64,000 nt of DNA, from NCBI RefSeq assembly GCF_000350165.1, contig NZ_CAUI01000023.1, positions 124,001 through 188,000 of the forward strand, written 5' to 3'. Origin of the DNA: Halanaerobium saccharolyticum subsp. saccharolyticum DSM 6643 (lineage in GTDB: Bacteria; Bacillota; Halanaerobiia; Halanaerobiales; Halanaerobiaceae). Below the pieces are notes generated by a model that was not told the origin of the DNA, made no database searches, and saw only the letters and a list, made by a program, of their open reading frames with translations. The translations under genes and the position numbers were made by a program. Positions 1-64,000 of the stretch are shown piece by piece (the stretch's first letter is position 1; each line of letters begins with the position of its first letter).

Positions 1-617
<617 letters not shown>

Positions 618-677
618 TTAAAAATTAATTTACTTAACAAAAATTTAAAAAAAGAAAGTTTCTATAAACTGCTGATT

Positions 678-1727
678 TTAGTTTGCCAGCCTGTTTTCGG
701 CCTCACCTCCCTTAAGAGAGATAATTTTTCGGGCAGTAATTTCATCAGTAATTAAAATATCCTGGTATTTTGAAGAAACTGCAGAAATTATAGCTTCTGC
801 CTTATTTTCTCCACCTGCAACAACAATTACTTTACTAATTGCCTGCAGATCATTCAGGTTTAAACCAACACTTGTTGTAGAGTAGATTATTTCACCTTCA
901 GAATTAAAGTAAAAACCAAAAGCTTCTCCGACAGCACCTGCCTTGAGAAGATCTTTGATTTCATTTTCCTTCATTCCTCTACGGGCTGCCATATCAGCAG
1001 CAGTACCCACTCCATGAATTAAAATGTTAGCTTGTTTTAAAATCTCTAAAGTTCTTTTGATAGTTGGTTCTTTAGTTACATGATAAATATTTTCTTCAGC
1101 CATATTGTCAGGAATATGAAGCAGATGATAGCTACCACCAAGTTTTTTTGCAATTTCAGCTGCAATAGTATTAGCTTGTATCTCAACATCTTCGCTTAAT
1201 CCGCCTCGACCGGGAACTACAGTTACATCTTTAGGCTCAGTGCTGTATGTCATCTCAGAAGCTACTTCAGCTAGTGTTGTCCCACCAGTTACTGCAAGTA
1301 TATCTCCATTTCTAATTTCTCTCTGTAAAAGTTGTGATGCCATACGTCCAATTTCGGCTTTTAAATCTCCACTTGGAACAGCTCCGTTAACCAAGTTAAC
1401 TGTTTCTATCCCCAATATTTTTTCTAATCTGTTTTCTAAATAACTGATATCTCTCAGCTCTTTAATGTACTCATCTACTTCCATCAGAAAATCTTCTCCA
1501 ATTCTTGTTATTCGAGTACCTGCTGGGCTAATAGTTATTAAAGCTTTTTTTTCAAAAAATTCTAAATCATTGCGGATTGTTCTTTCACTCAAACCAAGTA
1601 TTTTAGCTAAAGCTCTTCTTCCAATTGGCTGATTATAATAAATACCACGTAAAATGTTATATCTTTGTTGAGCAGTTTTTACAATTTCTGGTACAATTTT
1701 TTGCTGAATTTTAAACAATTTATTCAT
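678..1727 (-). CDS. cggR: Central glycolytic genes regulator CggR (SorC family)
   Basis: Transcriptional repressor of the lower glycolytic genes, 349 aa. An N-terminal helix-turn-helix (about residues 25-50, containing ALAKILGLSERTIRND) is followed by the sugar-phosphate-binding SorC domain (about 95-345). The frame stays open further upstream, but I place the start at ATG 1727: it has a good AGGTTAA-type site (TCGGAGG about 7 bases upstream), gives an N-terminus resembling Bacillus CggR (MNKLFKIQQKIVPEI), and the longer start at 1850 would fall inside the -10 box of the promoter. It is upstream of gap. Two operator-like direct repeats lie between the promoter and this start, indicating autorepression relieved by fructose-1,6-bisphosphate, as known for the family. 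Confidence 0.95.
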   Translation of the reverse strand: MNKLFKIQQKIVPEIVKTAQQRYNILRGIYYNQPIGRRALAKILGLSERTIRNDLEFFEKKALITISPAGTRITRIGEDFLMEVDEYIKELRDISYLENRLEKILGIETVNLVNGAVPSGDLKAEIGRMASQLLQREIRNGDILAVTGGTTLAEVASEMTYSTEPKDVTVVPGRGGLSEDVEIQANTIAAEIAKKLGGSYHLLHIPDNMAEENIYHVTKEPTIKRTLEILKQANILIHGVGTAADMAARRGMKENEIKDLLKAGAVGEAFGFYFNSEGEIIYSTTSVGLNLNDLQAISKVIVVAGGENKAEAIISAVSSKYQDILITDEITARKIISLKGGEAENRLAN

Positions 1728-1743
1728 GTTTAACCTCCGAGCT

Positions 1744-1777
1744 GGAACGTTTTTGTCCAAATGGAACATAATTGTCC
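1744..1777 (-). promoter_or_regulatory. Putative CggR operator (two direct repeats)
   Basis: Two near-identical 15-base boxes, GGACAAAAACGTTCC (1744-1758) and GGACAATTATGTTCC (1763-1777) when read on the minus strand, are spaced 19 bp start to start, about two helical turns. They lie downstream of the promoter at 1849-1876 and just before cggR. Bacillus CggR binds tandem GGGAC-N6-TGTC boxes at this place, so autorepression is the natural reading. Assignment by position and resemblance only. Confidence 0.7.
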
Positions 1778-1848
1778 CGGGACAGCAAAAAACAAAGCTG
1801 ATATTTAAATCAGCAGCAAGCTTATATTTATTTTTAACTTCCATATAC

Positions 1849-1876
1849 ATTATATCATCTTTTAAGATTAATTCAA
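1849..1876 (-). promoter_or_regulatory. Promoter of cggR-gap
   Basis: Minus-strand TTGAAT (1871-1876), 16-bp spacer, TATAAT (1849-1854). It overlaps the last codon and stop of whiA, so the cggR-gap unit can be transcribed independently of the upstream operon. The start of transcription would be near 1842, leaving a leader of about 115 bases that contains the CggR operator repeats. Confidence 0.65.
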
Positions 1877-2796
1877 GTTAAATTTTGAGCAATTTTTTTA
1901 ATCCTCCGCAAACGATGATTAACACCCGATTTACTAAGATCAATAATTTCTCCTAATTCTTTCAATGAAGCATATGGGTTTTCTCTTCTAAGCTCTGCTA
2001 TTTCCTTAAGTCCAGGGCTTAAAGAATCGAGTCCATTTTCTCTTTCAATAATATCTATATATTCAAGTTGATCCATCGCAGCAGAAACTGATTTTTCTAG
2101 ATTTGCAGTTTCAAAATTAACTCTGCGATTAACATTGTTTTTTAGTTCTTTAACTATATGATCATTTTCCATTTTTAACATTGCTTGATGGGCTCCGATA
2201 ATATTTAAGACTTTAACAACGTCAGCATAACTCTTAAAATAAATCACATTATAACCTTTGTGTTCAGTTCTATGTGCTTTTAAATCAAACTTCTCCAATA
2301 ATATTTCTAAATCTTCAGCCAAGCTCGCTCTCTCACAGCGAAACTCTAAGTGATATTCACTCTGAGGACTATTAACTGAACCCCCACCTAAAAAAATACC
2401 TCTCAAATATGCTTGGGCCAGCTTGCGTGAATTTAAATACTCATCTTTAATATGAAAAACAAGATTATTTTTAGGAGTTAAAAATCCCAATTCTAATAAA
2501 AATTCACGAACCCCTGGTTGTGGTGTCACAATTATATCATAATTGTAACTTAAGTTGAATTTCCTATCCTGTCTAACTCTAATCTCTATACTAAAACCAA
2601 AACGTTCTTTAATTAGTGAATAAATTCTTCTGGCTAGATTCCCATGATAAAGAGTAACTTTTACAGCCAAATGTTTATTTGAAATTTGAATTGAACCATC
2701 TATCCTTATCAAGGCAGATAACTCAGATAGCTGCTCTGAGTAATTATATTTATCTTTATGGGTTAATTCTTCTTTAACTTTATCTGTAAAAGACAT
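1873..2796 (-). CDS. whiA: DNA-binding protein WhiA
   Basis: Conserved Gram-positive regulator or cell-division-linked protein, 307 aa. The N-terminal two-thirds is the LAGLIDADG-homing-endonuclease-like fold, with the degenerate motif YLRGIFLGGGSVNSP near residues 130-145. The C-terminal part (about 225-300) is a helix-turn-helix domain including LKELGEIIDLSKSGVNHRL. The ATG at 2796 is preceded by AGGAGGGT. It follows rapZ and yvcK, the order found throughout Firmicutes. The usual downstream crh/HPr gene is missing; cggR comes instead. The catalytic residues of true homing endonucleases are not expected in this family. Its exact biochemical role is not established even in model species. Confidence 0.95.
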   Translation of the reverse strand: MSFTDKVKEELTHKDKYNYSEQLSELSALIRIDGSIQISNKHLAVKVTLYHGNLARRIYSLIKERFGFSIEIRVRQDRKFNLSYNYDIIVTPQPGVREFLLELGFLTPKNNLVFHIKDEYLNSRKLAQAYLRGIFLGGGSVNSPQSEYHLEFRCERASLAEDLEILLEKFDLKAHRTEHKGYNVIYFKSYADVVKVLNIIGAHQAMLKMENDHIVKELKNNVNRRVNFETANLEKSVSAAMDQLEYIDIIERENGLDSLSPGLKEIAELRRENPYASLKELGEIIDLSKSGVNHRLRRIKKIAQNLT

Positions 2797-2901
2797 TTAT
2801 TGACCCTCCTCGGGACAAGCCACTAGCTTTGCTAGTAGAATTTAACATCTATCATCTTTAAGCATCTTCTTGACCTGCTTAAAAAATAAACTTATTTCTT
2901 G

Positions 2902-4182
2902 TTAATTATATTTTTTATTTAACTTATAAATTAATTTAGCTAATTCTTCCGGATCATGACGCAAATAACTGTTCTTTTTTAATAAATCTTCTTCAACAAT
3001 CTCAACCCCTAGTTCTTTAAGACGTTGATGATCTATTTCAACTGGATAAGCGCCCTCAGCTTCATATTTTTGACGAAGTTCTTTTGTTCCCTGCTGATTA
3101 TTTACAATTATATAATCAAAAACACCTTTACCACAATGATCAATTATCGCTTTAGCATGATCAGCTGCAGTATAATTGTCAGTTTCACCTGGCTGAGTCA
3201 TAACATTACAGACATACAATTTTAAAGCATTACTTCTTTTGATTTCGTCAGCAATACCTTTTACTAATAAGTTTGGTAAAATACTAGTATAAAGACTACC
3301 AGGACCTATAATAATTACATCAGATTTATGAATAGACCTTTTAACTTCAGGGGTTGTACTTGCATTTTCTGGATACAAAAAAACTTTATTAATTTCTTTA
3401 TCATATACAGGAATAGCTGATTCACCCATTCTTTTCTCTTGATCATGATAGACAGCACCCAATTTAACATCTTCATTTGTGGCAGGTAAAACCTTACCTC
3501 TAATTGCTAAAACCTTACTGGATGCTCTTACAGCTTCTTCAAAATCACCCAAAACTTCAGTCATTGCAGCAATATACAAATTACCAAAACTATGTCCCTC
3601 TAATCCACCTTCAGATTCAAAACGATGCTGAAATAATTTTTCCATTAATGGTTCTCTATCAGCTAAAGCTACCAGACAATTCCTGATATCACCAGGCGGC
3701 AAAATTCCCATTTCATCTCTTAATCTACCAGAACTACCGCCATCATCTGCTACCGTGACCACTGCTGTCAGATTATCACTATTTTTTTTAAGGCCACGCA
3801 AAAGATTTGAAAGGCCAGTTCCACCTCCAAAGGCAACAATCTCCGGTCCTTTATTTGATCTTCTTTTTTCATATAATAAATCTAAAATTTCTCCATGGGG
3901 AGTAATATGAGTATTTAGTTCTGCTACAATTTTTACAAGTGAATAATATGTTAAAATAATCCCACTTAATATCATAAATAAAGCTGTTACTTTTAATATA
4001 AAATCAGAATGTTCTCCAAAAAAGTTATTTAAAATTGAAAGCAATTCATTTGTTACATAAATACTAAGATCAAAGCCAAATAAAGGAGTTATTCCTACAC
4101 TAATTAATATAAATGAAAATATTATAACTAAAAACCACCGTTTAACTCCTAAGCCCGGGAAAAACCATTTTGGCAGATTCAT
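2902..4182 (-). CDS. yvcK: YvcK/CofD-like gluconeogenesis factor with membrane anchor
   Basis: Member of the YvcK family, which binds UDP-sugars and is needed for gluconeogenic growth and cell-envelope homeostasis in Bacillus. I start at ATG 4182 (426 aa), with AGAGGAAGTG upstream, rather than at the in-frame TTG at 4206, which overlaps rapZ. An N-terminal extension has two membrane helices (about residues 17-36 and 61-83) before the CofD-like Rossmann domain beginning at VAFGGGTG (about 116-123); VTVADDGGSSGR follows. Bacillus YvcK lacks such an anchor, so this form should sit at the inner membrane. It starts 13 bp after rapZ stops and is followed by whiA. Confidence 0.93.
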   Translation of the reverse strand: MNLPKWFFPGLGVKRWFLVIIFSFILISVGITPLFGFDLSIYVTNELLSILNNFFGEHSDFILKVTALFMILSGIILTYYSLVKIVAELNTHITPHGEILDLLYEKRRSNKGPEIVAFGGGTGLSNLLRGLKKNSDNLTAVVTVADDGGSSGRLRDEMGILPPGDIRNCLVALADREPLMEKLFQHRFESEGGLEGHSFGNLYIAAMTEVLGDFEEAVRASSKVLAIRGKVLPATNEDVKLGAVYHDQEKRMGESAIPVYDKEINKVFLYPENASTTPEVKRSIHKSDVIIIGPGSLYTSILPNLLVKGIADEIKRSNALKLYVCNVMTQPGETDNYTAADHAKAIIDHCGKGVFDYIIVNNQQGTKELRQKYEAEGAYPVEIDHQRLKELGVEIVEEDLLKKNSYLRHDPEELAKLIYKLNKKYN

Positions 4183-4195
4183 AATTACACTTCCT

Positions 4196-5044
4196 CTACT
4201 TTTCAATATCCCTGTGTTCTAAATTAATATTAAAATCCTGTTCTGCTAAAAATTCGGCTAATTTAATCACTGTAGTAACAGAGCGATGCTTACCCCCGGT
4301 ACATCCTATAGCAATAGAAAGGTGACTTTTCCCCTCTTTTTTATACTCTGGCAATAAAAAGTTGATTAAATCAAAAAATTTATTATAAAATTTATCAGTT
4401 AAAGGCCATTTCAAAACATAATCTCTTACTTCTTGATCATTCCCTGTCTTTTTTCTTAAAGACTCTACATAATAGGGATTAGGTAAAAATCTAACATCCA
4501 TTACTAAATCTGCATCTCTTGGAATACCATATTTAAAGCCAAATGAGATTAAACTAAGGTGAAGTAAATCTTTATCTTTTCCACTTAAAAATAATTGATT
4601 TAATTCTTCCTTCAATTTAGAAATTTCTAACTCACCCGTATCAATTATTCTAGTTGCTCTTCCTCTTAACTCTTCCAAAAGAGTTCGTTCTCTTTCAATA
4701 GCATCCAAAATCCTACCTTCTTCATCTAGTGGATGACGTCTTCTACTCTCTTTATATCTTCTAATTAAAACATCATCTGAGGCTTCAAGAAATAATATAT
4801 CATAGTCCAAATTCATATTTTCTATTCTTTCTAATTCTTTAAATAATTCATTAAAAAATTCTCTTCCGCGTATATCACTAACAAGAGCAATTTTTTCCAA
4901 GTCTGACTGCAGACATAGTTCTGCAAATTTTGAAATCAAAGCGGGAGGTAAATTGTCAACACAAAAGAAACCCATGTCTTCAAAATAATTTAGGGCAAGA
5001 GACTTTCCTGCTCCTGACATGCCAGTTATAAGTAAAAATTCCAT
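4196..5044 (-). CDS. rapZ: RapZ/YvcJ nucleotide-binding protein
   Basis: P-loop protein of the RapZ (YvcJ) family, 282 aa; in E. coli RapZ is an RNase adaptor sensing glucosamine-6-phosphate, and in Bacillus YvcJ is a nucleotide-hydrolysing protein linked to competence. A Walker A motif GMSGAGKS occurs at residues 8-15. The C-terminal domain carries IAIGCTGGKHRSV, the hallmark of the family. It is the first of the rapZ-yvcK-whiA trio and lies 45 bp behind the phytoene-synthase-like gene. Family assignment is firm; whether it acts on RNA in this organism cannot be told from sequence. Confidence 0.95.
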   Translation of the reverse strand: MEFLLITGMSGAGKSLALNYFEDMGFFCVDNLPPALISKFAELCLQSDLEKIALVSDIRGREFFNELFKELERIENMNLDYDILFLEASDDVLIRRYKESRRRHPLDEEGRILDAIERERTLLEELRGRATRIIDTGELEISKLKEELNQLFLSGKDKDLLHLSLISFGFKYGIPRDADLVMDVRFLPNPYYVESLRKKTGNDQEVRDYVLKWPLTDKFYNKFFDLINFLLPEYKKEGKSHLSIAIGCTGGKHRSVTTVIKLAEFLAEQDFNINLEHRDIEK

Positions 5045-5089
5045 CTGAATATTATTCCCCTTCCGGATATTTATTTTTGAAATATGTTT

Positions 5090-6049
5090 CTATCTGCAGT
5101 AATCTAAAAATTTTTTTTCTGGTGATCTCATAATATCTAAAAATTTAAGCTTAGAAACTTTAACAGCCTTATTACCATAAAAAACATCAGGATTATCTTC
5201 TAATTTATCAATTGTTGCCAAACCCAAAGCATTATTGACAGCAAAAAACTTTTTATATCCTTTTAATTCAGCTGGTAAAGCATTATAATATTTTTCCAGA
5301 GCAGGAATATGACTTTTTAAATCAGTAAGCATTTTTGATAAAGCATCTATAGCTTTCTTCTCATTTTTAGGATCAGCTAATTTTTTTTCATTAATGCCCA
5401 AATCTTTTAAAGGCCAATAATGTTTATCTCTGTTTTTTAAGTCTTCTCTGATATCCCTAATCAAATTTACTTTTTGCAAAAACAAGCCAGCCTGATTAAA
5501 ATTATCTAATAATATTCTCGTATTTTCCTGGTTAATATCGAATTTATAGATAATAGTTTCTGTTAAAAAACCGCCAACAGTTCCAGCTACATAATAACAG
5601 TACTCATCAAGATCTGCAAAAGTTTCGACCTTTTTTGTTAAATATTTTTGCATTCCCTGGTTCATTTCTTGAAGCCATTTATGAGAAATTTCTTGTATTT
5701 TAAAATCAAAATCCTGGTAACACTGATAAATTAGATCAATATTTTCAGTCAATTTTTTTAAAGAATGATCATCTATTAATTTAGATTTTCTTTCTATAAT
5801 CTCAAAATCAGAACTGCGATCATATTCTTCTGTAGAAAATATTCTGCTGACTCGATCCATCATGTCCTTTTGCAGTTTTAAATTTGGAGGATGAATTTCA
5901 TCTTCAAAATTATCTAATATCCTATCTTGAAGATAAACTAAAAGAACTTCATCTTTAATTTCTTCATCCAACATTGGAATTGTTAATGCAAAACTTCTAG
6001 AAACTTTGCCTAAAATATCTTTAGCAAATTTCATTGGTTCTGCTTTCAT
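5090..6049 (-). CDS. Squalene/phytoene synthase family protein
   Basis: Head-to-head prenyl synthase family, 319 aa. Both Asp-rich regions expected to bind diphosphate through Mg are visible: DRILDNFEDE near residues 42-51 and NLIRDIREDLKNRDKHYWP near 195-213. The N-terminal KVSRSFALTIPML is also typical. The ATG at 6049 has GAGGTG upstream. The natural product is unknown; the family makes squalene, phytoene or dehydrosqualene. No other isoprenoid gene is nearby, and it lies between a secreted glucodextranase-C-like gene and rapZ in a long same-strand series. A role in a hopanoid-, carotenoid- or squalene-like membrane lipid is a guess. Confidence 0.85.
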   Translation of the reverse strand: MKAEPMKFAKDILGKVSRSFALTIPMLDEEIKDEVLLVYLQDRILDNFEDEIHPPNLKLQKDMMDRVSRIFSTEEYDRSSDFEIIERKSKLIDDHSLKKLTENIDLIYQCYQDFDFKIQEISHKWLQEMNQGMQKYLTKKVETFADLDEYCYYVAGTVGGFLTETIIYKFDINQENTRILLDNFNQAGLFLQKVNLIRDIREDLKNRDKHYWPLKDLGINEKKLADPKNEKKAIDALSKMLTDLKSHIPALEKYYNALPAELKGYKKFFAVNNALGLATIDKLEDNPDVFYGNKAVKVSKLKFLDIMRSPEKKFLDYCR

Positions 6050-6075
6050 TTTTTCACCTCATCTAAAATACAGAT

Positions 6076-7014
6076 TTATTTCTTGTACTTGAACTTAAAA
6101 ATAATAAAGATTAAAATAATTATGTAAAACAATAAGATAGATAAAGAAACTTTATTTACTGGCATTAAATAGTCTATCAGTGTTGAATCTCCCTCTTTCT
6201 TTTCGAAATCAATTTCTAAATAAGGTACCTTTGGTAATTCTCCAGACAATATTTCTTTTTGACTTTTACCACCTGGTACTAATATGTCAAGTACTCTAGG
6301 ATTTTTTGAATCTGAAATATTTGTTTCCGAATAGATCTGCCAGTAGCTTTTATTGTTAGATAATGAACGAAAATGGTCATAACCAAAGGGGTCAAAACTA
6401 CCTATTAAAACAACAATTTTACTGTTTTGAACTAGATTTATTTCACTTTTAGAAATTCTGAGAAAAATATAATTATCTTTTCTACTTAAATTAATATTTT
6501 CTGATGAATTCGGTTCTCTAAGTGATAAATCGTTAATATCTAATATGTTCTCTTTCCGGCTATCCGGATTAAACAATTTTACCCACCAACCACTAATTTT
6601 TAAAAATTTGTTCCAATGAAAATCTTCTTCAAAACTTATATTAGCTCCACTATGAAAAAGTTTATTGCTTCCACCAGCTTGATTATCAATGTAAACTTCA
6701 ATCAAAGGTAAAGAAAATCCATATTTTGCTCCCCAGGGATCAGTTAAGTTTGAAAAAGAAAACCTGTACTTATATTCCTCTTCATTTTCAAAAATTGTTA
6801 AAGATTTTAAATCAAATAAATTAGATCTATTTTTAAAAATATGGTTTTGAGGATAATAATAATCACCTGGACCATAATCATCTCCAACACCGTCAAGATG
6901 ATTAAATATAACTTTATAATCCTCTGCATTTACAACTGATGCTAGAAGAAAAAAACAAATAATAAAAAACATAATTAATTTCAATTTTTTATTTTTTATA
7001 TTTTTAAAAGCCAT
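6076..7014 (-). CDS. Membrane-anchored glucodextranase C-terminal-domain-like protein
   Basis: 312 aa with an N-terminal signal peptide (hydrophobic core ending near VVNA, residue 30) and a C-terminal membrane helix (about 288-308, LSILLFYIIILIFIIF followed by FKYKK), so the body faces outward. The body resembles the C-terminal carbohydrate-surface-binding module of glucodextranase: DGVGDDYGPGDYYYP near residues 40-54, DPWGAKYGFSLPLIEVYID near 92-110, and GSFDPFGYDHFR near 206-217. No glycoside-hydrolase catalytic domain is present. Similar domains occur in archaeal and Thermotogales sugar-uptake proteins. It probably binds an alpha-glucan at the cell surface, which would fit the glucokinase two genes upstream. 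The function is inferred from the fold only. Confidence 0.7.
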   Translation of the reverse strand: MAFKNIKNKKLKLIMFFIICFFLLASVVNAEDYKVIFNHLDGVGDDYGPGDYYYPQNHIFKNRSNLFDLKSLTIFENEEEYKYRFSFSNLTDPWGAKYGFSLPLIEVYIDNQAGGSNKLFHSGANISFEEDFHWNKFLKISGWWVKLFNPDSRKENILDINDLSLREPNSSENINLSRKDNYIFLRISKSEINLVQNSKIVVLIGSFDPFGYDHFRSLSNNKSYWQIYSETNISDSKNPRVLDILVPGGKSQKEILSGELPKVPYLEIDFEKKEGDSTLIDYLMPVNKVSLSILLFYIIILIFIIFKFKYKK

Positions 7015-7042
7015 TTTTGCACCTCTACTATAAATACAGAGT

Positions 7043-7960
7043 TTATTTTTTCATAATATTTTCAGTAAAATCAACAGCTGCATTATATCCCATAGTTTTC
7101 ATTCTATAATTCATAGCAGCCACTTCTAAAACTAAAGCTAAATTTCTACCCGGTTTAACCGGAATAATAATCTCATCAATTTTCAAATCCATTATTTCAG
7201 TTTTACGGCTGTCAATACCAAGTCTTTCATATTCTTCTCCTTCTTTCCATCTTTCTAATTTAATAGCAAGATTAATTGGAGAATCATGTTTAACCGCACC
7301 AGCGCCGAATAATGTTTTTACATTTATTATTCCAATCCCTCGCATCTCTAAAAAATAACGCGAGTTATTCGGAGCAGAACCACTTAAATGCAGTTCACCA
7401 ACTTTTTTAATTTCTATTATATCATCAGCAACAAGTCTATGCCCTCTTTTTACCAGCTCTATAGCTGTTTCGCTTTTCCCGATTCCACTTTGGCCTTTGA
7501 TCAAAACGCCTATACCATAGATATCAACAAGAACTCCGTGAATCACCTTTATTGGGGCCAACTTTTCTTCTAAATAATTCAAAAGCATACTGCTAAATCT
7601 AGTTGTTGAAATTGTGGTTGAAAAAATTGGGATTCCATTTTTATTTGCTTTTTCTATTAAATAATTAGGTATCTCCTCACCTCTAGCAACTATTACACAG
7701 ACAGGATTATAGCTAACATATTCATCAATTCTTTCTTTTAAAATTGCTTCATCTAATCCTTTTAAAAAAGAAATCTCTGTTCTACCAATCAAATTTACTC
7801 TTTCTGGTGCAAAATGCTTCCAGAAACCTGCTAATTCTATTCCTGGTCTTTTTATATCACTTACTTTAATCTCTCTTTTTATTCCTGAGCGACCAGCTTT
7901 TATCTCTAAATCAAAACGATTGAATATATCAAGAACTAATAGTTTATCTTTATCATTCAT
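7043..7960 (-). CDS. hprK: HPr kinase/phosphorylase
   Basis: Bifunctional enzyme that phosphorylates and dephosphorylates Ser46 of HPr or Crh and so controls CcpA-dependent catabolite repression. 305 aa, the usual length. The Walker A motif GQSGIGKSE lies at about residues 153-161 and the signature LEMRGIGIINVKTLFG near 204-219. It overlaps the last 8 bases of the glucokinase gene, indicating translational coupling. No HPr, Crh or PTS gene lies in the window, so the substrate protein must be encoded elsewhere or the protein has another partner. Confidence 0.96.
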   Translation of the reverse strand: MNDKDKLLVLDIFNRFDLEIKAGRSGIKREIKVSDIKRPGIELAGFWKHFAPERVNLIGRTEISFLKGLDEAILKERIDEYVSYNPVCVIVARGEEIPNYLIEKANKNGIPIFSTTISTTRFSSMLLNYLEEKLAPIKVIHGVLVDIYGIGVLIKGQSGIGKSETAIELVKRGHRLVADDIIEIKKVGELHLSGSAPNNSRYFLEMRGIGIINVKTLFGAGAVKHDSPINLAIKLERWKEGEEYERLGIDSRKTEIMDLKIDEIIIPVKPGRNLALVLEVAAMNYRMKTMGYNAAVDFTENIMKK

Positions 7961-8927
7961 TTTTTATCAACCTATCCTCCATAGCTACAGCTATAGCTCC
8001 CATCAAACCAATATCAGATCCTAATTCAGCTTCTTTTACTGTTACAATTTCTAAAGGACCTGGTAGTGCAATATCTTTCATTGTTTTTAATGCCTGATCT
8101 AAAAAAAGATCAGAAGCTTTCATTACTCCGCCACCTAAAATTATCATTTCAGTGTTAAAAATATTCACAACGTTACCTAATCCAATCCCTAAATAATATC
8201 CGGCTTTTTCAAAAATATCTATAGCAATTTGATCACCCTGATAAGCCGCTTGAGCACAAATGACAGCATCAATATCTTCTATTATATTATCCGCTAGATC
8301 AAGCATTTTTTTGCTTTTTCCAGCTGCAGCAGCTTCTCTAGCTCTTTTTCCTATAGAAGTACCAGAAGAAAAAGATTCTAAACAACCATGATTTCCACAG
8401 CCACAGAGTGGTCCATCTGGATCAATTACAGTATGGCCAATCTCACAAGCATTATCATTGACACCACTAAATAATTCCTTATTAATAATGGCTCCACCAC
8501 CGATACCAGTAGAAATAGTCAAATAAACCATATTATCTACCTTTTTACCTGCCCCAAACCATTTTTCTCCAAGAGCCGCAGCATTTGCATCATTTTTCAA
8601 CAAAGTATTAATTCCTAAAGCAGTCTCCATCTTTTTAACTAGCTGCACATTTTTCCAGGGCAAATTAGAATTTTCGATTATAATTCCTTTTTTAGCATCA
8701 AGTGGGCCTGGACTACCAATCCCTAGAGTTCTTACTTGTTCTTTGCTGACTCCAGCTTTGTTAAGCACTTCTTCTATAGTTTCAATCATATTTTCAATTA
8801 TTTTATCTTCACCAAGTTCAGCTTCTGTTTCTTTTCTTGATCTTGTTATAATATTTCCTTGAGCATCAGCAAGACCAGCCAGAATTTTTGTCCCTCCTAA
8901 ATCCAGACCTAAATAATATTCTTTCAT
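7953..8927 (-). CDS. glcK: ROK-family glucokinase
   Basis: ATP-dependent glucose kinase of the ROK family, 324 aa. It shows the N-terminal phosphate-binding motif LGLDLGGTKI (residues 6-15), the catalytic Asp in NDANAAALGE (about 113-122), and the zinc-binding cluster CGCGNHGCLE (about 175-184). The ATG at 8927 follows GAGGAGAAT. It overlaps hprK and lies 34 bp behind the membrane protein gene, forming a continuous operon. Other ROK kinases act on fructose or N-acetyl sugars; the glycolytic neighbourhood favours glucose. Confidence 0.9.
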   Translation of the reverse strand: MKEYYLGLDLGGTKILAGLADAQGNIITRSRKETEAELGEDKIIENMIETIEEVLNKAGVSKEQVRTLGIGSPGPLDAKKGIIIENSNLPWKNVQLVKKMETALGINTLLKNDANAAALGEKWFGAGKKVDNMVYLTISTGIGGGAIINKELFSGVNDNACEIGHTVIDPDGPLCGCGNHGCLESFSSGTSIGKRAREAAAAGKSKKMLDLADNIIEDIDAVICAQAAYQGDQIAIDIFEKAGYYLGIGLGNVVNIFNTEMIILGGGVMKASDLFLDQALKTMKDIALPGPLEIVTVKEAELGSDIGLMGAIAVAMEDRLIKNE

Positions 8928-8961
8928 TAAATTATTCTCCTCTCAAATAACTTTGTTTAAT

Positions 8962-9624
8962 TTAATATTTAGCAATGATTTCTTCAGTACCTTTTATCAT
9001 CAATATACCTATTAACCCAATGAAGCCAGCAGGGATACCAATACCAATCACAGTTAAAATTATAGTTAATAAAAATATGGCTAAAAACAAAATTAAAGAA
9101 TAGATTATATTGTCTAAACTTAAAATAAAGGCAGTTTTTATAATTTTTTTAAGTGACCTATCCGGTTGAATAATTAAAAGCCCCCAAAAATATATCTGAC
9201 AGATCGAAAAATAGATTAAAAGATAGGCAAATAAAAAGGCAAAAGCTAATAACCAAATATTTTCTTGGCCTTTGATTAAGAAAAAACGTAAATCTATTAT
9301 AAAAATTATATATAAAACAAGTGAAAATAAAAAGGCTAAAAAAGCACGCCAAAAATTATTTTTTAAATAAGAAAAAAGAGATTTAAAAGCAACTCTCCCT
9401 TCTTTCATAATTTGATCAGCACCATAAAGAGATGTCAAAAAAATTGGCCCTAAAAAAAGAACCGGGACTAACAAAAATATATACCAACCACTATTGAATG
9501 CAATTAACACAAAAAACAACAAAATAAAACTACCAACAAACCAGGCTGTACTTAATAAAACAAGTTTAAATAAATCTTCATAAAAATCTTTAAAAGTAGA
9601 TTTTAGTATCGAAAAAATTTCCAA
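8962..9624 (-). CDS. Multi-spanning membrane protein, possibly YesL-like
   Basis: 220 aa with about six hydrophobic helices and little else; a weak resemblance to the YesL/DUF624 family is suggested by the N-terminal IFSILKSTFKDFYEDLFKLV and the helix-dense layout. It begins with TTG at 9624, preceded by GGAGGGG. It lies between the HAD phosphatase gene and the glucokinase gene on the same strand. A possible internal promoter (TATAAT near 9676-9681 on the minus strand) lies in the 99-bp gap upstream. I do not recognise the function. Confidence 0.55.
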   Translation of the reverse strand: MEIFSILKSTFKDFYEDLFKLVLLSTAWFVGSFILLFFVLIAFNSGWYIFLLVPVLFLGPIFLTSLYGADQIMKEGRVAFKSLFSYLKNNFWRAFLAFLFSLVLYIIFIIDLRFFLIKGQENIWLLAFAFLFAYLLIYFSICQIYFWGLLIIQPDRSLKKIIKTAFILSLDNIIYSLILFLAIFLLTIILTVIGIGIPAGFIGLIGILMIKGTEEIIAKY

Positions 9625-9723
9625 ATGAACCCCTCCAAATTTGATCGGGCATCAAGCTTATATATCATATTTTATTATAACATATATGGCTTTAAATTGC
9701 ATAATTCTGAAAGCTCATTTCTA

Positions 9724-10548
9724 TTATCTTTTATCTTCTATTTCTATATTTAGATTAAAATACTGCTTTAAATACCTTGCTATACCAAAATCATCATGGT
9801 TAGGAGCTGTAGCATCAGCATGCTCTTGTAGTTCGGGATGAGCATTCTGCATAGCAATTCCTGTTCCTGCCCATTCGATCATTTTTAAATCATTTAATCC
9901 ATCACCAAAGGCCATAACTTCTTCCTGTTTAATGTTGGATTTCGCTGCAAATTCTTTTAATGGAACTGCCTTTGAAATATCTTTTTTAGTAATTTCAATA
10001 AAAGAAGGATAAGAAGAAGAAAGTTCAATTTTATCTTTAAAATTATCTTTTAAAAAATTTTTAATTTCAATCTGTTTATTTTCATCCTCTTCTATTATAA
10101 GCATTTTAGTTGGCTCTTCCGATAAAAATTCATCTAACCTACCTACATAATTTGCTTCTATACCAGCAATATCATAGTATGTATCTGTATATTTATTTTT
10201 TTCTGCTACATAAAGTTTATCATCTATATACAACTGCAAATGATAGCCATTGTTCACAACCATTTTAGTAATCTCATCAGCAATTTCAAATGGTATTGGT
10301 GCATGAAAAATTTCTTTTTCATCGTTGGGATCAATAACTAAAGCACCGTTGTATGCTATTACAGGGTCAACCATTCCCAAAAGTTTAGTGTGTGGTCTAG
10401 CTGAACAGTACATTCTTCCTGTTGCTACCATAGTTTTGATACCTTTTTCCCTTACTTTTTTAACTGCTTCTATAGTTTTATCCTGCAGTTTATGTTCAAC
10501 ATCCAATAAAGTTCCATCTAAGTCAAAAACTATTAATTTAATACTCAT
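9724..10548 (-). CDS. Cof-type HAD-superfamily phosphatase
   Basis: 274 aa, sugar-phosphate or nucleotide phosphatase of the Cof/YwpJ class. Motif I DLDGTLLD (residues 9-16) supplies the nucleophilic Asp, motif II is ATGRMYC near 42-48, Lys194 region DISKAVPLKEF follows, and motif IV is GDGLNDLKM near 215-223. The cap domain between about 85 and 185 is of the C2 type. It is the first gene after the glyA terminator and heads the operon that runs to whiA. The substrate cannot be predicted. Confidence 0.9.
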   Translation of the reverse strand: MSIKLIVFDLDGTLLDVEHKLQDKTIEAVKKVREKGIKTMVATGRMYCSARPHTKLLGMVDPVIAYNGALVIDPNDEKEIFHAPIPFEIADEITKMVVNNGYHLQLYIDDKLYVAEKNKYTDTYYDIAGIEANYVGRLDEFLSEEPTKMLIIEEDENKQIEIKNFLKDNFKDKIELSSSYPSFIEITKKDISKAVPLKEFAAKSNIKQEEVMAFGDGLNDLKMIEWAGTGIAMQNAHPELQEHADATAPNHDDFGIARYLKQYFNLNIEIEDKR

Positions 10549-10598
10549 CTTATCACCTTTTCTGAATTGTTATTTTATTATTTCCTTATTATCTTTTT

Positions 10599-10624
10599 AA
10601 AAAAAGGGCCGGGTTTCCCCAGCC
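10599..10624 (-). terminator. Rho-independent terminator of glyA
   Basis: On the minus strand GGCTGGG-GAAA-CCCGGCC (seven pairs, one G-U, GNRA-type loop) is followed at once by seven T residues. It lies 26 bp beyond the glyA stop. Confidence 0.9.
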
Positions 10625-10649
10625 TTATAAGTAATTAAATTACGAAAAT

Positions 10650-11879
10650 CTATTCCATAAATTTAGCAGAGAAAGCATGTACTTCTTTTTTCATTTCTTT
10701 AAGTTTCTCTTCATCATTGAGATATTTTAGGGCTTCAAAAATAAACTCAGCTATTTCCTTCATATCTTCTTTTTTCATTCCTCTAGTTGTAACAGCAGGA
10801 GTTCCAATTCTAATTCCACTTGTTACAAATGGACTTCTGGTCTCAAAAGGAATAGTATTTTTATTAACGGTTATTCCTACTTTATCTAGAGCTTCTTCTG
10901 CTTCTTTACCTGTTATCTCCATATTTGTTAAATCAACAAGCATCATATGATTGTCTGTTCCACCAGATACAAGTCTCATTCCATAATTATTTAAAGCCTC
11001 AGCTAAGGCTTTTGCATTATCAATAATTTGCTGCTGATAATCCATAAATTCTTCTGTCAAAGCTTCTTTAAATCCTACAGCCTTTGCAGCAATGATATGC
11101 ATTAAAGGCCCACCCTGTAATCCAGGAAAAATTGCTTTGTCAATTTCTTTAGCATGTTTCTCTTTACAAAGAATCATACCTCCTCTAGTTCCTCTCAAAG
11201 TTTTATGAGTAGTTGTTGTTACAATATCTGCTGTTTCTACAGGGTTAGGATGTAAACCCGCAGCTACTAAACCAGCAATATGAGCCATATCAACCATAAA
11301 TAATGCTCCCACTGAATCAGCAATTTCCCTAAAAGTTTTAAAATTAATTACTCGAGGATAAGCGCTGGCTCCTGCAACAATTAAATCAGGTTTATGTTCT
11401 TCTGCTAAAGCTCTAACTTGATCATAATCAATTATTTCCCTGTCCTTTGTAACCCCATAATGAACAAAATTGTAATATTTTCCAGACATGTTAACCGGAC
11501 TCCCATGGGTAAGATGACCACCATGAGTCAAATCCATTGCCAGTATAGTTCCACCTTTTGGTACTTGAGAAAAATATACTGCCTGATTAGCCTGAGAACC
11601 AGAATGTGGTTGAACATTAACATGTTCTGCATCAAATAATTCTTTTGCCCTTTTAATAGCTAATTCCTCAGCTTTATCGATCACCTCACAACCCCCATAA
11701 TACCTTTTATGAGGATAACCTTCAGCATATTTGTTAGTTAGTACTGAACCAGCTGCTTCCATTACAGCAGAACTAACAAAGTTTTCTGAAGCAATTAATT
11801 CAATGTTTTGAGCCTGTCTCTGCTCTTCTTCTGCAATAATAGCTGATATTTCCGGATCAATTTTTTTAAGTTCCTGCAT
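10650..11879 (-). CDS. glyA: Serine hydroxymethyltransferase
   Basis: PLP enzyme converting serine and tetrahydrofolate to glycine and 5,10-methylene-tetrahydrofolate. 409 aa, full length. The PLP lysine lies in [14 protein letters not shown] (about residues 219-232); other family blocks are [10 protein letters not shown] near 93-102 and [14 protein letters not shown] near 194-207. The ATG at 11879 follows AAGGAGATG. It is a single-gene unit: its own promoter region lies upstream and a strong terminator downstream. Confidence 0.98.
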
Positions 11880-11903
11880 CCAAAGCTCATCTCCTTAATT
11901 TTT

Positions 11904-11985
11904 ATTATATAATTTGTTTAAATAAGTCTGTGTTAAAATAAGTCTGTATTAAAACAATTCTCTAAAAGAGAATTAAATCCTCCTT
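11904..11985 (-). promoter_or_regulatory. glyA promoter region with tandem repeats and an upstream hairpin
   Basis: A TATAAT -10 (11904-11909, minus strand) would start transcription about 18 bases before the glyA ATG. No consensus -35 is present; its place is taken by two direct repeats containing CAGACTT (11924-11930 and 11940-11946, period 16), suggesting an activator site. Further upstream lie a perfect 8-bp hairpin (11956-11974) and an orphan AAGGAGGA (11978-11985) that precedes no recognisable reading frame. Confidence 0.4.
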
Positions 11986-12035
11986 AATTTCTAGCTGCGT
12001 ATTTGAAATAAAATTAGAAAAATTAAATTTAAAAT

Positions 12036-12061
12036 GAAAAAGACCGGAGATAACCCCCGGT
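12036..12061 (-). terminator. Terminator of the ferredoxin gene
   Basis: Minus-strand hairpin beginning ACCGGGG and closing CTCCGGT (seven to eight pairs with G-U wobbles), followed by CTTTTTC. It lies 29 bp beyond the ferredoxin stop. The plus strand also reads hairpin then six T residues. Confidence 0.85.
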
Positions 12062-12089
12062 TTTTTCAAAAATTTATAAATTTATAAAT

Positions 12090-12260
12090 TTATGCCTGGC
12101 TGATAGCATCTACTGGACAAACGGAAACACACGCTGCACAATCGATACATTCATCAGCATCAATTACATATTGTGTATCACCTTCACTGATACAGTCTAC
12201 AGGACATTCTGGTGCACAAGCACCACACAAAATACAATCATCTGAAATTACATGAGCCAT
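12090..12260 (-). CDS. 2[4Fe-4S] ferredoxin
   Basis: Small electron carrier of 56 aa. Two complete cluster motifs are present: CILCGACAPECP (residues 9-20) and CIDCAACVSVCP (about 38-49). The start ATG at 12260 is preceded by GGAGGTGAACAATAA. The protein is very acidic, as expected for a clostridial-type ferredoxin. It stands alone, closed by a terminator. It is a plausible partner for the 2-oxoacid:ferredoxin oxidoreductase encoded at 53442-55969, although nothing in sequence links the two. Confidence 0.95.
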   Translation of the reverse strand: MAHVISDDCILCGACAPECPVDCISEGDTQYVIDADECIDCAACVSVCPVDAISQA

Positions 12261-12360
12261 TTATTGTTCACCTCCTGCTATTCAGCATCTTAAAATTATT
12301 TGTAAAAAGTTCACAAAACTATTATAACCATCTAAAATTAAATTGTCAACTGCTTTACAA

Positions 12361-13749
12361 TTAAAAACTATATTTTAAGGAAAAAGATGAAAAATCATTA
12401 TCTTCAAACTGACCAAAATCAGTACCTTGATCCCCACTAAAGATTTTATGAGATATAGTAAAAACTAAATCTTGCTTTAACTCATAATCTACTGCTGCTT
12501 CTAAACTGTAATCATGTTCTTGCAAATTATAAATCCAGACTAATTCTGGAATGATTTTTTCATTTTGATAACTATCTTCTAATCTTAAAATAGCTCTATT
12601 AGTAGTATAATCTCCATCTGGATCATATTCTACATCTGCCAGATTATTATTTTCAATTTGATCATCATCCAATATTCTTTCACCTGTAAACTGCAGATTC
12701 AAATTAAGGTTACTAATTGGTAAATCACGGTCTCCCCCAATTACCCAGGCAATCTTGTTATTTCTAACTGTTGGTTTATCACCAGCAGTATCATCAGTTC
12801 TATAATAAGCTAACTCTAAACGGCTGTTAATATCAGCAATTACACGGGCCAGCTCAAAGCCAAAGACATCTACCTCGTCATAATGCAAGTCAGCAGCTTC
12901 TAAGGCAGCAGAAAATGTAGTGTTATCTTTTTCAAATTTTTCATATTCTGCTTTCAAAACAGCTTTATTATAACTGGGTGTTCTCAAATAGCCATGATAA
13001 TAACTTAAACCATAATCAGTGCCACCACGGCTGTCTGTAAATCTTAAGCCAAATTGATTATCTTCATCTGCTGTAGCATCTTTTACCTGTGAAATAACTT
13101 CTGCTTCTGTTTGATTTGTAGCTGCAGCAATTTTTCTTAATGTCAAATCAGATGACTGAGCTGCAAAAGGATTAATTACCCAATTACCTAAAGGACTCTC
13201 TGGATCTTCTGCGAAACGATGAGGCGTAAAATCAGGTGTATAAATAAATTCTAAGTTTGCACTACCACCTCTAAAAAAGCGATCAACTTTAATCATTTCT
13301 TCTCCAATTTGACGTTCTTTGTACTCTGGATTAATAAAATCACTCATATCTTCAGCATTAATATTATCTAAAACATGGACTTTATCACCTTTACCCCAGA
13401 TTACAATATTCTTACCAACTGTAAAATTATATTTCTCACCATAATATTTATAAAAAACTTCATTAAAATCAATTTCTTCTACTGCGCCTACCTGGTAGTC
13501 AATTTGGACTTTAAATTCATTTTCAAGACCTGGATAAACAAATTCCAGACTTCCTTTTAAATTTTCTTCTAAATCACCATCATCTGTAAAAAGCCTAAAG
13601 CTTGGTTCGATCTCACCATTAATTTCTACACTCTCTTCTTCAGATCCATTTTCATAAAATCCACCGCCATCAAAGGCAGCTGCTGGAATAGCTAAACAGA
13701 GTAAAATTAGTACTGAAAAAACTATTGATTTAAAAATCTTCCGTCTCAT
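12361..13749 (-). CDS. Outer-membrane beta-barrel protein (DUF1302-like)
   Basis: 462 aa with a signal peptide (residues 1-25, ending PAAA) and no internal membrane helices. The sequence alternates polar and hydrophobic residues in strand-like stretches, and it ends FSLKYSF, the C-terminal aromatic signature of outer-membrane barrels. Blocks such as KYNFTVGKNIVIWGKGDKV resemble DUF1302-type porin-like proteins. It follows a LolA-like protein and an MMPL/RND pump, a trio seen repeatedly in diderm bacteria. It is probably the outer-membrane end of that export route. Family name is uncertain; outer-membrane location is well supported. Confidence 0.72.
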   Translation of the reverse strand: MRRKIFKSIVFSVLILLCLAIPAAAFDGGGFYENGSEEESVEINGEIEPSFRLFTDDGDLEENLKGSLEFVYPGLENEFKVQIDYQVGAVEEIDFNEVFYKYYGEKYNFTVGKNIVIWGKGDKVHVLDNINAEDMSDFINPEYKERQIGEEMIKVDRFFRGGSANLEFIYTPDFTPHRFAEDPESPLGNWVINPFAAQSSDLTLRKIAAATNQTEAEVISQVKDATADEDNQFGLRFTDSRGGTDYGLSYYHGYLRTPSYNKAVLKAEYEKFEKDNTTFSAALEAADLHYDEVDVFGFELARVIADINSRLELAYYRTDDTAGDKPTVRNNKIAWVIGGDRDLPISNLNLNLQFTGERILDDDQIENNNLADVEYDPDGDYTTNRAILRLEDSYQNEKIIPELVWIYNLQEHDYSLEAAVDYELKQDLVFTISHKIFSGDQGTDFGQFEDNDFSSFSLKYSF

Positions 13750-13780
13750 TTTAAAACCCTCCCCCGGGTAAATCTATATT

Positions 13781-14599
13781 TTATCTACCAGTTTTTAAAA
13801 ACTGCTGAGTAAATCTTCTATTGTTAATATCACTATTATACTCCAACAAATAATTATTATCTCTCTTTTTAACATAGAGATTTGTTTTGTGACCACTATC
13901 TAAATTTTCCATTACAGTTGAAAAAACTGTCCAAATCCCATCAATTTTTTTGATATCACTTTTGACTTTCATTTCCTTATAAAGTTCTCCACTATCCTTA
14001 TCATACATTTCAACTTTAACCGGAATATAATGTTCTTTGGTTATCCAACTAATAGTTTTGGCATACTGTTCTTCTTCTGGTTTTTTAGGTGTTGCTTTTA
14101 CTACATAAGTTTCATAATTATTATATACATCTTCTTCTAATAATTCATATTCAAAATCATCAATTTCTCTGGATTTCATGTCATCATAGGTGAAATCAGA
14201 TCCCATAAAGGAATCTCCACCCTGACCGCCTGAAATTCTACGAACCCGTCCTAAATCAGGGAGATAAATCCACTGATCATCATCTTCTCCATCATTTTCT
14301 TTCTGTAAAAACCTTGTGTTTTTGATAGAAGAAGGCTCATGGAAAACCATTATAGTATTATCGATGTCTTTTTCAAGGTCAGCTTTTTGTGACCAAACTT
14401 CTAAAACTCTTGGTCTAACATCACCATCTGCATCAATTAAGTCCATCCCCATCAATGCATGTCTGCTGTCACCTGTATTGCGATCATCAACCCTTTCCAT
14501 AACCTCTCGCCCATCAATGGCATCAGCTGTCATATTTAAACTGCTTACAATAAATAATGCTATTAAACAAATTGAAATGATTTTTATTTTTTTCTTCAT
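13781..14599 (-). CDS. LolA-like outer-membrane lipoprotein-sorting protein
   Basis: 272 aa, signal peptide at residues 1-27 (NMTADA). It resembles the LolA-like family found beside MMPL transporters: MVFHEPSSIKNTRFLQ, DQWIYLPDLGRVRRISGG near residues 107-124, and SFMGSDFTYDDM near 130-141 are its recognisable blocks. The mature protein should be periplasmic and carry a hydrophobic cargo between the pump and the outer membrane. It lies between the pump gene (25 bp upstream) and the barrel gene (31 bp downstream). Cargo is unknown; the LolA role is by family resemblance. Confidence 0.8.
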   Translation of the reverse strand: MKKKIKIISICLIALFIVSSLNMTADAIDGREVMERVDDRNTGDSRHALMGMDLIDADGDVRPRVLEVWSQKADLEKDIDNTIMVFHEPSSIKNTRFLQKENDGEDDDQWIYLPDLGRVRRISGGQGGDSFMGSDFTYDDMKSREIDDFEYELLEEDVYNNYETYVVKATPKKPEEEQYAKTISWITKEHYIPVKVEMYDKDSGELYKEMKVKSDIKKIDGIWTVFSTVMENLDSGHKTNLYVKKRDNNYLLEYNSDINNRRFTQQFLKTGR

Positions 14600-14624
14600 T
14601 ATTTTTTCCTCCTATTGTTTTATT

Positions 14625-17363
14625 CTAATATTCTTTACTAATGAACTTTGGTTTAAATATATTTAATAGTACAGGCAAAATTGTTAAAGACGCTATCGAA
14701 GATGTAAACATTGTCACCGCAATCAAAAACCCTAAATAGATCAAGGGATAGAAATTGGAAAATAACAGTACCAAAAATCCTGCTGCTACAGAAATAGCAT
14801 TAAAAATTATAGCTTTACCTGTAGTAGTTAAAGTTCTTTGAGTTACTAAGTGAAGATTATCCTCTTTTATTCTTTCAGCATGGTAGGAATGCAGAAAATG
14901 AATTGTATAATCCACTCCAATACCTATAGCGATAGAAGCAACCATTGCGGTCCCTACATCCAGTCTGATTCCTAAATGCCCCATTAAACCAAAGTTTATA
15001 ATCAAAGAAAATGCAAGTGGAATAATACCATATAAACCTGCAATAACTGATCTAAAGGAAATAGCCACTATCAAAAAGACTATAATAAATGAAATCATTA
15101 TACTTTTTGTTTGACTGTTAACTATTAAATTATTGGCTTCTAAGGCCATAGTCGCATTACCGGTAACAGTAAGGTTGTAATTTTCTGGGAAATTATTACT
15201 ATAGTCTTTGATTTCTTTTCTTACTTTTTTGGCAACTAAGTTACTCGGGTTATTTAACTGAATTAACATCTGTGCTTTATCTGGTTCTAACTGATCATTA
15301 ATTAAGTCATCAACACTACCAGAATATAATAATAGATATTGCGAAACTAAATTTTGTAAATTCTGTTTAGATTCAGCCCCATATTTGTCTAAATCAGCTG
15401 GAATTTCATAATAAGCAGCTGCCTGATAATTCATTTCTTCTTCTAATAACTTTACTAATTCTCCTGCATTAATATTTTTCTTTTCTGCTCTTGTTAAAGC
15501 AGCATTTAAGAGTTGAATAAATTGATACTCGGAAATATTTTTTTCTTTATCAGGACCTTCTAATAGTTCTCTTTCAGACTGAGAACCACTTTCTTTTTTG
15601 TTTTCACTTTGATAAAAACTTGAACTATCAGCTTCCGAATCATTATTAGTTTCATTATAAACACTTGAACTCTTTGCTTCTGTTTCTTCATCTTCTTTAT
15701 AAAAACTGGAACTATTATCATCAACACTTTCTTGATTATCTTCTTCATAAAAACTAGAACCTACCTCTGAATTATCAGTAATTTTTTCACTATTTTCTTT
15801 ACTATTAGAAGAAGCATCAGCAATTTCTTCCTCGGGATAATTCATTACCTGATTCATCCGTTTAATATAATCTGTTATTGACGAAGTTTTACCAACTTCA
15901 TCAAAATGAGAAACTAAATGTTTCTGCAGACCATCCATTTCGGTTAAAATATCCGGGTGATTTAAATCTCCCATTTCTTCGCCTTCTACCATAACTCTCA
16001 TTATGTTAGTCCCGGCAAAATTATCATTGATAAAATCATCTGCCTGCCTGATTTCTGTATCTTCTTTAAACATTTCAATTAAGGGAGTATCTACAATTAT
16101 ATCTTCAAATCCCAAAAATGAACCACTTAAAATTAAAACAGCAATAATAATAATGCTTATTCTTCTTTTAGAATAAAAATTATGCATTTTTTCCAAGAGT
16201 GATTTAAATTCTGGAGTTTCAGTATTTTTAGCTTCAAAATTATCTTTAAAATCAGCAATCATAATCAATAAAGAAGGAATCAAAAATAGAGCAACTATAA
16301 AAGCTGCTGCTATTCCAATAGCTGTAAAGACACCGAAACTTTTAATTGGTACAATATCACTAGATGCTAGTGAACCAAAACCTGCTACTGTTGTTAAAGC
16401 TGCTAGAAATACAGCTTTGCCCATTTTATCTACTGTTTTTACAACTAATGCCTTCTGTTCGGATACTGAAATTTCACCCTGATATTCATTAATATAATCA
16501 TAATAATGGCTTAAAATATGAATACCATACGCGCTCCCAACTGCAATTAATAATACCGGAATTACTGTTGAAACCAAAGTTAAATTGATACCTAGAAATG
16601 CCATTAAACCAATAGCCCAAATGCTGCTAACTAGAACAGTCATCAAAATTAATACAACTGCTAAACTTCTTTTGAAAAATAGATACAGTATTAAAATCAA
16701 AACTCCGATGATAAAAGGAATTAAATACTTAACATCTTCAAGCATGCTGTGTCCCATTAAAACATTAACAGCAGTTGCTCCGGCTATATATATTTCTGTA
16801 TTATTATTTTTATAATCATTAGTTACTTCTTTAATTTGATAATAAGTATTTTCCTTTTCTTGATTAGTTAATCCGTCATTTAGACTTATTAAGACCTGAG
16901 TTGATTTAAAATCATCTGAATATAAATTTTCTTCATAAAAATCCCAGCTTAATATTTTATTCTTTATTTGTCTACTTTCTTTAGCCTTTGTAGGTAATTC
17001 TTCAACAAGTTCCTCTACTATCATACCTTCAGAACTACCTTCAATATAGTCGACATTTGTTAATGAAGTGACCTCATCGATATTGGGGATATCTTCTAAT
17101 TCAGAACTTAGTTTAGATAATATTTCTAAATTAGAAGGACTAAATATATCATCTTTTTTAAATTTAACCGCTGTAACTATGCTGTCACTTTCTCCAAATA
17201 TATCATCTAATTGATTGTTACTTACTTTAGCTGGATGATCATCTGGTAAAAAAACTTGAATATCATTATTAATTTCTATTTTAGGTAGTTGAAAAAGAAA
17301 AAATAAGGTTATTAATGATATTATAATTACTATTAATTTATTATGTTTTAATATTTTTCTCAT
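14625..17363 (-). CDS. MMPL/RND-family exporter
   Basis: 912-aa transporter with two repeats of one plus five membrane helices: a helix at about 10-27, a large periplasmic loop, helices at about 215-370, a helix near 400-420, a second loop, and helices from about 765 to 905. GSAYGIHILSHYYDY near 275-289 and GIGVDYTIHFLHSYH near 810-824 are the paired family motifs. It belongs with hopanoid/lipid-exporting and LolA-associated members rather than with drug pumps. The second loop has an acidic insertion with four SSFY-type repeats. It is the first gene of the pump-LolA-barrel operon, preceded by a MarR regulator on the same strand. Confidence 0.88.
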   Translation of the reverse strand: MRKILKHNKLIVIIISLITLFFLFQLPKIEINNDIQVFLPDDHPAKVSNNQLDDIFGESDSIVTAVKFKKDDIFSPSNLEILSKLSSELEDIPNIDEVTSLTNVDYIEGSSEGMIVEELVEELPTKAKESRQIKNKILSWDFYEENLYSDDFKSTQVLISLNDGLTNQEKENTYYQIKEVTNDYKNNNTEIYIAGATAVNVLMGHSMLEDVKYLIPFIIGVLILILYLFFKRSLAVVLILMTVLVSSIWAIGLMAFLGINLTLVSTVIPVLLIAVGSAYGIHILSHYYDYINEYQGEISVSEQKALVVKTVDKMGKAVFLAALTTVAGFGSLASSDIVPIKSFGVFTAIGIAAAFIVALFLIPSLLIMIADFKDNFEAKNTETPEFKSLLEKMHNFYSKRRISIIIIAVLILSGSFLGFEDIIVDTPLIEMFKEDTEIRQADDFINDNFAGTNIMRVMVEGEEMGDLNHPDILTEMDGLQKHLVSHFDEVGKTSSITDYIKRMNQVMNYPEEEIADASSNSKENSEKITDNSEVGSSFYEEDNQESVDDNSSSFYKEDEETEAKSSSVYNETNNDSEADSSSFYQSENKKESGSQSERELLEGPDKEKNISEYQFIQLLNAALTRAEKKNINAGELVKLLEEEMNYQAAAYYEIPADLDKYGAESKQNLQNLVSQYLLLYSGSVDDLINDQLEPDKAQMLIQLNNPSNLVAKKVRKEIKDYSNNFPENYNLTVTGNATMALEANNLIVNSQTKSIMISFIIVFLIVAISFRSVIAGLYGIIPLAFSLIINFGLMGHLGIRLDVGTAMVASIAIGIGVDYTIHFLHSYHAERIKEDNLHLVTQRTLTTTGKAIIFNAISVAAGFLVLLFSNFYPLIYLGFLIAVTMFTSSIASLTILPVLLNIFKPKFISKEY
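15610..15770 (-). repeat. Four SSFY-type acidic peptide repeats inside the MMPL gene
   Basis: Residues about 533-590 hold four units of about 15 residues: SSFYEEDNQ, SSFYKEDEE, SSVYNETNN and SSFYQSENK, each continued by Glu/Asp/Ser/Asn-rich sequence. At DNA level AGTTTTTAT-like cores recur every 45 or so bases. The segment is in a periplasmic loop and looks disordered and expandable. The reading frame is not broken. Confidence 0.85.
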
Positions 17364-17414
17364 TACTGCGCCTCCTGTTTGATCAATAGAAGCGGAAAAA
17401 TTAATAATAGCTAA

Positions 17415-17846
17415 CTATTCTTTTTTTTGTACAATTTGATACATTTTCTCTAAATTATTAATTACTCTTTCCGCTTCCTTTTCCCCAATTTCCTTAATAA
17501 ATATTTGAAACCACTGCTGATAAATATCATTTATTTCTTCTTTAACAGCTTGAGCTTTTTCTGTTAGATAAATTAAATTGACTCGTCCATCATTAGGAGA
17601 TCTTTTTTTCTTTAAATAATTTTTTTCAATTAAAGAATAAATACCTCTAGATATAGTTGCTTTGTCTACTGCTAAACTGTCTTTAAGTTTATTTTGACTG
17701 ATACCATCTCCATCCTTATATAAATAAACAAGCAAATTTGCTTCACTGTGATTCAAATTATAATCTGCCAATAAATTATCAACAAATTGATCATGATCTT
17801 TATACAATTTTGCTATCCATTTCCCAATTGGAGCATCTATTCTCAT
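17415..17846 (-). CDS. MarR-family transcriptional regulator
   Basis: Winged-helix regulator, 143 aa. I start at ATG 17846, preceded by AGAGGTGTAATT, rather than at the earlier in-frame start at 17882, which would fall in the promoter-operator region. DNA-binding segments ISQNKLKDSLAVDKATISRG and LKKKRSPNDGRVNLIYLT (recognition helix and wing) are clear. It is 51 bp upstream of the MMPL gene. Two matching 14-base operators flank its promoter, so it most probably represses itself and the envelope export genes downstream. The ligand is unknown. Confidence 0.9.
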   Translation of the reverse strand: MRIDAPIGKWIAKLYKDHDQFVDNLLADYNLNHSEANLLVYLYKDGDGISQNKLKDSLAVDKATISRGIYSLIEKNYLKKKRSPNDGRVNLIYLTEKAQAVKEEINDIYQQWFQIFIKEIGEKEAERVINNLEKMYQIVQKKE

Positions 17847-17869
17847 AATTACACCTCTTATAAAAATTA

Positions 17870-17925
17870 GTTGCGCTCTCAACTATCTTTATAAAATTAT
17901 AACAAAATTTAGTTGAGTGCGCAAC
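17870..17925 (-). promoter_or_regulatory. MarR promoter with two operators
   Basis: Minus-strand promoter TTGCGC (17919-17924), 17-bp spacer, TATAAT (17896-17901). Operator 1 GTTGCGCACTCAAC (17912-17925) covers the -35; operator 2 GTTGAGAGCGCAAC (17870-17883) lies just after the expected transcription start. Each is an imperfect palindrome and the two are inverted copies differing at one base; centres are 42 bp apart, four helical turns. Confidence 0.75.
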
Positions 17926-17974
17926 CTTTTTTAAAAAATTTTTTATTTTTTCTCTAATTATATTTAATATGTCA

Positions 17975-18007
17975 CAAAAAAATAACCTCTCATTTAAATG
18001 AGAGGTT
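17975..18007 (-). terminator. Terminator of the trpP pair
   Basis: A perfect 24-base palindrome (17984-18007, arms AACCTCTCATTT) is followed on the minus strand by TATTTTTTT. It lies 23 bp beyond the downstream trpP stop. Confidence 0.85.
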
Positions 18008-18029
18008 TAATAAAACTTAAATTTTTAGA

Positions 18030-18557
18030 CTATAGCGCTTTATTTTCAGCACCTTCTACTTCTACATCCATTGCAAAATCAACTACACTAAAAACTATAA
18101 CTGCAGTAAATGTGTTAACAACTGCTGCTGGTATTACAACTGTAGAAAATAAAACAGTAAATGGACCAGGTAAGCCAACTAATAAAGCAGCTGTACCTAG
18201 GAAAATACCTCCACTTAACATTGTACCAAAAGCTGTTATAATACCTGTAGATAATTTGCGTGATGGCAGTTTAATTATAATTGGGATTAAAGGATAAACT
18301 ATTATAAAAGTCACTAATTTATCCACCATGTTTGCCACCTGTCCTCCAGGGAAACCGGTAGTTAATGCAGTAAAAATCCCAGTAGATACTGCAACTAAAA
18401 AACCTAATTTAAAATCCTGTTTGATGATCAATAAAATGAACATCATCGCTAAAGCAAAATCAGGTTTCATACCCATAACAATTGGAGGAAAAAATGCATG
18501 TAAAATAAATCCTATCGCTACCAACAAAGCCGCCTGTGCTAAATCTTTTGTTCTCAT
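18030..18557 (-). CDS. trpP: TrpP-family tryptophan transporter, copy 1
   Basis: 175-aa membrane protein with about five helices resembling Bacillus TrpP (YhaG), a tryptophan-uptake protein: MGMKPDFALAMMFILL near residues 28-43, ALTTGFPGGQVANMVDK near 64-80, and GLPGPFTVLFSTVVIPAAV near 127-145. It is the second of two tandem copies; the other lies 62 bp upstream with the same length and the same first ten residues. The leader between them is packed with GAG/TAG triplets overlapping the ribosome site and start, which suggests TRAP-type translational control. Some relatives are annotated only as ECF-like substrate-binding components. Confidence 0.82.
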   Translation of the reverse strand: MRTKDLAQAALLVAIGFILHAFFPPIVMGMKPDFALAMMFILLIIKQDFKLGFLVAVSTGIFTALTTGFPGGQVANMVDKLVTFIIVYPLIPIIIKLPSRKLSTGIITAFGTMLSGGIFLGTAALLVGLPGPFTVLFSTVVIPAAVVNTFTAVIVFSVVDFAMDVEVEGAENKAL

Positions 18558-18611
18558 CTCAACTCATCTCTCCTTTTTTGTTTTTACTAGTCTCCTCTAC
18601 TTCTACAACTC
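18553..18611 (-). promoter_or_regulatory. TRAP-like (G/U)AG triplet array at trpP copy 1
   Basis: On the minus strand, five triplets GAG-TAG-TAG-GAG-TAG separated by two or three bases (about 18589-18611) are followed after 16 A-rich bases by four GAG triplets separated by exactly two bases (AT, TT, AT), covering the ribosome site and start codon (18553-18570). Bacillus trpP is repressed at translation by TRAP binding just such triplets over its ribosome site. Spacing and position are seen directly; binding is inferred. Confidence 0.6.
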
Positions 18612-18619
18612 TGCTTTTA

Positions 18620-19147
18620 TTATAATACTTCACTTTCCACCTGATTATATTCCACATCGATGGCAAAATCAACAACAGTAAATAATACAGCTGCAGCTAT
18701 TGTATTTACAACTGCTGCCGGTAAAACAACACCTATAAATAAAGCAGTAAAAGGTGCGGGTAAACCTACCAGCATTGAGGCTATAGTTAAGAATATACTT
18801 CCACTAATAATTGTTCCAACTATTGTAGTTACACCTGCTAAAACTCGCTTCTGCAAAAACTTACTAAAAAGCGGAATTAAATTATAAACAATTAAAAATG
18901 TGAGCAGTTTATCAACTATGTTTGCTATCTGACCACCAGGAAAGGTAGTAGTTAAAGCAGTAAATATTGCTGTAGCTAAAGCTACCAGAAACCCTAATTT
19001 AAAATCCCTCTTAACAATTAATATGATAAACATCATTGTCAATGTTAAATCAGGTTTCATACCCAAAAATATTGGTGGTGTTAAAGACCTCAAAATCATC
19101 GCAATCGCTACCAACAAAGCCGCCTGTGCTAAATCTTTTGTTCTCAT
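18620..19147 (-). CDS. trpP: TrpP-family tryptophan transporter, copy 2
   Basis: Paralogue of the adjacent gene, also 175 aa when started at ATG 19147, which aligns exactly with the start of copy 1 (both begin MRTKDLAQAALLVAI). The in-frame extension upstream is rejected because it would read through the ribosome site. Conserved blocks are FLGMKPDLTLTMMFI, ALTTTFPGGQIANIVDK and GLPAPFTALFIGVVLPAAV. It is first in the pair and carries the promoter. Divergence from copy 1 is moderate, so the duplication is not very recent. Either copy may have shifted to a different aromatic substrate. Confidence 0.82.
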   Translation of the reverse strand: MRTKDLAQAALLVAIAMILRSLTPPIFLGMKPDLTLTMMFIILIVKRDFKLGFLVALATAIFTALTTTFPGGQIANIVDKLLTFLIVYNLIPLFSKFLQKRVLAGVTTIVGTIISGSIFLTIASMLVGLPAPFTALFIGVVLPAAVVNTIAAAVLFTVVDFAIDVEYNQVESEVL

Positions 19148-19219
19148 CTCAGCTAATCTCTCCTTTTTTATTTTTACTAATCTCAACTAATTTTAAGCTA
19201 ATCTTTATTAGCTTTTCTA
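19143..19219 (-). promoter_or_regulatory. TRAP-like triplet array at trpP copy 2
   Basis: The core (19143-19189, minus strand) reads TAG-TT-GAG-AT-TAG, 16 A-rich bases, then GAG-AT-TAG-CT-GAG-AT-GAG over the ribosome site and ATG. Two further TAG triplets lie upstream (to 19219). The layout matches that before copy 1, although individual triplets differ between GAG and TAG, which is what a triplet-binding protein would tolerate. Confidence 0.6.
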
Positions 19220-19229
19220 ATTGCTTAAT

Positions 19230-19258
19230 ATTATACATCAGATATAATAAATTGTCAA
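19230..19258 (-). promoter_or_regulatory. Consensus promoter of the trpP pair
   Basis: Perfect sigma-70-type promoter on the minus strand: TTGACA (19253-19258), 17-bp spacer, TATAAT (19230-19235). Transcription should begin near 19223, so nearly the whole 76-base leader is the triplet-rich sequence. Confidence 0.8.
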
Positions 19259-19392
19259 AATATTGTTTCTTAACTCAGGATTAACTATTTTTTTAAAAAT
19301 ATATAAATTAAAGAATGATTTAAAAAAGGTTTTTAATAAATAATATAGAATTACTGAAAGAGAACTAAATTTAAATTTTGAGGTGAAAGATA

Positions 19393-20169
19393 ATGAGATC
19401 TAAAATTAGTTTAATCCTGATTATATATTTAATAATATTTACTGTTTCAATTTATGCTCTTAACTTTGAAGATATCAACAATTTAGAATATGAAATTTCA
19501 GCTGAATATAATCATGATGCAGAAGCTTTTACTCAAGGTTTAGAGATTTATAATAATCATTTATATGAAGGAACTGGTCTTTATGGGAGATCTTCATTGA
19601 GAAAAATTGATATAGAAAGTGCTAAAGTTTTAAAAAAGATAAATTTAGATAAAAAATATTTTGGAGAGGGAATTACTATTTTAAATAATAAAATCTATCA
19701 ATTAACCTGGAAAGAGCATACTGCTTTTGTATATGACCTTAATTTTAACTTACTAAATAAATTTGAGTATGACGGTGAAGGTTGGGGTTTAACTAACGAT
19801 GGCCAGTATTTAATTATGAGTAATGGAAGTCAATTTATTTTTTTTAGAGATCCTAAAACATTCAAAATTATTAAAAAAATTAAAGTAAATATTAATGATA
19901 ATATAGTACAAGACATCAATGAATTAGAATATTTAGATGGTTTTATTTACGCTAACATCTGGCAAAAAGATTATATTATTAAAATCGATGCTGAAACTGG
20001 ATCTATTAAAGCATATTTAGATTTTAGTAATCTTTTAGATCAAAAGCATGAAGATCAAGCAGATGTATTAAATGGAATTGCTTATGATTTTCAAAATAAA
20101 AGTTTTTTAATAACAGGAAAATTGTGGCCTAAAATATATAGAGTTACAATAAAAAATGATTTAAATTAA
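19393..20169 (+). CDS. Glutaminyl-peptide cyclotransferase
   Basis: 258 aa, plant/bacterial-type glutaminyl cyclase with a five-bladed propeller fold, which turns N-terminal Gln of secreted proteins into pyroglutamate. A signal peptide or signal anchor occupies residues 1-23. Family blocks are HDAEAFTQGLEIYNNHLYEG (about 41-60), GEGITILNNKIYQLTWKE near 90-107 and EWGLTND-like GEGWGLTND near 128-136. The ATG follows GAGGTGAAAGATA. It is a single-gene unit between the divergent trpP promoter and a bidirectional terminator. Secreted binding proteins of this organism whose mature ends start with Gln are possible substrates (inference). Confidence 0.85.
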   Translation: MRSKISLILIIYLIIFTVSIYALNFEDINNLEYEISAEYNHDAEAFTQGLEIYNNHLYEGTGLYGRSSLRKIDIESAKVLKKINLDKKYFGEGITILNNKIYQLTWKEHTAFVYDLNFNLLNKFEYDGEGWGLTNDGQYLIMSNGSQFIFFRDPKTFKIIKKIKVNINDNIVQDINELEYLDGFIYANIWQKDYIIKIDAETGSIKAYLDFSNLLDQKHEDQADVLNGIAYDFQNKSFLITGKLWPKIYRVTIKNDLN

Positions 20170-20202
20170 AAGACAGCTGAGATTACCCCAGCTGTCTTTT
20201 TT
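20168..20202. terminator. Bidirectional terminator
   Basis: Twelve-base arms AAAAGACAGCTG and CAGCTGTCTTTT around a nine-base loop, with T-runs on both strands. It separates the convergent glutaminyl cyclase and sugar permease genes. Confidence 0.9.
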
Positions 20203-20217
20203 AAATTATATATATTA

Positions 20218-21330
20218 TTAAGCTGTTTCTCTTCTATTTAAAACATCAATCATAACTGCTAGAATTATAATAAATCCTTTAACTATCATCTGATAAAAAG
20301 TATTAATTCCCAAAAGACTCATACCATTATTAATAACACCAATAATAATCGCACCAATTACTGTCCCAGAAATTGTACCAACTCCACCCATAAAACTTGT
20401 ACCACCAATAATTACTGAAGCAATTGCATCTAATTCAAAACCAGTACCTAAGTTTGGAGAGGCACCATTTAAACGAGAAGCAAGTAAAATACCAGAAGCA
20501 GCACTTAATACACCCGTTATAACAAATACCATTGTTTTAGATTTTAAAATATTGATACCAGAAAGCCAGGCTACTTTTTCATTTCCACCAATAGCATATA
20601 ATTTACGACCAAATCGAGTTTTACTTAAAGTATAGATTCCAATCATTACAATTACTGCAAAAATAGCTACAGGAATTGGAATCCCTTGATAACCAATGAA
20701 AATAAAGAATCCTGCTAAAAAGCCTGCCACTGTAAGAATTAAACCACCTGTTAACTTTGCTTTATTTCTTACTTTTTCGCCACTTTTCATTTCAACGCTA
20801 GTTTTAAAAACTGCCATAACACCTAAAACTAGAGCGACAACAAGTATAATTAACGAAGGTAGTTTGGCAATATAACCACTACCAATGCTGGCAAAGGTCA
20901 TGTTTGTTACCGGCACTGAAACTCCTTGAGTCAAAACTAAACTTAGACCTCGAGCTATTGTCATAACACCTAAGGTAATAATAAAGGGGTGAATATCAAA
21001 TTTTGCACTCATAAATCCATTAAAAAATCCGATAACTCCACCAATCCCAATTAAGGTAATTAAAATTGCAAGCCACATCCCAAAGCCCGCCTGCATCAAG
21101 AGAGTTACGGTTACTGCAGATAATCCAACTGTTGATCCAACTGAAAGGTCAATACCTGCCAGCAAGATTACCATTGTCATCCCAACCGCAATAATTCCAT
21201 TGATTGTAACCTGACGCACCAGATTAGTCAGGTTTCTTGAACTCAAAAATGAAGGTGATAAAAAACTCAAAATAATAACTAAAACAATTAATGCTATAAA
21301 TGTACCATTATTTTTGATAAATTTCTTCAA
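20218..21330 (-). CDS. xylH: Xylose/ribose-type ABC transporter permease
   Basis: Inner-membrane permease of the branched monosaccharide family (XylH/RbsC/MglC), 370 aa with about ten helices. The family motifs GMTMVILLAGIDLSVGST (about residues 50-67) and GVGTISGTVIGAIIIGVINNG near 315-335 are present. It starts with TTG at 21330, with AAAGGAGTTG upstream inside the end of the ATPase gene. It is the last gene of the binding protein-ATPase-permease operon. The similarity of the binding protein points to xylose, but the permease itself does not define the sugar. Confidence 0.9.
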   Translation of the reverse strand: MKKFIKNNGTFIALIVLVIILSFLSPSFLSSRNLTNLVRQVTINGIIAVGMTMVILLAGIDLSVGSTVGLSAVTVTLLMQAGFGMWLAILITLIGIGGVIGFFNGFMSAKFDIHPFIITLGVMTIARGLSLVLTQGVSVPVTNMTFASIGSGYIAKLPSLIILVVALVLGVMAVFKTSVEMKSGEKVRNKAKLTGGLILTVAGFLAGFFIFIGYQGIPIPVAIFAVIVMIGIYTLSKTRFGRKLYAIGGNEKVAWLSGINILKSKTMVFVITGVLSAASGILLASRLNGASPNLGTGFELDAIASVIIGGTSFMGGVGTISGTVIGAIIIGVINNGMSLLGINTFYQMIVKGFIIILAVMIDVLNRRETA

Positions 21331-21332
21331 AT

Positions 21333-22865
21333 TTATTCAACTCCTTTATTACCAGTAGCATATTTCATTATTGTTTCCTGATCTGCTTCAGCACGCTCTA
21401 ATTCAGCAGTCTTCTTTCCTTCTGACATGACAACTATCCGATCACTCATTCCCATAATTTCTGGTAATTCGGAAGAGATCATAATCACTGTAACTCCCTG
21501 TTCCACAAGCTGATTCATCAATCTATATACCTCAGTTTTAGCACCAACATCTATACCACGAGTTGGTTCATCTAAAATTAAAACATCAGAGTCAGTAATC
21601 AACCATTTACCAATAACAACTTTCTGCTGATTACCTCCACTCAGTTTTTCTACAAAAACATCTAAACTTGGAGTTTTAATATTTAATTCATCAACATATT
21701 TTTCAGCGACAGCTCTTTCAGCATGATTGTCCATTGCCAGTTTTGAGCTAAAACTCTTAATTGAAGGTAAAGTCATATTCATGACCAGATTTTTATCTAA
21801 AAGTAAACCTAATTCTTTCCTATCTTCAGTTACTAAAGCAATTCCATTTTCAATTGCATCAGCTGGAGCATTTATATTTAGCTTTTTACCATTAAGATAG
21901 ATTTCTCCTTCACTTTTTTTGCCATAAACTCCAAAAATAGCATTAACCAACTCAGTTCTTCCAGCACCCATTAAACCAGAAATCCCAAGAATTTGCCCTT
22001 TATAGGCTGAAAAAGAAACATCATCTACCAACATTTTTTTAGGATTAAATGGATCTGGAACAGAAATATTTTTAACTTCCAGAGTTTTATCTCCCTGCTT
22101 AAATTCATGTCTGGGGAACAGGTCATTAATATCTCGTCCAACCATTCTGTTAATAATTTCATCTAAGGTTACCTGATTAATGTTAATTTTATCCCCTATT
22201 GTTGCCCCATCTCTTAAAACAACAACTGAATCTGCAATTTCTTCAATCTCTTCCATCTTGTGAGAAATATAAATAATTGAAACGCCACTATCCCTTAATT
22301 CATTGATAACAATAAAAAGTTCCTTAATCTCTGATTCGGTAAGAGCAGAAGTTGGTTCGTCAAATACTAAAATTCTGGTATCTAAAGAAAGTGCTTTTGC
22401 AATCTCAACCATCTGCTGTTTACCAACTGTTAAATCTCCAAGTTCTGTTCTTGGATCAATATTCATATTAAGCCGGGCCAGTACTTTTTCCGCGTTATGA
22501 TACAATTCTTCCCATTTGATTCCGCCGAATTTGTTTAAAGGATGGCGATCTAAAAATATATTTTCAGCAACAGATAGGTCAGGCAGCAAATTTAATTCCT
22601 GATGAATAATTCCAATCCCTGCTTCTTCTGCCTCTCTTGTATTATCAAACCGAACAAGTTGATCATCAAGATAAATATCTCCCTCATAGGTGGGATATGG
22701 CCAAACACCACTTAAAACTTTCATTAATGTTGATTTACCTGCACCATTTTCCCCAACCAGGGCTAAAATTTCTCCTTTATCCAGACAAAAGTTTACATTA
22801 TCCAAAGCTCTTACACCAGGAAAGTCTTTAATAATATTTTTCATTTCCAGAATTTCTTCAGCCAT
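21333..22865 (-). CDS. xylG: Sugar ABC transporter ATPase, double-domain
   Basis: 510 aa with two ABC domains, typical of XylG/MglA/RbsA. The first has Walker A GENGAGKST (about residues 39-47), signature LTVGKQQMVEIAKAL and Walker B LVFDEPTSAL; the second has LSGGNQQKVVIGKWL and VLILDEPTRGIDVGAK near 415-430, with the usual degenerate Walker A GLMGAGRTE. It lies between the binding-protein and permease genes. A hairpin in the 90-bp gap upstream may lower its expression relative to the binding protein. Confidence 0.93.
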   Translation of the reverse strand: MAEEILEMKNIIKDFPGVRALDNVNFCLDKGEILALVGENGAGKSTLMKVLSGVWPYPTYEGDIYLDDQLVRFDNTREAEEAGIGIIHQELNLLPDLSVAENIFLDRHPLNKFGGIKWEELYHNAEKVLARLNMNIDPRTELGDLTVGKQQMVEIAKALSLDTRILVFDEPTSALTESEIKELFIVINELRDSGVSIIYISHKMEEIEEIADSVVVLRDGATIGDKININQVTLDEIINRMVGRDINDLFPRHEFKQGDKTLEVKNISVPDPFNPKKMLVDDVSFSAYKGQILGISGLMGAGRTELVNAIFGVYGKKSEGEIYLNGKKLNINAPADAIENGIALVTEDRKELGLLLDKNLVMNMTLPSIKSFSSKLAMDNHAERAVAEKYVDELNIKTPSLDVFVEKLSGGNQQKVVIGKWLITDSDVLILDEPTRGIDVGAKTEVYRLMNQLVEQGVTVIMISSELPEIMGMSDRIVVMSEGKKTAELERAEADQETIMKYATGNKGVE

Positions 22866-22894
22866 CTGTTTTACCTCCAGAATTGATTATTTAA

Positions 22895-22927
22895 AAAGCA
22901 ATCCCATCCTAAATAGAATGGGACTGC
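22895..22927 (-). terminator. Intercistronic hairpin after the binding-protein gene
   Basis: Minus-strand AGCAGTCCCATTC / GATGGGATTGCT stem (about twelve pairs with wobbles) followed by TTTTTA. Such partial terminators or 3' stabilisers are common after binding-protein genes of importer operons and give excess binding protein. Confidence 0.65.
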
Positions 22928-22955
22928 TATATTATTTATTCTTATGGTCTTATAT

Positions 22956-24053
22956 TTACTCTTCTTCGAAAATCTCTGTTGCTTCATGATATCCATCAGC
23001 CACTACAGTATCCATAATATTGTCTTGATTAACTACTACAATTTCTGTAATTACAGTTGGAACTTCAATCTGACCGTTATCAACATAGCGGTCAATATTT
23101 ACTATTTCTTCAATTGGCTTATCTGAATTTTTAGCTAAAGTTACAGCAACTTCTGCAGCTTTATAAGCTAAAGGCTTAATTTTTTTGAAAATTTCAACTG
23201 TCTGTTTGCCCTGAGCAATATATCTAATATTTAATAAGTCAGCATCAGAACCAGCAACAAATACCTGATCACTATCTGCCATATTTTGAGCTTCTAAAGC
23301 TCTAACTGCACCTGAAGCAAGTCCACTATTATTTGCTACAACAGCATCAATATTGTTATCATACTTGGTTAGAGCATTTTCTGTTGTGGCCATTGCTAAA
23401 TCTGGAGACCAACCCTCATGGCTCTGATCTACTACTAAGTTAAGGCCTTCATATTCTTCAACAGTATCTAAAACTCCCTGAGAGAATGCATTTGCATTAG
23501 AATCACCAGGCTGACCTCTTAATAATACTACATTACCTTTTACTTCACCACGATTTTCTTTAAACCACTTAACCATTGCTTCACCCTGCAATTCACCAAC
23601 AGCCCAACTGTTCTGAGTTAGGAATACATCTACATCACTATTCATAATTAATGAGTCATAGTTTACTACAGCAACTCCAGAATCGTGTGCCATTTTAACC
23701 ATGTTACTAGATGTACCAGTGTTAACTGGCTGTAATACTATTACATCAGCACCCTGAGTTAACATATTTTCAAATTTAGAAAGTTGAAGATTTTCGTCAT
23801 TATTTGCTGAATCAAAAATTACTTCATCAGCGCCTAATTCTTCTGCTTTTTCAATAAAAGCGTCTCTATCTTTAATATATCTTTCTTCCTGCATTGTCTT
23901 TAGAAGAAAACCTACTTTTATAAGTCCATCGTCTTCTTTTTCATTATCACCAAGAAGATTGTCTAACCAGCCTCCGCCATCCTGTGCAAAAGCTGCCATT
24001 GAGATTGAAGAAACAAGTAAAATTACTACCAACAAAATACTTAATTTTTTCAT
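22956..24053 (-). CDS. xylF: Xylose-type sugar-binding protein
   Basis: Periplasmic binding protein of the XylF type, 365 aa. Signal peptide at residues 1-23, cleaved after AFA, leaving Gln at the mature N-terminus and no lipobox Cys; this fits a diderm periplasm. Blocks matching XylF are RYIKDRDAFIEKAEELGAD near 57-75, KFENMLTQGADVIVLQPVN near 91-109 and NNIDAVVANNSGLASGAVRA near 230-249. The ATG follows AGGGGGT. It is the first gene of the importer operon, with AraC-type tandem repeats upstream. Xylose is the best guess; related binding proteins take other pentoses or hexoses. Confidence 0.85.
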   Translation of the reverse strand: MKKLSILLVVILLVSSISMAAFAQDGGGWLDNLLGDNEKEDDGLIKVGFLLKTMQEERYIKDRDAFIEKAEELGADEVIFDSANNDENLQLSKFENMLTQGADVIVLQPVNTGTSSNMVKMAHDSGVAVVNYDSLIMNSDVDVFLTQNSWAVGELQGEAMVKWFKENRGEVKGNVVLLRGQPGDSNANAFSQGVLDTVEEYEGLNLVVDQSHEGWSPDLAMATTENALTKYDNNIDAVVANNSGLASGAVRALEAQNMADSDQVFVAGSDADLLNIRYIAQGKQTVEIFKKIKPLAYKAAEVAVTLAKNSDKPIEEIVNIDRYVDNGQIEVPTVITEIVVVNQDNIMDTVVADGYHEATEIFEEE

Positions 24054-24140
24054 AATTTACCCCCTAATAGTTTTCTCAATGTGAACCATTATCAACTTAT
24101 AATCACTTATAATTCTCAAAGAGTTATTTAACTTATCTAA

Positions 24141-24202
24141 ATTGTATATAATTATCTGAGAATTAACCATAGAATATTTTTTTAAACCCTTGAATATTTT
24201 TG
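24141..24202 (-). promoter_or_regulatory. Promoter and tandem activator sites of the sugar importer
   Basis: The 328-bp gap 24054-24381 holds a minus-strand promoter, GGTTAA (24163-24168), 16-bp spacer, TACAAT (24141-24146). Abutting its -35 are two direct repeats read on the plus strand as AACCATAGAATATTTTT (from 24165) and AACCCTTGAATATTTTT (from 24185), exactly 20 bp apart. This is the geometry of AraC-type activator sites, and the adjacent response regulator has an AraC-type domain. The rest of the gap, apart from the terminator at 24297-24333, shows nothing I recognise. Confidence 0.55.
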
Positions 24203-24296
24203 GAATTAATGAATTTAAGTTATATTTTTTTAAATAATCTACTATACTTCTACTTTAACCAATAAAAATATGGCAAGAATTTAAAAAATTAAAGAA

Positions 24297-24333
24297 AGAA
24301 AAATCCCCAGCCTTTAATTCTCAGCTGAGGATT
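24297..24333 (-). terminator. Terminator of the sensor-regulator operon
   Basis: Minus-strand stem AATCCTCAGC / GCTGGGGATT (ten pairs, one wobble), 12-base loop, then TTTTTC. It lies about 48 bp beyond the response-regulator stop. Confidence 0.85.
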
Positions 24334-24381
24334 CTGGATATCTATTTAATTATATTTTCATCAATCAGATCAATATAATGG

Positions 24382-25530
24382 CTATAAAAGATTTATATTA
24401 TCTCTATAAGTTGTGGGTGAGGCTCCGACCTGTTTTTTAAACCAGGAACTGAAGTAATAAGCATCATTAAAACCAAGTTGATCCGCAATCTGATAGATTT
24501 TGTCATTAGTAGTCTTTAAAAGTTCTTTTGCTTTATTTAATCTAATCATATTAAGGTAGTCACTAAAGCTTTCTCCAGTTTCTTCATTAAAAAGATTACT
24601 TAAATGACCGGTACTTAAATTAAACTTACGCGCCATCTCACTTAAAGTAATCCCATCCTGATAATTTGCTGCAATATATTCTTTCATTTCATTAATCATT
24701 TCTGCATTTTTATCCCCGGGATTAAAAGAAATCAAATCATGCAGTCTAAGCAAAAACTCTTTGAGCATAATTTCTATTTCCTTTAGATTGTCATAGTTTA
24801 TGCTTTCCATCTTGTTTTTATCAATTGTATTCATTAAATCTTCAGCTTTATAATCTAAGTCTTTAATGATTTTAAAGCTTTCCAAAATTAAATTATTTAA
24901 AACCACATATAATTTTTCTTTATTCAAATTTACACTCTTTAATTCCTCAATAATTTTATTTACAGTTTTTAAAATATCATCTTTGCTGCCTCTTTTTAAA
25001 ACTGCATTAAGATCAACTCTATCCATTATCAAAGACTGATACTGAAAAAATTGATCATCAATCAACCAATTATAAATTGTATTAAGTTTATTTTCATTTA
25101 TATAATTAGAAATTTCTCCTCTTAAAACAGCTAACCGTTGTTCATTATTTTTTTCTTTAATCAATTCTTCTCTAGCTTTGTTGACAACTTCCAGCAGCTT
25201 TTCTGAGCGAAAGGGTTTTAATAAATAATCATTAACCCCAAATCGAATTGACTTTTGTGCATATTCAAATTCTGCAAAACCAGAAATTACAATAACTTTT
25301 AGATGACCACTGTTTTTTCTCGATTTTTCTATTAAATTCATCCCACTTATTTTGGGCATTTGAATATCAGTTACCAAAATATCAATTCCCTTTTCTTTGA
25401 TAATATTCAGGGCCTGTTCCCCATTAGAGGCAGAAAATATTTGATAGCCTTCATTTTCCCAGTTAGTATTATTAATCAGTTTTTCTCGAATTGGCTTTTC
25501 ATCATCAACAAGCAATAAATTATATTTCAA
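24382..25530 (-). CDS. YesN-type response regulator with AraC DNA-binding domain
   Basis: 382 aa when started at TTG 25530, preceded by GGGGAGG; the upstream open frame overlaps the kinase gene and lacks a good start. The receiver domain (1-120) has the acidic pair VDDE near residue 8-11 and the phospho-acceptor Asp in LVTDIQMPKISG near 55. A linker of about 150 residues leads to a C-terminal AraC/XylS domain (about 285-380) with two helix-turn-helices, including ITLSEMARKFNLSTGHLSNL and YQIADQLGFNDAYYFSSWFK. It overlaps translationally with its kinase. Predicted target: the tandem repeats before xylF. Confidence 0.93.
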   Translation of the reverse strand: MKYNLLLVDDEKPIREKLINNTNWENEGYQIFSASNGEQALNIIKEKGIDILVTDIQMPKISGMNLIEKSRKNSGHLKVIVISGFAEFEYAQKSIRFGVNDYLLKPFRSEKLLEVVNKAREELIKEKNNEQRLAVLRGEISNYINENKLNTIYNWLIDDQFFQYQSLIMDRVDLNAVLKRGSKDDILKTVNKIIEELKSVNLNKEKLYVVLNNLILESFKIIKDLDYKAEDLMNTIDKNKMESINYDNLKEIEIMLKEFLLRLHDLISFNPGDKNAEMINEMKEYIAANYQDGITLSEMARKFNLSTGHLSNLFNEETGESFSDYLNMIRLNKAKELLKTTNDKIYQIADQLGFNDAYYFSSWFKKQVGASPTTYRDNINLL

Positions 25531-25531
25531 A

Positions 25532-27286
25532 TCATTTTCCTCCCCGCTGATCAATCCTGATAGTAACAATTGTTTTTTCACCTTCGACACTCTCTACTTT
25601 TAGGCCAGAACTACCACCGTACATCAGTTTTAAACGTTGGTCAACATTGCGCAAACCAAAATATTTTTGTTGATCATCAGTTCTCAACTCGCCGCTTAAA
25701 ATTTTATTGATATCTTCAACTTTAACTTCTGCAATTCCAACTCCATTATCTACAATTTTAAAATAAATATTTTTATTTTGTCTGTAACCTTTAACAATGA
25801 TCAATCCTTTTTTTTCTGCAGGCAGCAGGCCATGATAAATTGAATTTTCCACTATCGGCTGCAGTATTAATTTTGGAATATGCTTATCCATTATTTCAAA
25901 ATCTTCTATATCAATAATATATTCATATTCTTCTCCATGTCTAAACTGCTGAATAAAAAGATAATTTTTAACATGTTTGATTTCATTTCTAATCAGTACC
26001 ATTTCCTTACCATGGCTTAAACTCAAACGAAAAAATTTACCAAGAGCTTCAACCATATGAGTAGCCCTATCAAAATCTTTATTTTCTAAAAGTCCAATTA
26101 TCAAATCCAAGGTGTTATAAATAAAATGAGGCTTAATCTGATTATCCAGACTCTGCATCTCAAGCTGTCTTAAAAGTTTCTGTTCCCTCACATTCTGCTC
26201 CATTAATTTGTTTATACGTCTGATCATCTTATTAAAACTTTTTCCTAATTCTGCAATCTCATCATCACCACTGATATCTATCTTGACTGACAGATCATTT
26301 TCAGAAGCTCGATGAGTTAATTCCTGTAGTTTCTGTATCGGCTTTGATAAAGATGACGATAAATATAAGGTCAGTAAAATAATTAAGATTAAGATAATTA
26401 CAGTCATATAAACTGTCAGTTCAGTAATGTAATTTAATTCGGCTTCAACCTCATCAGCAGAAGCCATACTAATTATATACCAGCCTGTAGCACGAGAAAA
26501 AGTGGAGGTAAGTATATATTGTTCGCTATTTAAACTAATCTTACGATCAGGAAAACCAGCATTATACAAAAGACTCCTCTCTCCTATCAAATTTTGATCT
26601 GGATGATAGATAATATCCCCGTTTCTATCAGCTATTAAAAAGTAACTTTTTTCACCCAAATTAAAATCAGTTAAATTTGCCAGTACATCAAGATCAATAT
26701 CTGCAGAAATCAAAACATTTTCTTCTGCAATTTCTGGATAATATGAACTGACAATTGTAATTACTTCCTGCTGAAAATAATTTTTATAAGGAGGAGTAAA
26801 AAATATTTCTCCACTCAAGTTTGAATACATTCTACTTTTAAAATCTTCAATATCAATATTAAAAGTCCCATAACTGCTGATTCTACTTCCATCCTGAAAA
26901 GTAATAGCTATATCCTCCAAGCCGGGTTTCATCTGTTTTAAATTATTAAAATCTTCCCAGATTCTAAAAGCATATTTCCTGTTATTCCGGAAATCATTGG
27001 CTTGAGTTAATTTTATAAACTGATTTATATAAAAATCCTGTTCTCTACTTAAAAATGTTTCTATTTCATTAATATAATCCTCCAGATCTCTTTCCATCCT
27101 ATTTACCATTTCTTGAGAATAATCACTAATCCGATCATTTATTGCTCCCCGATAAATATTAAAAGAAAGCAGCCCAAATAATAAAATTGGCAGCAGACCA
27201 ATAACCAAAAAGGATATTATTAATTTAGTTCTAATTGTATGAATTCCTATTTTATTAAATAATTTTTTAAAAAGATTATTAAACAT
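25532..27286 (-). CDS. YesM-type sensor histidine kinase
   Basis: 584 aa membrane kinase: helix near 18-40, extracytoplasmic double-Cache-like sensor (about 41-285), second helix near 290-312, HAMP linker (about 313-365) and a LytS/YesM-type kinase domain. The phospho-acceptor His lies in NQIKPHFIYNTLDLI near 390, and the ATP-binding region shows LQPIVENSIYHGL and GVGIAEVKV. The ATG at 27286 follows AAGGTGGGA. It is sandwiched between a secreted sugar-binding protein and an AraC-type response regulator. The binding protein probably presents sugar to the sensor domain, as ChvE does for VirA (inference). Confidence 0.93.
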   Translation of the reverse strand: MFNNLFKKLFNKIGIHTIRTKLIISFLVIGLLPILLFGLLSFNIYRGAINDRISDYSQEMVNRMERDLEDYINEIETFLSREQDFYINQFIKLTQANDFRNNRKYAFRIWEDFNNLKQMKPGLEDIAITFQDGSRISSYGTFNIDIEDFKSRMYSNLSGEIFFTPPYKNYFQQEVITIVSSYYPEIAEENVLISADIDLDVLANLTDFNLGEKSYFLIADRNGDIIYHPDQNLIGERSLLYNAGFPDRKISLNSEQYILTSTFSRATGWYIISMASADEVEAELNYITELTVYMTVIILILIILLTLYLSSSLSKPIQKLQELTHRASENDLSVKIDISGDDEIAELGKSFNKMIRRINKLMEQNVREQKLLRQLEMQSLDNQIKPHFIYNTLDLIIGLLENKDFDRATHMVEALGKFFRLSLSHGKEMVLIRNEIKHVKNYLFIQQFRHGEEYEYIIDIEDFEIMDKHIPKLILQPIVENSIYHGLLPAEKKGLIIVKGYRQNKNIYFKIVDNGVGIAEVKVEDINKILSGELRTDDQQKYFGLRNVDQRLKLMYGGSSGLKVESVEGEKTIVTIRIDQRGGK

Positions 27287-27297
27287 TAAATCCCACC

Positions 27298-28320
27298 TTA
27301 TTTAACCCTCCAGGGTCGATGAGTCTTTAAAAGTCGCTCCAAGTTTTCTTCATTTGCAACTTCTACTCCTGTTTCGATATATTCTTTGGGCTCAGCTCCA
27401 TATTTTATATAATAATATAATGTTGAAAGTCCTTTAGAACCCATTGTAGCCATATCCTGCCCAACTAGATACTGCAGCAGTCCTCTCTCCTGTAATAAAA
27501 GTGCATCATAAAAAATATCAATACCTACTGCTACCCCACCATTTTTTGCCCACTGCTGAAAATTAGGTAGAGCCTCAGCCGGAACATAAAAAGGCCAGCC
27601 TCCAACAAAAAATATAATTTCTATATCAGGATTTTGCTGTAAATACTGTTCCAGCAGCTCCACTGAAAGATTAACACTATCCTGATTTTCTACAATATCC
27701 TGAACTTTAAGATTTGTGTTCTTAACTTTATCCAGAAAACCTTCAATTCTGCTGTCTAAATTCAAAGCGCCTCTAACACCTGTCATGATCATAGTATCTA
27801 ACTGTTTATTCTGATTTTTATAGTCGATATTTTTAGCTTCTAAAACTTCAAGCAGCCCTTCAGCAGTAACTTTTCCCGCTTCATAATTATTAATACCAAT
27901 GTGGAAAAGCCTTTTGCTGTCAGGTGCATCAGCATCAAAAGTTGCAACTGCAATCCCATTCTCTACTGCCTTATTAATCACCTTAATATAATCTGGAGTG
28001 TTATTAACACTAACTACCATTCCATCTACCTTTCTGCTAATTAAACTCTCTATGATTTTTATTTGCTCTTTAGCATTATAGGTAAAAGGAGCCACCCATT
28101 CAATATTGATCCCAAGATCAATAGCTTTTTCCTGTGCATGTTCAAAAGCATCTAGAAAAATTGGATTGTCAAGCGATCTCGGCACATAAGCTATAGTAAT
28201 TTCTTCGTTTTGCATTACTTTTTCTTGAATATTTTCTGCCTCAACAGTCATCGGTAAAACAATTATAAAAATTATAAGCATAAAAAAAGAAAATAGAAGC
28301 TTATTATTTTGTGCAAACAA
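27298..28320 (-). CDS. Periplasmic sugar-binding protein of the sensor system
   Basis: 340 aa, RbsB-like periplasmic-binding fold with a signal peptide (about residues 1-30, ending VEA). I place the start at TTG 28320, which has GAGGTGG five bases upstream; the GTG at 28329 lies within that ribosome site. Blocks ISRKVDGMVVSVNNTPDYI and AVENGIAVATFDADAPDSKR are typical. No ATPase or permease is linked in its own operon; instead it precedes the histidine kinase by 11 bp. It is therefore more likely a sensor accessory than a transport component, although it could also feed the xylGH importer. Confidence 0.85.
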   Translation of the reverse strand: MFAQNNKLLFSFFMLIIFIIVLPMTVEAENIQEKVMQNEEITIAYVPRSLDNPIFLDAFEHAQEKAIDLGINIEWVAPFTYNAKEQIKIIESLISRKVDGMVVSVNNTPDYIKVINKAVENGIAVATFDADAPDSKRLFHIGINNYEAGKVTAEGLLEVLEAKNIDYKNQNKQLDTMIMTGVRGALNLDSRIEGFLDKVKNTNLKVQDIVENQDSVNLSVELLEQYLQQNPDIEIIFFVGGWPFYVPAEALPNFQQWAKNGGVAVGIDIFYDALLLQERGLLQYLVGQDMATMGSKGLSTLYYYIKYGAEPKEYIETGVEVANEENLERLLKTHRPWRVK

Positions 28321-28382
28321 AATTACCACCTCATTTTTTAACTTTCTATCTGAAAATTGAAAAATTTGAAAATAACATATAA

Positions 28383-28404
28383 AAAGACCCGATCAAAGGT
28401 CTTT
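28383..28404 (-). other. Small hairpin and direct repeats in the 270-bp divergent gap
   Basis: Minus strand AAAGACC / GGTCTTT stem with a T-rich tail, about 63 bp upstream of the binding-protein start; it may act in the leader. A direct repeat TTAAAATTTAAAG lies at 28409-28421 and 28438-28450. Nothing else recognisable lies in the gap to the next gene. Confidence 0.3.
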
Positions 28405-28590
28405 GATTTTAAAATTTAAAGATTAATCTATTATCAGATTAAAATTTAAAGCCAACATATCTATAATAATAGCAGATTTCAAGATATTTTTCCACTGTTT
28501 TAATAAATAATCAAGTTAAGCAGGTAATTACAATATTTTGTTTAATTAATATTAATAAGGAATAAAATAAAATTTGAAAGGAGAATACTA

Positions 28591-29226
28591 ATGACTAATA
28601 AAAAAGATTATTACAAAGTAAAGGCTGAAAATGTGATTAAAGGATTTAAGAAAAGAAATATTGAGGGCTATTATGTTAAAGACTCTGAAGAGGCAAAAAA
28701 TAAAATTATTGACCTGATTGAAGAAAATTCTTCAATCTCCTGGGGGGGATCAATGACTTTAAAAGATATTGGAATATTTGACGAATTAAAATCTGGTAAT
28801 TATAAGTTATTAGATAGAGCAACAGCTAAAACATCGGCAGAAAAAGAAAAAATTTATCACCAGGCACTTAATGCAGATTATTATTTAATGAGCTCTAATG
28901 CAATTACTCAAACCGGAAAACTAGTAAATATAGATGGCACTGGCAACCGCCTTGCTGCATTAATGTATGGTCCTAAAAATGTAATTATTGTTGCTGGAAT
29001 GAATAAGGTTGCAGCTGATGAAGAAAGTGCTATTAAAAGGGCAAACAACCAGGCCGGTCCGGCCAATGCTATTAGGTTGGATACAGATACACCATGTACT
29101 AGAATCGGATACTGCACCAAGTGTCATGTGGATGATACTATCTGCTCACATACGGTAATTACTCGTTTTTCTCATCCCGAAGAAAGAATAAAAGTAATTC
29201 TAGTTGGAGAGGAACTGGGATATTAA
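28591..29226 (+). CDS. LUD-domain protein (LutC/YkgG-like)
   Basis: 211 aa, lactate-utilisation/DUF162 family. Blocks SSISWGGSMTLKDIGIFDEL near residues 48-67, YLMSSNAITQTGKLVNIDGTG near 98-118 and GPKNVIIVAGMNKVAADEE near 126-144 are family signatures. A C-terminal cysteine set (CTRIGYCTKCHVDDTIC near 170-186) suggests metal or Fe-S binding, unlike the shortest LutC proteins. The ATG follows AAAGGAG. No LutA or LutB partner is present, so it is not a complete lactate-oxidation operon. The precise role is unknown. Confidence 0.83.
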   Translation: MTNKKDYYKVKAENVIKGFKKRNIEGYYVKDSEEAKNKIIDLIEENSSISWGGSMTLKDIGIFDELKSGNYKLLDRATAKTSAEKEKIYHQALNADYYLMSSNAITQTGKLVNIDGTGNRLAALMYGPKNVIIVAGMNKVAADEESAIKRANNQAGPANAIRLDTDTPCTRIGYCTKCHVDDTICSHTVITRFSHPEERIKVILVGEELGY

Positions 29227-29290
29227 ATGTTAATCTAATTACAGTAATACTTGAGTAAATATGTTAACTTTAGACACGGAGGTGTTTTAA

Positions 29291-30817
29291 GTGGATAAGA
29301 CTATAGATGAGCTTTACAAAAATCCAGATGATAAAAATATCCAAAACAATTTTCAGTTTATTTTATTTGGAGGAACTGGAGATTTAGCTCACAATAAAAT
29401 TATACCAGCTTTTTATAATTTAGCAGCCAAAGATTCTTTGCCAGATAAATTCACAATAGTTGCTACTGGAAGACGTTATGATAACAAAAATGCTTATTTA
29501 GATGCTTTATATAATTCATTGATTAATAAAAAAGAAAAAATAGATGATAAAGTTTGGCGGTTTCTAACTGAGCATATAGATTATTTTCAACTTTCATTTA
29601 AAGATGAAAATGATTTTAAAAATCTTCGAAAATATTTAAAAAATAAATCAAAAAAAGAAAAAGTTGCTAATAGAATTTTTTACCTCGCTACTGCACCTAA
29701 ATTTTTTGCAGAAATAGCAAAAAAAATAGAAAAGTTTAATCTATTAGAGATAAAATTAGAAAATAATGAATCTCGTCTAGTAATTGAAAAACCTTTTGGC
29801 CATGATTTTAAATCAGCCAAAAAATTAAATGATACACTTAGCAGTATTTTCTCAGAAAAAAACATCTTTAGAATAGATCATTATTTAGGTAAAGAAATGA
29901 TTCAGAATATAATGGTAATTAGATTAAGCAACCCTATTTTTAGAGCACTTTGGAATAAAGATCATATTGATAATATACAAATTTATTTAAATGAGTCTGA
30001 AGGAGTTAAAGATCGAGGAAAATATTATGATGATGCTGGAGTCATTAAAGATATGTTTCAAAATCATATTCTTCAAGTATTATCCTTGATTGCTATGGAA
30101 GAACCTGAAAATTTGAGTGCTGAAGAAATTTCAAATAAAAAAGTAGAAGTCTTTAAAGAACTTGCTGATAATGATTTAAGTAATATTGATAACCATATTG
30201 TTAGAGGGCAATATATTTCAAACATTGTTGATGGAGAAAAAATAAAATCTTATCGAGAGGAAAAAGAAATTGACTCTCAATCAGAAACAGCAACCTTTAT
30301 GGCACTTAAATTGTTTTTAAATAATGAACGGTGGCGTGATGTTCCAATTTATCTCAAATCAGGAAAGAGATTAAATAAAAAAGAAGCTGGAATTGCAATC
30401 GAGTTTAAAGATAGTTTTCATCCTGCCTATCTTGACCAAAATAAATTGGACAATAATTTGTTATTGATCAAGATACAACCCGAAGAAGGCATTTCTTTAA
30501 GATTTAATACCCGGAAACCGGCCAGTAATAATAAAATTGTCCCAGTTGAAATGGAATTTTGTCAAAGTTGTCAGCAATTTTTTAATTCACCAGAAAATTA
30601 TGAAGTCCTAATTTATGATATGATTTCTGGTGATAAAACTTTGTTTACCAGCTGGAAGGAAGTTTCTTATTCCTGGAAATTCATTGACAAAATTCAGGAA
30701 AAATATGCAGAAGAAAATATAAATCTTCATAAATATCCAGCCTTATCAAAAGGACCTAAAGCAGCGGATCAGCTGCTTGAAAATGATGGAAGAAAATGGT
30801 TAGATAACAATAAATAA
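29291..30817 (+). CDS. zwf: Glucose-6-phosphate 1-dehydrogenase
   Basis: First enzyme of the oxidative pentose phosphate pathway, 508 aa, NADP-linked in most relatives. The N-terminal nucleotide fold has FGGTGDLAHNKIIPAFYNLA (about residues 27-46), the active-site block is RIDHYLGKEMIQNIMVIR (about 195-212), and EKPFGHDFKSAK lies near 166-177. Translation starts at GTG 29291 after GGAGGTG. It is followed by a cyclase-family hydrolase and gnd, so the operon encodes NADPH generation, but no recognised 6-phosphogluconolactonase. Confidence 0.97.
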   Translation: MDKTIDELYKNPDDKNIQNNFQFILFGGTGDLAHNKIIPAFYNLAAKDSLPDKFTIVATGRRYDNKNAYLDALYNSLINKKEKIDDKVWRFLTEHIDYFQLSFKDENDFKNLRKYLKNKSKKEKVANRIFYLATAPKFFAEIAKKIEKFNLLEIKLENNESRLVIEKPFGHDFKSAKKLNDTLSSIFSEKNIFRIDHYLGKEMIQNIMVIRLSNPIFRALWNKDHIDNIQIYLNESEGVKDRGKYYDDAGVIKDMFQNHILQVLSLIAMEEPENLSAEEISNKKVEVFKELADNDLSNIDNHIVRGQYISNIVDGEKIKSYREEKEIDSQSETATFMALKLFLNNERWRDVPIYLKSGKRLNKKEAGIAIEFKDSFHPAYLDQNKLDNNLLLIKIQPEEGISLRFNTRKPASNNKIVPVEMEFCQSCQQFFNSPENYEVLIYDMISGDKTLFTSWKEVSYSWKFIDKIQEKYAEENINLHKYPALSKGPKAADQLLENDGRKWLDNNK

Positions 30818-30868
30818 AATATAAATCTGGGCAAAATTTTAAAACTTTTGTTTTAAAGGGGGATTTTA

Positions 30869-31525
30869 ATGTTTGATATTTCAATGACAATAAGAAAAGA
30901 TATGTTAGTTTATAAAGGTAAAGATGAGATCAGGCCAAGATTAACGACGGTTAGGGATTTTAGTCAGGGCGATGCCCACGAATCTGAAATTCAGATGAAT
31001 GTCCACACTGGTACTCATGTTGATGCACCTCTTCATATGTTGGAAGACGGAGATAATGCCAATTTATTTTTTGCTGAAAATCCATTTTACCAGTCTCAAC
31101 TACTTAATTTGACTGATCTTGATGAAAAAATAACTGCAGATGATTTAAAAGAATATGAAATTAAAAATAATTCTTTTGTTATTTTAAAAACTAAAAATTC
31201 TAAGCCAGGTTTTTTAGAAAAAACTCCAGAAAAATTTGTTTATTTAGCAGAAAGTGGTGCTGAGTATTTGATAAACAAAAATATTAAAGGAGTTGGAATA
31301 GATACTAATGGAATTGAAAGGGCTCAATCAGATCATCCAACACATAAAAAACTACTTGGCGAAAAAATAATGATCCTGGAAGGTTTAAGATTAAATCAAG
31401 TTCCAGAAGGAAATTATATATTGCTGCTTTCACTGCTAAAAATTTCTGACAGTGATGGTTTGCCTGGCAGAGCTTATTTATTCGAAAATGGAGAAATTGA
31501 AACTATGCTAAAATTATATAAATAA
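30869..31525 (+). CDS. Cyclase-family metal-dependent hydrolase
   Basis: 218 aa, kynurenine-formamidase/isatin-hydrolase family. The metal-binding motif HTGTHVDAPLHM (about residues 49-60) and the second block GVGIDTNGIERAQSDHPTHK near 144-163 are intact, so an active Zn- or Mn-dependent amide or ester/lactone hydrolase is expected. It lies between zwf and gnd, 51 bp and 34 bp away, the position normally taken by 6-phosphogluconolactonase. Lactone hydrolysis is a reasonable hypothesis but is not shown by sequence; formamidase or another role remains possible. Confidence 0.85.
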   Translation: MFDISMTIRKDMLVYKGKDEIRPRLTTVRDFSQGDAHESEIQMNVHTGTHVDAPLHMLEDGDNANLFFAENPFYQSQLLNLTDLDEKITADDLKEYEIKNNSFVILKTKNSKPGFLEKTPEKFVYLAESGAEYLINKNIKGVGIDTNGIERAQSDHPTHKKLLGEKIMILEGLRLNQVPEGNYILLLSLLKISDSDGLPGRAYLFENGEIETMLKLYK

Positions 31526-31559
31526 GTTTGATTTAAATTATACTGGGAGGTAATTAAAT

Positions 31560-32957
31560 ATGAAAAAATATGAAATTGGCTTAATTGGACTTTCGGTAAT
31601 GGGACAAAATTTAGCTCTCAACATTGCCAGGAATCATTCAATTTCCGTCTATAATCGAACTGAAAGTAAAACAAAAGATTTTATAAAAAATAAAGTGGAT
31701 AAGCAAGAAATAAAGGCAGCCTATGGATTGGAAGATTTTATTTCTTCTCTGGCAAAGCCCCGCAAAATTATGTTGATGATTAAAGCCGGTAAGCCAGTTG
31801 ACCTGGTCATTGATAGTCTTTTACCTTATTTAAGCAAAGATGATATTATAATAGATGGTGGTAATTCTCACTTTGAAGATACAAATAGAAGATTAAAGAA
31901 TTTAGAAGAAAAAGGTATCCGTTATCTTGGAGTCGGCATTAGTGGTGGTGAATATGGAGCTTTGCATGGACCTTCAATTATGCCTGGTGGAACTAAAGAA
32001 GCCTATGCTGAAGTTGCTGATATTCTTAAAGACGCTGCCGCAAAAACTGATAAAGGAGCCTGTGTCAGTTATTTAGGCCCTAAATCTGCCGGTCATTATG
32101 TTAAAATGATTCATAACGGTATTGAATATGGAATAATGGAAATTTTAGCTGAAATTTATGACTATCTCCGCAAAGTGCTTCAATTAAAACCGGACGAAAT
32201 GGGAGATGTTTTTGCCGAATGGAATCAGGAATTGGACTCTTATTTGGTTGAAATCACAGCTAAAATCATGAAAAAAAATGACCCTAAAACTGGCAAGAAG
32301 TTAATTGACTTAATTCTTGACAAAGCAAAACATAAGGGAACAGGTAAATGGAGTGTACAGAGTGCTCTAGATCTTGGTACTGCAATTCCAACAATTAACG
32401 CTGGAGTTAATGCCCGCTTGGTCTCATCCATCAAACAAGAAAGAGTTGAAAATGCTGCCCAATTTGATAAAAGCAGCAGAGCTTTAGTTGATAAAAAAGA
32501 AATATTATCTCAGCTTAAATCAGCTTTATATTTTGCTTCAGTAATTGCTTATGCAGAAGGCTTTAAGCTTTTAAAAACTGCTTCTGAAGAATATAATTAT
32601 AATTTAAATTATAAAGAAATAGCGCGCATCTGGGAGGATGGCTGCATCATTCGTTCCGGTCTCTTAGAACCAATACAGCAGGCCTTTGCCGATAATATGA
32701 ATTTAAATACATTAATTACAACTGAACAGTTTAAAGATCAACTCAATGTTAAGGCCAATCAACTTACAGAGTTAATATCGACTGCAGCTCAATCAGGAGT
32801 TCCACTAACTGCTATTCATTCAGCACTTGATTACTTTAACAGCTTAAAATCTGAGGAACTGCCTGCTAACTTAATTCAGGCCCAACGTGATTTCTTTGGG
32901 GCCCACACTTATCAGCGTCGGGATGAAAAAGGTACTTTCCATACTAACTGGGAATAA
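31560..32957 (+). CDS. gnd: 6-Phosphogluconate dehydrogenase, decarboxylating
   Basis: 465 aa, oxidises 6-phosphogluconate to ribulose 5-phosphate with release of CO2. N-terminal nucleotide-binding motif GLIGLSVMGQNLALNIA (about 7-23), substrate-binding signature VGISGGEYGALHGPSIMPGG near 124-143 (family GxSGGExGAxxGPSxMPGG), catalytic Lys in HYVKMIHNGIEYG near 180-192, and a C-terminal helical domain with AQRDFFGAHTYQR. It completes the zwf operon and is followed by a strong terminator. Confidence 0.98.
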   Translation: MKKYEIGLIGLSVMGQNLALNIARNHSISVYNRTESKTKDFIKNKVDKQEIKAAYGLEDFISSLAKPRKIMLMIKAGKPVDLVIDSLLPYLSKDDIIIDGGNSHFEDTNRRLKNLEEKGIRYLGVGISGGEYGALHGPSIMPGGTKEAYAEVADILKDAAAKTDKGACVSYLGPKSAGHYVKMIHNGIEYGIMEILAEIYDYLRKVLQLKPDEMGDVFAEWNQELDSYLVEITAKIMKKNDPKTGKKLIDLILDKAKHKGTGKWSVQSALDLGTAIPTINAGVNARLVSSIKQERVENAAQFDKSSRALVDKKEILSQLKSALYFASVIAYAEGFKLLKTASEEYNYNLNYKEIARIWEDGCIIRSGLLEPIQQAFADNMNLNTLITTEQFKDQLNVKANQLTELISTAAQSGVPLTAIHSALDYFNSLKSEELPANLIQAQRDFFGAHTYQRRDEKGTFHTNWE

Positions 32958-32972
32958 TTGATTAATTTTGTG

Positions 32973-33003
32973 AACCCTCTTTTCAAAAAGAGGGTTTTTT
33001 TGT
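32973..33003 (+). terminator. Terminator of the zwf-gnd operon
   Basis: AACCCTCTTTT / AAAAAGAGGGTT stem followed by a run of seven T residues; it begins 16 bp after the gnd stop. Confidence 0.92.
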
Positions 33004-33066
33004 TTTAGCAAGAATTATATAAATATTAAGAAAATTTTATAATCAAGATTAAGGAGGCTTAAAATA

Positions 33067-33429
33067 ATGAAAGTTAAAGAAATTATGACAAAAGATCCAA
33101 TAACTATTGATATAAAAAGTGATGTTAAAGAAGCTACCCGTCTTCTCTCCTACCACAATATAGGTAGATTGCTGGTTGTAAAAGATAAAAAATTGATTGG
33201 AATAGTCACCGATGGAGATCTGATGATAGAACATGAAAGAGAAACCCCAATTAAGGATTTCATGAGTGAGAATTTGATTTTAATAAACAAAAATCAAACA
33301 ATTAAAGAAGCAGCTCAAATTATGGCTGAACATCAAATTAGTGGTTTGCCTGTAGTAAATGATAAAAAAAATTTAGTTGGTATTATAACTGTCGAAGACA
33401 TAATTTACCGCTATCTTGCAAAAAAATAA
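33067..33429 (+). CDS. Two-CBS-domain protein
   Basis: 120 aa composed almost entirely of a tandem CBS pair (about 1-55 and 62-118). Repeated motifs are KEIMTKDPITIDIKSDVKEA and IKDFMSENLILINKNQTIKEA at the start of each domain, and GIVTDGDLMIE / GIITVEDIIYRYL at the ends. Such stand-alone Bateman modules bind adenine nucleotides and regulate a partner protein. It has its own AAGGAGG site and lies 39 bp upstream of the glycosyltransferase-like genes; whether it regulates them is unknown. Confidence 0.9.
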   Translation: MKVKEIMTKDPITIDIKSDVKEATRLLSYHNIGRLLVVKDKKLIGIVTDGDLMIEHERETPIKDFMSENLILINKNQTIKEAAQIMAEHQISGLPVVNDKKNLVGIITVEDIIYRYLAKK

Positions 33430-33468
33430 TTTCCATTTTGCTTTTTATAATCATAAAAGGGGGATAAA

Positions 33469-34656
33469 ATGAAAAAAATTGCTCTAGGAGCTATCACAAA
33501 TTATATTAATTCTATCCATCCTTTTATTAATTTCATTGCTAATGCTAGGGCATATGGATATAAATTAGATAAATTAATTATTTGTTATTCTCATGGATAT
33601 AAAAGTGAAGTTTTGGAAAGATTAAAACAAACAGTAGATGTAGATTTAGTCCAATTAAACTATGATCCTGAATTTAGAAATGAATTAAAAAATTTCGGTT
33701 TAAGCAAAAAAGAAATTGATTTTTTTCTTAGAACCCCAGAGTTTGATTATCATAAATTAATACCATATGGCAAAAGACGTAATTTAGTATTATTAAAAGC
33801 TCTTATTACCGAACCCAAGCTCGACTATCTTTTTTTTATAGACACTGATGTTAATCCCAGTCTTCTTATGTCTGCTGACGGCAGAACCAAAACCATTAAT
33901 TTTTTTGGTAGACATTTGTCTTATTTAAAAAAAGAAAATGTCGTTATTACAACAAGTGATTATTCTGGTTATTATATAATTCCTCCCTTAGAATTTAAAG
34001 GAGTTAAAAAACTGCTTACAGGTCTACAAAAAAGAAAAGCTTATAAGAGGGTCAAAAATCTGGAGAATAATTTATCTCTTGCTAATCCAAAACAAAATCA
34101 GATCAGAAAAACAAATAAAATACTGGGGGGGAATCATGCTCTAGATTTAAGTTATATTAAAAAAATCTCCCCTTATTATTCTACAAGCTATATTTATAAT
34201 GGTATCTTTTATTTAGGTAGAGGGGAAGATACGCTTTTAGGATTAGAAGTTCCTGACAAAAAACACCAAATCATTGATATAGACACTCTTATCTTCCATG
34301 ATCTTTATGGTAATTTCCCTAAAAAGCCTGATATTAGAGATGAAAATGTTCAGAAACGTCTATTTTATGCCTGTACCGGCTGGCTGGGCAGAAATCCATT
34401 TTTAAACTGGTATTTAAAAGAAAAGAATCTGATTAGCAGAGAAAAATTTAAAAAACGTTATAAAACTCAAAAAAATGCTTTAAAAATAGGTGCACCTCTA
34501 CTGGCAAAATATACAAAAAATGATGACTTTAATCTTTTACCTAACATTTTCTCTGCAGCCTGGCTGCAGTTGGATCAAATGGTAGAAAACTATGAAAATT
34601 TATCAAAGAATTGGAACTCTGTTACTGATAAGATTATTGAAAGGAGCAAAAAATAA
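33469..34656 (+). CDS. Glycosyltransferase-like protein
   Basis: 395 aa with no signal peptide. A GT-A-like core is suggested by the N-terminal segment of alternating strands and helices, RNLVLLKALITEPKLDYLFF and then the DxD-type motif IDTDVNPS near residues 124-131, and by a later GGNHALDLSYI near 221-231. The exact family is not recognised. It overlaps the following GT4 gene by one base (TAATG), so the two are translationally coupled and probably act on the same glycan or osmolyte. Donor and acceptor are unknown. Confidence 0.65.
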   Translation: MKKIALGAITNYINSIHPFINFIANARAYGYKLDKLIICYSHGYKSEVLERLKQTVDVDLVQLNYDPEFRNELKNFGLSKKEIDFFLRTPEFDYHKLIPYGKRRNLVLLKALITEPKLDYLFFIDTDVNPSLLMSADGRTKTINFFGRHLSYLKKENVVITTSDYSGYYIIPPLEFKGVKKLLTGLQKRKAYKRVKNLENNLSLANPKQNQIRKTNKILGGNHALDLSYIKKISPYYSTSYIYNGIFYLGRGEDTLLGLEVPDKKHQIIDIDTLIFHDLYGNFPKKPDIRDENVQKRLFYACTGWLGRNPFLNWYLKEKNLISREKFKKRYKTQKNALKIGAPLLAKYTKNDDFNLLPNIFSAAWLQLDQMVENYENLSKNWNSVTDKIIERSKK

Positions 34657-35831
34657 TGAAAGTTTTACTTATCAATCATTTTCCTCTTGAAGGCTCAGGA
34701 AGTGGTGTTTATACTAAAAATATTGCTCAGCGATTAATTGATAAAGGACATCAGGTTAAAGCAGTTGTTGTAGACAATGAAATAAATGATAATTATCAGT
34801 TTCCCATAGAAACAATAGTTGATTATAATTTTCCCTGTTTTACAACACATCCTAAAAGCAATAATCAATTTTACAAATTAACTAGACAAGAAATGAACGA
34901 TTATTTAAATAAATTTAACAAAGTTATTAAAACTGAAAGCGAAAAATTTAAACCAGATATAATTCACTGTCAGCACCTTTGGGTTGCCCCCTATGCTGCT
35001 TTGCAGACTGATATTCCATATGTTATCACAGCGCACGGAACAGATATAAAAGGATATAAAAAAGACAAACGTTACCGACAGATTGCTCTTAAAGGAGCTG
35101 CCGGAGCTGAAAAAATAATTACAATTTCCGATCAAGTAAACCAGGATGTAAAAAAATATTATTTCATTGAAGATAATAAACTTATCAAAATACTCAATGG
35201 TGTTGATGATACTTTATTTAAACCGCTAGAAATAGATAGACTAAAACTAATTCAAAAATATCTCCCCAAGATAAAAGAAAATCCAGAACACCTAATTACT
35301 TTTGTTGGCAAACTTACAGACTTTAAAGGTATCGATCTTTTAATTAAAGCTGCCCAAAAATACGAAAAAGAATTCCCAGGTATTATGACACTAATTATTG
35401 GTCATGGAGAATTGTTAGAGGACTTAAAAAAACAAGCTGAAAATCTAAATCTTAAAAATCTTTATTTTCTGGGAAATCTACCCCAAAAAGAACTACCTGC
35501 TTTTTACAGCAGTGCCGATCTATCAATTGTTCCTTCGAGAGTCGAACCTTTTGGACTGGTTGCAGTTGAAGCTCTTGCTTGTGGGACACCAGTTATTGCT
35601 TCTAAAGCTGGTGGATTACCTGATTTTATTAATCAAGACGTAGGCAGACTTTTTAAGATGAATGATGCGGATGATCTAGCTAAAAAAATTATTTTGGCTC
35701 TCAAGAATAATGATAAAGAAAAAAAGGGTAAAACAGCAGCAAAATATGCATTAGATAAATTTTCCTGGGCTCGGGTAATAGATGAGGTTCTTTCGGTTTA
35801 TAACTCCGTACTTTCTAGGGAGGAATCTTAA
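34656..35831 (+). CDS. Glycosyltransferase family 4 protein
   Basis: 391 aa GT-B enzyme. The N-terminal acceptor domain begins VLLINHFPLEGSGSGVYTKN, and HGTDIKGYKKD follows near residues 128-138. The C-terminal donor domain has VGKLTDFKGIDLLIKAA near 219-235 and the family signature PSRVEPFGLVAVEALACGTPVIA near 293-315 with the E-x7-E pair. It is soluble, with no membrane helix. It directly abuts the next gene (ATG right after the stop). Substrates unknown; possible products include a cell-surface glycan or a glycosylated compatible solute. Confidence 0.9.
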   Translation: MKVLLINHFPLEGSGSGVYTKNIAQRLIDKGHQVKAVVVDNEINDNYQFPIETIVDYNFPCFTTHPKSNNQFYKLTRQEMNDYLNKFNKVIKTESEKFKPDIIHCQHLWVAPYAALQTDIPYVITAHGTDIKGYKKDKRYRQIALKGAAGAEKIITISDQVNQDVKKYYFIEDNKLIKILNGVDDTLFKPLEIDRLKLIQKYLPKIKENPEHLITFVGKLTDFKGIDLLIKAAQKYEKEFPGIMTLIIGHGELLEDLKKQAENLNLKNLYFLGNLPQKELPAFYSSADLSIVPSRVEPFGLVAVEALACGTPVIASKAGGLPDFINQDVGRLFKMNDADDLAKKIILALKNNDKEKKGKTAAKYALDKFSWARVIDEVLSVYNSVLSREES

Positions 35832-37604
35832 ATGAAAACAATAATGGTAATCCCAACATACTGGGGACGTGACAGTGAAACAGGTTGGCAGATGGGTGAT
35901 GCAATTTATGATCATCCAACCCCGATTGACCAAGATGGAACGCTTGCCAGAACTCTTGAAAGTTTAAAAATAATAAAAAATAAAGATTTTGAATTAATTA
36001 TATTAGTAGCTGTAACTACTCCCGAATTAATAGATGAGGCCTACCAACGGGCAAAAGAAATAGTTACTAAAAAATGTCCATCTGTAAAAACATATTTAAT
36101 AGGAGATAATCAACTCCAAGCTGCAAAAAATATTTATCAAAAACAATCAAATCTCAATACTGATCTTCTTTCTTTAAGAGGTTATTCTAATGTCCGCAAT
36201 ATTTGTCTATATACTGCTTATATTATGGAAGCTGATACAGCAGTTTTAATTGATGACGATGAAGTTTTTGAAGATCCTGAATTTATGGATAAAGCGGAAG
36301 AATTTATAGGAGGAAGACTTTATGGTCAGACAGTAGATGGAGTTGCCGGTTATTATTTAAACCGCAAAAATGAATATTATGATGATGTAGAAATTGAGCC
36401 CTGGATGACTTTTTGGAATCGATTTGGTAGTAAAACAAGAGCCTTTGATAAAATAATTGGCAGTGAACCCCGACTTAAAAAAACCCCTTTTGCTTTTGGA
36501 GGTTTAATGGTAATCCACCGCAATCTTTTTAGTATAGTTCCTTTTGATCCAGAAATGACTCGCGGCGAAGATATTGATTATCTAATTAATGCTAAAATGT
36601 TTGGCTTTAATTTCTTTTTAGATAATAAACTTGCTATTAAACATTTACCTCCACGAAAACATCATGCTGTCTGGAAACGTTTGAGACAGGATATTTACAG
36701 GTTTTTTTATGAAAAAGCCAAAATTGAAAGCCAGGAAGAACGACCAAATATGATTGAAATTGAACCAGAAGATTTTGACCCTTATCCAGGAGAATTTATG
36801 AAAAAAGATCTGGAAGATAAGGTAACTAAAACAAATTTAATTCTTGCTCTTGATTATCTAACTGAAAATAAAGTTGAGAATGCTAAAGGTGCAATAAAAA
36901 ATATTTATATCTCAAAATATGATGCCGTACCCTCCAAAAATGTTTTTAAAGAATATCTTAAAACACAAAAAAAATGGCGAAATTTATTGAATTTTGCCAG
37001 AGAAGAATTTTATGAGTTACGGCAAATTTTTACACAAAGTCAATTATGTCCAGAAGAATCCACTAATAAAGAAGTTCTTAAAGATTCTACCGAAATTAAA
37101 AACTTGAAATTAAAAGAATTAGAAATTTTCCAAAAGTTAAACTATGAAGAAAAAGAAGCACTAATGAAAATATCAGAAACAAAAACCTTTGAACCTGATG
37201 ATCTGGTAATTAAACACGGAGAACCTGATAACACTCTTTACATTATACTATCCGGAAGAGCGAAAATAACAGAGTACAATGAAAACAAAAATGAAAATCA
37301 AGAAGAAGTAGTTTTAGCAGAAATGAAAAGCGGAGATTTTTTTGGGTTAACCTCTTTAATCTCGAAAACAAATAATATTTATCGAGGAGATGTCAAAGCA
37401 ATTGAACCCCTAGTTCTGATATCTTTTCCTCGCCAAAAAATAATAAATTTCTTCCATAAATATCACAAATCAAGTGTTGATTTATTGCTCTATTTTATAG
37501 AAAAATTAAATGATCACTTAAATATAGTTGCTGAATTATATACAGAGTCTCAAATTAAATCTCAAGATATACAATCTGCTATTAATGAAGACCTTGAATC
37601 CTAA
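35832..37604 (+). CDS. Glycosyltransferase-like protein fused to a cyclic-nucleotide-binding domain
   Basis: 590 aa. Residues 1-300 look like a GT-A/GT2-type domain: MVIPTYWGRDSETGW at the start, the acidic motif LIDDDEVFEDPEFM near 139-152, and MTRGEDIDYLINAKMFGF near 237-254, resembling an acceptor-binding/catalytic ED motif. Residues about 430-560 form a CRP-type cyclic-nucleotide-binding domain (VIKHGEPDNTLYIILSGRAK, then MKSGDFFGLTSLI and the Arg-containing IYRGDVKA). No helix-turn-helix follows, so it is not a transcription factor. It is last in a coupled three-gene glycosyltransferase set. Allosteric control of sugar transfer by a nucleotide is the simplest idea, but is inference. Confidence 0.75.
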   Translation: MKTIMVIPTYWGRDSETGWQMGDAIYDHPTPIDQDGTLARTLESLKIIKNKDFELIILVAVTTPELIDEAYQRAKEIVTKKCPSVKTYLIGDNQLQAAKNIYQKQSNLNTDLLSLRGYSNVRNICLYTAYIMEADTAVLIDDDEVFEDPEFMDKAEEFIGGRLYGQTVDGVAGYYLNRKNEYYDDVEIEPWMTFWNRFGSKTRAFDKIIGSEPRLKKTPFAFGGLMVIHRNLFSIVPFDPEMTRGEDIDYLINAKMFGFNFFLDNKLAIKHLPPRKHHAVWKRLRQDIYRFFYEKAKIESQEERPNMIEIEPEDFDPYPGEFMKKDLEDKVTKTNLILALDYLTENKVENAKGAIKNIYISKYDAVPSKNVFKEYLKTQKKWRNLLNFAREEFYELRQIFTQSQLCPEESTNKEVLKDSTEIKNLKLKELEIFQKLNYEEKEALMKISETKTFEPDDLVIKHGEPDNTLYIILSGRAKITEYNENKNENQEEVVLAEMKSGDFFGLTSLISKTNNIYRGDVKAIEPLVLISFPRQKIINFFHKYHKSSVDLLLYFIEKLNDHLNIVAELYTESQIKSQDIQSAINEDLES

Positions 37605-37609
37605 AATTT

Positions 37610-37635
37610 AATCCCTCACTTTAAAGTGAGGGATT
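37610..37635. terminator. Bidirectional terminator
   Basis: Perfect 26-base palindrome with arms AATCCCTCACTTT, six bases after the glycosyltransferase stop and two bases before the stop of the convergent TudS-like gene. Confidence 0.8.
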
Positions 37636-37637
37636 AT

Positions 37638-38612
37638 TTAAAGCCTACCATTACCTGAATCGCTTAAATCAATAAGCCCATCTGGAAAAGGTGAAAAAAT
37701 GGTTTGGCTCATCAAATATTCTACTTTAAATCTAATTACCCAGGATCTAAGAAGAGCCAGCGGTAGTGAAAACGGAACCTTTGCTTCTCTAAAATCTTTA
37801 AGAGTTTCTAAAAAATATTCTCTTTCCTCACGGCTAATATCTGAAGAAACATAACCAAAAATGTGCTGCAACATGTTAACTCTTTTCCCTGTATCAGGTA
37901 AAAGACTTAAAGTCTTAATAATTTCCTCCCGATATTTCCTCATAGTTTCTTTAGTTCTTCCTTTTTCATGAGCTGCAACTATTCTTCCAAGTTTATTTAA
38001 GCCAGCTTGATTATATGACATAATTAAATATTTATTATTGCTGTGAAAATCAATAAGTTCTTTGATTTTTCCATTCTCAATTACAGAACGCAGATCGGCC
38101 AGCATAAAGATTTTGATCAAAAAATTCTCTCTTAATTTGAAGTTTTTAATTCTACCTTCATTTTCTATTACTAAGGAAGGGAAAATTTTTGATAAGTTAT
38201 CTGTAAAATATCCCGCTCTCTTCTCACCTAGTGCGGGTACTTTTCCAGCTTTAGGATAAACCTTTGAATCATTGCTCCCACAAGATGGTGATCTGGTCTT
38301 AGCGATAAACCCTTCAATCTCCTCCTCATTTAATTTTGAAGTAAGTTCCTTAATATAATTATCCATCTTTGCTGTATGGTCTTCTCCTGTCATTGAATCC
38401 ACCAAGCGATACTCATCGTTGCTTTTAATCAAACGAACAGAATTACGAGGAACTCCCAGCCCCATCTCAACTTCAGGACAAATTTTAATATAGTTTACAT
38501 GTTTTTCTAATTTTCGAACAAATTTATCAGGAATTTTATCTCCATTATAACGACAGTTACAGTATTCTAAACATTTACTTAAAATCAGATTTGGTTTTTC
38601 AAAATTTCTCAA
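37638..38612 (-). CDS. DUF523-DUF1722 fusion (TudS-like desulfurase)
   Basis: 324 aa. The N-terminal DUF523 domain (about 1-150) has the cysteines expected for the [4Fe-4S] cluster of thiouracil desulfidase TudS: SKCLEYCNCRYNG near residues 12-24, ICPEVEMGLGVPR near 43-55 and TRSPSCGS near 106-113. The C-terminal DUF1722 domain (about 185-320) is mostly helical, with AHEKGRTKETMRKY near 213-226. The start is TTG at 38612 with AGGAGG upstream. Such fusions are common. Removal of sulfur from thiolated bases is the known activity of the first domain; that of the second is unknown. Confidence 0.85.
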   Translation of the reverse strand: MRNFEKPNLILSKCLEYCNCRYNGDKIPDKFVRKLEKHVNYIKICPEVEMGLGVPRNSVRLIKSNDEYRLVDSMTGEDHTAKMDNYIKELTSKLNEEEIEGFIAKTRSPSCGSNDSKVYPKAGKVPALGEKRAGYFTDNLSKIFPSLVIENEGRIKNFKLRENFLIKIFMLADLRSVIENGKIKELIDFHSNNKYLIMSYNQAGLNKLGRIVAAHEKGRTKETMRKYREEIIKTLSLLPDTGKRVNMLQHIFGYVSSDISREEREYFLETLKDFREAKVPFSLPLALLRSWVIRFKVEYLMSQTIFSPFPDGLIDLSDSGNGRL

Positions 38613-38636
38613 AACAAATTCCTCCTGTTTTTATCT

Positions 38637-39413
38637 CTATTCTTTTGGAAACCAGGGAAAAAATATATTAGTTTTTTCAGCATATTTTTGATATTCCTCA
38701 TCATCAGCATAACGTTTTTCTAAAAGTGGAACTCCAGAAACAAATCGAAGTAATAAGGTCATAATAATAGGACTAAAAATAAATATCCAGCCACCACTTA
38801 CTGCAAGAGCAATTGTATAAAAACCCCACCAGACTAGAGCATCACCGAAATAGTTTGGATGGCGTGTATATTTCCAAACTCCAGATTTAAGTACATGACC
38901 ATCTTTTTCAGATTTAGGTTTAGATTTATATTCTTTTAGCTGCTTATCGGCTGCAGTTTCAAAAGCAAAACCAATCCCCCAAAGAAGAAGTCCAATAAAA
39001 TCGATAATTTTTAACCCCTGATAAGGAGCAGCTATAATTTTAATAATCGGAGTAGAGATTATAAATAAAAGAACTCCCTGTAACATAAAAACTCTTAAAA
39101 AAGAGGTTAAATAAAAGTGATCCCAATTTTCTCTCCATTTTGCATAACGAAAATCTTCACCTTTACCCATATTTCTTTTAAAAATATGGTAGCTTAATCT
39201 TAAACCCCAGATTGTTACAATAAAAGTAATGATAAAAGAACGTAAATTATAATTATTTGTTAAATAAAGTGCCATATTAGCTGTATAAACATAACCCAAT
39301 CCCCAACCAATATCGACAATAGAATTATCTTTTTTCAAAACAGCTATAACAAAAAACAAAGAAAAATAAAGCAAAACTAAAATAAATAATTGAAAATATA
39401 GTGAATTCAACAT
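38637..39413 (-). CDS. DUF1295 membrane protein (steroid-reductase-like fold)
   Basis: 258 aa with about six membrane helices. Family blocks are VDIGWGLGYV near residues 33-42, GEDFRYAKWRENW near 85-97, and the C-terminal KYTRHPNYFGDALVWWGFY near 178-196, the motif shared with isoprenylcysteine methyltransferases and steroid 5-alpha-reductases. It probably acts on a lipid, but the substrate is unknown. It lies 13 bp upstream of the stop-side of the DhaL-DegV gene order (same strand), suggesting co-transcription with that lipid-kinase-like gene. Confidence 0.85.
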   Translation of the reverse strand: MLNSLYFQLFILVLLYFSLFFVIAVLKKDNSIVDIGWGLGYVYTANMALYLTNNYNLRSFIITFIVTIWGLRLSYHIFKRNMGKGEDFRYAKWRENWDHFYLTSFLRVFMLQGVLLFIISTPIIKIIAAPYQGLKIIDFIGLLLWGIGFAFETAADKQLKEYKSKPKSEKDGHVLKSGVWKYTRHPNYFGDALVWWGFYTIALAVSGGWIFIFSPIIMTLLLRFVSGVPLLEKRYADDEEYQKYAEKTNIFFPWFPKE

Positions 39414-39425
39414 TTTAACAGCCCC

Positions 39426-41222
39426 TTAATTTTCTTCTATTAATGCGACAGCTGTACTGCCTCTCCCTGCATTCATTGCTACTATTGGTGAAATAGACTC
39501 CAAAAAATCAGCCTCTATATTTAATAATTCACTAAAAGAATTTTTATACCTTTTAGCTCTTTTTAAATCATCCCCATGAACAACTGCAAATCTTTTAATT
39601 CCTTTGTTTCTTTTATGTTTCTCCAAAATTGAGACCATTTTTTTATAATTCCCTTTTTTACTGAAGGCGGTAGAAAAGGCAACCCCATTTCCTTCTCGAT
39701 CAATTGAAATTATTGGTTTTAAGTTTAAAAAACCAGCCATTTTTCCTTTTAAAGGACTAACTCTTCCCCCACGAACCATATACTTAAAATCACTAACACT
39801 AACATAAATATATATATTTTCTCTAATGGATTTTAAATATTCAACTGTTTCAGCAAAACTCTTACCTAACTCCAGCTGCTCAGCTGCCTCCATCACAAAT
39901 AATCCCTCAGCACCTGAGTTAGTTTTAGAATCAATAACCTCAATTTTAAAATCTCTGTTTTCTGAGCTAAGATTTTCAACAGCCTTAATTATACTGTCAT
40001 AAGTTCCACTCATCTTAGAAGAAACTGTAATTACAATAATAGATTCATAATGTTCTACCAGATAATTTAATTTATCCTCAACTTTTTTAATAGCTGGCTG
40101 GGCAGATGAAGGATATTCTTCCGCCTCATCTATAATATCAAAAAAGTTCTTACTATCTATAGTTAATTTATCCAAATAATTTGTGCCATCAACTAAAATA
40201 TTTAGAGGTAGTAAATGAATCTGATGTTGATCTCGATATTTGGACGGTAGATCAGCAATTGAATCAGTTAAAATTGCAATTTTATGTTTTCTATTATATT
40301 TAACTGCCTGCTGCAGCTTCATATCATCAGCCTTTTGATCCAGAATATCAGAATACTTATTTAATCTGTTAAAAAGTTCTGCTGGATTATTCGTATGGAT
40401 ATGAACCCTCATTTTTCCTTTATCACCTGCAGCAATTAAAGAATCTCCTAAATCATCAATATCTGCTCTTAATTCGTCAATTTCAACTTCCAAATTTGAG
40501 ATATACGCTTCAGTGCAATATCTAAACTCTATTTTTTCTTCTTTTCCAATTTCTTTTTCAGTAATACTATCAATTTGTGTTGTTCTTTCTATACTTAAAT
40601 CATTCAGATTACCTCTTTTTATAAAATCAACAATTCCTTCTAAAAAAAGCACAAATGCTTGAGCCCCCGAATCAACAACATCAGCCTCTTTTAAAACTTT
40701 AAGTTGAGTTTTAGTTTTTTTAAGAGAAGCAGCGGCAGTCTCCAGTGATTCTTCCATTACTTCTGCAAAATCAGTGCTCTTAGTTTGTAAAAATTTCAAG
40801 GATTCAGCCCAGTCTTTCATTACTGTTAAAATGGTTCCTTCTACTGGATTACTTATACCCTGATAAGTGTAATTAACAGCATAATCTACTGCCTGAACAA
40901 ATTTATTAACATTAATACTGTCTTCCAGTTCTATGCTGTTTTTCAAGCCATTAATAAATTGGGCAAAGATAATTCCAGAATTTCCAATTGCTCCTTTAAG
41001 AGCTGCCTCCCCCATAGAATTAAGGGTAATAGTTAAAGAATTATCCTTTATAGCCTCATTTTTTACTACACTTAAAGTTCTAGTAAGGTTGCTACCTGTA
41101 TCTCCATCAGCAACTGGAAAAAGATTAATTCTATTTAATTCTTTTTTATTGGCAATAACTTCCTTTGCTCCCGATAAAAAAGCATAATAAAGTCTTTTGC
41201 CGTCAAGATAAGTTATCTTCAA
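39426..41222 (-). CDS. DhaL-DegV fusion, one-chain fatty acid kinase-like protein
   Basis: 598 aa starting at TTG 41222 after AGGAGG. Residues 1-200 form a DhaL/Dak2 ATP-binding domain with NLFPVADGDTGSNLTRTL (about 30-47) and GNSGIIFAQF near 78-87. Residues about 220-300 match the FakA middle region (MRVHIHTNNPAELFNRL). Residues about 310-598 are a DegV/FakB domain with ILTDSIADLP near 315-324, ITVSSKMSGTYDSI near 396-409 and RGGRVSPLKGK near 478-488. In Staphylococcus, separate FakA phosphorylates the fatty acid held by FakB. Here both halves are one polypeptide, with the lipid carrier tethered to its kinase. Confidence 0.88.
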   Translation of the reverse strand: MKITYLDGKRLYYAFLSGAKEVIANKKELNRINLFPVADGDTGSNLTRTLSVVKNEAIKDNSLTITLNSMGEAALKGAIGNSGIIFAQFINGLKNSIELEDSINVNKFVQAVDYAVNYTYQGISNPVEGTILTVMKDWAESLKFLQTKSTDFAEVMEESLETAAASLKKTKTQLKVLKEADVVDSGAQAFVLFLEGIVDFIKRGNLNDLSIERTTQIDSITEKEIGKEEKIEFRYCTEAYISNLEVEIDELRADIDDLGDSLIAAGDKGKMRVHIHTNNPAELFNRLNKYSDILDQKADDMKLQQAVKYNRKHKIAILTDSIADLPSKYRDQHQIHLLPLNILVDGTNYLDKLTIDSKNFFDIIDEAEEYPSSAQPAIKKVEDKLNYLVEHYESIIVITVSSKMSGTYDSIIKAVENLSSENRDFKIEVIDSKTNSGAEGLFVMEAAEQLELGKSFAETVEYLKSIRENIYIYVSVSDFKYMVRGGRVSPLKGKMAGFLNLKPIISIDREGNGVAFSTAFSKKGNYKKMVSILEKHKRNKGIKRFAVVHGDDLKRAKRYKNSFSELLNIEADFLESISPIVAMNAGRGSTAVALIEEN

Positions 41223-41335
41223 TTTAATACCTCCTGACTTAAATCAATAATCTTTACTGCTAATTATATTATATCCTCTACTGTTAAGAAATGAAAGTTA
41301 TTTAAAAACAATTCTTAAATTTTTTAAAAAACCGC

Positions 41336-41364
41336 TTGACTTTAGATGTTTATCTAATTATACT
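41336..41364 (+). promoter_or_regulatory. Autoregulated promoter of the ArsR-like gene
   Basis: TTGACT (41336-41341), 17-bp spacer, TATACT (41359-41364). The spacer contains the palindrome TTAGAT-GTTT-ATCTAA (41342-41357), which recurs as a longer palindrome at 42485-42502. A repressor bound here would block polymerase. Confidence 0.7.
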
Positions 41365-41398
41365 ATAATTAGAAGTTAATTTAAAGGAGTTGGTTATT

Positions 41399-42469
41399 AT
41401 GAGTAGCAAAAATTATAAACTTGATAAATCAGTAATCTATGAATTGTTTTTAAGCCTTTTTCGTCTCAAAAATGATAAAATAATTAAATTGGAAGACTTA
41501 GAATTGAAAAAAGAAATTAAACTTGATAAAGAAATAGTTAATTGGGCTGCAGAAACAATGGTAAAAATTCCACAATCCAAAAGAGAAATGATTGCAAAAT
41601 ATTTTAATGAGGAAAGCTATTTTGGTCTCTGCCTTATTTCAGAAATACCAAAGCTTGAAGTAGAGAACATTGAAGACTACTTGCAACATTTAAAAGAAAA
41701 AGAAGCTGTTGATTTCTTAAAAAAATTTACTGAATCAGGTTATGGACCTTCCTCCTCTGAAAAACTAGATTTATTAAAAGTAAAAAGTTTAATTGCAAAT
41801 GAAAAAAAAGCTGCAAAATTTGTTAATGAAAAGCTTAATTTTTCTTCTGCTCAAAAATGGAATTTATTGCAGTTTTACTTTGAGCCTGAGGCAATGAAAA
41901 ATGAGTTCATTGAGCTTTTAGAGTGGTATTATAAAAATATATTCAGCAGTGATCTGGACTGGATAAAGGATAAATTAGAAAATATAAATGATAATTACCA
42001 GGAAAACCTCAACCGCTATGGCACCAAATACCTGGAAAATATATTAAGTAAACTAATTGATGATCCACTGGCTGGGGAACAGAATTATATTGCTTTCTCT
42101 TATTTTTATGAAACAAGAATTTTAAACAGCACTTTAGACAACGGTGATAGTTTCTATTTAATCGGTTTTCGTTTCCCTGAAATATTTGCTGCCGACGAAG
42201 AAGGTCTATTAGGCAGTCTTGAGATTTTCAAGGCTCTAGCTGATGAAACCAGGCTGAATATTATTTCACTTTTAGCTGAAAAAACAATGTATGGAAATGA
42301 ACTAGCTGAACAGCTGAATTTAACTAATGCTACAATTTCTCATCATGTAAGCAAATTATTAATGAACAATATTATTCAGGCTCAGAAAGAAAATAATAAA
42401 CTATATTTTAAGTTAAATAAAAATAAATTTAAAACAGCTGTTTTAAAGGCAGTAAATAATCTAATTTAA
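41399..42469 (+). CDS. ArsR-type regulator with long N-terminal domain
   Basis: 356 aa from ATG 41399 (AAAGGAG upstream). The last 85 residues are an ArsR-type winged helix: IFKALADETRLNIISLLAE near 275-293, then YGNELAEQLNLTNATISHHV near 299-318. The first 265 residues are largely helical and acidic and I do not recognise them; they may sense a ligand or bind a partner. Classical ArsR metal-binding cysteines are absent. It precedes a membrane protein and a methyltransferase on the same strand, and palindromes of one type lie upstream of both this gene and the membrane protein gene. Confidence 0.82.
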   Translation: MSSKNYKLDKSVIYELFLSLFRLKNDKIIKLEDLELKKEIKLDKEIVNWAAETMVKIPQSKREMIAKYFNEESYFGLCLISEIPKLEVENIEDYLQHLKEKEAVDFLKKFTESGYGPSSSEKLDLLKVKSLIANEKKAAKFVNEKLNFSSAQKWNLLQFYFEPEAMKNEFIELLEWYYKNIFSSDLDWIKDKLENINDNYQENLNRYGTKYLENILSKLIDDPLAGEQNYIAFSYFYETRILNSTLDNGDSFYLIGFRFPEIFAADEEGLLGSLEIFKALADETRLNIISLLAEKTMYGNELAEQLNLTNATISHHVSKLLMNNIIQAQKENNKLYFKLNKNKFKTAVLKAVNNLI

Positions 42470-42484
42470 TTTTTTTAGTTATAA

Positions 42485-42502
42485 TTTAGATGCTCATCTA
42501 AA
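42485..42502 (+). promoter_or_regulatory. Palindromic operator before the membrane protein gene
   Basis: Perfect palindrome TTTAGATG-CT-CATCTAAA, 48 bp before the next start. TATAAT at 42480-42485 directly precedes it, but no good -35 is visible. Shares the TTAGAT...ATCTAA core with the site inside the regulator's own promoter. Confidence 0.65.
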
Positions 42503-42549
42503 TACTTGAATTTAGGTTAGCATCACACAACAAACAAGGAGGTTTTAAA

Positions 42550-43122
42550 ATGACTCTTAATCAAAAATCATTAAATTTTAATTGCTTTGGTTCTATTTTA
42601 CTTAATTTCAGCATTTATCTATTTATCAGCTCTCTAATTTATTACCTCTTAAACCTAAATATTACGCTGCTTAAACTTGCTCTACTCTTTATTTTTTTTG
42701 TTTTAGTATTTTATCTAAGCTCTAAAAAAATGGAATTTCTACTGCAAAAAATGGAACTAAAAAATATAATGGTCGTCTCCAAGTTTCTCTTAGGAGTAAC
42801 TAAAATAACTGCTGCAGTTTTAATCTATAATGAATTTATTTTTAATTCAGTTTATCTTTACCTTTTAATATTAATTACAGCCAGCCTACATGCTATTTTA
42901 AATAGAAGTTATGATTTTCATTATCAAAAAATTATAGCTGATAATAAAACTTTCCAAACAAAAGAATTAATCTTCCAGTTTAATTTAGAAAAGTTATCAA
43001 TAGTAATCCTGGCTGCATTTACTGCAATTTTTATTGAAATAAATCTGATTCCCTTTATATTAATAGCAATAGCGGTCTATTATTTTCTTTCAGGTTATAT
43101 AAATACATTTCAAGAAATTTAA
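42550..43122 (+). CDS. Membrane protein of unknown function
   Basis: 190 aa with about six hydrophobic segments and short charged loops; pattern resembles one half of a major-facilitator-type fold but is too short for a transporter. The ATG follows AAGGAGG. It is 32 bp upstream of a methyltransferase gene and downstream of the ArsR-like operator, so it is probably induced together with the methyltransferase by the signal sensed by the regulator. I do not recognise the family. Confidence 0.7.
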   Translation: MTLNQKSLNFNCFGSILLNFSIYLFISSLIYYLLNLNITLLKLALLFIFFVLVFYLSSKKMEFLLQKMELKNIMVVSKFLLGVTKITAAVLIYNEFIFNSVYLYLLILITASLHAILNRSYDFHYQKIIADNKTFQTKELIFQFNLEKLSIVILAAFTAIFIEINLIPFILIAIAVYYFLSGYINTFQEI

Positions 43123-43153
43123 ATATTAAAGTTAAAAAAAGGTGGAATTATAA

Positions 43154-43738
43154 ATGAAAAAAAATGATTTTAATCAATATGATTTTGAAAATCCTCACTG
43201 GCTGGAAAAATTAGTTGATAAAACTATTATGAAATACTTTGCTTGGTTTTTTTATCGTCATTTTTTGAGTTTTATAAATATTGAAGGGGATGAAAATATT
43301 TTAGATTTTGGATCTGGAAGTGGAAATCTAGCGAAATGTGTGTTAAAAAATATAAATGATGAAGGTTCTCTTATTTGTCTTGAACCATCTAACTATTGGT
43401 CGAATTTGGCTAAAAAAAGACTCAAGGATTATAAAAAAGTTGATTTTATTAATGATGATATAAGAAGAGCTGAGATACAAAATGATAATTTTGATATTAT
43501 TTATATATATTATGTAATTCATGATATTAATCCTCAAGCAAGGCAAGAAATAGTAGAAGTCATAGCCAAAAAATTAAAAAAAGATGGTAAGTTATATATT
43601 AAAGAGCCGACCAAAGAAAGTCATGGAATGAAAAAAAAGGAAATTATAAATTTAATGAAAAAGTTCAATTTAAAATTAGAAAAATCAATTGAAAATAAAA
43701 GCTCTTTTAATGGTGAATTTAGCAATGTCAAAAACTAA
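43154..43738 (+). CDS. Class I SAM-dependent methyltransferase
   Basis: 194 aa. Motif I is ILDFGSGSGNLAKCVL (about residues 48-63), the acidic end of strand 2 is ICLEPSNYWSNLAKKRL near 73-89, and the post-core region DIIYIYYVIHDINP near 113-126 follows. The AAAGGTGG site is 7 bp before the ATG. It belongs to the ubiE/Methyltransf_11/25 general type, and the small-molecule or lipid substrate is unknown. The neighbouring membrane protein and ArsR-like regulator suggest a response to a toxic compound or membrane signal. Confidence 0.85.
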   Translation: MKKNDFNQYDFENPHWLEKLVDKTIMKYFAWFFYRHFLSFINIEGDENILDFGSGSGNLAKCVLKNINDEGSLICLEPSNYWSNLAKKRLKDYKKVDFINDDIRRAEIQNDNFDIIYIYYVIHDINPQARQEIVEVIAKKLKKDGKLYIKEPTKESHGMKKKEIINLMKKFNLKLEKSIENKSSFNGEFSNVKN

Positions 43739-43758
43739 AAAGTTAAAATTTATTAAAA

Positions 43759-43799
43759 GACATCCCGAAACATTGGAATTTAAACAATTTCGGGATGTC
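43759..43799. terminator. Terminator between convergent units
   Basis: Arms GACATCCCGAAA and TTTCGGGATGTC with a further short ATTG/CAAT pairing. The minus strand continues TTTTAATAAATTTT, so it most likely ends the 43874-46811 operon and may also stop the methyltransferase transcript. Confidence 0.75.
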
Positions 43800-43873
43800 A
43801 ATATATCTCAGATTCACTCTGATTAATTATCTAATAAATTTCTAATATATTATTTTCGCATAGCTTTTAATTC

Positions 43874-44911
43874 TTATGCAGTTTTAACTTCAGCTAACTC
43901 ATCGCTAATTTTTGACAAATTTTTACCATAACGTAAATCTTCTCTAAGATCGGTTAATACTTTATCTAAAACTTTTAGTTCTTGCATTAATTCTTTTTCT
44001 TCACCAGTTGTATCAATTATGTCTTTAATTCCGCCATTATTAATAATAATTCTTTTATCACCCATTAGGGCCAGAATGGGATCATGTGTAGCCATCAGAA
44101 CTACTTTTTCTTCTCCCACCAAAAGTTCAAGTGCTTTTTCACGATTGATACCTGCATTTTCTATTTCATCAATTAATATAATTGGAGATGAACTTAAAAT
44201 TGCTGTATCTGCAATCATTAAAGCTCTTGACTGTCCCCCACTCAAACTGGTAATTTGTGCTTCTCTGCTGAACTGCTCTCCAGCAAGCTGATTAGCTTCT
44301 TTAAAAATTCTTTCCACAACATCTTCTTGATTGTCAATCAAGCGGCTTTCTGCATGTAAATTTAAAAATTCCATAACTGAAAGATCCATTACAAAATTCA
44401 TATTTTGAGAAAGCTGTGCTACAAGTTTTTTACCACCGGTAAAACGCCATTTTTTATCCGGAACCTCATCATTAATTAGAATTTTTCTTTCAGTTGGAGT
44501 ATCGCCCTGCGCAGTCCACTCAATATCTGCTAAAAGTCTACTTTTACCTGAACCAGTTGGTCCTACAATAGAGATAATTTCTCCACTTTTAATATCAAGC
44601 TTATCGTAATTTTCTCGTATTCCATCTTTATCCTTACCAGCTAAAATAGATAGAGTTCCAACTATTGAATCATTTTCACCTAAAAATTCCTGCATATTTC
44701 TAATATGAGAAGCAAGACTGGCTGCAAACTGATCTACATCAAAAACTACATCTTCCATTTCTTCCACAGTTAAATCTGCAAAAATTTCTCTTAAGCTTTT
44801 GTCTGCATCATCTACTTCTAATTTTTGACCTTCAAAAAAACTTTCAGTATAAGGATATTCGTCCAGTATATCATTAATACTTGAATTTTTTAATTTATCT
44901 TTATTTATCAT
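43874..44911 (-). CDS. Stand-alone ABC ATPase with DUF1858-like N-terminal module
   Basis: 345 aa, soluble. An N-terminal helical module (1-75) with DILDEYPYTESFFEGQ and SLREIFADLTVEEME resembles DUF1858. The ABC domain follows: Walker A GPTGSGKSR (about 115-123), signature LSGGQSRALMIADTA near 222-236 and Walker B SSPIILIDEIENAG near 240-253, with switch His in MATHDPIL near 273-280. No permease gene and no membrane helix are present. It overlaps the GTPase gene by one base and is last of a three-gene operon. By analogy with soluble ABC proteins it may power assembly, repair or metal loading rather than transport (inference). Confidence 0.85.
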   Translation of the reverse strand: MINKDKLKNSSINDILDEYPYTESFFEGQKLEVDDADKSLREIFADLTVEEMEDVVFDVDQFAASLASHIRNMQEFLGENDSIVGTLSILAGKDKDGIRENYDKLDIKSGEIISIVGPTGSGKSRLLADIEWTAQGDTPTERKILINDEVPDKKWRFTGGKKLVAQLSQNMNFVMDLSVMEFLNLHAESRLIDNQEDVVERIFKEANQLAGEQFSREAQITSLSGGQSRALMIADTAILSSSPIILIDEIENAGINREKALELLVGEEKVVLMATHDPILALMGDKRIIINNGGIKDIIDTTGEEKELMQELKVLDKVLTDLREDLRYGKNLSKISDELAEVKTA

Positions 44912-45606
44912 TATTCATCACCCAGTTCTATTTTTCTAACATTACCTAACTGATGTTCTTCTCCAATTCTGGTTTCACCAAGACAATAAGAACACATAGC
45001 AGAAGGCATTGAAAATCTTAGTTTTTTACCGGTCACAGTATCTATATTATCTTCTTCATCATAAAGTAAAGTTGAAAATTCAAAAGCTCCCTGACCGGTA
45101 AGACCATTTACATTCATTACCATGGCATCAGGATTAACTGTACTAACTCTGGAAGCAAAAACTTCTCTTTCTGCCTGCGAAACAATATCGCCCTTTGTAA
45201 TAACAACTATATCAGCTGTTTTTAACATAGGACCAATTTTTTTAGGAGTATTTATTCCACTTAAGTTATCAATAACACAAATAGCTTTAATATCTTTAAT
45301 ATATGGTGAACAACGGTTACATAAACCAGCACTTTCTGTTATTAATAAATCTAAATCTCTTTCCTTACCCCACTGCACAACCTCTTCAATATTACTGACA
45401 AAATAATGGTCGGGACAAAGTGAGCCTGATAAACCCTTTTTAACAGGTATTCCTGCTTTACGATAAAGCTCATCATCATCTGTATATAAACAGTCAAATT
45501 TAACTACTCCAACTTTTAAATCTCTTTGTTGTATTGCTTCAATTGTTTTTAAGATAACAGCGGTCTTGCCTGAAGAAGGAGGACCAGAAAATGTTACTAA
45601 ATTCAT
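44911..45606 (-). CDS. UreG/HypB-like P-loop GTPase
   Basis: 231 aa. Walker A GPPSSGKTA (about residues 8-16), a switch-like LLITESAGLCNRCSPYI near 88-104 and the guanine-specificity-like motif VVITKGDIVS near 133-142 place it with the SIMIBI metallochaperone GTPases UreG/HypB/CobW. Extra cysteines occur as SLCPDH, CNRC (about 97-100) and MCSYCLGE near the C-terminus (about 209-216); they could bind a metal or Fe-S cluster. Its start overlaps the stop of the binding-protein gene (ATGA). It belongs to neither a urease nor a hydrogenase operon, so the client is unknown. Confidence 0.83.
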   Translation of the reverse strand: MNLVTFSGPPSSGKTAVILKTIEAIQQRDLKVGVVKFDCLYTDDDELYRKAGIPVKKGLSGSLCPDHYFVSNIEEVVQWGKERDLDLLITESAGLCNRCSPYIKDIKAICVIDNLSGINTPKKIGPMLKTADIVVITKGDIVSQAEREVFASRVSTVNPDAMVMNVNGLTGQGAFEFSTLLYDEEDNIDTVTGKKLRFSMPSAMCSYCLGETRIGEEHQLGNVRKIELGDE

Positions 45607-46811
45607 ACTGCAGCCACCTCCACTGATTTATTAAATTCTGCTTCTAAATCTCTCAATAGTTCTCCTGGGTTTTCTCCTCTTAAGAAATCCCATCCAGGCC
45701 ACATAAATTGAGCATTTTTAGGTAGCCCATTATCAACTTCTGGCAGCACACTCGGGAATAATCCCTGTTCAGCCAGGATTTTACCCATTTTTTCAGATGC
45801 CATTAAATCAATTAATGGCTGCATCTTCTTATTTTTTGATTTTTTAGTTAACATAAAAATTGGAGACACAATAGCTCCATCTTCCGGCCAGACAAATTCC
45901 ATATGTGGAAAACGCTTCGCCATTCTGGTAAAGAAATAGGGCATTATTGTAATTGCTGGTTGATCATCAGCTTTACGGCCGCCATCTTTAACCATCTGTG
46001 ATGGATGAAGTGCTTTTTTCATGGAGCGACCAAGTTTCTGGATTCCTTCTCTTCCATAAGCTTTGTAGATATTTAATAAAATAGCATTAAAGAGATCAAA
46101 ATCGCTGACAGGCAAACTAACACTATTTGCAAATTCTTCACTTAGAATTTCTTCCCAACTTCTAGGTATTTTTCTGCCATCTAATTCTTCTTCATTTACC
46201 AAAAACACTGCAGGTACAATACTTAAAACTGAATAATCTCCTTCAGGATCTAAAAGATCTACATCTGCGTCAATGAAATCAGAATTTAATTCTGTTATAC
46301 CTGTTGCATCTTTAAAAACATCCTGACGACGAAATCTATCCATCAAATTTTTGTCAAAGAAAAGATCAAATCCAGCTGAAATAAAAATATCTGAAAGTCC
46401 AGCTTCAGTTTGTATTTCTTCAAAACCATCCTGCAGCCATTCCAAGCCTTGAGAAGCTGATTTAAGATCAAGCTCAACCTCATACTCAAGTTCTGCAGCA
46501 GCTTTTTCTAATTCCTCGGTCATAGGAATTTTTACAGGACATGGTAAAGAACCTGATATTTTTATTTTTTCGCCGTTACTTTTCTTAGAAGAATTTTTTC
46601 CTATTTCTGCTTCCATTAATTCAAGCAATTTATCTAAATCTAAATCTTTAAGTCCAGCAGCTTGTTTTAAAGTCACCTGTTTACCAAAAACTTTTCTTTT
46701 AGTTTCATCATCTAATTGATTAAACCCTTTATTAACCAGTACGGAAATAACTACTGGGTATTCTTCAGTTATCTCAAATAAATTTTTATTAACATCAATT
46801 CTACTTTTCAC
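45603..46811 (-). CDS. Signal-less periplasmic-binding-fold protein with DUF1858 domain
   Basis: 402 aa, starting at GTG 46811 after AAGGAG. Residues 1-72 are a DUF1858-like helical domain (FEITEEYPVVISVLVNKGF). Residues about 85-400 resemble Fe/spermidine-type periplasmic binding proteins (PBP2 fold): IPRSWEEILSEEFANSVSLP, NAILLNIYKAYGREGIQKLG, FVWPEDGAIVSPIFMLTKK and QPLIDLMASEKMGKILAEQGLFP. There is no signal peptide, lipobox or membrane helix, so it should be cytoplasmic. It heads an operon with a GTPase and an ABC ATPase, and a CRP-type box lies about 200 bp upstream. Role unknown; an intracellular metal or cofactor carrier is the most economical idea. Confidence 0.8.
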   Translation of the reverse strand: MKSRIDVNKNLFEITEEYPVVISVLVNKGFNQLDDETKRKVFGKQVTLKQAAGLKDLDLDKLLELMEAEIGKNSSKKSNGEKIKISGSLPCPVKIPMTEELEKAAAELEYEVELDLKSASQGLEWLQDGFEEIQTEAGLSDIFISAGFDLFFDKNLMDRFRRQDVFKDATGITELNSDFIDADVDLLDPEGDYSVLSIVPAVFLVNEEELDGRKIPRSWEEILSEEFANSVSLPVSDFDLFNAILLNIYKAYGREGIQKLGRSMKKALHPSQMVKDGGRKADDQPAITIMPYFFTRMAKRFPHMEFVWPEDGAIVSPIFMLTKKSKNKKMQPLIDLMASEKMGKILAEQGLFPSVLPEVDNGLPKNAQFMWPGWDFLRGENPGELLRDLEAEFNKSVEVAAV

Positions 46812-46984
46812 TTTAACAACACTCCTTCTTTAAATTAAGTTTATCTTCTAAATACTAGCTTATTCAATCGTTATTTTTTTCGTAACTATTAGTACCAGGC
46901 ACAAGCGAATTAGGTACAAGTAAATCAAATTATCAATATTATATTTTAACTGCTTTTTTAAAGCAACTTTTCTTGACTATTTAA

Positions 46985-47027
46985 AGTTTAGCATTTTTCT
47001 CAACTTTAATCTGTGACATATCTCACT
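46985..47027 (-). promoter_or_regulatory. CRP/FNR-type box between the trio and the regulator gene
   Basis: In the 334-bp divergent gap 46812-47145 the plus strand carries TGTGA-CATATC-TCACT (47012-47027). For the trio (minus strand) a weak -10 TAAACT (46985-46990) lies at the distance expected for a class II activator site centred near -41.5, which would give a leader of about 170 bases. The gap also contains GTTGAGTAAATAACTTGA (about 47071-47088) near the regulator's own start; nothing else is recognised. Confidence 0.5.
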
Positions 47028-47145
47028 CAAATAAACTTTTTTAATATTTCAATTTTACTTTCGTTTTAAAGTTGAGTAAATAACTTGATTTTTCATTCTT
47101 TATTGCTTATTATAGAAATAGAATATAAAAATGAGGTGACTATAA

Positions 47146-47814
47146 ATGAGTATTGTTAAAGAAATTCCTTTTTTTAGTTTACTTACAGACAAAGAACTAG
47201 AATTAATAGACGCTATTGCTGTAAATAAGAAATTCAAAAAAGGAGAATATATATTTTTTGAAGGAGAATCTGGAGATAAATTTTTCATTATTAAAGAAGG
47301 TCAGGTTAAATTGACTAAGATGATTAAAAATGGTGATGAACAAATTTTAAATATTTTTAGTGATAATGATATTATTGCAGAAATAGTTGCTTTTGATAAA
47401 GGGAATTATCCAGCTTCAGCAATTACTATGACAGATACTAATGTAATTGTTTTTGATCAATCAGAATTAGAAAACTTGATCTTAAAACATCCTTCAATTG
47501 GATTAAAATTACTAAGAGAAATGAGCGGCCGTCTCCGAAGAGCTCAACAAAACGTTAGAGATCTTGCATTAAAAGATAGTTCTGCCAGGGTTGCAGGTTT
47601 ATTAATCTTTTTAGCTGAAAAATATGGAAAAAAGAAAAAAGAAAAAGTAATTTTAGATATTTCTTTAACCCAGCAGGAACTTGCAAGTATGATAGGCAGC
47701 AGTAGAGAAACAGTTTCTAGAGTTTTAGGACAGTTTGAAAGTGAAGAATTAATAAAAACATCACGCAAAAAAATTATAATTTATAAAATAGATAAAATAA
47801 AAAGTTATACATAA
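47146..47814 (+). CDS. CRP/FNR-family transcriptional regulator
   Basis: 222 aa: cyclic-nucleotide-binding-type beta-roll (about 10-120), dimer helix (about 120-145) and winged helix (about 150-220). No FNR-type cysteine cluster is present, and the pocket motif differs from the cAMP-binding consensus, so the signal may be heme/NO or another ligand. The recognition helix SSRETVSRVLGQFE has the Arg-Glu-x3-Arg arrangement that in E. coli CRP reads GTGA, matching TGTGA boxes upstream of the 43874-46811 trio, hemerythrin and hcp. The layout suggests an HcpR-like nitrosative-stress activator. Translation starts after GAGGTGAC. Confidence 0.88.
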   Translation: MSIVKEIPFFSLLTDKELELIDAIAVNKKFKKGEYIFFEGESGDKFFIIKEGQVKLTKMIKNGDEQILNIFSDNDIIAEIVAFDKGNYPASAITMTDTNVIVFDQSELENLILKHPSIGLKLLREMSGRLRRAQQNVRDLALKDSSARVAGLLIFLAEKYGKKKKEKVILDISLTQQELASMIGSSRETVSRVLGQFESEELIKTSRKKIIIYKIDKIKSYT

Positions 47815-47959
47815 ATTATTATTTTATATTTGTTTTATTTATAATTTATAATAATTACTAACTATATTTTTATTTCCAAACTTATATGATACAATAATTT
47901 AAACTTTTTACTTTTTTCAACAAATTTCGTGCTATTAATCAAAACAGGGAGGAAATTAA

Positions 47960-49732
47960 ATGTTTTTTAAAGATTTGAATATTGCTAAAAAAATATTTTT
48001 AGTAATTGGACTAAGTTTTTTAGTTTTGATATTGATAATGGGATACTTTTTTAACCAACAATTTAACAATTTACGTGAAGAAAACACAAATACTGTTAGC
48101 AAGCATCTTCTAAATTTAGAAAAAGAAAGAATTAAAAATGCTACAGAAACTGCATCACAATTTTTAGGAGAATTGAGTAATTCAAACAGTGATTTAAATC
48201 AAGGAAGTTTACAGGAAATTATTAAAGATTATAATCAAAATATAGGTTTTGGTGAAATCGGTTATTTCTTTATCTATGATAATGAAGGGAATACTATTTC
48301 TCTTCCACCATCGCCGGAAATTGAAGGGACTAACCGTTGGGATCTTAAAGATGCAAATGATAAATACATAGTTCGTTCTTTAGCAGAAAAAGCTGATAAA
48401 GGTGGTGGATATGTTGATTATATTTATGCCAATCCAGATACAGGAGAAGCTGAGAATAAAATTAGTTATGTTGCTCCAATTGATGGTACAGAATATTTTA
48501 TTGGTGCCGGAACTTATGAAGGAATCATTAACGGTCAAGTTAGTGAAGTTAAAAGTGAGTTAGAAACTATTATAAGTAATATATCTACATCACTTATTAT
48601 TTTCATATTAATAGCTGTATTTATTTTTACACTGATAATTATCTTTATCTCTCGCTACATTTCTAAAAATATAAATAAAGTATTAGTTGGGATGAATAAA
48701 ATGGCAAATGGAGATTTAACTTATCGGATGAATATGAAAAGCAAAGATGAAATTGGAAAACTTGCTCAGGCATATAATAAAACTGCTGAATCACAAAAAG
48801 AAATGCTGACTGAGATCCAGATGGAAATAAGTGAGTTAAGTGCTCAAAGTGAGGAATTGGCATCATCCGGCCAAGAAGTAGAAAGAGCTGCCGAACAAGT
48901 TGGGGGAGCAATTGAAAATGTTGCCTCTGGTGCTGAAGAACAGTCAGCACAAATTACTGAAACAAGCAGAAACTTAAATCAATTAATTTCTCAAATAAAT
49001 ACAACTAGAAAAAAATCAAAAGATATGGACCAATCTTCAAGTCAGGTCATCAAAAATGTTGACACTGGTACTGAATCAATGCAGAGCTCTATTAGACAGG
49101 TTAATAAAGTCAAGGATAATTCTGCAGAAATAGGAGTAACCATCAACAATCTTGGTGATTTATCAGAAGAAATTGGAAATATAGTTCAATTAATCAATAA
49201 TATATCACAACAAACAAATCTTTTAGCCTTAAATGCTGCCATTGAAGCTGCTAGAGCTGGTGAAGCTGGTCGAGGTTTTTCTGTTGTAGCCGATGAAATT
49301 AGGCAGCTGGCTGAAGAATCAGCAGCAGCCACAGATAACATTTCTAAATTAATAGATAAAATTCAAGCAGGAGTTAGTAATGCAGTTCAAAAAATGGATG
49401 GAACTGAAGAGGCAGTTAATAATAGTGTAGAAGTAATTGAAGACACTGGTGAAGTATTTAATAATATAGAAGCTGCAGTCACTCAATTAAGTAGGTTAAT
49501 TAAGGAAATTGATACAGAAACAATGGAAATGTCTAATATTAGTGAAGACGTAAATAATATGATAAATAATGTTGCAGCAGTTAGTGATGAAGCTGCAAGT
49601 AACGCTGAAGAAGTAGCTGCTTCTAGTGAAGAACAGATAGCTTCAACTGAGGAAATTGTGTCAGCTGCACATAGATTATCAGAGATGTCAGATAATATAA
49701 AAAATATGATTTCTAAATTCAAAGTTGAATAG
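47960..49732 (+). CDS. Methyl-accepting chemotaxis protein
   Basis: 590 aa chemoreceptor. Helix near 12-30, extracytoplasmic single-Cache-type sensor (about 31-205) with [19 protein letters not shown] near 93-111, second helix near 210-232, HAMP (about 233-285) and a long cytoplasmic signalling domain whose hairpin tip is [21 protein letters not shown] near 413-433, the universal MCP motif. The ATG follows GGGAGG. It lies downstream of the CRP-type regulator on the same strand, but a 145-bp gap separates them. Ligand unknown; the Cache type often senses small carboxylates. Confidence 0.95.
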
Positions 49733-49770
49733 TTTAATTAGCCTTATTAAAGTTATAAACTCGTCCAATC

Positions 49771-49809
49771 AAAAATTCCCCCACAGCTGCAAAGCTGATG
49801 GGGGATTTT
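49771..49809. terminator. Bidirectional terminator
   Basis: AAAATTCCCCCA and TGGGGGATTTT arms around an inner CAGCT-GCAA-AGCTG stem. It closes both the chemoreceptor gene and the convergent hemerythrin gene. Confidence 0.88.
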
Positions 49810-49814
49810 AATAT

Positions 49815-50588
49815 TTAATTGTAATTACTAATTTCTACCTTCGGAGTAAAACTGCAATAACCAATCTGATCACTCTTAGCCTTTATTTCTTCCCACTTAC
49901 TTTTTTCAATAACATCTTTAGCAGTTGGATAAAGAATATTATTCTCTTTAAAAATATGATCCCTCAGGGTTACAACAACATACTCAGAATTCATTTTTAA
50001 TTTTTCTTTAAATCTATCGAAATTCATATCAGCAGCATTTTCTGCTAACTTCATTATTTCTTCCTTGTGAGGCCAAAGATCATCATGTTCCATCCTCATA
50101 ATTCTTGTTGGACCGGTAACACCACTTTTATCAACCTCAGGAAAAAGTGTTTCTTCTTCTCGAGTATGGTGCTTTTCAGTATCCAGTAATTTAGCTCCTA
50201 TTTCTTTTAATTCTTCAAATACCGGATTTTCCTGATCAAACTCTTCTAATTTCTGAATTTCTTTATTTACATCATCAAGTCGATCTAAAATTTTCAAAAT
50301 CTCTTCGTGTTCAGCAATCAAAGTACTTAAGGGATGCCCTACAGGAACATCAGTTTTTAACTTCTCTAATTCCTCTGCCATTGCTTCAATATGGGCAGTG
50401 CAGAGATGTCTGAGTTCTGTTTCCTCCAGTCCATCATTAATTAATTCCTGTTCAGCCTCTGATAGTTCTTTAGCACTTATACTTTCAATTAACTCCTGTG
50501 CCTCTTTTTTTACCTCTTCTGTTGCTTCACCACTATTTAATTTTTCTAATATATTTTTTAATTCTTCTTTTCTAGTTGCTGCAGTCAT
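49815..50588 (-). CDS. Hemerythrin-domain protein with DUF438-like N-terminus
   Basis: 257 aa. Residues 1-80 resemble DUF438 (ELIESISAKELSEAEQELI, with LRHLCTAHIEAM near 60-71). Residues about 85-235 form a hemerythrin-like four-helix bundle with the di-iron ligands visible: STLIAEHEEILKIL, TEKHHTREEETLFPE near 136-150, MRMEHDDLWPHKEEIM near 161-176 and VTLRDHIFKENNILYP near 205-220. Related proteins handle O2, NO or iron and include the Fe-S repair protein RIC. A CRP-type box with a -10 at the class II distance lies upstream, grouping it with hcp. Confidence 0.9.
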   Translation of the reverse strand: MTAATRKEELKNILEKLNSGEATEEVKKEAQELIESISAKELSEAEQELINDGLEETELRHLCTAHIEAMAEELEKLKTDVPVGHPLSTLIAEHEEILKILDRLDDVNKEIQKLEEFDQENPVFEELKEIGAKLLDTEKHHTREEETLFPEVDKSGVTGPTRIMRMEHDDLWPHKEEIMKLAENAADMNFDRFKEKLKMNSEYVVVTLRDHIFKENNILYPTAKDVIEKSKWEEIKAKSDQIGYCSFTPKVEISNYN

Positions 50589-50644
50589 TTTTGCTGCCTC
50601 CTTATATAATTTATATTTAAACTTGAGTAATTTACTATGTTTTA

Positions 50645-50687
50645 ATTATGACATTAATTTTAAAGCAGCTCTATAACATATATCACA
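50645..50687 (-). promoter_or_regulatory. CRP/FNR-type promoter of the hemerythrin gene
   Basis: Minus strand TGTGA-TATATG-TTATA (50672-50687) with CATAAT (50645-50650) placed 30 bases from the box centre, giving a box centre near -41.5. The surrounding TTAACTTATGTGATAT is identical to the sequence before hcp. Confidence 0.65.
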
Positions 50688-50704
50688 TAAGTTAAATTCT
50701 TTTA

Positions 50705-50744
50705 AAAATAAAAAAGACCTGCCTACATAATGCAGACAGATCTT
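50705..50744 (-). terminator. Terminator of hcp
   Basis: Minus-strand AAGATCTGTCTGCA / TGTAGGCAGGTCTT stem with three wobble pairs, then six T residues. It separates hcp from the hemerythrin promoter. Confidence 0.88.
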
Positions 50745-50794
50745 AATTTTATATATTTACATTTATATCCAGGTACCGGGTACCTAGAAATATT

Positions 50795-52465
50795 TTACTC
50801 ACCAGCCATAATAGCTGCTACATCTTCTTTAGCATCACCGGTTGGCTTAATATCAAACTTATCAACTAATACATTAAGCACATTTTCGGAAACAAATGCT
50901 GGAAGTGTAGGTCCAAGACGGATTCCTTTGACTCCTAGAGAAAGAAGTGCAAGTAATACACATACAGCTTTCTGCTCATACCAGGCTATATCATAAGAAA
51001 TTGGTAGATCATTAATATCATCTACACCCATAGCTTCTTTTAGCTGTAAAGCTATATAAGCTAAGGAATAAGAGTCATTACACTGACCTGCGTCTAATAC
51101 TCTAGGGATTCCACCAATATCTCCTAAGTCAAGTTTGTTGTAGCGGTACTTAGCACAACCAGATGTTAGAATAACTGCATCTTCAGGTAATTCTTTAGCC
51201 ACATCTGTGAAATACTCTCTAGAATTGAAGCGGCCATCACAACCACCCATTACTACAAAGCGTCCAATATCGCCGTTTTCTACAGCTTCAATTACCTTAT
51301 CAGCAACACTCATAACTGTATTACGAGCATAACCACCAGGAATTGTACCTTCTTCTAACTGAACTGGAGAATCACAGGTTTTAGCCAATTCAATAATTTC
51401 AGAGAAATCTTTGCTTTCTCCTTCTTTACGATCAGGAATATGTGTAACTTCTGGATATCCTGCCATACCAGTTGTAAAGATACGATCTTTATAAGAATCT
51501 TTAACAGGTGTAATACAATTTGTTGTCATTAAGATAGGACCATTAAATGTTTCAAATTCTTTGTCCTGCTTCCACCATGAGTTACCATAATTACCAACAA
51601 AGTGATCATACTTTTTAAATGCAGGGTAAGAGTTAGCAGGCAGCATCTCACTATGAGTATAAACATCTACTCCTGTACCCTCTGTCTGCTCTAATAACTC
51701 TTCCATATCTTTTAGGTCATGTCCACTAATTAAAATACCTGGGTTATCACGAACACCAATATTTACATCAGTTGGCTCTGGATGACCATAAGTAGAAGTA
51801 TTAGCTTCATCTAAGAGAGCCATTGTTTCTACTGACATCTCACCAGTTTCCATAACTAATCCTACTAAATCATCAACACTCATGCTGTCATCTGTAGTTG
51901 CAGCCAGACATTTTTGAGCAAATCTATCAATCTCATCTTTCTGCTTACCTAAGACTCTAGCATGATCACCGTAAGCTGCAATACCTTTAAGACCATATGT
52001 AGCAAGCTCACGAAGTGATCTAACATCTACATCTTCAGTTTCTAAAACCCCAACATCAGTACCTTTATCATAATAATCACTAATATCATCACTATACCAG
52101 GTAGCATGTTCTGGTAGTTCACCACTGAATTCTTCACCGTGATTTTCTTTATAAACTTTCTCAAATTTCTCCTGAACTTCATCTCTAAGTTCAAAAGCCT
52201 CATCAATTAAATCTTCAAATCTTTCAGCATCAAAGTTAGCATTAGTAATTGTAGCAAATAGACCTTCCATAATAAATGGAGCTGTCTTATCAGAAAGATC
52301 AAGACCTTCCTCTTTAGCTTTTTCTGCATAAACCGAAATTCCTTTAAGTACAAATACTAATAAATCCTGTAGGTTTGCAACATCTGCATCTTTACCACAG
52401 ACACCTTTTACTGTACAACCCTCATTTTTCGCAGTTTCCTGACACTGATAACAAAACATGGACAT
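50795..52465 (-). CDS. hcp: Hybrid cluster protein (hydroxylamine/NO reductase)
   Basis: 556 aa, full length. The N-terminal cubane cluster cysteines are in [15 protein letters not shown] and KGVCGKDAD (residues 4-25). Hybrid-cluster ligands appear as [13 protein letters not shown] (His), MTTNCITP near 313-320, [15 protein letters not shown] near 430-444, [12 protein letters not shown] near 459-470 and an E near 490s. Hcp reduces NO and protects anaerobes from nitrosative stress. No hcr reductase gene is adjacent. A CRP-type box and perfect TATAAT at class II spacing lie upstream. Confidence 0.98.
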
Positions 52466-52560
52466 AATTATTCCTCCTCTTAAAATAATTATACTTTTAC
52501 AGTTATATATAACTGTAATTCAATTTGAAACTTAAATTATAAGTTCTTAACTCAAGTATA

Positions 52561-52602
52561 ATTATATAACTTTTAAATTATTGTTCTATGATTTATATCA
52601 CA
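52561..52602 (-). promoter_or_regulatory. CRP/FNR-type promoter of hcp
   Basis: Minus strand TGTGA-TATAAA-TCATA (52587-52602) with TATAAT (52561-52566) 29 bases from the box centre, so transcription should start near 52553, about 88 bases before the ATG. A second half-site TGTGATTTATC lies just upstream (about 52611-52621). Confidence 0.7.
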
Positions 52603-52671
52603 TAAGTTAAGAGATAAATCACAAATAATAATAAAAATTATTTATTTTCATAAAAATATCTATAAAATAAA

Positions 52672-52822
52672 ACATCTGCAGCAGGAGATTAATTGGTTTT
52701 ACGCTTACAAACTCTATATCTATTGATAGATTTTTAGAGTCCTTCAACTTTACACTTTCAATTAACAAATACAGGTTCAGTAAACTAAACTCATATTTAT
52801 AATAAATTCCAGCTGCAGATGT
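52672..52822. repeat. 151-bp element bounded by a 14-bp inverted repeat
   Basis: ACATCTGCAGCAGG (52672-52685) and CCAGCTGCAGATGT (52809-52822) pair at 13 of 14 positions. Inside is another hairpin, ACTCTA...TAGAGT with TCTA/TAGA (about 52709-52740). The element fills most of the 414-bp gap between the rubrerythrin-like gene and hcp. No reading frame is seen. It may be a small structured RNA or a degenerate mobile remnant. Confidence 0.5.
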
Positions 52823-52879
52823 GGTTGGTGTTATTGAATCTGCTTAATTATAAGGTTTTCAATTTTATTTTTTGTTATT

Positions 52880-53374
52880 TTAATAATCTTCTAGGTGGTA
52901 CCATTCAGCGTCTTCAAGCCAGGTGTTTGGACGATTTACCAGCTCAATAATATTACCTATAATTCTCTCATGTTTTTTTTCTTCTTCTGCTAAACGTTTA
53001 AAGGCTTTTTTAACTTCTTCAGAATCACTTTCTTCAGCTTTTTCTTCATAAAACTCATAACTTTTTGTTTCAATATCTATAGCCTTTTTGTAAACATCAA
53101 TCTGCTCATCTACAAATACACCTTCAGAACCTTCAGGTAAATCATTAGCAATTTTTTCTAGTACTTTTTTTGCTTTTGGAAGAATGCCAGCTTCTACATT
53201 ATCAGCTTTTTTATTTTCTTTTAGCTGCCTCACAATATTTTCATGTTTTTTCTCTTCCTCAGCCAATTCTAGAAACACACCTTTTAAATCTTTATTACCT
53301 GTTTTTTCAGCAAATTCTTCATATAATTTACGGTTTTCAATCTCAAAATCAATTGCGAAATCAAAAATATTCAT
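52880..53374 (-). CDS. Rubrerythrin-like ferritin-fold protein
   Basis: 164 aa, di-iron four-helix bundle with two internally repeated halves: FEIENRKLYEEFAEK...LAEEEKKHENIV (about 10-48) and DIETKSYEFYEEKAEE...LAEEEKKHERII (about 105-142). Both ExxH pairs needed for a di-iron site are intact. The rubredoxin domain of classical rubrerythrin is missing, so it resembles erythrin/YhaI-type short rubrerythrins. Peroxide reduction or iron handling is likely. It lies downstream (same strand) of korB and upstream of hcp, in a cluster of oxidative and nitrosative stress genes. Confidence 0.88.
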   Translation of the reverse strand: MNIFDFAIDFEIENRKLYEEFAEKTGNKDLKGVFLELAEEEKKHENIVRQLKENKKADNVEAGILPKAKKVLEKIANDLPEGSEGVFVDEQIDVYKKAIDIETKSYEFYEEKAEESDSEEVKKAFKRLAEEEKKHERIIGNIIELVNRPNTWLEDAEWYHLEDY

Positions 53375-53441
53375 TATTATAAGCCTCCTTAAATTAATTT
53401 TTAAAGATTTCTCAAATTAGAATATTAACTAAAAATAACTT

Positions 53442-54293
53442 TTATTTAAACTCTTTAATTAAATATTCCATATCCTCTACTTTTACATCACGATCAACCA
53501 ATCCTTTATCTTTTAAATAAGGAATTCTATCTCTAAAGGTTGGCTTATCTTCTCTATAAATAATTCCAATAGGAATTTTATCTCCAAATTCATCTGCAAC
53601 TTTCATTGCTGCAGCATAATCAGTAGGATCATGATCTTCTAACTTATATACCCTTTTGTTATACCACTGATAAGTATTGATTTTATTAAAAGAAACACAG
53701 GGTTGAAAAATATCAATTAAAGCATAACCTTTGTGTTTTTTTGCTTCCTTTATCATTTCTTTCAAATGTTCACGATCACCAACAGTACTACGAGCAACAA
53801 AACTGGCTTTCATCCCCACAGCAAAACGAACTGGGTTAAAGGGTTCAGCATTAACTCCATGTGTTTGGACTGGAGTTCTTAATTCTTCCACACTTGTTGG
53901 TGATGCTTGACCCTTAGTTAATCCATAAATTTGGTTATCATGAACAAGATGCACAATGTCTAGATTACGCCTAATATTATGCAGAATATGATTTCCACCT
54001 TCACCGTAAGTACAGCCATCACCTGATTCTACAATAACTGTCATTTTGGGATTAGCAACTCTCATTGCAATCGCAGGCGGTATTGAGCGTCCATGTAATC
54101 CATTAAAACCATTAACTTTAATATAATGAGGAATTTTCGCTGCCTGTCCAATTCCAGTGAACATAGTTATATCTTCTGGTTTTAAGTCCATTTCAGATAA
54201 AGATTCTGCAAGAGCAGTCCTTAAAGGAAAGTTTCCACAACCTGGACACCAGGCGGTTTCGCGATCAGCCTGATAAACACTTTTATCTACCAT
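53442..54293 (-). CDS. korB: 2-Oxoacid:ferredoxin oxidoreductase, beta subunit
   Basis: 283 aa thiamine-diphosphate-binding subunit. AWCPGCGNFPLRTAL near residues 14-28 is the cluster/TPP region, GDGCTYGEGGNHILHNIRRN near 92-111 carries the TPP GDG motif, and DNQIYGLTKGQASPTS follows near 118-133. It overlaps korA by one base (TAATG). Together they make a two-subunit KorAB enzyme that oxidises a 2-oxoacid (2-oxoglutarate or pyruvate-like) with CoA and reduces ferredoxin. Substrate specificity cannot be settled from sequence. Confidence 0.93.
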   Translation of the reverse strand: MVDKSVYQADRETAWCPGCGNFPLRTALAESLSEMDLKPEDITMFTGIGQAAKIPHYIKVNGFNGLHGRSIPPAIAMRVANPKMTVIVESGDGCTYGEGGNHILHNIRRNLDIVHLVHDNQIYGLTKGQASPTSVEELRTPVQTHGVNAEPFNPVRFAVGMKASFVARSTVGDREHLKEMIKEAKKHKGYALIDIFQPCVSFNKINTYQWYNKRVYKLEDHDPTDYAAAMKVADEFGDKIPIGIIYREDKPTFRDRIPYLKDKGLVDRDVKVEDMEYLIKEFK

Positions 54294-55969
54294 TATTTGC
54301 TCACCTCTTCTTTAAATCTTCTATAGATTTCCTGACCAGAGAAAGGACGACCATCATCTTTTAAAATGTTATAATTTGCTTTAATACCAGTCTCACTTCT
54401 AACTAATCTATCAAATTGAGCTCCCGAATTGTTTTCTACATAGACTAATTTTGCTCCAGCTGCAGCTTTGTCTTCTATTGTTTTTGTTGGCAGCGGCCAA
54501 ACATCATTAAAGGCTAAATGTCCAACTTTATATTCATCAGAAAGCTTTTCTCTTCCTTCTCTTAGCGGGCCAGCAGTTGATCCCCAGCCAACTAATATAT
54601 AATCTGGATTTTCTGGACCTGTATACTCTGGCTCAATAAGATCTTCTGCTATTAACTTCTTGATTTTTTTACTTCTCTTTTCTACCATTTTATTTCTAGT
54701 TTCAGCATCTTCAACAATATGAGCATATTCATCATGTTCATCACTGTCAGATAAAACAATGTTACCCTCAAGCTGACCAGGATAAGCACGAGGTGATATT
54801 CCATCTTCAGTATATTTATAGCGCTTATATTCGCCTTCTATTTCATCTGGATTGGCTAAATGTCTTTCAATCTCCAGATCACTTATATCAATTTCATCAA
54901 TAGTTTTCGAACCATCACCAATAAATTGGTCAGATAAAATAATAACTGGTAACTGATATTTATCAGCTAGATTAAAAGCTCTAAATGTTTGATAAACTGC
55001 ATCTTCTTGATCTTTTGGCGCTAAAACCATTAGTGGGAATTCATCCTGAGCAATATTAATTGCAAATAATAGGTCTCCCTGTCCTGTTCTTGTTGGCAAT
55101 CCTGTAGCAGGACCTGGACGCTGTACATCTGCAATAACAATTGGAATCTCAGCAACTCCAGCCAGACCAATACCTTCAGCCATTAATGCTAATCCACCAC
55201 CTGAAGTACCTGTCATTGAACGCAGACCACTATAAGTACCACCAAGTGCCATGTTAATAGCAGCGATTTCATCTTCAGCTTGCTCGACTACTATTTCTAA
55301 TTCTTCCTGTTTGGAAGCAACATAATGCAAAATACCTGTAGAAGGTGACATCGGATAAGCAGCATAATAACTTAACCCGGCTAATAATGCACCTAAACCA
55401 ACAGCACTATTACCATCAATCACCATCTTATCATCTTTTTTACCTAGATCTTTAAGATTATAAAGCTGATCAACAGCCTCATATCCTTCTTTTAATAGTG
55501 TTAAATTGTCATCTATCACTGATTCTTTTTTAGCAAAATGTTCCTTAACCGCCTCTTCGGCTTCTTCAGTTGCTAAGCCCATTATTTTAAAAGCAGCTCC
55601 AACAAAAACAGTATTGACTGCTCTAGGATTAACCTCTTTTGCCACACCCTTAGCATCAATATAAACCATATTATCATCATCTGATTCTATCTCAGATAAA
55701 ATTGTACCATCTTCATTAATTTCTGATCGATGAATTTCTACACTCTCTTCATTTAGAGCTAATAATAAATCTATTCCTTCATCTGGACCTTCAATCTTTT
55801 CATCACTTATTCTAATCTGCATAAAGTTATGTCCACCTCTAACTCTTGACATATAATCTTTAGTGCTGAATAAGTAATAACCATGACGAGAAAAAGTTTT
55901 GGTCAGCATTGCTTCAACTGTTTTTAAACCCTGACCTGCTTCTCCAGCAATTACAATATTAAAATCCAA
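54293..55969 (-). CDS. korA: 2-Oxoacid:ferredoxin oxidoreductase, fused gamma-alpha subunit
   Basis: 558 aa from TTG 55969, which has AAGGAGG upstream; the longer open frame to 56017 has no ribosome site. Residues 1-180 are the gamma domain beginning DFNIVIAGEAGQGLKTVE, and residues about 185-558 the alpha (pyrimidine-binding) domain with NSAVGLGALLAGLSYYAAYPMS and GVAEIPIVIADVQRPGPATG near 272-291, where ranges are approximate. The order gamma-alpha then beta is the KorAB/archaeal 2-subunit type. It is the first gene of the two-gene operon. The 276 bp upstream to wecB show no other gene. Confidence 0.93.
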   Translation of the reverse strand: MDFNIVIAGEAGQGLKTVEAMLTKTFSRHGYYLFSTKDYMSRVRGGHNFMQIRISDEKIEGPDEGIDLLLALNEESVEIHRSEINEDGTILSEIESDDDNMVYIDAKGVAKEVNPRAVNTVFVGAAFKIMGLATEEAEEAVKEHFAKKESVIDDNLTLLKEGYEAVDQLYNLKDLGKKDDKMVIDGNSAVGLGALLAGLSYYAAYPMSPSTGILHYVASKQEELEIVVEQAEDEIAAINMALGGTYSGLRSMTGTSGGGLALMAEGIGLAGVAEIPIVIADVQRPGPATGLPTRTGQGDLLFAINIAQDEFPLMVLAPKDQEDAVYQTFRAFNLADKYQLPVIILSDQFIGDGSKTIDEIDISDLEIERHLANPDEIEGEYKRYKYTEDGISPRAYPGQLEGNIVLSDSDEHDEYAHIVEDAETRNKMVEKRSKKIKKLIAEDLIEPEYTGPENPDYILVGWGSTAGPLREGREKLSDEYKVGHLAFNDVWPLPTKTIEDKAAAGAKLVYVENNSGAQFDRLVRSETGIKANYNILKDDGRPFSGQEIYRRFKEEVSK

Positions 55970-56245
55970 TCTTATTACCTCCTTTTTCAAAATGAAAATT
56001 TCTTTTTTTAGTTTCAAAAAACTAGATTAATTTTCTTTCCCTTAATATATCTTATTCAATATATAACTGGTAAATCCTGCTTCAGATTGGAAATATTTTG
56101 CCCCGAATATAATAAAATTTAGATTAATCTAATAAAAAGAATAGTTATCATTATTGAGCAAAGAAGCTTCCAGCTAAATTCATTTTAACTTAGAATCATC
56201 TAAAATTTCTCGCATTTTCTAATTAACATTATACATTATTTCTTA

Positions 56246-57394
56246 TTAAACCTCAAAATCATCAGGTCTAAGTTTGTTGGTCCCAAAATAAAAATCAATA
56301 GCCTTAATTATTCTTTCAACCGCTCTGCCATCACCATATGGATTAACTGCTGCTGCTCTTTTTTTATATTCCTCAGTATCAGTTAATAGCTTTAAGCTTT
56401 GTTGGTAAATTTTTTGAGTATTGGTCCCAACTTTTAATACTGTACCTGCCTCAACTGCTTCTGGTCTCTCTGTTGTATCTCTTAAAACTAAAACAGGCTT
56501 ACCCAGAGATGGAGCCTCTTCCTGTATTCCACCAGAATCTGTTAATACTAGCTCACTTCTTGCCATTAGATTTGCAAATGGAAGATAATCTAATGGTTCT
56601 ATTAAATGCACCTGCGAATTGTTAGTAAACATTTTTTTGCTTAGCTCTCTAATTACAGGATTTAAATGCACAGGAAAAACAACTTCTAAATCATTTATTT
56701 CTTCAGTTAATTGCTGAACCGCTGTAAAAATATTCTCCATAGGTTCTCCTAAATTTTCTCGACGGTGAGTTGTAAGTAAAATCACCTTTTTATTCTTAAA
56801 ATCTAATTTTTGGAGCAGCCTGTTTTCAAATTTATAATTCTCATCTACCACAGAAAGCAGAGCATCTATCACAGTATTTCCCGTCACAAATACTTTTTTG
56901 GGATTTGTATTTTCCAGCAATAAATTTTCTTTAGCTCTCTTAGTTGGAGCGAAGTTTAAATCAGCCAGTACACCAGTCAGCTGTCTGTTAATTTCTTCAG
57001 GAAAAGGTGAATATTTATTATGAGTTCTTAAACCTGCTTCTACATGCGCAATTTTGATTTGATGATAAAAAGAAGTCAAAGCTCCTATAAATGTAGAAGA
57101 TGTGTCGCCATGAACTAATAAAAGATCAGGGCTCTCATCCGCCAAAATTTCGTCCAGTTTTGTTATTATTCTGGCCGAAAGACCACTTAATGTCTGCCTA
57201 TCCTTCATTATATCTAGATCATAATCTGCTTCAAGCTGAAAAAGATCCATCACCTGGTCCAACATTTCTCTATGCTGAGCTGTAACAGTAATTATTAACT
57301 TATAATTTTTGTTTTTCTGCAGTGATTTCATAAGAGGTGCCATTTTTATTGCTTCCGGTCTGGTACCAAAAACAGCCATAATTTTTTTCTGCAT
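56246..57394 (-). CDS. wecB: UDP-N-acetylglucosamine 2-epimerase, non-hydrolysing
   Basis: 382 aa GT-B-fold enzyme making UDP-ManNAc for cell-surface polymers. Family blocks: MAVFGTRPEAIKMAPL at the start, LVHGDTSSTFIGAL near 90-103, AHVEAGLRTHNKYSPFPEE near 113-131, LLTTHRRENLGEP near 205-217 and LTDSGGIQEEAPSLGKPVL near 283-301. I start at ATG 57394, because AGGATG sits about 8 bases upstream; the ATG at 57403 is inside that site. It stands alone, with no sugar-nucleotide or polymerase genes nearby. Confidence 0.96.
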   Translation of the reverse strand: MQKKIMAVFGTRPEAIKMAPLMKSLQKNKNYKLIITVTAQHREMLDQVMDLFQLEADYDLDIMKDRQTLSGLSARIITKLDEILADESPDLLLVHGDTSSTFIGALTSFYHQIKIAHVEAGLRTHNKYSPFPEEINRQLTGVLADLNFAPTKRAKENLLLENTNPKKVFVTGNTVIDALLSVVDENYKFENRLLQKLDFKNKKVILLTTHRRENLGEPMENIFTAVQQLTEEINDLEVVFPVHLNPVIRELSKKMFTNNSQVHLIEPLDYLPFANLMARSELVLTDSGGIQEEAPSLGKPVLVLRDTTERPEAVEAGTVLKVGTNTQKIYQQSLKLLTDTEEYKKRAAAVNPYGDGRAVERIIKAIDFYFGTNKLRPDDFEV

Positions 57395-57470
57395 TTTAAT
57401 CATCCTAATTTATTTAATTAATTTTCATTACTACTTATAATGATATAATTATATTTTCCGAATGTAAATA

Positions 57471-58274
57471 CTATTTTGATTTAAATCTTTTGCTGCTACC
57501 GGGTCGCTCAATTAAATATTTCCAGTATTTCTTTGGCATAAACTGCTGTTGCGTTCTTGGATTACTTCGATTTTGGATGCTGACAGCAGAAAAAAAGGCA
57601 CGCCAAAGATCCTGCACCTCTTTTTCTTTGGCAGATAGTTCAGGCTCAAATTCTTTTTTTAAATCAATTAATAACCATTCTTTCTCTGCCGCTGAAAAAA
57701 TAATAGCTTCCTCTCTTCTCTTATCTTGTATAATCCAATCCATGGTTGGAAATCTATTTTTAAAGTGAGGTGCCAATAAAATTAAAATTTTATAATCTGG
57801 TTCAACTGCTGCAAAATATTTATTATCTGCTGCTTCCTGTAACCGAATTAGTCCTTTAAGCCGATGACTTTCGTGTTTTACTTTATGAGCTAAATCCTGA
57901 ACCTTTCTCACATATTCTTTTGTTAAATATTCATCAATTTTTTTCCCAGCTTTAAAACCAGTAAATAAATATCGGAAAATATAAAGTTCTATTTTCTCTA
58001 TCTCTGATAAATAGGCGTGGAAAATATTATTTAATGCCTGAGCTGAGATATTTTTTTTGATCTGCTGACTGAAAAAATGAGCTTGGTCTGAATCAGTTAT
58101 TATTTCCTCTCGCTGATAAAAAAGATCATTTCTAAAATTAGACTCAGCTACAATTTTAACTGGAACTTCTCTCTGCTTAAAGGCTTGATATAAAGCTGTC
58201 AGCAGTCCTTGATAACTTCCATCATAAATATAAACTTTTTTTCCACTTTGATTATTTTTGTTTTTCATAAACAT
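57471..58274 (-). CDS. DUF4130-type partner of a radical-SAM repair-like protein
   Basis: 267 aa. It corresponds to the TIGR03915-type family that almost always follows the radical SAM gene upstream: YIYDGSYQGLLTALYQAFKQ near residues 16-35, FRYLFTGFKAGKKIDEYL near 100-117, LKGLIRLQEAADNKYFAAVE near 138-157, PHFKNRFPTMDWIIQDKRR near 167-185 and the C-terminal RTQQQFMPKKYWKYLIE. In many genomes this protein is fused to a uracil-DNA-glycosylase domain; here it is not. DNA repair or modification is suggested by family context only. Confidence 0.8.
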   Translation of the reverse strand: MFMKNKNNQSGKKVYIYDGSYQGLLTALYQAFKQREVPVKIVAESNFRNDLFYQREEIITDSDQAHFFSQQIKKNISAQALNNIFHAYLSEIEKIELYIFRYLFTGFKAGKKIDEYLTKEYVRKVQDLAHKVKHESHRLKGLIRLQEAADNKYFAAVEPDYKILILLAPHFKNRFPTMDWIIQDKRREEAIIFSAAEKEWLLIDLKKEFEPELSAKEKEVQDLWRAFFSAVSIQNRSNPRTQQQFMPKKYWKYLIERPGSSKRFKSK

Positions 58275-58289
58275 CTAACCTCTTTTTTA

Positions 58290-59558
58290 TTATACATTAT
58301 CTAATTTCCAACCCTGATCACTGGTAGAATTATTTGAAAACAGGGAAAGCTGCAGATTTTCTTTTTCTGCCAGCCGATTATAAATCACAGCACTTTCAAA
58401 AGGCACTGCAGCTGCATATTTACCGCTGCAGGTAATAAAAAAATTGGCCCTTTTTAAAACAATTCGCATTTTCTTTAAATTATAATGAGTTAAATTTGTT
58501 TCTCTTCTGGCCTTGACTATTTTAGCAGCTGAACGAGGTCCGATCCCCGGAACTCTGAGTAACATCTCATAATCAGCAGTATTTACTTCGACCGGAAACT
58601 GATCTAAGTTGTGAAGTGCCCAATCGGCTTTGGGATCAATTTTTAAATCAAAGTTTTCTCTGCCAGGAGTCAATAGCTCACCTGCTTTAAAGCCATAAAA
58701 ACGTAAAAGCCAGTCGGCCTGATAAAGACGATGCTCTCTTTTTAGTGGAGGCCCGGGTAAAGCAGGTAACAATGAGGAGTTATTGACAGGTAAATAGGCA
58801 GAATAATACACTCGTTTTAAATTAAAATGATCATATAATCCTTCTGAAAGAGAAATTATCTGTCTGTCTGATTCTGGACTAGCCCCCACTATTAATTGAG
58901 TTGATTGACCTGCTGGTACAAATTTATCTTTTAGCTTATACTTTTTTCGCTCGACTATATTATTTTCTATTCCTTCTCCGATTCCTTTCATCGGAGCTAA
59001 AATACCTGCTTTTTTCTTCTGTGGAGCCAACTTTTCCAGACTTCTCTCACTCGGCAGCTCAATATTTATACTCATCCGGTCTACAAGAAGTCCGGCCTGA
59101 TAAATTAATTTAAAATCGGCTCCTGGAATTGCTTTTAAATGAATATATCCCTGGTAATTATGTTTGTTCCTGAGCAACTGCACTGTTTTTAAAAGCTGTT
59201 CCATAGTCCAGTCTGGATCTCTATTTACTGCAGAACTTAAAAATAGTCCCTCAATATAATTGCGTTTATAAAAATCTATAGTTAGCTGAGCTACTTCTTC
59301 TGGTGTAAAAGAAGCCCGCGGACGATCATTGCTGGCCCGATTTACACAGTACTGACAGTCGTAAATACAGTAATTTGTAAAGAGAATTTTAAGCAGAGAA
59401 ACACAGCGACCATCATCAGTCCAGCTGTGACAAATTCCACTTGCTTTAGTATTCCCTAGACTAGAACTATTACCACGGCCGCTACTGCCACTGGAAGAAC
59501 AAGAAACATCATATTTAGCTGCATCGCTTAAAATTTCAAGCTTTTTCTGTAGCTCCAT
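58290..59558 (-). CDS. Radical SAM protein, DNA modification/repair-like
   Basis: 422 aa from ATG 59558 (GGAAAGTGAG upstream). The SAM cluster motif is FTNYCIYDCQYCVNR, giving CxxxCxxC near residues 62-69. The C-terminal part has a helix-hairpin-helix, LLRVPGIGPRSAAKIVKARR near 335-354, a DNA-binding element. This is the rSAM_link_UDG type (TIGR03916-like). It ends 16 bp before the DUF4130-type partner. The Ser/Gly-rich stretch near residues 20-36 (SCSSSGSSGRGNSSSLG) is a family feature. The reaction is not established. Confidence 0.9.
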   Translation of the reverse strand: MELQKKLEILSDAAKYDVSCSSSGSSGRGNSSSLGNTKASGICHSWTDDGRCVSLLKILFTNYCIYDCQYCVNRASNDRPRASFTPEEVAQLTIDFYKRNYIEGLFLSSAVNRDPDWTMEQLLKTVQLLRNKHNYQGYIHLKAIPGADFKLIYQAGLLVDRMSINIELPSERSLEKLAPQKKKAGILAPMKGIGEGIENNIVERKKYKLKDKFVPAGQSTQLIVGASPESDRQIISLSEGLYDHFNLKRVYYSAYLPVNNSSLLPALPGPPLKREHRLYQADWLLRFYGFKAGELLTPGRENFDLKIDPKADWALHNLDQFPVEVNTADYEMLLRVPGIGPRSAAKIVKARRETNLTHYNLKKMRIVLKRANFFITCSGKYAAAVPFESAVIYNRLAEKENLQLSLFSNNSTSDQGWKLDNV

Positions 59559-59696
59559 ATTCTCACTTTCCTTCATTATTAAAATATATTAACTAGAAAT
59601 TAATGCTTCAGTATATTTGAAACTATCTAATTTAATTATACTATTTCAATTATACTATAAAAAGATAATCTTTTCAAACAAATGTTTGTTTTAATG

Positions 59697-59730
59697 CAAA
59701 AAAAAATACCGCCTACTAAAAGCAGACGGT
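59697..59730 (-). terminator. Terminator of the encapsulin operon
   Basis: Minus strand ACCGTCTGCT / AGTAGGCGGT stem (wobbles included), then ATTTTTTTTT. It lies 26 bp beyond the encapsulin stop. Confidence 0.9.
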
Positions 59731-59755
59731 GATTTATAATTAATTTATGCAAGTT

Positions 59756-60556
59756 TTATTTTAATACTACAGCAGCCTCTGGGCCATTAACTCTAAAAGT
59801 AAATGTTTCAAGGAAGAATAATTCTACCTCATCGCCTTTTCTTTCGCTAAAGCCAAGTGAAATGTCCTGACCAACTGTTAGTTCAAAGTCTCCACCTCGT
59901 TCTGAAATTAAAAGACCTCTATTTCCAAGATCTGGTACTAATATAGTACCACTGTCAACCATTTCCTCAACTTTTCTCTTTAATGGATAACCTTTATCAT
60001 CTAATTCGTAGAGTAGAGAATAAAGTTCAGGACCTAAAAGTAATCTCTTAGTACCACCGACACTATTTTCTTCAAATAAGTTAAGTGCTTTAAGTAATCC
60101 AGCAATTAGTTCTTTTTCGCCACCAGAAACGCTTACTTCTTCATGTTCTGAAGCTTCAACAATTCCTTTAATGTTGACTTCGTCAAGACCATAAAATACA
60201 GCCTTGTTTTCTGCCTTAGCTACCTTAGAAGCAGCTTCAACTAATTCAGCTGTATCTACATCTTCTGCTCCACGAGCTAAAGCCTCGATTTCACTAAGCT
60301 TCATAGTAAAAGGAACTTTAATTTCTACCAGTGGAAGTACTTCTCTTGTTGAGTAAGTTACTCCTTCAACATCTTCGATACCTACAGGGCTAAAACGACC
60401 AGTATTAATTGAAGATAGTTCTAATCCTTTGGGACCTAGAAAATCCACCTCTTTACGAGCTTTTAATTTCTGACTTAAAACATCAGTTGCCTCTTCATCT
60501 AAAAAATTCCAGGCTTCTGCTGCAAATGGTGCTAATCCACGTTTTAAAATATCCAT
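59756..60556 (-). CDS. Encapsulin shell protein (family 1)
   Basis: 266 aa, HK97-capsid-like protein forming a protein nanocompartment. The N-terminus MDILKRGLAPFAAEAWNFLDEEA and the following FLGPKGLELSSINTGR (about 40-55) are typical, as are DISLGFSERKGDEVELFFLET near 230-250 and a C-terminal FRVNGPEAAVVLK. It starts immediately after the stop of the encapsulated ferritin gene; its ribosome site GGAGGAGA lies inside the last codons of that gene. Length and motifs match the iron-storage encapsulins rather than those loaded with dye-decolourising peroxidase. The cargo gene is directly upstream. Confidence 0.93.
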   Translation of the reverse strand: MDILKRGLAPFAAEAWNFLDEEATDVLSQKLKARKEVDFLGPKGLELSSINTGRFSPVGIEDVEGVTYSTREVLPLVEIKVPFTMKLSEIEALARGAEDVDTAELVEAASKVAKAENKAVFYGLDEVNIKGIVEASEHEEVSVSGGEKELIAGLLKALNLFEENSVGGTKRLLLGPELYSLLYELDDKGYPLKRKVEEMVDSGTILVPDLGNRGLLISERGGDFELTVGQDISLGFSERKGDEVELFFLETFTFRVNGPEAAVVLK

Positions 60557-60925
60557 TTATTCTCCTCCTCTCATATTACCTAAACCAAGAGATCCTTTTG
60601 AAGCAGGAGCTTCTTCTGCCCCTTCTTCACCTTCACCCTCTTCTTCAACTTCTGTTATTTTTGCTGTTGTAAAAAGGAAAGTTCTTAACATTTCATCCCA
60701 GACAGGGTTATTACGGCGTAACCATTCTAATCCCATACATGCATGCTCAATTTCTTCATCACGATTATGTTCAACAATAGCTTGAACATCAGGATCATTA
60801 GTTGCCACAGCCCTCTGATTATACCAATCAACCGCTTCTAACTCCTCCATTACACTCTTAATAATACGATGATACTCCATTGCTTCTTCCGTTAATTTTT
60901 CTTCTGGTTCATGATATTCGCTCAT
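60557..60925 (-). CDS. Encapsulated ferritin-like protein (EncFtn)
   Basis: 122 aa. Residues 1-95 are the two-helix EncFtn type, with iron-site residues in LEAVDWYNQRA near 32-42 and NRDEEIEHACMGLEWLRRN near 54-72. After an acidic linker (about 93-108), the C-terminus has GSLGLGNMRG, a classical encapsulin-targeting peptide. The protein is expected to be a ferroxidase packed inside the shell, which stores iron. First gene of the operon; a consensus promoter with a Fur/PerR-like box over the -10 lies upstream. Confidence 0.93.
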   Translation of the reverse strand: MSEYHEPEEKLTEEAMEYHRIIKSVMEELEAVDWYNQRAVATNDPDVQAIVEHNRDEEIEHACMGLEWLRRNNPVWDEMLRTFLFTTAKITEVEEEGEGEEGAEEAPASKGSLGLGNMRGGE

Positions 60926-60996
60926 AAATCTGACCTCCCTTTAATTTTTTAAACTCAATTTTAATATAAATTTAATAGAAAATCTTTAGTCACTCT

Positions 60997-61033
60997 TAAT
61001 AATTATTATACAATTTTTTTCTCTCTAAGTCAA
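60997..61033 (-). promoter_or_regulatory. Encapsulin promoter with Fur/PerR-like box
   Basis: Minus strand TTGACT (61028-61033), 17-bp spacer, TATAAT (61005-61010). The 15-base GTATAATAATTATTA (60997-61011) covers the -10 and matches the 7-1-7 PerR consensus TTATAATNATTATAA at 12 of 14 fixed positions. A second palindrome TTTTTACT-AACT-AGTAAAAA lies just upstream (about 61034-61053). In an AT-rich genome the match needs testing. Confidence 0.6.
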
Positions 61034-61129
61034 ATTTTTACTAGTTAGTAAAAAAGCCGATAAAGCCTATTATATTAGGGAACTTCTTTTAAAATTTAAG
61101 AGTCCTTTGTTAATTATTCATGGTCTTAT

Positions 61130-62527
61130 TTAAGCATGAATCGCTCCATCTTCAAGCCCTAAAGCTGCTTCATGAATCACTTCTGCAGTTGTTGGATGTG
61201 CATAAATTGTATTTCTCAGATCTTTTGCAGTCAAAGAAAGATTTACTGCTAAAGTTAATTCAGCAATTAAGTCACTTGCTTCAATTCCAATTAAAGCAGC
61301 TCCAATAATTTTTTCACTTTCTTTTTCAACAATCAATTTAACTTTACCTTCTCTTTCACCCATAGCCATTACTTTACCGCTGGCTGAAAAAGGGAATGTA
61401 GATACCTTATATTCAATTCCTTTAGCCTTAGCTTCTGCTTCTGTTAAACCAACTGTCCCAATTTCTGGTGAAGTAAAAATAGCTCCAGGCACAGCATCAT
61501 AACTCATTTCTTTATTCATTCCACAAATATTTTCCACAGCAATAATCCCCTGCTTAGATGCAACATGAGCTAAAAGTTTTTTATCAGTAACATCTCCAAC
61601 AGCATAAATTCCTTTTGCATTTGTTTCCATCTTTTTATTTACCTGAATTGAGTTTCTTTTAGATTCAAATTTAACTGCTGTGTTTTCAAGCTTCAAACCA
61701 TCGATATATGGTTTTCGCCCCACAGCCATTAATATTTTTTCTGCTTTTACAGATTTTTCTTTATTCTTTTTCTGATAAATCACTTCATAACCTGAGTCAT
61801 TCTTTTTTATTTCTTTTACTTCTGAAGAAGTCTTGACACTAATTCTGCGGCGTCTAGCCGAACGATTTAATTCTGAAGCAATTTCTGAATCAACTCCACT
61901 AACAAGCTGATCTAAATACTCAATAACTGTCACATCAACTCCAAAATTACGGAAAATGAAAGCAAATTCCATCCCGATGATTCCTCCACCAACTACTACC
62001 ATTGATTCTGGAAGTTCATCTAAATCTAAAGCAGACCTGCTGTCTAAAATGCCATCTAAATCTGCACCTGAAATTGGCAAAGTTGACGCTTCTGAGCCTG
62101 TAGCAATAATAATATTTTCCGCTTCAAGTTCAATCACTTTATCATCTTTTTGAATTTTAAGTGTTTTTTGATCAACGAAAGAAGCTTTACCCTCTATTTG
62201 TTCAATTCCTTCCCTTTCTAATAGATGCTCAATTCCTCTAACTAATCTATTAACTATTTTGTCTTTTCTTTTAACTACAGCCGGAAAATCAACTTCTACT
62301 TTTTCAACATTAATGCCAAAATCTCTAGCATTCTGAATATCAGAAAAAACTTCAGCAGAGCGAACAAATGCTTTTGTTGGTATACAGCCCCAATTCAAGC
62401 AGGTTCCACCAAGTAGTTCTTTTTCAATTAAAACTGTATCTAAACCAAGTTGACCTGCTCTTAAAGCCGCCACATATCCTCCAGGTCCACTTCCGATAAC
62501 TGCTAATTCACATTTTTTATCTGACAC
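61130..62527 (-). CDS. lpdA: Dihydrolipoyl dehydrogenase
   Basis: 465 aa flavoprotein disulfide reductase. N-terminal FAD motif IGSGPGGYVAALRAGQLG (about 11-28), redox-active pair GGTCLNWGCIPTKAF near 40-54, NAD-binding VVVGGGIIGMEFAFIF near 177-192 and the C-terminal active-site HPTTAEVIHEA near 445-455. It is a single gene with no lipoyl or E1/E2 partner nearby; it could serve a glycine-cleavage system, a 2-oxoacid dehydrogenase or a stand-alone disulfide reductase function. Confidence 0.95.
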   Translation of the reverse strand: MSDKKCELAVIGSGPGGYVAALRAGQLGLDTVLIEKELLGGTCLNWGCIPTKAFVRSAEVFSDIQNARDFGINVEKVEVDFPAVVKRKDKIVNRLVRGIEHLLEREGIEQIEGKASFVDQKTLKIQKDDKVIELEAENIIIATGSEASTLPISGADLDGILDSRSALDLDELPESMVVVGGGIIGMEFAFIFRNFGVDVTVIEYLDQLVSGVDSEIASELNRSARRRRISVKTSSEVKEIKKNDSGYEVIYQKKNKEKSVKAEKILMAVGRKPYIDGLKLENTAVKFESKRNSIQVNKKMETNAKGIYAVGDVTDKKLLAHVASKQGIIAVENICGMNKEMSYDAVPGAIFTSPEIGTVGLTEAEAKAKGIEYKVSTFPFSASGKVMAMGEREGKVKLIVEKESEKIIGAALIGIEASDLIAELTLAVNLSLTAKDLRNTIYAHPTTAEVIHEAALGLEDGAIHA

Positions 62528-62617
62528 TTTATCAACTCCTTAAGTCACTATTTTATAAATTTACAAAGGTAAAATTTAAAAATCGAATCTAAAAATCCAA
62601 ACAAATTAATATAAACC

Positions 62618-63820
62618 TCAATTATTTTGATAAATATATTCTCTGGTCAGAGGTAGTTCAGTATTTTTTCCTTTTGAAAAAAGAATTTGATGAACTGAAG
62701 TTGAAGCATAGCGAAATGTAAAAACAGCCCCCAATAAAAATGTTCTCCACATTCTATAAAAGTGCTCATCAAATTTATCTTTTACCTCTTGACTTACCTT
62801 CTCATAATTATCCAGCCATCTTTCTGCTGTCAGAGAATAGTGGTACCCTATATCTTCGGCATCTAAAAGATGAAAATTATGTTCCGGCAGTTCCCAGACT
62901 ATTTCTCTAAATGATGGTATATAGCCCCAAGGAAAAATATATTTTTGCAGCCAAGGATGGGTTGGTTGTTCTTTTAAATGAGTAATCGAATGCAGTAGTG
63001 ATAAACCCCTATTTTTTAATAATTTATCAATGACTTCAAAATAGATTGGAATATTTTCTTTACCTACATGTTCAAACATTCCTACACTTATTATTTTATC
63101 GAAATGCTCATTTTCTTCAGCTAAATTTCTATAATCCTGTCTTCTAATTTCAATTTTATCTGCAAGTCCAGATTGAGCAGCGCGTTTTTTAGCTTCTATT
63201 TCTTGTTCCTTACTCAAAGTAATTCCCATAACTTCAACATCATATTTTTCTGCTGCTCTTAAAGCAAGTGACCCCCAACCACAACCAATATCAAGCAGTC
63301 TTTCCCCTGCTTTTAAATCTAATTTTGCTAAAACATGATCAATTTTCTGTAGCTGTGCTTTTTTTAGTTCATCATCTTCACTTTTAAAATAGGCACAAGA
63401 ATAAGTCATTGTATCATCCTGCCAGAGTTTAAAAAAATCATTCCCGATGTCATAATGATCTCTAACTCCCTCTTCCTCTTCAGCTGGGGAATCAGACTTT
63501 TGAAAATCCAAAACTTTATCGATTTTATGTTTTTCAATTTCCTCTTTAAGCCCAAAAACATTCTGACCAGCTGTCTCAATTAGCTTTTTTATATCTCCCT
63601 CAAAATTGACTTTGCCTTCCATATAAGCTTCAGCCATTTTCAGTTGAGGACTTTTTCTAATCTCATTTAAACTTAATTTTTCCAAAAAGATAAGTTTAAA
63701 AGCAGTTTTTGATTTTAATTCTGAATTAAAAACCTTAGTTTCTCCATCCCAGTATTCTATTTCAAACTTCTGACCATCAACTCTTTTAAAAACCGCATTC
63801 AAAATTTTCTTTGTTAGCAT
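62618..63820 (-). CDS. cfa: Cyclopropane-fatty-acyl-phospholipid synthase
   Basis: 400 aa from ATG 63820, with GGGGGGTTA upstream; the in-frame codons before it contain that site. It adds a methylene bridge from SAM to unsaturated phospholipid chains. The SAM-binding motif is RLLDIGCGWGSLALRAA (about 167-183); VGMFEHVGKENIPIYFEVI near 241-259 and TYSCAYFKSEDD near 128-139 are family blocks. It is preceded by about 165 bp of AT-rich DNA up to the window end without recognisable features. The role is probably membrane adaptation to salt or stress. Confidence 0.95.
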   Translation of the reverse strand: MLTKKILNAVFKRVDGQKFEIEYWDGETKVFNSELKSKTAFKLIFLEKLSLNEIRKSPQLKMAEAYMEGKVNFEGDIKKLIETAGQNVFGLKEEIEKHKIDKVLDFQKSDSPAEEEEGVRDHYDIGNDFFKLWQDDTMTYSCAYFKSEDDELKKAQLQKIDHVLAKLDLKAGERLLDIGCGWGSLALRAAEKYDVEVMGITLSKEQEIEAKKRAAQSGLADKIEIRRQDYRNLAEENEHFDKIISVGMFEHVGKENIPIYFEVIDKLLKNRGLSLLHSITHLKEQPTHPWLQKYIFPWGYIPSFREIVWELPEHNFHLLDAEDIGYHYSLTAERWLDNYEKVSQEVKDKFDEHFYRMWRTFLLGAVFTFRYASTSVHQILFSKGKNTELPLTREYIYQNN

Positions 63821-64000
63821 TATTAACCCCCCCACTTTTGATTTAATAATTATTTTTAAATTATAATAATATCTTCAAAAATTAGATGTTAAAATATGCT
63901 CTATTAAAAATTAATTATAATGTTTTGCAGTCTTAAATAAATCTTAAATCTTGAAGTTTAAATTTCTATCTCTAAATTTTTACAGTAATTATAACCCAAA

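Follow-up and report, generated by a model that had tools for sequence, protein, structure and literature searches.

The two tandem trpP genes of Halanaerobium saccharolyticum subsp. saccharolyticum DSM 6643 very probably make up one unit of two cistrons, in which each of the paralogous genes for TrpP tryptophan transporters has a translational operator of its own for TRAP (MtrB); Trp-loaded TRAP would block the ribosome at both starts, and scarcity of tryptophan would free them. TRAP, a textbook regulator, is known for the most part from Bacillus, and so is the switch itself; added here are the range, a strong link between array and mtrB throughout the phylum, and the doubling of the operator. 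On sequence grounds, the reading of these arrays by TRAP is strongly supported, and from this we infer RNA binding, tryptophan dependence and repression at the trpP leaders. The genes lie in the window, by which we mean the whole stretch of 64,000 nucleotides that was analysed, and the features of the unit are the following:

19230 to 19258, minus strand: promoter of the two-gene unit, TTGACA, 17 nt, TATAAT, a 12/12 match to the consensus, 5' of copy 1
19195 to 19214, minus strand: 5' hairpin at the start of the leader, AAGCUAAU-aaag-AUUAGCUU, from the fold of the leader
18620 to 19147, minus strand: trpP copy 1, ATG at 19147, 175 aa, paralogue clade A in the tree (PF17099, E=6.4e-46)
18030 to 18557, minus strand: trpP copy 2, ATG at 18557, 175 aa, paralogue clade B in the tree (PF17099, E=3.4e-44)
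17984 to 18007, minus strand: intrinsic terminator 3' of copy 2, 10-bp stem and U tail

Both copies match the TrpP family nearly over their full length, with scores of 151 and 157 bits against a curated cut-off of 27.2, and they presumably carry tryptophan in Halanaerobium. As there is a promoter 5' of copy 1 and a terminator 3' of copy 2, the pair would most likely be carried on one transcript, predicted to start near 19223, which would give a leader of about 76 nt. A second and weaker promoter-like match (10/12) is found inside the 3' end of copy 1 (18672-18644). The hairpin at the start of the leader, to which a motif in the trpP leaders of five other Halanaerobium genomes bears resemblance (G014, G017, G019, G012, G016), may serve TRAP binding or the protection of the RNA end.

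The start of each gene is covered by an array of (G/U)AG triplets, in two clusters separated by a gap:

19177 to 19189, minus strand: copy 1, predicted TRAP site, 5' cluster, UAG-UU-GAG-AU-UAG
19161 to 19176, minus strand: copy 1, A-rich 16-nt gap, UAAAAAUAAAAAAGGA, ending in the first Shine-Dalgarno bases
19143 to 19160, minus strand: copy 1, predicted TRAP site, 3' cluster, GAG-AU-UAG-CU-GAG-AU-GAG (shuffle p=0.001)
18587 to 18611, minus strand: copy 2, predicted TRAP site, 5' cluster of five triplets, GAG-UUG-UAG-AAG-UAG-AG-GAG-AC-UAG
18571 to 18586, minus strand: copy 2, A-rich 16-nt gap
18553 to 18570, minus strand: copy 2, predicted TRAP site, 3' cluster, GAG-AU-GAG-UU-GAG-AU-GAG (shuffle p=0.003)

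Both 3' clusters span the Shine-Dalgarno sequence and the AUG, and in copy 1 the G of the AUG (19147-19145) also belongs to the final GAG. An extra UAG stands upstream of the 5' cluster of copy 1 (19200-19198, minus strand), and the 5' cluster of copy 2 begins 9 nt past the copy 1 stop. The first-pass annotation had described these arrays at 18553-19219, and its coordinates fit: the triplets, the 16-base gap and the four triplets at 2-nt spacing over the Shine-Dalgarno sequence and AUG are all there. It had also proposed that triplets switch between GAG and UAG while their spacing is kept; between the two copies this is true of one aligned triplet only (UAG to GAG) and the spacers vary more, but first-position G/U switches are indeed frequent across 18 related genes, in a comparison whose search design makes A and G invariant. 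The size of the gap is kept as well: of the 16 Halanaerobiaceae trpP genes that have both clusters, 14 have one of 15-17 nt. The tight clusters of copy 1 hold only seven triplets, against 11 in the trp leader of B. subtilis, so TRAP could bind copy 1 with lower affinity.

Could such triplets simply arise from purine-rich ribosome sites and the conserved first codons of TrpP (MRTKDLAQ), with no regulator involved? The 3' cluster does overlap both the GGAG ribosome site and the conserved coding start, but neither constraint reaches the 5' cluster, and chance rarely produces the spacing, so that the shuffled-leader test named in the first-pass annotation did not refute its reading: in dinucleotide shuffles of the leaders, a chain of four triplets at 2-nt spacing has the p values given above, while the number of triplets in chains of at least three (7 in copy 1 and 9 in copy 2) was equalled in 0/2000 and 3/2000 shuffles, respectively. 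Furthermore, among 100 control ORFs of the same genome (at least 100 aa, with a Shine-Dalgarno-like site, from the window and four other stretches), the four-triplet chain at 2-nt spacing occurs in two, which are the trpP pair themselves; this means that ordinary GGAG ribosome sites are not its source. Outside the order, the trpP genes of genomes lacking MtrB also have ordinary GGAG sites, and only 1/37 carries a chain. A by-product without regulator is thus extremely improbable, and control by TRAP is by far the better account.

The arrays are conserved in relatives, and they follow the regulator. Within the order, 24 of the 25 trpP genes of 21 genomes with MtrB have four or more triplets in a chain with spacers of exactly 2 nt, the exception being G007, which has MtrB and a trpP without chain; in genus g17, which has no MtrB, none of the three trpP genes has such a chain, and the longest chain is of two. 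The divergent PF17099 protein of G006, with a longest chain of three, was excluded from this count. Outside the order, where the chain was defined as at least four triplets at 2-3 nt spacing, it is found in 33/38 trpP genes of genomes with MtrB vs 1/37 of those without (Fisher p=8e-15, a value that ignores kinship and overstates independence because species are related, though the groups span many families). The sole exception among the latter is G114, a fragmented assembly, in which a loose MtrB search gave only a chance match of 28 residues; the same search gave nothing convincing in genus g17.

The mtrB homologue whose absence, together with a lack of array conservation, would have counted against the first-pass annotation is encoded in the genome of the trpP pair, once (PF02081, E=1.5e-37, 129 bits vs a cut-off of 21.3). 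Its product aligns with solved TRAP structures over nearly its whole length and retains Lys37, Lys56 and Arg58 (B. subtilis numbering), which we take to be the RNA-contacting residues, the segments TEKLDKGE and AMKIRG being in register with 1wap. MtrB is found in 32/38 genomes of the order, the others being the five genomes of genus g17 and one incomplete genome, and in 28/29 of those of good quality. It was further suggested that TRAP in Halanaerobiales would extend the known range; the gene is present, but the claim is weaker than it seemed, as MtrB occurs in 198/398 sampled genomes of the phylum, and its presence in Halanaerobium is therefore unsurprising. No TRAP report for Halanaerobiales came up in a search of open-access literature. 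As for anti-TRAP (RtpA), a search with PF15777 gave no 53-aa protein in the genome of the trpP pair; its sole match there covers a small part of a 379-aa frame and is read by us as a DnaJ zinc finger. Across the order, almost all matches lie in frames of 340-404 aa that we likewise read as DnaJ zinc fingers rather than anti-TRAP, and G032 has one weak match, under the cut-off, in a 78-aa frame. Anti-TRAP is, in any case, not required for membership among TRAP systems.

Arrays are also found before the trp biosynthesis genes, as had been anticipated, both in the genome of the trpP pair and in its relatives. In the genome of the pair, the trpEGDC leader has nine triplets (GAG-CC-UAG-AU-UAG-UA-GAG-CA-GAG-UUA-GAG-AU-GAG-AU-UAG-CA-GAG) followed by two terminators; trpE leaders with arrays occur across the order, and in some of its genomes trpB and trpD, too, have arrays upstream of or over their starts. 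At the level of sequence, these arrays speak independently for a reading of the triplet code in these bacteria. Most Halanaerobium genomes have two tandem terminators between the array and trpE (L008 1560-1740, G000 C18), and the trpE leader of G024-G026 (family f4) has the second kind only, GGUCAGGC...GCCCUGGCC. In the minimum free energy fold of the L008 leader, a part of the array, GUUAGAGAU, is paired with AUCUCUAAU just 5' of the second terminator; when the G000 trpE leader was folded at equilibrium, both terminators formed equally whether the array was free or kept single-stranded, and the calculation did not reproduce an antiterminator switch. The gene mtrB is the immediate 5' neighbour of trpE in G028 and G029, and of trpB in G024 and G025 (loci L077, L078, L109, L110, L112, L113). 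Arrays are placed on the starts of trpD (L112, L113) and of trpB (L109, L110), which suggests translational control of these genes; similarly, the array of G006 trpE (L075) overlaps both ribosome site and gene start, so in this species trpE may be controlled at translation and not by attenuation.

We can now consider how the trpP unit would work. With ample tryptophan, the TRAP ring, loaded with Trp, would wrap the (G/U)AG triplets from the leader across the Shine-Dalgarno sequence and the AUG; with the starts so covered, the ribosome would be excluded, both TrpP would remain untranslated and uptake would stop. When tryptophan is scarce, TRAP would be released and both genes would be translated. 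Since a gap of 15-17 nt is about three 5-nt triplet repeats, the array could keep its register around the 11-subunit ring (about 4 + 3 blank + 4 subunits). Another possibility is that the main effect of TRAP is on decay of the RNA or on transcription of the unit (termination or pausing), ribosome access not being the direct target. The trpE leaders of the same genomes are attenuator-like, and TRAP may act on transcription there; in the trpP unit, however, the terminator search found none between the promoter and copy 1 and none between the two copies, and the array directly overlies the ribosome site, all of which makes this alternative very unlikely beside a direct block of translation.

By every tested feature of their sequence, the trpP sites appear as members of the TRAP translational operators. 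In B. subtilis, TRAP binds trpP RNA where translation initiates and hinders the ribosome from binding (PMC11255114, which has Yakhnin 2004 among its references). The Halanaerobium sites share with this operator (trpP, also yhaG) the regulator family, the transporter family, the triplets over ribosome site and start codon and, as we presume by analogy, the direct block of ribosome binding. They differ from it in that there are two tandem paralogues with a site on each, that about 16 nt of conserved A-rich sequence divide the array, and that the host is a halophilic anaerobe outside Bacillus in whose genome no anti-TRAP was found. The B. subtilis trpEDCFBA leader, a TRAP transcription attenuator, resembles the trpE leader of Halanaerobium, with its nine-triplet array and then terminators, although the latter has two in tandem; the trpP sites, unlike both, have no terminator. 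The TRAP sites of B. subtilis trpG and ycbK are also located in translation initiation regions, but they belong to other genes and are single copy.

The doubling itself deserves attention. In the TrpP protein tree, Halanaerobium has two paralogue groups (support of 100/99 for group A), and the split is old within the genus. The tandem pair of A and B is present in 4/12 Halanaerobium genomes, in the order A then B in G000 and G015 and B then A in G018 and G020, while the others have one gene; among the named relatives found, the nearest is Halanaerobium saccharolyticum MSL 17.2, and it carries this tandem pair and its arrays too. By eye, a separate promoter-like sequence (TTGACA, 17 nt, TATAAT) can be read for the second gene of G018, so the pair need not always share a transcript. 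Gene conversion, considered for the near-identical first bases of the two genes, is an unneeded explanation, as this stretch is near-identical among related trpP genes within Halanaerobium. One may also ask whether a single site is functional, the array of the other copy being a relic of duplication. The smaller 5' cluster of copy 1 and the retention of only one gene in several species would fit this; yet, the clades are well separated and the arrays are kept in both copies in four species, the four-triplet chain being found in 8/8 genes of the four tandem pairs, and in the 5' clusters the spacers have changed while the triplets were kept. We therefore consider a relic unlikely, if less so than the two alternatives above, and favor two working operators.

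Several other leaders carry triplets. That of an NSS-type transporter gene (L016 9640-9830; G000 C5:294639-294829) has three (G/U)AG clusters, a stem ACCUGAU/AUCAGGU that closes the structure, and inside it a hairpin with some compensatory changes in seven Halanaerobium genomes; it may be a split TRAP site or a regulatory RNA of another kind. That Halanaerobium TRAP also controls this transporter (G000 C5:294829, L016 9830-11305), with stem and hairpin gathering the three clusters so that the ring would read a split array across helices instead of a linear one, is a doubtful proposal. The leader of G022 is without triplets, and the NSS gene of G036, which lacks MtrB, also has upstream triplets (L116), which calls for caution. 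Rfam gave no family above threshold for the trpP, trpE and NSS leaders. In G011 (L100), five triplets at 2-nt spacing lie about 30 nt 5' of a gene that by eye is quinolinate-synthase-like (NadA-like), and they may be due to chance; in G005 (L096), an identical six-triplet sequence is found at C1:1624707, the start of a 233-aa ORF, and at C1:2450793, and this is possibly a repeated element rather than a TRAP site.

As the array tracks the presence or absence of MtrB almost everywhere, TRAP control of trpP translation is indicated as general in the phylum, and the (G/U)AG array is usable to map TRAP regulons from sequence alone. The tandem pair, for its part, offers two natural operator variants, probably on one mRNA, for the effects of triplet number and gap on affinity.
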